Shown here: one piece after another, positions 1 to 20,661 of the stretch
How the letters are laid out: each line of letters starts with the position of its first letter
How positions within the stretch are numbered: position 1 is the stretch's first letter
IMG/VR virus record: IMGVR_UViG_3300019828_000708
Location: 1-20,661 of that record
Length of the DNA stretch: 20,661 nt
Strand: one strand, 5' to 3'
Source of the DNA: a virus
Notes under the pieces: generated by a model
What the model saw: the letters and a program-made list of their open reading frames with translations, nothing else
What the model was told of the DNA's origin: nothing
Database searches by the model: none
Position numbers and translations under genes: made by a program

Positions 1-2874
1 ATCATCAAATGTTTTTTTATCTATTTTTCCAAAAAACATTTCAGATTTTTGGAAATTCATACCTTTTATAGCACCTTCTACTATTTTGAAATCCTCTTTG
101 CAATATTTTGCAATATTTTGAAAAGATTTAGAATATTTCAGATATACGCTATCTTCATTCTCTTTTATGAAAATTATATAGTAGATATTATCATCTGATA
201 ATTTAATAGAATGTATTGATCTATGTTTATTTTCTATACTTTTAACAGACTCAAATTTAGCAGTTACTCTTTCACTAGGCTTTATTTCCACTTCTTCCAC
301 ATCATCAACAGGTTTCTTACCATCAGTAGGTTTATTATCACCAGGGTTTTTATCTCCATCTTTAATACCAAAATATTTTTCTATGAATATTTTCTGAGCA
401 CCTTTTTTATATAATTTGGTATCACCATCTAATAAATCATTAATAAACTTTAATAAAACCTTTCCGCCTCCTTTTAGTTTTCTACCATCACCCATATTTA
501 TAGATGTGTCTTTGTCGAATATTTTTTTATATTCATCATCCTTTATTATATCTAATATAGCCCCTTCGAATTTATCAAACATCTTATTATTTCTCCAAGG
601 CCCACTACCAGGAGTATCAGGAGATGAATTACCACTACCCATGTTTGTATATTCTCTAAACACACTATTTGATACTTTTCCACCGGATCTTCCTGATGGT
701 ATCACTAAGGTTGTATAAATTTTATATGCTTGGTTGAATAATTTAACAACTTCAATTATGTGACCGAATGGTATTTCTTTTATCTTATTTTTTGATTCCT
801 CAGCAGTTTTCTTTATATCTTCAACATCAGATTTCTCTATTATCCATCTATCATAATCCATTTCTCTTGAGAAATATTCTTTTATTTCAGTAGATGTTCT
901 ATCAACCTTTGCTTTTACAAACTCATTCATCTTCATGAAAGATTTGTAATTTGATAACTTTTCATTCTTCTCAAAATCTGTATTTATTAATTTAGTAAAT
1001 AATTTATTGAATGTCTCTAGTGGTTTTCCAATTATTCCTAAACCACCATACATATATTGTCCTTCAAATTGTAGTGAAAATTTAGCGAATCTTGAAATTT
1101 TATCAGAATATACTTGTCTTTTTCTTATATCTGATATTTCGGCCATTCCTTCAAATAACTCACCAATATCACCCATTCTATTGAACGTTTCTTTTATATC
1201 AATCATAAATAACTTTATAGCCTTCGAGTTTACGGATTTACCAGAAATATCCAGTTCTTTTGCTTTTGTTATTATGTCACCTAAAAACTCTCCATCTACT
1301 CCATTATCACTAAGAACTTTTATTTGTTTTTTTATCTTAGATAATGCTTTATTAAGTTGTTCTTCTTCCACTGAAAGTTCGGTTCTTTTTTCTAAAATAG
1401 ATTCTGAACTGAAAAAACTAAAAGATTCTTTTACTGTTGTCATACTAGGCTCACTAATTTTGACCTTTGATTTTTCTCCCTTTTTCGGTAGTTTAGGAGT
1501 TGGTGATTTTATAGAAACCACTTTCCCTTGGTTTGTTATAACATCTTCTTCAGATTGGTATTTTTTACCATAATATTCGATAGCTTCCTTTTTTGTATCA
1601 AGGATTATTGCTTTGCTAAGTATTGTATTTATATTTGTTGGTATTTGATTCTTTACCGGTGGTGTCAAAAACTCAACCCTACTACTAACATCACAACTTC
1701 CTATCTGCGTTTTGTAAAAATTATAATTTCTAGATGGCATAACTAACCACTTTCCCTTTATATTAGCATTAAACCAAGCTACTTCTTTTTCATTTAATTT
1801 AAAATCTTTGTTACTATTTATTACACTTTCTATATCTTTTAATTGAGCAAAGATATATTTAGATATTCTAACTATTATTTCTTTATTAAATGGTAAAATC
1901 TTTGGTGTTGATTTCCCTACATATCTTTTATTTGTAGTATCATATTTTGGTATATTAACTACCAATTCACCACTTTCATTTAATTCTATTAATTTTTTAG
2001 TTTTTCTATACATTATACTATTTCCAGATATTTCCAAAATAGGCCATTTTGATACTTTACTATCCGATAATAAATTATTTGTGAATTTTTTATCACTTGG
2101 TCTGAATTCATTTATAGATTTTATTATATTACTAAGAACATAATTTATACTTTTATTAGTCTTCTTATCATCCGCATCCTTTTCGGCCGTAGTTATAACA
2201 TTATTTTTATTATCTATTACTAATTTTAGATTTTTTAGAATAGATATCATTTCAGAATATTTTATTTTTGGCATTTCCACAAGGCCAGGATCTTTATCAG
2301 ATCCTTCTTCATCTCCCTCATCTTCTTTTTCTTCATCTTCTTCCTCATCAAATTCGGTTTCACCATCTTCTTCATTGAAGGTTTTAAGGAATTTTAAGAA
2401 ATCTTCCAATTGTTTTATAAGTTCTAATTTAGCTTCTTCTGATATATCATATTTTCCATCTTTTAATGATGTTTTTGATATTTTATATTCTTTAACCCAA
2501 GTTATTAAATTCTTTGTTTGTATAATTAAGTATTTTACTTTTCTACCTTCAAAAACAGAATCTCTTAAATCACCCAATAGTTGTGATAATGTGACAAATC
2601 CAATCACTTCGGTCTCTTCTGAGGCATTTTTTATAGAATCTAATAGAATAGCATTAAATTCAGCTTTTATAGCTCTAGACTTTGATCCTATCTTTATTGT
2701 ATTTGCGCCAATTTGCATTTTTCTTGATATCGAATTCAATAACCTACCAACCAGAGAGTCTCCCCAGTTTATATCATTACCCATTGGGCCACTACCCTCA
2801 CCAGACATATCAAATTTTTCAAAAATTTTATTTTCTTTGTTTAAAAATTTATCTCTACCTTTTAAAAACTTCAT
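1..2874 (-). CDS. Giant phage protein, C-terminus beyond window edge
   Basis: The reverse strand is open from the ATG at 2874 to the left edge: I checked every triplet and found no stop in 958 codons. The protein is hydrophilic and mostly helical in composition, with no signal peptide or membrane segment. It has a strongly acidic Asp/Glu tract around residues 170-197 and Gly/Ser/Pro-rich linkers near residues 745-760 and 840-855. Two short segments, GEGSGPMGNDINW near the start and MGSGNSSPDTPGSGPW near residue 750, look like related linkers. I do not recognise a family. Its size and the structural genes elsewhere in the window suggest a virion or internal ejected protein, which is inference. 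A TTAATATATA motif lies 21 bases upstream of the start. Unlike several neighbours it has no frame breaks. Confidence 0.85.
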   Translation of the reverse strand, partial: MKFLKGRDKFLNKENKIFEKFDMSGEGSGPMGNDINWGDSLVGRLLNSISRKMQIGANTIKIGSKSRAIKAEFNAILLDSIKNASEETEVIGFVTLSQLLGDLRDSVFEGRKVKYLIIQTKNLITWVKEYKISKTSLKDGKYDISEEAKLELIKQLEDFLKFLKTFNEEDGETEFDEEEDEEKEDEGDEEGSDKDPGLVEMPKIKYSEMISILKNLKLVIDNKNNVITTAEKDADDKKTNKSINYVLSNIIKSINEFRPSDKKFTNNLLSDSKVSKWPILEISGNSIMYRKTKKLIELNESGELVVNIPKYDTTNKRYVGKSTPKILPFNKEIIVRISKYIFAQLKDIESVINSNKDFKLNEKEVAWFNANIKGKWLVMPSRNYNFYKTQIGSCDVSSRVEFLTPPVKNQIPTNINTILSKAIILDTKKEAIEYYGKKYQSEEDVITNQGKVVSIKSPTPKLPKKGEKSKVKISEPSMTTVKESFSFFSSESILEKRTELSVEEEQLNKALSKIKKQIKVLSDNGVDGEFLGDIITKAKELDISGKSVNSKAIKLFMIDIKETFNRMGDIGELFEGMAEISDIRKRQVYSDKISRFAKFSLQFEGQYMYGGLGIIGKPLETFNKLFTKLINTDFEKNEKLSNYKSFMKMNEFVKAKVDRTSTEIKEYFSREMDYDRWIIEKSDVEDIKKTAEESKNKIKEIPFGHIIEVVKLFNQAYKIYTTLVIPSGRSGGKVSNSVFREYTNMGSGNSSPDTPGSGPWRNNKMFDKFEGAILDIIKDDEYKKIFDKDTSINMGDGRKLKGGGKVLLKFINDLLDGDTKLYKKGAQKIFIEKYFGIKDGDKNPGDNKPTDGKKPVDDVEEVEIKPSERVTAKFESVKSIENKHRSIHSIKLSDDNIYYIIFIKENEDSVYLKYSKSFQNIAKYCKEDFKIVEGAIKGMNFQKSEMFFGKIDKKTFDD

Positions 2875-2894
2875 ACTATTACTTTATATTTTGT

Positions 2895-3530
2895 TTATAT
2901 ATTAATATATCCTTCGACTTTATTAACCGATTCTTTTCCTATGTCTTCTAGGAATGAATTTAGTCTATCTAAAATAATAGCTGGGTTTCCATCAACCTTT
3001 CTAAAGATGTCATAATCACTTAGAATTTCTATTTTATCCAAATCTTTAAATAATTTCCAGACTTCATAGACTGGATTATCATTACAATAAAAACCACCAC
3101 CGACTGAAGTTGGAGCACCTTCTAATGAAGTTAATTTGTTATTATGACAATAAAAATCACCACCGATCGACTTTGGAGCAAACTCTAGTGAAGTTAGTTT
3201 ATTATCACTACAATAAAAACCTCCACCAACTGAAGTTGGGGAACCTTCTAATGAAGTTAAATTATTATTATGACAATAAAAATTACCACCGACTGAAGTT
3301 GGAGCACCTTCTAATGAAGTTATTTGATTATCATAACAACTAAAATCACCACTAACTTTTCTAAACTTCAGTGGAATTTTAGTTAATTCCTTCTTATATA
3401 AATAAACATCACCATCAACATCAATTGAATGGTCTTTATTTATAGTATAATTTTCGATATTATGCTTTTTACAGATGGTATGGATTTTCTCATCAGAATT
3501 AAAGTTTTCAAATATTTTTAAGTAATTCAT
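2895..3530 (-). CDS. Leucine-rich-repeat-type protein with 21-residue repeats
   Basis: This 211-aa protein has a short N-terminal region, then about five near-identical 21-residue repeats (residues about 65-155) of the form FYCxxNxLTSLEGxPTSVGG, and a C-terminal helical tail. The pattern is a degenerate leucine-rich repeat that should stack as a solenoid. Related repeat proteins occur in phages and bacteria of the Bacteroidota, often in several copies, and their function is unknown. The first ten residues, MNYLKIFENF, match the N-terminal pattern of two other proteins in this window (14167 and 14831). A TTAATATATA motif sits 9 bases upstream of the ATG. The stop codon lies inside a second copy of the motif that serves the giant gene downstream, so the two genes are tightly arranged. 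Confidence 0.85.
   Translation of the reverse strand: MNYLKIFENFNSDEKIHTICKKHNIENYTINKDHSIDVDGDVYLYKKELTKIPLKFRKVSGDFSCYDNQITSLEGAPTSVGGNFYCHNNNLTSLEGSPTSVGGGFYCSDNKLTSLEFAPKSIGGDFYCHNNKLTSLEGAPTSVGGGFYCNDNPVYEVWKLFKDLDKIEILSDYDIFRKVDGNPAIILDRLNSFLEDIGKESVNKVEGYINI
2896..2905 (-). promoter_or_regulatory. TTAATATATA motif upstream of the giant gene
   Basis: Exact match on the reverse strand, 21 bases before the ATG at 2874. It overlaps the last codons and stop of the LRR gene. The flanking sequence is palindromic. Promoter function is inferred from recurrence of the motif before many starts. Confidence 0.5.
3080..3350 (-). repeat. 63-nt tandem repeats inside the LRR gene
   Basis: About four to five imperfect units of 63 nt, with recurring stretches such as ccttctaatgaagtta and ccaccgactgaagttgg on the + strand. 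They encode the 21-residue leucine-rich repeats. The period is a multiple of three, so copies can be gained or lost without changing frame. Confidence 0.8.
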
Positions 3531-3539
3531 AAATATATT

Positions 3540-3549
3540 TATATATTAA
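3540..3549 (-). promoter_or_regulatory. TTAATATATA motif upstream of the LRR gene
   Basis: Exact match on the reverse strand, 9 bases before the ATG at 3530. It lies in the divergent interval shared with the + strand gene at 3595. Confidence 0.5.
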
Positions 3550-3594
3550 CCTCAAATACTTTGCTTTTTATATAATTTTCCGTATATTTATATT

Positions 3595-3991
3595 ATGAAA
3601 AAATATATAAAAATAAACTTACATAGAACGAACAAAAATGATGTTAAATCATTTTGTGATGAATTCGGATTAGACATTGAAGTAGTTCTTACTGATAAAA
3701 AAAGAGGACATGCTACACTTTGGTATGTAATCACAGATGATACGGTTTGGGTAGTTGCTTATACTAGAAGCTCAAATGAAAATAAAGTTTTATTTATATA
3801 TGACTCTTTCAAAGGAAAATTAGGAGAATTTGTTGATTTCAACAAGAGAAAAAAGTTATAGTATCTAATTCTCCTACAAATAAATCTAAAAAATAGAAAT
3901 TAATCTAAATGTTGATTCAATCTTAGATAAAATTAACTCAAAAGGACTAAGTTCTTTGTCAAAAGAAGAGTTAAATTTTCTAGAATCATAA
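3595..3991 (+). CDS. Small unknown protein with Bacteroidota-type C-terminal motif (two frame breaks)
   Basis: The first frame gives 88 aa and stops at 3861. Adding one A to the A6 run at 3849-3854 and one to the A6 run at 3888-3893 restores a continuous 132-aa protein ending at 3991. The N-terminal part (residues 1-85) is a small mixed alpha/beta region with several Trp and Tyr residues that I do not recognise. The recovered C-terminus reads VDSILDKINSKGLSSLSKEE, a helical motif common at the C-termini of Bacteroidota proteins such as rhomboid-family members. That the tail makes sense only after both corrections argues that the breaks are sequence errors or very recent. A clear terminator follows at 4014. 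Confidence 0.65.
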
Positions 3992-4013
3992 TAAAATAAA
4001 AAATATATATCTT

Positions 4014-4043
4014 AAAAAACCGAGTTTAATACTCGGTTTTTTT
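4014..4043 (+). terminator. Rho-independent terminator
   Basis: A hairpin with stem ACCGAGT/ACTCGGT around the loop TTAAT, preceded by an A run and followed by a T run. It closes the 3595 gene and could work on both strands. Confidence 0.85.
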
Positions 4044-4102
4044 ATTTTATTTCCTAAATTTTTAAAAAATCCAACTTATTGAATAAAATTATAATTATTT
4101 TG

Positions 4103-4111
4103 TAATATATA
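4103..4111 (+). promoter_or_regulatory. Variant promoter-like motif TAATATATA
   Basis: Context TGTAATATATA, differing from the consensus at one base, 25 bases before the ATG at 4137 and downstream of the terminator at 4014. Confidence 0.35.
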
Positions 4112-4136
4112 AAATTATAAATTAATAAGTTGAATC

Positions 4137-4433
4137 ATGAATACTATCTTAGAACTTAAATACAAAGGAAAGACTTATACTTCAGACTCTCAAATTTTTT
4201 CAATATTAAAAGAAAACGAATTTTATTGGTTAATAGATTCGGAAGTATCAGACTCTAAAATAGAGATATCAAATAATACTATAATATGGCATGATGGAAA
4301 ATTCCTATCCGGATATTGGGAATATGGAATTTTTAAAAATGGTGAATTTCACGGCAATTGGCAAAATGGAATTTTCGAAAACGGACTGTTTAAAGGAGAA
4401 TGGGTTAGTGGAATAAACCTAATAAAAAAATAA
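4137..4433 (+). CDS. Small MORN-like repeat protein
   Basis: A 98-aa protein. Residues 1-55 are unassigned. Residues about 58-92 carry short repeats of aromatic-Gly-Asn type: GYWEYGIFKNGEF, HGNWQNGIFENGLF, KGEW. These resemble MORN (membrane occupation and recognition nexus) repeats or the related W-x-N-G hairpins, which form short beta-hairpin stacks. Such small proteins occur in Bacteroidota phages with unknown role. The start follows a TAATATATA element and has no Shine-Dalgarno site, as expected for Bacteroidota-type translation. The next gene begins 8 bases after the stop, so the two are probably cotranscribed. Confidence 0.75.
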   Translation: MNTILELKYKGKTYTSDSQIFSILKENEFYWLIDSEVSDSKIEISNNTIIWHDGKFLSGYWEYGIFKNGEFHGNWQNGIFENGLFKGEWVSGINLIKK

Positions 4434-4441
4434 TCAATACT

Positions 4442-4831
4442 ATGAGAAGGAAAAAGATGTTATTAAAGAAGGAAGAATTATATGCTACCAACAAAATAAT
4501 TATCAGTGAGCTAAATGGTGGCTTATACTTTGAAATAGGACAAGAGACAACTGATGATATTGCGGAGGCGGTTTCTATACTTATGTCCAAGCAAATTGAC
4601 GAAGATGATCCAATATGGAAAAAAGAAATAAAAAACTTAGATATTGTTATAGCCCCAGAGAAAAGCTTATTTTGGTTATCTGGTGGATATAAAGAATGGA
4701 ACAGCTTAGCTAATTATAATAGCCCCTGGGGTGAGTGTTTTTTAGACTTTCAAGAAGAATTTGGTCTATCAGTATTAAATTGTGTTAGGGGGTTCAAAGA
4801 ACCTAAAAGAAATAAGAGACTTTTTTATTAA
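4442..4831 (+). CDS. Unknown 129-aa protein
   Basis: The ORF is open from 4442. An internal ATG at 4457 (giving MLLKKEELYATN) is an alternative start that would remove a short basic leader. The protein is soluble, with an acidic middle (residues 40-65) and an aromatic-rich second half (KSLFWLSGGYKEWNSLANY, then SPWGECFLDF). I recognise no family. It follows the MORN-like gene closely on the same strand. Confidence 0.6.
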   Translation: MRRKKMLLKKEELYATNKIIISELNGGLYFEIGQETTDDIAEAVSILMSKQIDEDDPIWKKEIKNLDIVIAPEKSLFWLSGGYKEWNSLANYNSPWGECFLDFQEEFGLSVLNCVRGFKEPKRNKRLFY

Positions 4832-4892
4832 ATATCTTAACCTAGCAACAATGTATGATTTTGCACTTAGTAGAAACCTAGTATATTAGATT

Positions 4893-4902
4893 TTAATATA
4901 TA
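4893..4902 (+). promoter_or_regulatory. TTAATATATA motif upstream of the 4909 gene
   Basis: Exact match ending 6 bases before the ATG at 4909. Such a short gap would give a nearly leaderless transcript if the motif is a promoter. Confidence 0.5.
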
Positions 4903-4908
4903 TAATTC

Positions 4909-6304
4909 ATGGTAGCTAATTTTTTTGATATAGACTCATTAATAAGGGTAGACAATAATGTTTGGATAGTATCCAAGGATAAACCCTCTATACCTATATT
5001 AAAAAATAACAAAAATCTGAATTTAATTTATAAAAAAGGGCATATATAGAAAATATGATAGCCAATTAAATATAAATGGGACTAAGTATTGGTTACCAGA
5101 GAACCTATTTGATGAAATCAAGATAAAGTGTAAAAACTTTAGGTGTGATATTTCCAATTTATCATTTTCTATGCAAGAGTTTACTAATGATGCGATAATA
5201 AAAAATTTAGATTATGAAATTTTATATGATAACTTTAAACATCTAAAAAATAAATCAGATCATATCTATATAATATGTTCTAAAAAAGGCAAAAGAAGTT
5301 ATAGGTCTATAATAGAGAAGTTGGAAGAGAAATTTAATGATATTGGACTAAAGGTGGAAAAATATTACTTTCTTTCTAAAACATTTTATAATAGAGGACA
5401 AGATGAAATGGCTCATAAAAAAACTAGATTAATACTACAACACTTGGTTGGTCTAAAAACTGATGATAAAATGTTTACTAATGAGGAAATAAATAAATAT
5501 GATACAATATCATATTATGATGATGATGAAAAAACATTATCGATGATGAAAGATTCAAATAATTTGTTTTCTGTATTACTCGATAACTCAGATGATATTG
5601 TAAAAGATAATATTAGAAATACAATAAAGACTAGTGATAACAAAATTATAATAAGAAGAGTTACACATAATAAAGTAAATATATTCGATGATAATGAAGT
5701 TAAAATAGAATTTAGTCACATAAAGAAAACATTCGAAAGTTTTAATTATTCTATATTGGAGGATTTTACCGAAGATGAAAACTTAGAAAGTGATATAGAA
5801 GATTGTTTTTCTTATATTAAAGATAGAGGTGGTTATGTTAAAGTTGACTCTGTTAACGGTGTAGTAGGAGTTAGAATATCTGTCGATAGCCTATTAAAAG
5901 CTAATCATGAAACAAAATTATCAAAATATAACGCAAGATATAGACCAGTAATAGAGGGTGATCAAATTGTTGAAGAAATAGTAGATGGTATATCAAAATG
6001 TGTTGGAGTTTATGGGTTAGAAATATCAACTGCTCAAATTACTTGGGTACAAGCTGGAGAATGGGTTAGAAAGATGGGATATAAACCGGCATCCACAGCA
6101 AAGCCTTCTGCATGTCTACTAACTCATCGATTATGTCATCTAGGCCGCGGAGGTCCTGGGTTCTTAGAAAAGGGATTCAAAGAAGGTGCTAAAGACGGTA
6201 ACATTGACCCAATAGAGAAAGGGGCATATTCCATTGAGTCTATAAATAAGATTCTATTGGAGAAAGGCGATAGAGTCAGAACTATTAAAATCTACTTTAA
6301 GTAA
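4909..6304 (+). CDS. Unknown 464-aa phage protein (one frame break)
   Basis: The first frame runs from ATG 4909 to a stop at 5047. Removing one A from the A6 run at 5032-5037 joins it to the long downstream frame, giving IYKKGIYRKYDSQLNINGT across the junction and a whole protein of 464 aa. The N-terminal 90 residues form a small domain (DNNVWIVSKDKPSIPILK, then TKYWLPENLF). Residues about 110-250 contain CSKKGKRSYRSIIEKLEEKF and DTISYYDDDEKTL, which weakly recall the last motif of HAD-like proteins, but no catalytic DxD is present. The C-terminal 120 residues are Gly-rich and better conserved in feel (GRGGPGFLEKGFKEGAKDGN). Function is unknown. It converges with the next gene, and the two stop codons abut at 6302-6307. 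Confidence 0.7.
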
Positions 6305-6919
6305 TTATTTCTTCTTATCATCGCTATTTAACATAGCATTTTTTATCAAATCATTCAATTTTCTATTATCCATAACATCACCTTCTGTGTTTTCTTCTTC
6401 ATCAGATCCGACTGGTTCTTGATTAATTTCTTCATATCCCAAATCATTTCTTAGATTCTTATAGAATTTTTCTAATTCTGTTCTTTGCCCGGATAAGAAT
6501 TTTGAGTTTTCTCTTATTTGACCAATTGTTTGGTTGACTACTTCGTGCATTCTTGCTGAGTTATCACCATTATCAACTTGTCTTAGTTGGTTTAAGAAGT
6601 TCTTCCTTGTCATTTTTGCTAAAAATAGAGCCTCAGCATACACCATAGCATCTTCTTTCATCTTATTTATGATATATGGGTGTTCTTTTAATTTGGGAAC
6701 ATCACCTAAATATAAGTCAACTAGTGACTCTAAAACTTCGGTTGATTTGTGTGAAGATACTGTTAAATCTGCGTCATAATCATACAATTCAATAGATCCA
6801 AGGTCTGGTAAATGTTCTGATTTAGCTAGGTGTTTTGATATATCAAAATCTTTATTTTCTGATTGAATTTGATCAAATTCGTCTTGTATCCTATCCTTTT
6901 CCTTTTGTATTTTGGACAT
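6305..6919 (-). CDS. Coiled-coil protein beside the terminase, possible small terminase subunit
   Basis: A 204-aa charged, mostly helical protein with no membrane segment. Residues 1-30 and 115-165 look like coiled coil, and residues 165-190 are acidic. It is transcribed divergently from the large terminase and its start lies 43 bases from the terminase start. In T4-like phages the small subunit (gp16), which recognises DNA and stimulates the motor, lies next to gp17. Position, size and helical make-up fit that role, but I see no diagnostic motif and the opposite orientation is unusual, so the assignment is tentative. Confidence 0.5.
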   Translation of the reverse strand: MSKIQKEKDRIQDEFDQIQSENKDFDISKHLAKSEHLPDLGSIELYDYDADLTVSSHKSTEVLESLVDLYLGDVPKLKEHPYIINKMKEDAMVYAEALFLAKMTRKNFLNQLRQVDNGDNSARMHEVVNQTIGQIRENSKFLSGQRTELEKFYKNLRNDLGYEEINQEPVGSDEEENTEGDVMDNRKLNDLIKNAMLNSDDKKK

Positions 6920-6962
6920 AGAGGTGGTTTTTTACAATATATATAAAAAGTTTTATTCTTTC

Positions 6963-7481
6963 ATGACTAATAACAAAAATAAAAATCAAATGATATTCAC
7001 CACCAAGTTGGTTGAATCTGTAACACAGGATATACATGATGCTATTCCAGTTAAGAGGTTCAGAAACCCTTGGATGAAAAGTGAAGTCGGTATAAGAAGA
7101 TCTGGTGTTGTTTTTCGAATGAGTGATGAGGAACAGGCTGAGTATGTCAAGTGTGCGTTAGATATAAATTATTTTACTGAGAAATATTGTAAAGTTAAAA
7201 CAGATGATGGGTCAATAGGTAATATAAAATTAAGGGATTACCAATCTGATATAATGAATTCATTTGTAAAGAATAGATTCAATATATTAATGGCAAGTAG
7301 GCAAGTTGGAAAATGTTTTTTTTTCAATACAATTATATCCGTTGAAACCAATAATCAGCAATATGAAACTAGAATAGGAATTCTTTATTATTCAATGGTT
7401 TCAAAGGAAAGAAATTTAACTATTTTAGAGAAAATTAAAATAAAATTATATGATTTATTATTCATTTTAGAAAAACATTAA
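6963..7481 (+). CDS. Large terminase N-terminal part plus split-intein N fragment
   Basis: The ATG at 6963 (MTNNKNKNQMIF) is preferred over the upstream ATG at 6912, which overlaps the start of the divergent gene. Residues 1-117 are the N-terminal part of a gp17-like packaging ATPase, with LRDYQSDIMNSFVKNRFNIL followed by the Walker A beginning MASRQVGK. The normal next residue, Thr, is replaced by Cys at 7314, which opens an intein: CFFFNTIISVET is block A. The intein fragment runs 55 residues and ends at a stop at 7479-7481. The missing Thr and the rest of the ATPase are on the separate gene at 8540, so the active motor should need protein trans-splicing. An AATATATATA element lies 17 bases upstream. 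Confidence 0.85.
   Translation: MTNNKNKNQMIFTTKLVESVTQDIHDAIPVKRFRNPWMKSEVGIRRSGVVFRMSDEEQAEYVKCALDINYFTEKYCKVKTDDGSIGNIKLRDYQSDIMNSFVKNRFNILMASRQVGKCFFFNTIISVETNNQQYETRIGILYYSMVSKERNLTILEKIKIKLYDLLFILEKH
7314..7478 (+). other. Split intein N fragment (IntN, 55 aa)
   Basis: It begins with the nucleophile Cys directly after the extein residues GK of Walker A and carries block A (CFFFNTIISVE). A helical segment follows, KERNLTILEKIKIKLYDLL. Block B is absent and lies on the C fragment, so the split is unusually close to the N-terminus, as in the AceL-TerL and VidaL inteins rather than canonical split inteins. A T9 run encodes the Phe residues but the frame is kept. Confidence 0.8.
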
Positions 7482-7508
7482 CCGACTTGAAAGGAAGCCA
7501 TAATTTTT

Positions 7509-7518
7509 TTAATATATA
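7509..7518 (+). promoter_or_regulatory. TTAATATATA motif upstream of the homing endonuclease
   Basis: Exact match ending 4 bases before the ATG at 7523, in the 41-base gap after the intein N fragment. It suggests the endonuclease is expressed as its own gene. Confidence 0.5.
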
Positions 7519-7522
7519 GGTT

Positions 7523-8502
7523 ATGAAAATTAAAATAAACGACAATACTGATACAGTCACATGTAGAATATGTGGAGAACAGTGTAAAAGAATATATGGT
7601 AAGCATTTAAAATTTAAACATTATAATATGACCACAAAGGAATATAAAAAAATGTTTATTGGTGCCCCAATAATGGCTTTATCTGATAAAAAGAATACTA
7701 CAAAAAATTCCGGAAAGCATATGAAACAAGAAAAATATAAAAAAATGTTTTCAGAAAAAATGAAAGGAAATAAAAATCCAAACCATAAAAGTAAAACAAC
7801 TAAATTAGAAAGGAAATCAAGAAGTCCATTTTCTAAAGATTTCATTAAATATGTTGATATTGAGAATAAAAAAGAACACATAAGTTTATTTGTAAAAGAA
7901 TCTATAAAAGATAGAGTCTCTGATACCACATTACAATACTATTTAGATAGAGGGTACTCTTTGGGTGAATCTGAGATTCTATTAAAAAATAGACAAACAA
8001 CATTTTCTATGGGTATATGTATTGAGAAATATGGAGAAAAGGAGGGCAAAAAAAAGGTGGATTGATAGACAAGAAAAATGGACTAAATAATTATAAAAAA
8101 GTTAATTATAGCCAAATAAGCCAAGAAATGTTCATAAGTATGTATAATGAATTATTAAATATAGGATTTAATGATAAAGTTTTTTTCGCAAAATTAGATA
8201 AAGATAATAATATTCATAATACCAATAAGAATTATGAATATAGATTAAGATTAAAAGATTCTTATATCTTGCCTGATTTTTATATACCATCATTAATGTT
8301 GATAATTGAATTTGATGGAACTTACTATCACAGGAATAATAAAGAAAATAAAAAAAGAGAAATTAATAGAGATAAAAATATTAAAGAATCTGGTTATTCA
8401 GTATTACATATATCAGAAAAGGAATATAATAATAATAAGGAATTATGTGTTTTAAAAACAATAAATTATATTTTAAAAATTAATAAATCAAAAAATGCTT
8501 AG
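7523..8502 (+). CDS. Free-standing Vsr-like (EDxHD) homing endonuclease between the terminase halves (two frame breaks)
   Basis: The N-terminal part has a MucR/Ros-like zinc-finger pattern, CRICGEQC...HLKFKH, followed by MTTKEYKKMF. A NUMOD3-like DNA-binding segment around GNKNPNHKSKTT comes next. The C-terminal part is Vsr/EDxHD nuclease-like: LPDFYIPSLMLIIEFDGTYY, then H, RD and GYSVLHISEKEY. Frame changes occur at the A8 run at 8048-8055 and again near 8085. Repairing both gives about 325 aa, with RWIDRQEKWT across the join. The gene lies exactly between the two split-intein genes, the arrangement described as fractured genes in phage metagenomes. Such nucleases cut alleles lacking the insertion and spread it. 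The frame breaks could be assembly errors or decay, since nuclease activity is dispensable. Confidence 0.75.
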
Positions 8503-8539
8503 AATTTTTAAAAGGTGTTTAATTTATTTAATTAAAAAA

Positions 8540-8944
8540 ATGATTGAATTTATTGAATTATATGAATATAAAAAAATCTCATTAGATGAGTGTGATATAA
8601 ATAAAAAAATATTAAACTCAATATCTCTTATGGATTTAAAGGTAGAGACTGATACAGGATATGAAACATCATCTAATATACACATAACACAACCATTTAA
8701 ACACTATAATATTGAAACGGTTGATGGTTATGAAATAATATGTGCTGATAATCATATATTATTTGATGAGGAATTCAATGAAGTATTTACAAAGGATTTA
8801 AAAATAGGAGATTTAATTAAAACAAAAAATGGCAACAGTGTTATCAAGAGTATTTATATAGACACACATAAGTCATCCATGTTTGACCTAACAATAGACC
8901 ATCCAAACCACAGGTTCTATACAAATGGTATACTTTCACATAAT
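8540..8944 (+). other. Split intein C fragment (IntC, 135 aa)
   Basis: It carries a block B-like segment, VDGYEIICADNHILF, with the conserved His but ADNH in place of TxxH. Next come LKIGDLIKT, block F (MFDLTIDHPNHRFYTNGIL) and block G ending SHN. The C-extein then starts with Thr, a valid splicing nucleophile. These are all the residues expected for a functional trans-splicing C fragment. Confidence 0.85.
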
Positions 8945-10768
8945 ACGATATCATCTTCTATATTCTTATTACACTCAATTTTATTCAGTAATGATAAGAA
9001 TATTATGATAGTAGCCAATAAGGGAGATACCGCTATTGAGATTGTTGATAAAATAAAGTCTATTTATACGTTACTTCCTTTTTTCTTAAAACCTGGTATA
9101 AAAGTCTGGAACCAAAAATCGCTAACTTTTGAAAATGGATGTAGAATAAAAACAGCAACAAGAACAAAAACACCAGCGATTGGTTTTACGATTGATATAC
9201 TCTATTTAGATGAGTTTGCTCACATACCATCAAATATTATAGTTCCTTATTATACTGCGGTTTATCCAACTGTATCAGCTATAAAAAACTCTAAAATAAT
9301 AATAACATCTACTCCAAATGGAATGAATCTATTTCATAAGTTATTAACAAATGCTGAAAGACCCGATGGTGATCCTTTGAAAAATAACTTCAAAGCTTCT
9401 AGGGTATATTGGTATCAAGTTCCTGGTAGATTTGTCACATATATAAGATTAAATGAGCACAAACTACACGAAAATGATACAACAAAAGAAGAAGTACTTG
9501 AAATAGTAAAAGATAGATTTGGTAAGGACACTAAAGTAAGTATGAGTTGGAATATAGATTTACAAAAAAATGTTATAAGTGTTTTGAATAATGATTTGTG
9601 TAGTGATGCTGATGTTAAGGGGCTTAACTTCATAAATAACAAAGGTGTCGAGGTTACTCTACATTCGGTTGGTGAATTAACAACATGGAAAGAAGAAGCC
9701 GAGAAGGATATTGGTGGAGAAGATGCTTTTAATCAAGAATATGGGCTAAGGTTTATTAATGCTAGTAAATCACTATTAAATGAATCTATAATAGAGGATC
9801 TATTAAAGAAAAAGAAACCATATGAATTTGAAAAATTAGACGAATTAGATAGGTTGAAATTTTCTTATGAGAATTTAAAATGGGTACAAGATGATGATTT
9901 ATTTATACCAATAAAAAGAAAAGATTATAAATTAGTAATATCTGTCGATTTATCCGAAGGATTAGGCCAAGATTATTCTGTTATAAACATATTTAGAGTT
10001 ATGTGTAAATCAAAAGAAACTATTGAATTACAGAAAGATTCTTATACATCTGTTGTTGATTTTTTCAAATTAGAACAGATAGCTATTTATAGAAGTAACA
10101 TAATATCAATAAAACAAATGGCTGAAATACTTTATTTAATAACCTTTGAGTATTTTAACCCAGAGAATATAAGAGTTGTTTTAGAATTAAATAACTATGG
10201 AGGTACTCTATTATCAGAAATGCCTTATGTTTTTGATGGTAAGAATGATTATGGGTCTTCTATTTTTGTTAGGTATAAGCATAGAGTTGATGCTACTGAA
10301 GAAAAGGTTGGATTAAAAGTAGGACACAACAAGAACCTATTAGTCAAAGATTACCAAGACCTTATGTTAAGCAAAAGCTTCTCTATAACTAACTTTGAAA
10401 CTGTTAATGAAATAACAACATTTGTAAAACAAACAACTTCTTCTGGTAATGTTAAATATGCCGCTGACATTGGACATGATGATTGTGTAATGACGATAGT
10501 TAATGCTACCTCTATATTTGTTAAAAATGAATTTAAAGAAATGGTGGAAGATTATATGGAAAAAGATATTTCAGTAGATATGAAAAATTATATAAATGAT
10601 TGTCTAAAAAAATCTGATTATTTTGAAGCAGTTGATTATACACAATTATTAGATGTTCGTAGAAAACATTTAAATTCAGTTAGAACAAGAAATAGTGGTT
10701 ATAAAAGCACTGGATTTGGTAATAACGAAAGTAGTAGTGGAGTTGGTGGTGATTGGTTTAAACTATAA
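8540..10768 (+). CDS. Split-intein C fragment plus large terminase ATPase/nuclease part
   Basis: The likely start is ATG 8540 (MIEFIELYEY); an in-frame ATG at 8495 overlaps the endonuclease stop. Residues 1-135 are the intein C fragment and the remaining 607 form the terminase. The C-extein begins TISSSIFLLH, completing Walker A (GK|T). Walker B is ILYLDEF and the coupling motif is IIITSTPNG. The RuvC/RNase H-type nuclease has ISVDLSEGLGQDYS, VVLELNNYGG and DIGHDDCV, matching the three acidic positions of T4 gp17. The spliced terminase would be 724 aa, somewhat longer than T4 gp17 (610). It drives DNA into the prohead and cuts concatemers. The stop nearly abuts the convergent SbtA stop. Confidence 0.9.
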   Translation: MIEFIELYEYKKISLDECDINKKILNSISLMDLKVETDTGYETSSNIHITQPFKHYNIETVDGYEIICADNHILFDEEFNEVFTKDLKIGDLIKTKNGNSVIKSIYIDTHKSSMFDLTIDHPNHRFYTNGILSHNTISSSIFLLHSILFSNDKNIMIVANKGDTAIEIVDKIKSIYTLLPFFLKPGIKVWNQKSLTFENGCRIKTATRTKTPAIGFTIDILYLDEFAHIPSNIIVPYYTAVYPTVSAIKNSKIIITSTPNGMNLFHKLLTNAERPDGDPLKNNFKASRVYWYQVPGRFVTYIRLNEHKLHENDTTKEEVLEIVKDRFGKDTKVSMSWNIDLQKNVISVLNNDLCSDADVKGLNFINNKGVEVTLHSVGELTTWKEEAEKDIGGEDAFNQEYGLRFINASKSLLNESIIEDLLKKKKPYEFEKLDELDRLKFSYENLKWVQDDDLFIPIKRKDYKLVISVDLSEGLGQDYSVINIFRVMCKSKETIELQKDSYTSVVDFFKLEQIAIYRSNIISIKQMAEILYLITFEYFNPENIRVVLELNNYGGTLLSEMPYVFDGKNDYGSSIFVRYKHRVDATEEKVGLKVGHNKNLLVKDYQDLMLSKSFSITNFETVNEITTFVKQTTSSGNVKYAADIGHDDCVMTIVNATSIFVKNEFKEMVEDYMEKDISVDMKNYINDCLKKSDYFEAVDYTQLLDVRRKHLNSVRTRNSGYKSTGFGNNESSSGVGGDWFKL

Positions 10769-10780
10769 TTTAAATTATAG
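10763..10780. repeat. 18-bp perfect palindrome across two convergent stops
   Basis: CTATAATTTAAATTATAG is its own reverse complement and contains the stop codons of the terminase (+) and the permease (-). It has no GC-rich stem or T tract, so it is at most a weak bidirectional terminator. Confidence 0.5.
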
Positions 10781-11742
10781 ATGCAATATAAAAGTAAATA
10801 GGCATTCCTATTGTTATGTTTATTGGAAATGTAATTGCTAGTGCCATTGGTAAAAATAAACCAGGATTTGCTTTAGGTACATTTATTTTCATAGCAGCCG
10901 GAACAGCAATATAAGAAGCACTAGCGGCTAAAATACCTAACATAAATCTATTTGATATATCATCTGTGAAAAATGAACTTAGAAAGGTAAATAATATTCC
11001 ATTTATTAGTGGTATAACCATAGCAAAAACAACCGGAAACCAACCATGTGAGAAAAATGATTTTAATTTCTTACCACTGCTTATCCCCATATCTAAAAGA
11101 AAAATCGCTAAAAACCCTTTAAATAAATCATTTGTAAATGGCTTTATTCCTTCGGCTTGTTGATCACTAGCTATAAAACCAATCAATAGACTTCCTAATA
11201 TTAATAAAACACTACCATTTGTAAATGAGTGCTTTAAGTATGTCCATTTTTTTAAATTTACTACCCTTTGAATACATAGCAATCAATAACAATCCCATTA
11301 TAATTGCTGGTGACTCCATAAGTGCCACAATAGCAACCATGTGTCCATGTAGAATCAATCCTTGTGATTCTAGATATGATGATGCCGTAACAAAAGTCAC
11401 GGCACTAACAGAACCATAGGCTGCGGCTATTGCTCCGGCATTGAATATGTTTAGTTTTTTCTTTAAAATGAAAAAAGTATATATTGGTATAATTAGTGAT
11501 AAGCCGACACCAAAAATAATGGATAAAAATATCTCCGGGGTGAATGTTTCGTGTGATAATTCTTGTCCACCTCTGAATCCAATAGCAAATAAAAGATATA
11601 TTGATATGAATTTAGAAGAATTTGGTGGTATCTCTAAATCACTTTTAAACACAACGGCTATTATTCCGAGTATAAAAAAAAGTAAAGCAGGGTTAGTTAG
11701 ATTATCAATTAATAGATTATCAATTAATAGATTTAAATCCAT
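10770..11742 (-). CDS. sbtA: SbtA-type sodium-dependent bicarbonate permease (one frame break)
   Basis: Two overlapping frames (11742-11212 and 11282-10770) together match the Na+-dependent bicarbonate transporter superfamily (SbtA). Removing one A from the A7 run at 11247-11253 joins them into a 323-aa protein, close to the usual family length. About ten hydrophobic segments are visible. Family-like sequences include LLFAIGFRGGQEL in the first half, AAAYGSVSAVTFVTA and MVAIVALMESPAIIMGLLL before the break, and TNGSVLLILGSLLIGF after it. Characterised cyanobacterial members import bicarbonate with sodium; many members are uncharacterised, so the substrate here is inferred. No SbtB-like regulator is adjacent. 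It is the last gene of a reverse-strand cassette. A permease on a phage is unusual. Confidence 0.75.
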
Positions 11743-11746
11743 TTAT

Positions 11747-12097
11747 TTATCTTTTATTAATTTGTGATTCTAACTCTAATATTCTTGATATTAGTTCTTC
11801 TCTTGTTAAGTTTGATAATTCATCACCTTCGGAATCCTCAGAATCAATTATTATTATTGATGATATTATTTTAAAATTACTACTACTTGATGTGGATATA
11901 ATCTCTTGTGCTCTGTTTTTAGCCTCTATTAGTTCTGGTATTTTCTCTACTGATTTTTTATCTTTATAACCAAACCTTTCCTCTGAGCTAAATATCTTCA
12001 AATCATGAAATTTAATCTTACTTGTGTATATACCCATTAGTAATTCCATAGATTCCTCTTTTGTAAAATTACCTTCTATCAATTTTAATTTATTCAT
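11747..12097 (-). CDS. Conserved Bacteroidota hypothetical protein
   Basis: A 116-aa soluble protein beginning MNKLKLIEGNFTKEESMELL, with the segment KINFH-like KIKFHDLKIFSSEERFGYKD in the middle, an Ile-rich strand, and a charged helical C-terminus (ELSNLTREELISRILELE). Its sequence strongly resembles a small conserved hypothetical found in Flavobacteria, where function is unknown. The stop is 4 bases before the start of the permease gene, so the two are probably translated from one message. It supports a Bacteroidota origin for this cassette. Confidence 0.75.
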   Translation of the reverse strand: MNKLKLIEGNFTKEESMELLMGIYTSKIKFHDLKIFSSEERFGYKDKKSVEKIPELIEAKNRAQEIISTSSSSNFKIISSIIIIDSEDSEGDELSNLTREELISRILELESQINKR

Positions 12098-12099
12098 AT

Positions 12100-12180
12100 T
12101 TATTTATTTATTTGTTCTATTCTAGTAAAGTTAGAAGAATAAAAATCTATAGATTCTTGTATATATCTGTAATTTATCAC
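12100..12180 (-). CDS. Possible 26-aa peptide between ClpS and the next gene
   Basis: A GTG at 12180 overlaps the ClpS stop codon region and opens a short frame reading INYRYIQESIDFYSSNFTRI and ending 3 bases before the 12097 start. It fills the gap almost exactly, and the composition is protein-like. There is no other support, and it could be chance or the remnant of a longer protein. Confidence 0.3.
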   Translation of the reverse strand: MINYRYIQESIDFYSSNFTRIEQINK

Positions 12181-12455
12181 TAATTAACCTCCATAGTTAC
12201 TGATAAACCAAGAGATTCTAATTTTTCTTTCATTGTTGATATTTTTTCAAAATCACCATATTTCACATCACATAAACCACTCAAATGTACTATATGAGCA
12301 CATTGATTAGCTTGTTCTGATTCGTGATTACACACTTTAATTAGACAATCTATTACCCAATCAAATGAATTAAAATCATCATTGTGTAGAATTAGCTTAT
12401 ATGGTTTTGATAAAATTTCATCAACTTTACTTATTGTTTGTTCTTTAACTGACAT
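12180..12455 (-). CDS. clpS: ClpS adaptor of the ClpAP/ClpCP protease
   Basis: The 91-aa protein has the ClpS core: PYKLILHNDDFNSFDWVIDC, then CNHESEQANQCAHIVHLSG and a C-terminal beta-alpha unit. The LHNDD-NSFDWVI segment is typical of ClpS from Bacteroidota, and the HND and downstream His form part of the N-degron binding pocket in characterised members. ClpS delivers N-end-rule substrates to the Clp unfoldase and blocks other substrates. The short N-terminal extension of about 17 residues needed for delivery is present. A phage copy could redirect host proteolysis during infection, which is inference. A TTAAAAATATATAA element lies just upstream of the start. Confidence 0.85.
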   Translation of the reverse strand: MSVKEQTISKVDEILSKPYKLILHNDDFNSFDWVIDCLIKVCNHESEQANQCAHIVHLSGLCDVKYGDFEKISTMKEKLESLGLSVTMEVN

Positions 12456-12470
12456 TTATATTATATATTT

Positions 12471-13042
12471 TTAACTATTAAAAGTTCTTTCTTTTTTGTT
12501 TATAACATCAACCACGGTTATTTTAATAGACTGATCTTTGGCCCACTCTTTAAACTTTATCAAATGCTCGTGTCTATCATCATATATTACTAGGTGTTCG
12601 CATTTTGTTAATTTCATTAACTGCTCAAATAATCTAATCTTGAATGTGAATGTGTCTCCGCCCCAATTAAGATATACCCCACCTTCTCCATTTTCTGGAT
12701 ATTTTCGGTTTTTGGTATTTTCATAACTTCATCAAACTCTAAGTTGTTATTTCTTAGAATTGTGTATATGTTTTTTCTCATATCCGGTACTTTATTCAAT
12801 CTACCGGTTGCCATTATCTTAATACCATCTTTATCAGCGGATGCCTCTAGGTATTTTCTATACACCCATTCGTTTTTTACTACATAGAATATATCTGGGT
12901 CTAAGCTAGTTGCTCTACCCCACCAACCTAAGTGTGGCCAATCTTCTCCTGTTTTTTCCTTCCAAGTTTCCTTACCTATTTCTGGTCTAGGTGAGTGACA
13001 TAATGTGTCGTCAAAATCAAAGGAATATAATGTAGTGCTCAT
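12471..13042 (-). CDS. HAD-like Swiss-Army-Knife RNA-repair-like protein (one frame break)
   Basis: Residues 1-110 contain the HAD nucleophile motif SFDFDDTLCHSP (Asp9/Asp11), a WWGR segment and IMATGRLNKVPDMRKNI. The first frame stops at 12617. Adding one A to the A4 run at 12718-12721 restores the frame, yielding KYPENGEGGVYLNWGGDTF, then LVIYDDRHEHLIKFKEW, the acidic loop expected near the end of the HAD domain. The corrected protein is 190 aa. The best fit is the HAD_SAK family, small HAD-like proteins linked by context to RNA repair; the actual substrate is unknown. It is the first gene of the reverse-strand cassette and is divergent from the gene at 13122. Confidence 0.65.
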
Positions 13043-13121
13043 GTTTTTGGTTTTAGTTTATTTTTTATATGATATAAAGATAGAAAGATTTCTTTTATAT
13101 ATAAAAAAAAATCAATTTTTT

Positions 13122-13565
13122 ATGTCAAGTAATTTTAAAGAATCAATAAAAACGATGGATTTTAAAACAATATTAATAATAATATTTTTTTCTATATCAA
13201 TGATATTTGGATATCAGTGGTATTTTTCTTTGGATGATAAAAGAGAATATAAAAGTAAATTAAATGAACTAAAAGAGCAAAATGATAGGATAGTAGAAAG
13301 TAGAGATTCTATTAAACTAAATCTAGAATTAATAGAATCTAGATATGATAGCATAGAATCTTTAAATGTTGGGCTACAAGCTGAGATAGATGTTCTTAGG
13401 TTGGATATATCAAAATCTAAGGCGAAAGTTGTTTTTAATGAGAAAGAATTAAATAACATAAAAGAAAAATCAGAGAAAAACAAAAAAGAAATAGAAGATT
13501 TAAGGAACTCAACCTCCACAAAAACAGAAGAAGAGCTATTAAATTCTATTAAAAATAAATTATAA
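13122..13565 (+). CDS. Membrane-anchored coiled-coil protein, possible inner-membrane spanin
   Basis: The start is taken at ATG 13122; the frame is open further upstream, but that part lies over the divergent HAD gene. The 147-aa protein has one hydrophobic helix at residues 15-34 (ILIIIFFSISMIFGYQW) and then a long charged coiled coil to about residue 135, with no Cys. N-in/C-out topology with a periplasmic coiled coil fits an i-spanin (Rz-like). It could equally be another membrane-tethered phage protein. The next gene starts one base after its stop and also encodes a coiled-coil envelope protein, so the two look like a functional pair. Confidence 0.6.
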   Translation: MSSNFKESIKTMDFKTILIIIFFSISMIFGYQWYFSLDDKREYKSKLNELKEQNDRIVESRDSIKLNLELIESRYDSIESLNVGLQAEIDVLRLDISKSKAKVVFNEKELNNIKEKSEKNKKEIEDLRNSTSTKTEEELLNSIKNKL

Positions 13566-13566
13566 A

Positions 13567-14106
13567 ATGAAATCTATATTAATAATTATATTTACGATAT
13601 TTACGATGCCAATTTTTGCATCAGTGTCTGATACTGATAGTGTTTCAACTACACAAATTATTGAAGAAATTGATTATCCTATAATATCACAGGATAGCCT
13701 AGGTAAAAAGGTAGTCATTATGACAATAGAGCAATTAAAAATTATTGATAAGAAATTAGACTTATTAGAACTACTTGAAGAATCTAATTCTATATCCGGT
13801 GATATAGACTCGGTTACTTTATTGATAATAAACGATAAGAATGATATAATAGCTAAACAAGATATGCAAATAAATAAAATGGATTCGGTTATTATTAACA
13901 AAGATAATGAAATATCCAATCTAAAGGAGCAAGTAATTGAATGGCAAATAGTTGAGGAAACATATCTAAAACAATTATCAAACAAGAGCAAAGAGATAAG
14001 TCTACACACAGATAGAATAAAATCATTAAAGAAGAAAACCATTTTTGGTGGATTGGGAGGTGGATTAATAATAACCACATTAGTAACAATACTTATTATT
14101 AAATAG
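13567..14106 (+). CDS. Exported coiled-coil protein with C-terminal membrane anchor
   Basis: A 179-aa protein with an N-terminal signal peptide (residues 1-18, ending PIFA), a segment KKVVIMTIEQLKIIDKKLDL of a type seen in Bacteroidota phages, a coiled coil over about residues 85-155, and a C-terminal hydrophobic helix after a glycine-rich turn (FGGLGGGLIITTLVTILIIK). No lipobox Cys is visible, so it is not a classical o-spanin lipoprotein. The predicted layout is a periplasmic rod anchored by its C-terminus. Together with the gene at 13122 it may disrupt or bridge the envelope at lysis; this is inference from topology and pairing. Confidence 0.6.
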   Translation: MKSILIIIFTIFTMPIFASVSDTDSVSTTQIIEEIDYPIISQDSLGKKVVIMTIEQLKIIDKKLDLLELLEESNSISGDIDSVTLLIINDKNDIIAKQDMQINKMDSVIINKDNEISNLKEQVIEWQIVEETYLKQLSNKSKEISLHTDRIKSLKKKTIFGGLGGGLIITTLVTILIIK

Positions 14107-14126
14107 ATAAAAAGTTGTTTTTCATA

Positions 14127-14136
14127 TTAATATATA
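14127..14136 (+). promoter_or_regulatory. TTAATATATA motif upstream of the PQ-repeat gene
   Basis: Exact match 30 bases before the ATG at 14167, the same spacing as at 19277. It is followed by CTAGTATAAATA. Confidence 0.5.
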
Positions 14137-14166
14137 CTAGTATAAATAAAAAAAATAATGTAGATA

Positions 14167-14763
14167 ATGAAGCATATTAGAACATTCGAAAAATATCGTC
14201 TTAAAAATAGGAGATATGAAATAATAAAAGAATCGGTTATTCAAGTAAATGATGTATATAAAGTTAAAACAATGATTGATATACCTCAATCTTTAATAAA
14301 CGCATATGTTAAAAAAGTAAAAGATACTACTGGTAAAAACCTAAGACAATTTTTTGGTGATGTAGATATCGCGGAAGAAGTTGTTAAATATATTAACACC
14401 GCTAACTTAGATGTTGATAATATACCAGGTAATGCTATAATGGGTGGTGAATTACAACCTGATGAAGCACAAATGATTGACACACAGGTTCAACCACAAG
14501 CACAGGTTCAACAACAGGCTCAACCACAAGCACAGGTTCAACAACAAGCTCAACCACAAGCTCAACCACAAGCTCAACCACAAGTTCAAGTTCAGGCTCA
14601 ACCACAAACACAAGTAGATATGGAATTTGAAGATCCACAAGCGCAAGCACAAGATATGGGTGAGGTACAATTCGAAGATCCACAAGCACAAGGCGAAGAG
14701 GATGAAGAGGATGAAGAAAATATAGATGATATAGATTTTGATGATGAGTCATTGCCATTATAA
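14167..14763 (+). CDS. Phage protein with PQAQ repeats and acidic tail
   Basis: The 198-aa protein starts MKHIRTFEKY, aligning with the N-termini at 3530 and 14831. Residues 10-100 form a plausible folded, helical domain. Residues about 108-155 are tandem Gln/Pro/Ala repeats (PQAQ, VQQQAQ). Residues 156-198 repeat MEFEDPQAQ/VQFEDPQAQ and end in a highly acidic tail. Such low-complexity, acidic proteins can be scaffold or internal head proteins in large phages, but there is no family match here. It is followed directly by a strong terminator, so it ends its transcription unit. Confidence 0.7.
   Translation: MKHIRTFEKYRLKNRRYEIIKESVIQVNDVYKVKTMIDIPQSLINAYVKKVKDTTGKNLRQFFGDVDIAEEVVKYINTANLDVDNIPGNAIMGGELQPDEAQMIDTQVQPQAQVQQQAQPQAQVQQQAQPQAQPQAQPQVQVQAQPQTQVDMEFEDPQAQAQDMGEVQFEDPQAQGEEDEEDEENIDDIDFDDESLPL
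14485..14620 (+). repeat. PQ-encoding tandem repeats
   Basis: Short in-frame units such as CAACCACAAGCACAGGTT and CAACCACAAGCT repeat across about 130 bases and encode Gln-Pro-Gln-Ala/Val repeats. Units are multiples of three or six bases and are prone to copy-number change. Confidence 0.75.
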
Positions 14764-14784
14764 AAAATAATAATTTAAAAAAAT

Positions 14785-14817
14785 AAAAACCCTATCAAAA
14801 TTTTGATAGGGTTTTTT
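14785..14817 (+). terminator. Strong rho-independent terminator
   Basis: A perfect hairpin, ACCCTATCAAAA/TTTTGATAGGGT, flanked by A and T runs. The T tract merges with the TTAATATATA motif for the next gene, so termination and a new start are coupled in about 40 bases. Confidence 0.9.
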
Positions 14818-14825
14818 AATATATA
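14816..14825 (+). promoter_or_regulatory. TTAATATATA motif upstream of the isochorismatase-like gene
   Basis: Exact match beginning in the T tract of the terminator and ending 5 bases before the GTG at 14831. Confidence 0.5.
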
Positions 14826-14830
14826 GTTAT

Positions 14831-15448
14831 GTGATTATAATTGAGAGTTTTGAAAATTTTAATAAAGAAGAGGATTTAATAATAGTTGATGTTCAAAAAT
14901 CATTTAGGAAGTTTTTTTCTGAGATGTATTTAAATGAACTGAAGAAATATTGCAAAGGATTTAAAAATGTTTATAACTTATTTGATAATCATGTGGATGG
15001 AGAAAACATAGATAAAGACTATCTATATGATCAATCACCTGATGTTATTTTACATGATGATATATATTACTTCCCAAACCAAAGGGATATAATAGAAAAA
15101 AGATATAACTATAATGTTAATGTTTCTTTCTATAAGAGTATTTTAGATAAATCAATATATGATGATATAAAATTAAGAGAAGATAATAAAAAACTAAAAA
15201 AAGGCGAAATCTTCAAAACTAAAAAAGGAACACATATAGTCTATGTTGGAAATAAACACATTTGGTTTCATATTGGTAAAAAAATGTATAGATTATTTGA
15301 ATCTAAAATAGGTAAAAAAGTTTATATTGTTGGTGGTAGTGATTCTGAGTGTCTAGAAGATGTTTATGTTGCTGCAGAAACCATAGGTGTTAAGATAAAA
15401 AGAAACTGGAGATTTATTTACTCATCAGCACATTGTTCTATACAATAA
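14831..15448 (+). CDS. Isochorismatase-like cysteine hydrolase fold protein
   Basis: The start is GTG 14831; the ATG two bases earlier meets TGA at once. The resulting N-terminus, IIIESFENF, aligns with two other proteins in the window, supporting this start. Residues 16-25 (LIIVDVQKSF) match the opening strand and Asp of isochorismatase-like hydrolases. Near the end, VYIVGGSDSECLEDVYVAAE (Cys174) matches the nucleophile region, and the following GVKIKRNWRFIYSS fits the last strand. The middle is longer and more divergent than in classical members (180-220 aa), and the catalytic Lys is not obvious. The substrate is unknown. The stop codon abuts that of the convergent gp25-like gene. Confidence 0.55.
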   Translation: MIIIESFENFNKEEDLIIVDVQKSFRKFFSEMYLNELKKYCKGFKNVYNLFDNHVDGENIDKDYLYDQSPDVILHDDIYYFPNQRDIIEKRYNYNVNVSFYKSILDKSIYDDIKLREDNKKLKKGEIFKTKKGTHIVYVGNKHIWFHIGKKMYRLFESKIGKKVYIVGGSDSECLEDVYVAAETIGVKIKRNWRFIYSSAHCSIQ

Positions 15449-15826
15449 TTAAGAAACACTAGCATAAACTTCATAGTCTCTTATCTTAAACCCAATTACC
15501 ATATATTCTTGATATCTTACTGGGTCTTCAAAAAATTCAACCTTTAGATCATAATCTATTCCATCAACCTCCGGTATATAATCAGCTATTTGTGCTTTTA
15601 TATCACCCTCTATAACTTCTGCTGATAATCTAGTTTGATTTAAAAGGTCTGGTAGACTAGCTCCAAAATTAGGATCTCCCAATAACTCACCTTTATTTGT
15701 GAATAGAACCATCTCGTACTTTTGTACAATAACCCTTATTATATCATCTTCGATTAATTCTGGATCTTGAAACCTTGGGTGTCCTGGGTATCCTATATAA
15801 AAGTCTGTGAAATTAAATGATGCCAT
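15449..15826 (-). CDS. gp25-like baseplate wedge protein
   Basis: The 125-aa protein matches the GPW/gp25 family in length (T4 gp25 is 132 aa) and pattern: a mainly polar N-terminus, then IEDDIIRVIVQKYEMVLFTN, GELLGDPNFGASLPDLL, a helix (LSAEVIEGDIKAQIADYIP) and a closing beta region. The family forms the inner baseplate wedge and helps start sheath assembly in contractile tails, so this supports a myovirus-type virion. A TTAATATATA motif is 5 bases upstream of the ATG. The clamp-loader gene lies upstream on the same strand. Confidence 0.85.
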   Translation of the reverse strand: MASFNFTDFYIGYPGHPRFQDPELIEDDIIRVIVQKYEMVLFTNKGELLGDPNFGASLPDLLNQTRLSAEVIEGDIKAQIADYIPEVDGIDYDLKVEFFEDPVRYQEYMVIGFKIRDYEVYASVS

Positions 15827-15831
15827 AATAC

Positions 15832-15841
15832 TATATATTAA
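15832..15841 (-). promoter_or_regulatory. TTAATATATA motif upstream of the gp25-like gene
   Basis: Exact match on the reverse strand, 5 bases before the ATG at 15826 and 19 bases after the clamp-loader stop. Confidence 0.5.
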
Positions 15842-15860
15842 TAAATCAAATCTTATTGTA

Positions 15861-16829
15861 TTATAGTAATTCTTCTTTTAATTTACCTATTATAGTTAAT
15901 CCCAATACTATTGGGTCTGTGTTTGTTTCTAATTTTTGGGTATAATCTGATATTATATAATTACACTTAAATAATTTATCTATATTTTTATCATTATTTA
16001 TTGACCAATCTATGAATGGTCGACCTAGCATTGATATCATTACATCTATTTTTTCATGTCCAAAATTTGACATCAAAAAGTTATAAGTTCCCTCATAGTC
16101 AATTGATTTATCATATATCATATCATATAACTTAAATCTCAAATTACCAGATATATTATTTGAAGTTGTTGATGATCCTATTTTTTTATAACTTTCAAGC
16201 TCCACGATAGTTTCTCTAAAATCAGGAAACTTTTTGTTACAATAGAAGCCAATTCTTCTTTTGTGATATCTATTTCCTCCACCGGAGCAATCACATCTCT
16301 TATCCTCTTAAACATCTCTTGTTTAAGGTATTTTCTCTTCTGGAGAACTTATATCAAAATTTAATTGTGGTATTCTGGATTTTAAACCACCCTCTATTTT
16401 ATTTATGTGGTTTGTTGTTATTAAAAACCTAACACCAACCTTACTATACTTCTCTACGAATGCCTTAAACGCATCTTGAAATTCCGGAGAAGCCCTATCG
16501 AATTCATCTAAAAGAACATATTTTATATCAGAATCGGACTCCATCATTGGTTTAAATTTACAGAAATTTTCTATTTCCGTTCTTAATACATTTATTGATG
16601 TATATAGTGATATATTTATCTCTAAAAATGGTTTATCTTTTGTGTATTTTCCTACCAATATTCTAGATAGTGAGGTTTTTCCTGTACCATAACTACCATA
16701 AAATATATAATTGCCCTCTAATCTATTTTTGAAATGATCTCTTATTCTAGGTGGTAATATTATATCTTCTATCGTCTTGGGTCTCCACTTTTCCCATAAT
16801 AATAATTTATTTATACTCATAGTAATCAT
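15861..16829 (-). CDS. gp44-like sliding-clamp loader ATPase (two frame breaks)
   Basis: The N-terminal part is an AAA+ clamp-loader subunit: WEKWRPKTIEDIILPP, Walker A FYGSYGTGKTS (Lys51), Walker B VLLDEFD (residues 105-111), sensor-1 ITTNH and an SRC-like LKSRIP. The first frame stops at 16323. Small length changes in the A4 run at 16331-16334 and the A5 run at 16231-16235 restore the rest (LKQEMFKRIRDVIAPVEEID, then KFPDFRETIVELESYKKIG), giving about 322 aa, close to T4 gp44 (319 aa). The C-terminal part is the helical collar. It would load the phage sliding clamp at primed DNA. An essential replication gene broken twice points to sequence error. MSINK, three codons in, is an alternative start. 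Confidence 0.8.
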
Positions 16830-16879
16830 ATTTTAAAAAAACAATAAGTTGAAGAAATATATTCTTTATATATACAACT

Positions 16880-19048
16880 ATGATAGGTAGTAAATTTAAT
16901 ATGGATGATACTTTCTTCCGAGATCTCACTGTCTGTGTTTTGGACACATTAGAGGGACAAGTAAGATGGGTTAATAGGTTTTCATCAGGTGATTACCCAG
17001 TTGATGTACCATTTTATTATTCCTTAACGGGAGATGAGAGATTTTTATTAGATTCTTTTCAAGATGATATAGTATCAGAAAATAGATTTATAGAACTAAA
17101 CACAGATATGATACCAAGAGGTCATATCACTCTTAAAAATTTCAACATATTATCTGATGAATTTGCTAACCCAAATGTTTGGTTAAGAACGGTGGTTGAA
17201 AATGAAAAAGAAATAAGAAAAGTTTTGACTAAAGTTAGAGCAGTTCCAATATCGGTAAATTATGATCTTGAAATATTATTAGAAAGTGAGATTGATGTGT
17301 TTAAATGTAGTCAATCAATAATGGATACACTTTGGATATATAAATTTATGTATTTTGAGCATAATTTTATGCATATAGATGCGGTTATGTTATTACCAGA
17401 TGGTAATCAAATTGAAATATCAAGAGAAAAGGATTTAACAAGTGATAACAGAATAAAACTAACTGTCTCATTTGAGGTTCAAACATATTATCCGGCTTTT
17501 AGGAGGGATAAGCTAAAAATGCCAGGCTATCAAAGCACAAAAGGCGATGGGATGACCGATCTAAATGGCTATGGAGTTAATGGTGGATTCTCGGATTATT
17601 TTGACCAATCAAATGATTTTGTTGGTGGTTATGGATCAACAGGTAGTGGTGGGTTTACTGATGGGAGTAGTTGGCCAACTGGCAGTAGACCAGAATATGG
17701 CAGTGATGATTTTATAAACTCACCAAAAAGAACAAAGTGGTTCAATAATATATTAAGAGCAAGAGAAAAATCAAGTGAGGGTTCTTCAGGGTTTAGTAAT
17801 TCTGGTAGCAAAATAGTTATAGAAATAGATGATGCTATTGTAGAGAATAGTAGTGGTAGTTTTAGGGAAGTTGTTTTCAGTGGTGATACACTAATATTAT
17901 CTGATGAAAATATAACATTAAACGGGGCCTCATTTGTTATAAAACCGAGTGTGGAGGATTTGGATATAGAAATGGTCGATATATTAAATAATGAATTTGA
18001 TGGGTTTGTATCCTCTCTAAATAAAATAACAATATTTCCAGCAACGGTCAGTAACTCCGATGATAGTTATTCAAATAGCTTTTATGGGGTTTTAGATTTA
18101 CCAGATGTTGATATAACAGTAAACGGTGATACTTTTTTAACAAAACCGAGTGTGTTGGATCAAGACATAGAAATGGTTGATTTTAATGGACTTACCTTTT
18201 CTGGGTTTACAACCATGGATAATAGAATAATACTAGATGATTTTCCTGACACAACAGTTGATAATTCGGATGGTAGCTATACTGCATCAATTCCTTCTGG
18301 AGACGATTTGGAGTTACCAGATGAAGATATAACCATCAACGGATATACATTATTAACAAAACCAAGTGTTAAGGACCAAAATATCAATTTAATCAATTCA
18401 AGCTTAGATAATATTATCGGGGGTTTATCAGGCAATACAATACAAATTCCTGATGAATTAATAACAGTAAACGGTGATACTTTTTTAACAAAACCGAGTG
18501 TGTTGGATCAAGACATAGAAATGGTTGATTTTAATGGACTTACCTTTTCTGGGTTTACAACCATGGATAATAGAATAATACTAGATGATTTTCCTGACAC
18601 AACAGTTGATAATTCGGATGGTAGCTATACTGCATCAATTCCTTCTGGAGACGATTTGGAGTTACCAGATGAAGATATAACCATCAACGGATATACATTA
18701 TTAACAAAACCAAGTGTTAAAAATCTAGATATCCCAATAAAGTATGAAGACGGATCAGATGTTACACCAACTTCTTTAGTAGGTGGGATAATTGAAATTG
18801 CGGACCTAGAAAAGAATTTGAATGTGATAATTCCTTATTCTATTGATGATGATTCCGCTATATTTTCAATGCCGACAGGTAGTGATGGGACTTACACAAT
18901 AACAACAACACTCACAATAACAGAAGTAACAATTAATGCATTAGTAAGTGTATCACCATTTACACTCGTTGCGGGCGATGCCGTAGTAATCACATTTGAT
19001 ACTGCACCATCCGATGGTGAATTAAACTTAGGAGGTAGTTATGTCTAA
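16880..19048 (+). CDS. gp15-like tail-completion domain fused to adhesin-like repeats
   Basis: Residues 1-215 follow the pattern of T4 gp15, the tail terminator/sheath stabiliser: an N-terminal helix with DLTVCVLDTLEGQVRWV, then DVPFYYSLTGDERF, IPRGHITLKNFNI, VPISVNYDLEILLESE and a closing strand VSFEVQTYYPAF. Residues 216-310 are a Gly/Ser-rich linker. Residues about 310-640 contain beta-rich repeats built on ITVNGDTFLTKPSV, VDNSDGSYTASIPSG and LELPDEDI, a pattern common in tail-fibre and baseplate proteins of Bacteroidota phages. The last 80 residues are a Thr/Val-rich beta domain. T4 gp15 is 272 aa; this one is 722 aa. The gp15 call is by pattern and could be another neck protein. A TTTATATATA element lies just upstream. 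Confidence 0.65.
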   Translation: MIGSKFNMDDTFFRDLTVCVLDTLEGQVRWVNRFSSGDYPVDVPFYYSLTGDERFLLDSFQDDIVSENRFIELNTDMIPRGHITLKNFNILSDEFANPNVWLRTVVENEKEIRKVLTKVRAVPISVNYDLEILLESEIDVFKCSQSIMDTLWIYKFMYFEHNFMHIDAVMLLPDGNQIEISREKDLTSDNRIKLTVSFEVQTYYPAFRRDKLKMPGYQSTKGDGMTDLNGYGVNGGFSDYFDQSNDFVGGYGSTGSGGFTDGSSWPTGSRPEYGSDDFINSPKRTKWFNNILRAREKSSEGSSGFSNSGSKIVIEIDDAIVENSSGSFREVVFSGDTLILSDENITLNGASFVIKPSVEDLDIEMVDILNNEFDGFVSSLNKITIFPATVSNSDDSYSNSFYGVLDLPDVDITVNGDTFLTKPSVLDQDIEMVDFNGLTFSGFTTMDNRIILDDFPDTTVDNSDGSYTASIPSGDDLELPDEDITINGYTLLTKPSVKDQNINLINSSLDNIIGGLSGNTIQIPDELITVNGDTFLTKPSVLDQDIEMVDFNGLTFSGFTTMDNRIILDDFPDTTVDNSDGSYTASIPSGDDLELPDEDITINGYTLLTKPSVKNLDIPIKYEDGSDVTPTSLVGGIIEIADLEKNLNVIIPYSIDDDSAIFSMPTGSDGTYTITTTLTITEVTINALVSVSPFTLVAGDAVVITFDTAPSDGELNLGGSYV
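18113..18372 (+). repeat. 260-bp direct repeat, copy 1
   Basis: It appears identical over 260 bases to 18461-18720; the offset of 348 bases (116 codons) keeps frame. It lies in the repeat region of the gp15-like protein. Confidence 0.9.
18461..18720 (+). repeat. 260-bp direct repeat, copy 2
   Basis: Second copy of the 18113-18372 repeat, separated from it by 88 unique bases. The absence of visible mismatches implies a recent duplication or gene conversion, or an assembly effect. Confidence 0.9.
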
Positions 19049-19236
19049 GATATTCTACATATTGAAGTCAGCATTTAAGGCAATCTTAGACATCTGAACT
19101 TTTTACTAAAGTTACTAATTTAGTTTATCCACCATTAGATCAACAAGCATTAACATCTGAGCAAGAAATTAAATATACATATAGAGAGATTTTACAAGCT
19201 AAATTTAACCCAACTAATTTCGATTATTATGCATAA
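19041..19236 (+). CDS. Small unknown protein, about 64 aa (one frame break)
   Basis: The ATG overlaps the stop region of the gp15-like gene and has a good Shine-Dalgarno match (AGGAGG at 19030-19035), rare in this window, though that stretch also encodes the end of the upstream protein. The first frame gives MSKIFYILKSAFKAILDI and stops at 19097. A one-base change around 19084-19092 leads into SELFTKVTNLVYPPLDQQAL and a C-terminus NPTNFDYYA ending at 19236. The corrected protein is about 64 aa. I recognise no family; position suggests a small virion or assembly protein. Confidence 0.5.
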
Positions 19237-19276
19237 AAATTTAAAATAAAAAATAGCAAAAAAAGACTTTTTACTA

Positions 19277-19286
19277 TTAATATATA
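19277..19286 (+). promoter_or_regulatory. TTAATATATA motif upstream of the 19317 gene
   Basis: Exact match 30 bases before the ATG at 19317, the same spacing as at 14127. Confidence 0.5.
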
Positions 19287-19316
19287 GTTTATAGAAAAAA
19301 AATAAATAATAATAGT

Positions 19317-20599
19317 ATGAAGAACCTTAAACTAGAACTGTTTAACTTCAAAAAGAACCTTTCTCTTGACCAAGAGGATATATCTACTATCGTAGAAGGA
19401 CATATGGCCGCTTGTGTTAACAACTCAGAGAAGTCTATAATTGTTTCTTTAAACGAAAGATTGAAGCCATATACTTATGATAAAGATGTCAAGTCTCTAT
19501 TAGAGAACTTAAACGATGATATGCAAACATATGAACTTTTATATGAACTTAAAAATTTATATGGCGTTTTAAACACAAAAAATCAAGGTGAATTATACAG
19601 ACAGCCTATAAATGTCTTGCTACAGACAATAAATTTAGAATCTGACGAAGATAGAATGTCGAAGGTTCTTAATGAATTATCTATTTATGATTGGGTTCCC
19701 GAAATTAAATTATTTGTACATAATTTAACAAGCTCACCAGAAACTAGAAGTAATCTATTAAGTGGTGGTAAAGGAGAATCTGTTTATACAATAGTTGAAC
19801 AAGTAGAAGACGGACATATAGCGTTGGTTAAAGATTCTTGGTTCTTCCTAACAGAAGAAAATATAGAAAAAGCTTTACTTGAAAATCACGTTAAAGACGA
19901 AAAAGAATTATCATCACTTAGAATGATAGAATCGGCTATGAAATATGCTGAAATCGATGAAGATAGAGTTAATTTCAGAATTTCTGAATACCTAACAATC
20001 GGACTTGGTGTTAATAACAAAGCTATTTATATAAATGATGATGAAATGAACGAAGAAACTACTTTAGATTCTTTATTCTCATCACCTATTGTTCCAATAG
20101 TTAATAAAAACTTTTATCCTGTTTTACAAGAAGTTGCTAAAAACATGGATAAATTTGTAGAATTGGATGTTGTTAAAAAGTTAATAACTTAATAAATCCT
20201 TATTTAGAGTGCTTTGCATTCAATTATAAAAATGCTACATTCCTTTATAGAACAGATGAAAGATATGGTAACTCATTCTTTAAATTCGAATCTGCTATCG
20301 AACTTGTTAATGAAGTGAGAAATGAATTAAATTATGATTTGACTTATTTTTATGAAAACAAATTAGATAAAGAAATAATAGTTAAGAGAAAATTAGAAGA
20401 TAAAGAAAGAGAAATAAGCTTGAAGCTAGAAGATGTTAATTTTAATATCGAAAAAGTTAAAGGATCTATACAAATGATTGGTGAATCTAAGATATTATTA
20501 ACTGCTCTTTCTAATTTAGAGAAGAGAAAGCTTAATTTAGATACTGATTTACAAGTAACTAAAGAACTTATTTATAATGAGAGGATAAAGTTAAACTAA
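19317..20599 (+). CDS. Unknown 427-aa phage protein (one frame break)
   Basis: The first frame runs 291 aa to a stop at 20192. Adding one A to the A5 run at 20175-20179 joins it to the downstream frame (NNLINPYLECFAFNYKNATF) and gives a 427-aa protein ending at 20599. It is soluble and largely helical, with a possible beta region near residues 155-180 (SVYTIVEQVEDGHIALVKDS) and a coiled-coil C-terminus over about residues 355-425 (KLEDKEREISLKLEDVNF). It sits between a promoter-like motif and a terminator, so it is probably its own transcription unit. Length, helical content and position would fit a virion or scaffold protein, but I recognise no family. Confidence 0.7.
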
Positions 20600-20615
20600 A
20601 CAAAAAATAAAAATA

Positions 20616-20648
20616 TAAAAGACACCTAAATTAGGGTGTCTTTTTTGT
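20616..20648 (+). terminator. Rho-independent terminator
   Basis: A hairpin, AAAAGACACC with GGTGTCTTTTTT, around a short AT loop, 17 bases after the 19317 gene stop and followed by a T run. Confidence 0.85.
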
Positions 20649-20661
20649 TTAAGATTAAATT

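Follow-up and report, generated by a model that had tools for sequence, protein, structure and literature searches.

Fractured genes with split inteins, the kind of locus described by Dassa and colleagues in 2009, reportedly carry a free-standing Vsr-like homing endonuclease gene (HEG). The terminase locus analyzed here is like these genes in that a gene is broken in two, intein halves stand at the break, an HEG lies between them, and uninterrupted homologues exist; it is unlike them in that the split falls near the N end and not at the usual HEN site, and in that we find two types of nuclease C-terminal part as well as cis, HEG-less and dispersed forms. Natural atypical splits have been placed after beta-2 (S1; VidaL, PolB16) or after alpha-1 (S2; AceL, GOS TerL) (PMC13014065). 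As in AceL-TerL and GOS-TerL, the host protein at our locus is the large terminase subunit (TerL), block B is on the C fragment of the intein, and the split comes after alpha-1 (S2; PMC13014065), but the N fragments of these two inteins are 25 and 37 aa long (PMC11766414) compared to 55 aa here, and GOS-TerL has Ser1 and Cys+1 (PMC10189870) where our intein has Cys1 and Thr+1. To judge from the differing +1 residue, the GOS-TerL insertion site is probably another one. VidaL (6vgv) is the best match in both structure and sequence and, like our intein, has Ala in place of the block B Thr (CAFNH) and a Cys-dependent atypical split, but its N fragment is 16 aa long, its split is at S1 (PMC13014065), and its interval from block A to the aligned core is shorter by approximately 60 residues.

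In the literature searched, which consisted largely of papers available without subscription, we found no description of an intein family at the GK|T site of TerL. What the locus adds to the known kind of fractured gene and atypical split intein is the GK|T site with Thr+1, a predicted hairpin at the split, an apparent swapping of parts between nucleases, forms that are cis, HEG-less or dispersed, and its presence in the largest phages. We propose that the 20,661-base virus contig analyzed here (the window) very probably carries the fractured T4-type terL of a Mahaphage-like phage, the halves of which are rejoined by protein trans-splicing of an atypical split intein. The 634-kb phage LR745206 has a TerL with 72% identity to the window TerL, and its genome aligns with 11% of the window at 77.6% DNA identity. 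The largest of this set of published phages belong to the Mahaphage clade, for which Bacteroidetes hosts are predicted (PMC7162821).

The broken terminase gene and its intein fragments

The terminase is encoded by two genes, the first ending and the second starting with an intein half, with the following features:

6963-7481, + strand: N half of terL, TerL residues 1-117 followed by a 55-aa intein N fragment
6963-7313, + strand: N-extein, TerL residues 1-117 (phrog_5989 terminase large subunit, E=2e-18)
7296-7313, + strand: N side of the broken Walker A motif, SRQVGK, at the C-terminal end of the N-extein
7314-7481, + strand: intein N fragment (IntN), 55 aa, from Cys1 to EKH and the stop, with block A only
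7413-7475, + strand: additional, amphipathic-looking stretch in IntN, LTILEKIKIKLYDLLFILE, which would be the first arm of a proposed docking hairpin (counterpart of helix 33-43 in the AF2 model of the cis relative L129)
8495-10768, + strand: C half of terL, a 150-aa intein C fragment, then Thr and the remaining TerL
8495-8944, + strand: intein C fragment (IntC), 150 aa, ending in SHN (AF2 pLDDT 90, VIA-align Z 14.6 to VidaL)
8498-8566, + strand: helix at the N-terminus of IntC, LRIFKRCLIYLIKKMIEFIELYE, which would be the second arm of the proposed hairpin (AF2 helix 2-24; helix 48-65 in L129)
8744-8755, + strand: block B, ADNH
8897-8944, + strand: blocks F and G, DHPNHRFYTNGILSHN
8945-10768, + strand: C-extein, Thr+1 of Walker A and the remaining TerL, 607 aa with ATPase and nuclease (PF03237, E=9.9e-12; phrog_2, E=7.6e-27)

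The Walker A motif is thus broken between Lys117 and Thr (GK|T). Without its intein parts, the window TerL is collinear over its full length with the uninterrupted TerL of relatives, and more than 40 of these encode the same protein with Lys and Thr adjacent at exactly this point, which shows that the break is an insertion and not due to chance. An earlier note on this DNA had read it as a terminase in two genes, with SRQVGK and a Cys-led IntN on the first and SHN|Thr on the second, and both the coordinates and the collinearity with uninterrupted relatives bear this out. Its reading of an intein split in Walker A, in a fractured gene whose halves are separated by a nuclease gene, likewise agrees with the relatives, the structural models and the profile match described below. 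The length that it gave for IntN, 55 residues, is exact, and the split does lie between blocks A and B, as block B was found on IntC.

We drew on two scans, one yielding 70 TerL loci, most of them uninterrupted, and the other, run with an IntC profile, yielding 80 loci. After removal of duplicates, 40 distinct TerL sequences carried both IntN and IntC, and the fractured layout is common to approximately 40 distinct relatives. Position 1 (7314 in the window) is Cys in all listed IntN, the extra IntN segment is conserved in most of them, and nearly all copies retain Cys1, the His of block B, the C-terminal SHN and Thr+1. In block B, the A, D and H do not vary among the 31-33 aligned relatives, and VidaL has CAFNH; the ADNH motif, which had been suggested to be unusual, is thus normal for the family. 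Both fragments are under purifying selection, with omega values of approximately 0.02-0.26 in pairs with measurable divergence, including the pair L135/L136 with its degraded HEG. The intein C-termini are altered in two distant relatives (LR756501, ...NLN|T; LR756500, ...SSQ|T), which may splice in another way or fail to splice, so splicing activity is not to be assumed across the whole family.

Predicted fold and position of the split

AF2 models were built from an alignment of the cis and IntC rows; a joint MAFFT alignment of IntN and IntC scattered the IntN rows. A Hint fold was predicted for L129, in which the intein is continuous (pLDDT 82), and for the window IntC. Known inteins were the best matches of both models, with VidaL first and gp41-1 among the matches (Foldseek, VIA-align). 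VidaL was the best Foldseek match with E=4e-8, and the window IntC model matched it in VIA-align with an rmsd of 2.0 over 108 aa. An intein profile search returned VidaL (E=8e-14) together with gp41-1 and the consensus intein Cat.

In the L129 model, alpha-1 spans residues 21-29 and is followed by a second helix (33-43) and a third (48-65). The second corresponds to the end of IntN and the third to the start of IntC, which would place the split in the loop of a helical hairpin. The stretch ahead of the aligned core is long, at approximately 101 residues (55 from IntN and 46 from IntC) compared to 40 in VidaL. The assignment to an AceL-TerL/VidaL-class split thus stands insofar as the split is atypical and precedes block B and the sizes of the fragments agree, with the refinement that it is nearer to S2 (AceL/GOS TerL) than to the S1 of VidaL, and that the approximately 60 extra residues are predicted to form the hairpin. 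It does not directly follow beta-2 (S1) or alpha-1 (S2) without an added domain, since a helical hairpin comes after alpha-1. We hypothesize that such a hairpin, with the split in its loop, would keep IntN and IntC together; because the N part of the L129 model is of low confidence (pLDDT 47-71) and the two fragments covary little, docking by this route is put forward tentatively. We also considered co-evolution of IntN and IntC, and set it aside as evidence because the partial correlation beyond extein relatedness was weak, at 0.17.

The nuclease gene and mobility of the cassette

Between the two halves lies the nuclease gene, whose stop codon is overlapped by the ATG of IntC:

7523-8502, + strand: HEG with a zinc-finger-like N part and a PD-(D/E)XK/Vsr/DUF559-type C part, in three frames
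8048-8055, + strand: A8 run, site of the first HEG frame break

The earlier note had described a complete HEG here. The gene is indeed present, but it is not complete, as it has two frame breaks that divide it into reading frames at 7523-8065, ~8056-8087 and 8062-8502, the second break falling within ~8078-8092. Its homologue is one intact ORF in L003, L006, L007 and others. Given that the SbtA gene (one frame break) and the clamp-loader gene (two) of the same contig are also frame-broken, the HEG breaks are probably indel errors of sequencing or assembly, and we do not claim decay of the HEG in the window. A profile of the HEG family matched I-Bth0305I (3r3p) with E=0.0015; the C part of the window HEG scored best with DUF559/MTES_1575, and the L003 HEG reached E=0.0017 against vsr, which was below the cut-off. 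Compared to the window HEG, that of L006 is 64% identical in the N part and 26% in the C part, and that of L004 matches in the N part only. Among the relatives, then, a related DNA-binding N part is followed by either of two different nuclease C-terminal parts, a pattern that suggests domain exchange.

We observed empty sites, exactly between the Lys and Thr codons, in four near-isogenic pairs (L003/L031, L004/L008, L006/L040 and L007/L050). A cassette of approximately 1.63 kb is present in one member and absent from the other at the same codon boundary in L006/L040 (~96% DNA identity around the site) and L003/L031 (~92%). On the TerL tree, the intein state changed at least 12 times, with a minimum of 16 changes by parsimony. 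For several pairs, the cassette is far younger than the host gene: dS is 0.18-0.29 in the cassette and 1.62 in the C-extein of L006/L093, and 0.25-0.38 in the cassette and 1.24-2.31 in the extein of L005/L104. For L078/L097, dS is 0.16-0.17 in IntN and the HEG compared to 1.10 in IntC, so recombination can end between the HEG and IntC. Together, the allele and dS patterns are what homing predicts. From these patterns we infer that the HEG product would cut the uninterrupted terL allele, and that repair would copy IntN, HEG and IntC as one cassette. The flanking Ser codon is AGY in 28 of 37 intein alleles and in 13 of 38 intein-free ones, which is suggestive of co-conversion; as the sequences are related, we did not count this contrast as evidence.

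Proposed rejoining of the halves, and the dispersed forms

The layout of the window is one of several. Two relatives, L129 and L110, contain the intein within one continuous ORF. When compared to the fractured L130, the intein of L129 is 92% identical in IntN and ~80% in IntC, and the HEG of L130 occupies the place of the short loop that joins the two helices in L129. Other relatives have a split intein with a reduced or missing HEG: in L053 approximately 126 bp without an HEG separate the fragments, in L113 and L122 the N and C reading frames overlap, and in L005, L132, L135 and L136 the HEG is reduced to remnants. In three records the halves are dispersed. The 735-kb genome LR756501, in which Al-Shayeb et al. 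2020 (PMC7162821) do not mention inteins in the main text, carries this fractured TerL with its N half at 623868-624410 and its C half from ~611500 on the same strand, 12.4 kb apart, and no HEG was seen among the many genes in the interval between them. In G002, the N half (1878-2291, +) and IntC (26250-26714, -) are 24 kb apart on opposite strands, and in G003 the N half (184898-185368, +) and IntC (115317-115778, +) are 69 kb apart in reversed order. Either G002 or G003, taken alone, may be a chimeric assembly, but the three dispersed records are independent.

These forms bear on how the halves are joined. If the intervening 1.1 kb were a mobile group I or II intron with an endonuclease, joining would take place at the RNA level; the terL genes of Jug phages, which are also huge phages, are split by group I introns (PMC12363816), and Vsr/EDxHD nucleases are carried by introns too. 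We nevertheless consider this explanation very unlikely, since no Rfam ribozyme was found in the window (with permissive settings too) or in six relatives, conserved intein-coding frames lie on both sides of the HEG, L129 holds the whole intein in one ORF, and the halves of G002 and G003, being on opposite strands or in reversed order, could not be joined by a cis-acting RNA intron.

It is also very unlikely that the intein is dead and the halves serve as separate, non-covalent subunits. The altered terminal residues of the two distant relatives would fit such a state, but the K and T that the break separates both belong to Walker A, the catalytic and junction residues listed above are retained in nearly all copies, and omega is well below 1 in both fragments. 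That the split arose as an assembly or sequencing artefact of the window contig might be suspected from its three other frame-broken genes (HEG, SbtA and clamp loader), yet the same layout in approximately 40 distinct sequences, from many independent assemblies and published huge-phage genomes, leaves this a negligible probability.

Trans-splicing therefore remains our preferred reading, and the earlier view that it would be needed to rebuild the P-loop is supported as an interpretation of the sequence. TerL would be made as two polypeptides, each bearing one part of an atypically split class-1-type intein. IntN and IntC would associate, with the helices that flank the split probably making the initial contact, and form the Hint domain; there, trans-splicing would be catalyzed by Cys1, the His of block B, the terminal His-Asn and Thr+1. 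Joining of Lys117 to Thr would restore the Walker A sequence SRQVGKT and make packaging possible, and the spliced junction peptide would read ...ASRQVGKTISSS... Because terL is essential, the split intein would persist after loss of the nuclease, and the halves would then be free to move apart. We give even odds to the reading that this process has made a selfish split intein into a permanent part of the packaging motor in several lineages of huge phages. Such lineages would have gained the docking hairpin, lost the nuclease and dispersed the terL halves, so that in them, the 735-kb phage included, motor assembly would depend wholly on trans-splicing of the products of separate transcription units.

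Dozens of naturally split inteins of one family share a single site here, and matched alleles of it are empty, continuous, dispersed, or with or without the nuclease, so that the steps from cis intein to HEG-split intein, HEG loss and dispersal can be compared directly. Until it is spliced, the packaging ATPase is expected to be inactive in some of the largest phages known, and automated annotation would call two broken terminases. The pair of helices at the split points to a natural way of docking fragments, one of possible use in protein engineering. LR756501 has a second TerL-like gene, which reads SRQMGIT; as this gene is without the Walker A Lys and is cut short, it is unlikely to substitute for the fractured TerL.

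Recombination and codon usage at the TerL insertion site

When we compared the TerL loci L078 and L097, which both carry the intein, the intein N fragment (IntN) and the homing endonuclease gene (HEG) were nearly identical (dS 0.16-0.17), whereas the intein C fragment (IntC) and the flanking TerL exteins had diverged (dS >1). By this sequence comparison, a recombination edge falls between HEG and IntC. Just upstream of the insertion site, the Ser codon of the SRQ motif is AGY in 28 of 37 intein-containing TerL alleles, while uninterrupted alleles mostly use TCN (25 out of 38), a contrast that is possibly a mark of co-conversion or a difference in the HEG target.

Related C fragments and a second TerL-like gene

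At loci L140-L143, we found a relative of IntC inside a different P-loop ATPase gene (junction ...SHN|TTIINALSYALYG), with a HEG upstream; by eye, this host gene appears gp46/SbcC-like. More distant, VidaL-like C fragments precede SGKS or TGVGKS P-loops at L150-L157, in genes that look UvsX/helicase-like by eye, and several of these loci have a HEG-like ORF upstream. The 735-kb phage also encodes a second, shorter TerL-like gene:

LR756501 699857-701038, (-), locus L166, 394 aa

The Lys of its Walker A motif is replaced (SRQMGIT), and the nuclease part is mostly absent.

Frame breaks and genes downstream of TerL

Genes also noted in the window were as follows:

10770-11742, (-), SbtA-type Na+-dependent bicarbonate transporter (PF05982), one frame break
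12180-12455, (-), ClpS protease adaptor (PF02617, E=5e-18)
16100-16829, (-), gp44-like clamp loader, two frame breaks

Because the clamp-loader, HEG and SbtA genes are all frame-broken, the evidence points to indel errors in the window contig. The two parts of the SbtA gene match PF05982 with E=2e-56 and 2e-52, and no counterpart was found in 50,697 phage records or in the viral_contigs scan; it is possibly a new auxiliary metabolic gene. The ClpS gene adjoins it.

Follow-up and report, generated by a model that had tools for sequence, protein, structure and literature searches.

An SbtA-type permease gene and a small partner gene in the terminase region of a T4-type phage of Bacteroidota

Introduction

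Why does a phage genome contain a gene for a permease of the Na+/bicarbonate type, where did it come from and is it likely to work? Phage genes that serve phosphate, nitrogen or photosynthetic metabolism are well known. With a carbon importer, inorganic carbon would join this list, in heterotrophic Bacteroidota rather than in cyanobacteria. The gene lies in a stretch of 20,661 nucleotides (IMG/VR record IMGVR_UViG_3300019828_000708, positions 1 to 20,661), here called the window. As best explanation we propose, with a probability of about 0.65, that a huge T4-type phage of Bacteroidota captured a host module of sbtA and a small gene, orf116, and that the permease imports HCO3- during infection. 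The proposal is built on the protein family, the predicted fold, the phage context, the host origin, a host-like neighbourhood and the linkage of orf116 to carbon transporters, all observed here.

Results

The permease is encoded on the minus strand in two overlapping open reading frames (ORFs).

10770 to 11742, minus strand: sbtA-type Na+/bicarbonate permease gene, 323 amino acids when read through one base, PF05982 in both halves
11212 to 11742, minus strand: ORF with the N-terminal half, the first inverted repeat
10770 to 11282, minus strand: ORF with the C-terminal half, the second inverted repeat

The gene starts with ATG at 11742 and its stop codon ends at 10770, one base away from the end of terL (10768). 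The N-terminal half matched PF05982 (Sbt_1), the Na+-dependent bicarbonate transporter superfamily of Pfam, with an E-value of 1.6e-52 (179 bits, positions 1-149 of 308 in the profile), the C-terminal half with 2.3e-56 (191.8 bits, positions 152-307 of 308). As both halves score far above the cut-off of 27 bits, the gene is not a chance reading. Nearly the full profile is covered above the curated cut-off and, by sequence, the product is a member of this family. At E 0.001 the sole PDB sequence relative of either half was Slr1512, the cyanobacterial SbtA (7cye; E 1.4e-11 for the C-terminal and 6.7e-10 for the N-terminal half). The read-through protein was modelled from a 16-row alignment with a mean pLDDT of 75.7 (43-65 in the other four models). 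In a fold search with this model the top five PDB matches were all SbtA (E 1e-9 to 6e-9, TM 0.64-0.72, rmsd 6-7), followed by bile-acid symporters at E-values above 0.001. Going by the overall fold match of the predicted model, the protein probably has the SbtA fold with ten helices in two inverted repeats.

Two other identities were rejected. Asp-Al_Ex (PF06826), an unrelated permease family, also matched the C-terminal half, with 28.6 bits (cut-off 27) versus 191.8 for Sbt_1, and the scores of bile-acid symporters in the fold search were far below those of SbtA. A preliminary description, made from the sequence alone, had placed an SbtA-type permease at 10770-11742. Position and family were right, since Pfam, PDB sequence and fold all put SbtA first, and the profile comparison which it proposed turned up no unrelated family with a better fit; that the gene is in two frames had been missed. 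A search of Rfam gave no match. Promoter-like sites were rarer than in shuffled sequences, and the same site scan found no terminator-like site.

The genes around sbtA are those of a phage.

6912 to 10768, plus strand: terL region (T4-type terminase large subunit; PF03237, phrog_2), two genes with an apparent split intein and an endonuclease gene in between
7314 to 8944, plus strand: apparent split intein at the Walker A motif of terL (GK/T), with the endonuclease gene (7523-8502) between the halves
12180 to 12455, minus strand: clpS adaptor gene (PF02617, E 5.2e-18), homologue in 78 of 80 related loci
12617 to 13042, minus strand: ORF of a HAD-like phosphatase, homologues in 74 of 80 related loci
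15449 to 15826, minus strand: gp25-like baseplate wedge gene (phrog_261, E 3.2e-6)
15861 to 16829, minus strand: clamp loader gene (phrog_168), with a +1 and a -1 shift in the record

The name HAD-like is a reading of the N-terminus of an ORF without Pfam match. A scan with TerL yielded 178 related viral contigs, of which the best 80 (68-73% identity, many of the loci short) were compared. Besides clpS (78) and the HAD-like ORF (74), homologues were present of o6308 (71), gp25 (30) and the clamp loader (28). Neither the sbtA halves nor orf116 had a match at E 1e-4 in any of these best 80 loci. Of the 78 relatives in which terL and clpS both occur, 68 have the two genes within about 55 nt of each other. 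In the window this gap is occupied by sbtA and orf116 (116 amino acids), terL being 1 nt and clpS 82 nt away. The gap is a cargo slot in relatives, too: 10 of the 78 hold other small ORFs there (L087, L088, L089, L091, L098, L109, L113, L145, L150 and L165). Thus, the contig is from a phage and not host DNA at this point, as the preliminary description had assumed; on both sides sbtA has phage genes, arranged as in related phages. With its host origin and its place in a true phage genome, sbtA is a putative auxiliary metabolic gene.

The closest INPHARED records were LR745206 (634,780 bp) and LR756502 (642,428 bp), which probably belong to the genome set of Al-Shayeb et al. (2020). In that paper, genomes over 634 kb are assigned to a 'Mahaphage' clade with predicted Bacteroidetes hosts (PMC7162821), a host prediction repeated in a 2025 paper (PMC12607003). 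Sbt_1 was absent from all 82 related phage records searched whole, LR745206 and LR756502 included (many of the 82 are fragments). Therefore, sbtA is a cargo seen only here within this phage group, and it may be a passing acquisition. The earlier suggestion that the gene sits beside clpS holds insofar as clpS is near; orf116 lies in between and, as the search of related phages showed (0/82), sbtA is not a regular partner of clpS.

Several other features of the locus were recorded. Between clpS and orf116 a minus-strand frame of 26 codons with a GTG start (12100-12180), read by eye, resembles an N-terminal leader of these phages and may be the remnant of an earlier cargo gene. Such leaders, of the type MKHIRTFE, MKYLKKFNE or MNYLKIFENF, begin 73 of 1320 ORFs in the window plus 82 related phage loci, many of them orthologues (e.g. 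window 2895-3530, minus strand, and 14167-14763, plus strand; L089 at 4624; L091 at 10252). Leaders of this kind were found in none of 420 ORFs in 80 host loci and in none of 164 ORFs in the eight other viral contigs described below (L206-L213). They are reminiscent of the capsid-targeting leader of internal proteins of phage T4.

The insertion at GK/T in terL has the appearance of a split intein whose halves are separated by an endonuclease gene; boundaries were counted by hand from translations. The endonuclease, frame-broken in this record, matched DUF559, MTES_1575 and PvuRts1I-like proteins. The C junction was found in 11 loci, ten relatives besides the window, and in every one of them the N and C parts of terL are separate ORFs; the split arrangement is therefore natural. 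An uninterrupted Walker A motif is present in 66 ORFs. With separate ORFs in 11 of 11 loci, we rejected the idea that errors had broken one intein into three ORFs, and only the break inside the endonuclease counts as an error. The arrangement resembles 'fractured gene' split inteins, in which the endonuclease stands free.

The sbtA gene has relatives in host genomes. Host genomes were scanned with two short patterns and 80 of 121 relatives were kept, so the scan favours close kin. By title, the kept ones are mostly Bacteroidota, with two Pyrinomonadaceae and a few Ignavibacteria- or Kapaibacteria-like entries. In this set (80 of 121) the C-terminal half was up to 82% identical to host SbtA, and across the full length identity was 77-80% to the five nearest Bacteroidota homologues of 15 aligned. 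A tree of 95 proteins was built by a quick method (L211 was left out; L212, with the same ORFs listed, was included). SbtA of the window was located inside a clade of 22 rows of which the other 21 are all Bacteroidota hosts (SH-aLRT 100); the other viral rows fall elsewhere in the tree. This phylogeny with host homologues, together with the huge-phage relatives, supports the early assignment to a Bacteroidota phage. Over the starred branches of the tree at least three changes between host and viral labels are forced; three changes could equally be one gain and two losses. The joins of L004, L005, L006, L193, L210, L212 and L213 are unsure because long branches meet there. GC3 of sbtA (0.17-0.23) is like that of phage genes and also like that of some hosts (0.197 in L007 and L008); composition therefore does not date the capture.

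The small gene next to sbtA was analysed in the same manner.

11747 to 12097, minus strand: orf116, 116 amino acids, 4 nt upstream of sbtA, without Pfam, PHROGs or NCBIfam family

Of 84 sbtA loci from hosts or plasmids, 16 have a homologue, always upstream and on the same strand (28.8-46.5% identity); in L021 the homologue directly abuts sbtA as in the window. One close-relative scan of IMG/VR and a search of INPHARED gave no relative of orf116. Of 61 evenly sampled Bacteroidota genomes, 17 have Sbt_1 and 6 the orf116 family, and only 4 of the 17 sbtA genomes have orf116. It is near sbtA in G084, G127 and G134 (0.56 kb off). In G138 it adjoins genes for DabA, a DabB-type subunit and LysR, with sbtA elsewhere in the genome, in G130 SulP and isocitrate dehydrogenase and in G097 isocitrate dehydrogenase; LysR-like ORFs at the latter two were read by eye. 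Among 395 Bacteroidota genomes, 29 carry the family (E 1e-8). Within 3.3 kb of 30 loci (of 33 matches), SbtA was found ten times, DabB seven times and SulP once; five other loci have DUF6671 without SbtA, DabB or SulP (with or without LysR or isocitrate dehydrogenase), and seven have only isocitrate dehydrogenase. Pfam confirmed DabA, the DabB-type antiporter subunit and SulP in L176 and L175. The first orf116 profile was seeded from sbtA neighbours only, yet it found the DabAB and SulP loci; a second one included those. The link of orf116 to carbon transport is thus strong, though not universal.

The predicted model of orf116 has a strand-helix-helix-strand arrangement with a C-terminal helix (pLDDT 81), and its best PDB match had an E-value of 1.6. 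An SbtB or PII-like regulator was therefore rejected, as the predicted fold is not the ferredoxin-like one of PII; among ten window ORFs scanned none had a PII-like Pfam match. The phage protein has about 25 extra C-terminal residues compared to its homologues. Judged by its neighbourhoods, orf116 may be an accessory protein or a regulator of inorganic-carbon uptake. In hosts, homologues are found not only upstream of sbtA but also at DabAB and SulP genes; sbtA and orf116 were therefore apparently captured together as a two-gene inorganic-carbon module. Bacteroidota inorganic-carbon loci (DabAB, SulP, SbtA) share LysR, orf116, DUF6671 and isocitrate dehydrogenase in varying sets (e.g. L176 1588-5754, L175 4082-7776, L041 875-2986). 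DUF6671 may be a further accessory; the literature searched, which covered few subscription journals, did not mention it.

Does the protein carry bicarbonate? Slr1512 is a symporter that forms trimers and for which an elevator cycle has been proposed. It contacts Na+ by main-chain oxygens of F110, G111, A112, A320 and S322, and docking with mutants implicated S114, Y140, S324 and S327 as HCO3- residues (PMC8352866). By our own mapping on the alignments of the PDB search, the window has Y, G, S, A and S at the Na+ positions and S, V, S and A at the HCO3- positions, i.e. two of the four HCO3- residues are kept. All 11 aligned homologues share the motif ASASYIAVPAAM, and they also have A at the position of S327. 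Fold and Na+ site fit Slr1512, the anion site only by half, which lowers the claim of identical substrate binding, not that of family membership. In the literature searched, no transport assay of a Bacteroidota member of the SbtA family was found.

Possibly the permease is a working symporter of the SbtA family for another small anion, or it serves mainly Na+ entry or membrane energetics. The two exchanged HCO3- residues would fit, and the bile-acid symporters in the fold search demonstrate that the scaffold carries other solutes. However, the orf116 family adjoins three unrelated types of inorganic-carbon transporters, SbtA, DabAB and SulP, and we consider another substrate or role unlikely. 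The SulP locus is the weaker evidence because SulP proteins can carry other anions. Because of the linkage of orf116 to inorganic-carbon loci, bicarbonate is our best guess for the substrate of the phage SbtA.

The record holds no single sbtA frame. The two ORFs, 11742-11212 and 11282-10770, can be joined only via a +1 shift.

11247 to 11259, minus strand: frame-break site, an A7 run (11247-11253) and adjacent bases, with one apparent extra base

A frameshift-aware alignment with three host SbtA proteins placed the extra base at 11253-11259, at or next to the A7 run. In the record the frame is interrupted by a single base, more likely through an error. No stops interrupt SbtA in any of the eight other viral records or the 17 Bacteroidota matches (one of them partial). 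The same kind of alignment was applied to 16 conserved genes or parts of genes across the window and showed single-base breaks in 8. Broken were sbtA, the clamp loader (one plus, one minus), the endonuclease (two), the terL N part at its end (judged from nine residues), o4442, o5171 (three, each ahead of the listed start), the HAD-like ORF and o19317; the terL C part, o4137, o6308, clpS, o13567, o14167, o14831 and gp25 were unbroken. Break positions in conserved genes other than sbtA were 4793, 5005-5032, 7473, 8057, 8082, 12690, 16236, 16331 and 20179. A matched control covered 11 of the 16 window tests: 4 of 11 genes were broken in the window versus 1 in 66 tests in six related contigs. The clamp-loader pieces form one ORF in 28 relatives and the endonuclease pieces one ORF in four. 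From this control and the intact ORFs in relatives we conclude that indels are frequent in this IMG/VR record and that caution is needed with its gene calls. The sbtA break is therefore most likely one of these indels, and a sequencing error is its likeliest cause.

A real break would make sbtA a decaying relic of a captured host gene from which no permease is made. This would agree with the two ORFs in the record and with the absence of the gene from the 82 related records. Yet single-base breaks occur in half of the tested genes and parts, compared to 1 in 66 tests in relatives, and the clamp loader, a single ORF in 28 relatives, is broken as well. Further, the SbtA reading is complete save one base. 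Compared with host L008, sbtA differs at 56 first, 16 second and 152 third codon positions over 302 codons, a bias which indicates constraint, but mostly along the history shared with hosts. A relic is accordingly improbable. Programmed frameshifting or two half-proteins were rejected as main reading, too. The first ATG of the C-half frame, at 11090, is inside the second half and the longer ORF opens with TTG; relatives are single-frame, and a +1 shift at an A7 run resembles the other breaks of the record. Finally, a chimeric assembly or host contamination at the site, to which a pair seen once among relatives in an error-rich record might point, is very improbable and in effect ruled out by the phage genes in conserved order at 1 nt (terL) and 82 nt (clpS), by other cargo in the same slot in 10 of 78 relatives and by a GC3 like that of phage genes, though also like that of some hosts.

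Are there other viral sbtA genes? In a wider scan, Sbt_1 turned up on eight further IMG/VR contigs (L206-L213), and a second pattern set recovered the same eight only. They include contigs of 518,643, 141,983, 121,144, 118,481 and 106,249 bases; four are from one metagenome (3300017917), and L211 and L212 are near twins. Terminase_6N was present on three of the eight. Neighbours of sbtA are a T4-type terminase and tail tubes (L213), a virion protein and dCMP deaminase (L210), dUTPase (L211), QueD and QueE (L206) and a phrog_7180 membrane protein which we read as TerC-like (L207). Searches of INPHARED gave no match at E 1e-5 for SbtA of L206, L211 and L213 and no relative with the C-terminal half of the window or L010 SbtA as queries. 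Close-relative scans of IMG/VR with the raw sbtA halves, the A6 scan and a motif-pattern search yielded no relative either; the viral genes found later differ at the motif. Because eight other viral contigs carry Sbt_1 with different neighbours, sbtA probably entered large phages more than once. In the literature searched, with few subscription journals covered, no report of a phage SbtA was found.

Discussion

How might such a module serve a phage? Carbamoyl phosphate synthesis, as is known, uses bicarbonate. We infer that the real gene is intact and expressed, that bicarbonate is its substrate and that the phage benefits. A huge T4-type phage, kin of the genomes of 634-642 kb, would have taken sbtA and orf116 from a Bacteroidota host, and the module would have been inserted between terL and clpS. 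During infection SbtA would be a ten-helix, Na+-coupled symporter in the inner membrane which imports HCO3- together with Na+ through an elevator cycle such as that proposed for Slr1512; orf116 may tune SbtA or the expression of sbtA. Imported HCO3- could feed carbamoyl phosphate for pyrimidines, purine carboxylation, acetyl-CoA carboxylase and anaplerotic oxaloacetate. That heterotrophs need bicarbonate for pyruvate carboxylase, acetyl-CoA carboxylase and phosphoribosylaminoimidazole carboxylase is stated in a published study (PMC6689103).

The data suggest that certain phages increase the amount of carbon available to the infected cell. As a testable idea, huge phages might need bicarbonate for the nucleotides and lipids of a very large genome and virion. 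Tentatively, and at somewhat less than even odds, we generalize that large phages repeatedly recruit SbtA importers for carbon supply, here together with a phage copy of orf116, whose family would serve SbtA, DAB and SulP loci of Bacteroidota alike, possibly as a shared regulator or assembly factor. The locus also points to this small, unnamed family and its ties to three types of inorganic-carbon transporters.

How does the phage locus compare with known systems? SbtA Slr1512 of Synechocystis PCC 6803 (PDB 7cye, 7cyf, 7egk, 7egl and 8zor) shares the same Pfam family over its full length and accounts for the best five fold matches; A320 and S322 of the Na+ site and S114 and S324 of the HCO3- site are retained. 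In contrast, identity in the fold match is 22-24%, Y140 and S327 are replaced and the long loop between the halves is missing. The chromosomal Bacteroidota permeases of Ferruginibacter (L008), Lacihabitans (L010) and Flavobacterium (L011) are much closer with 77-80% identity over the whole protein, and part of the host loci have the same small upstream gene family. Unlike these, the phage gene is between terL and clpS, and DUF6671, isocitrate dehydrogenase and LysR are not adjacent. LR745206 and LR756502 resemble the window in TerL (71.6% and 66.4% identity, respectively) and ClpS (75.3% and 68.5%), yet lack Sbt_1. The eight other viral contigs share Sbt_1 over at least 305 of 308 positions; their identity is 34.8-45.9% (seven measured), their neighbours are different and they lie at two further places in the tree. 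By origin and context, the phage sbtA would count as a further auxiliary metabolic gene, a class already known.
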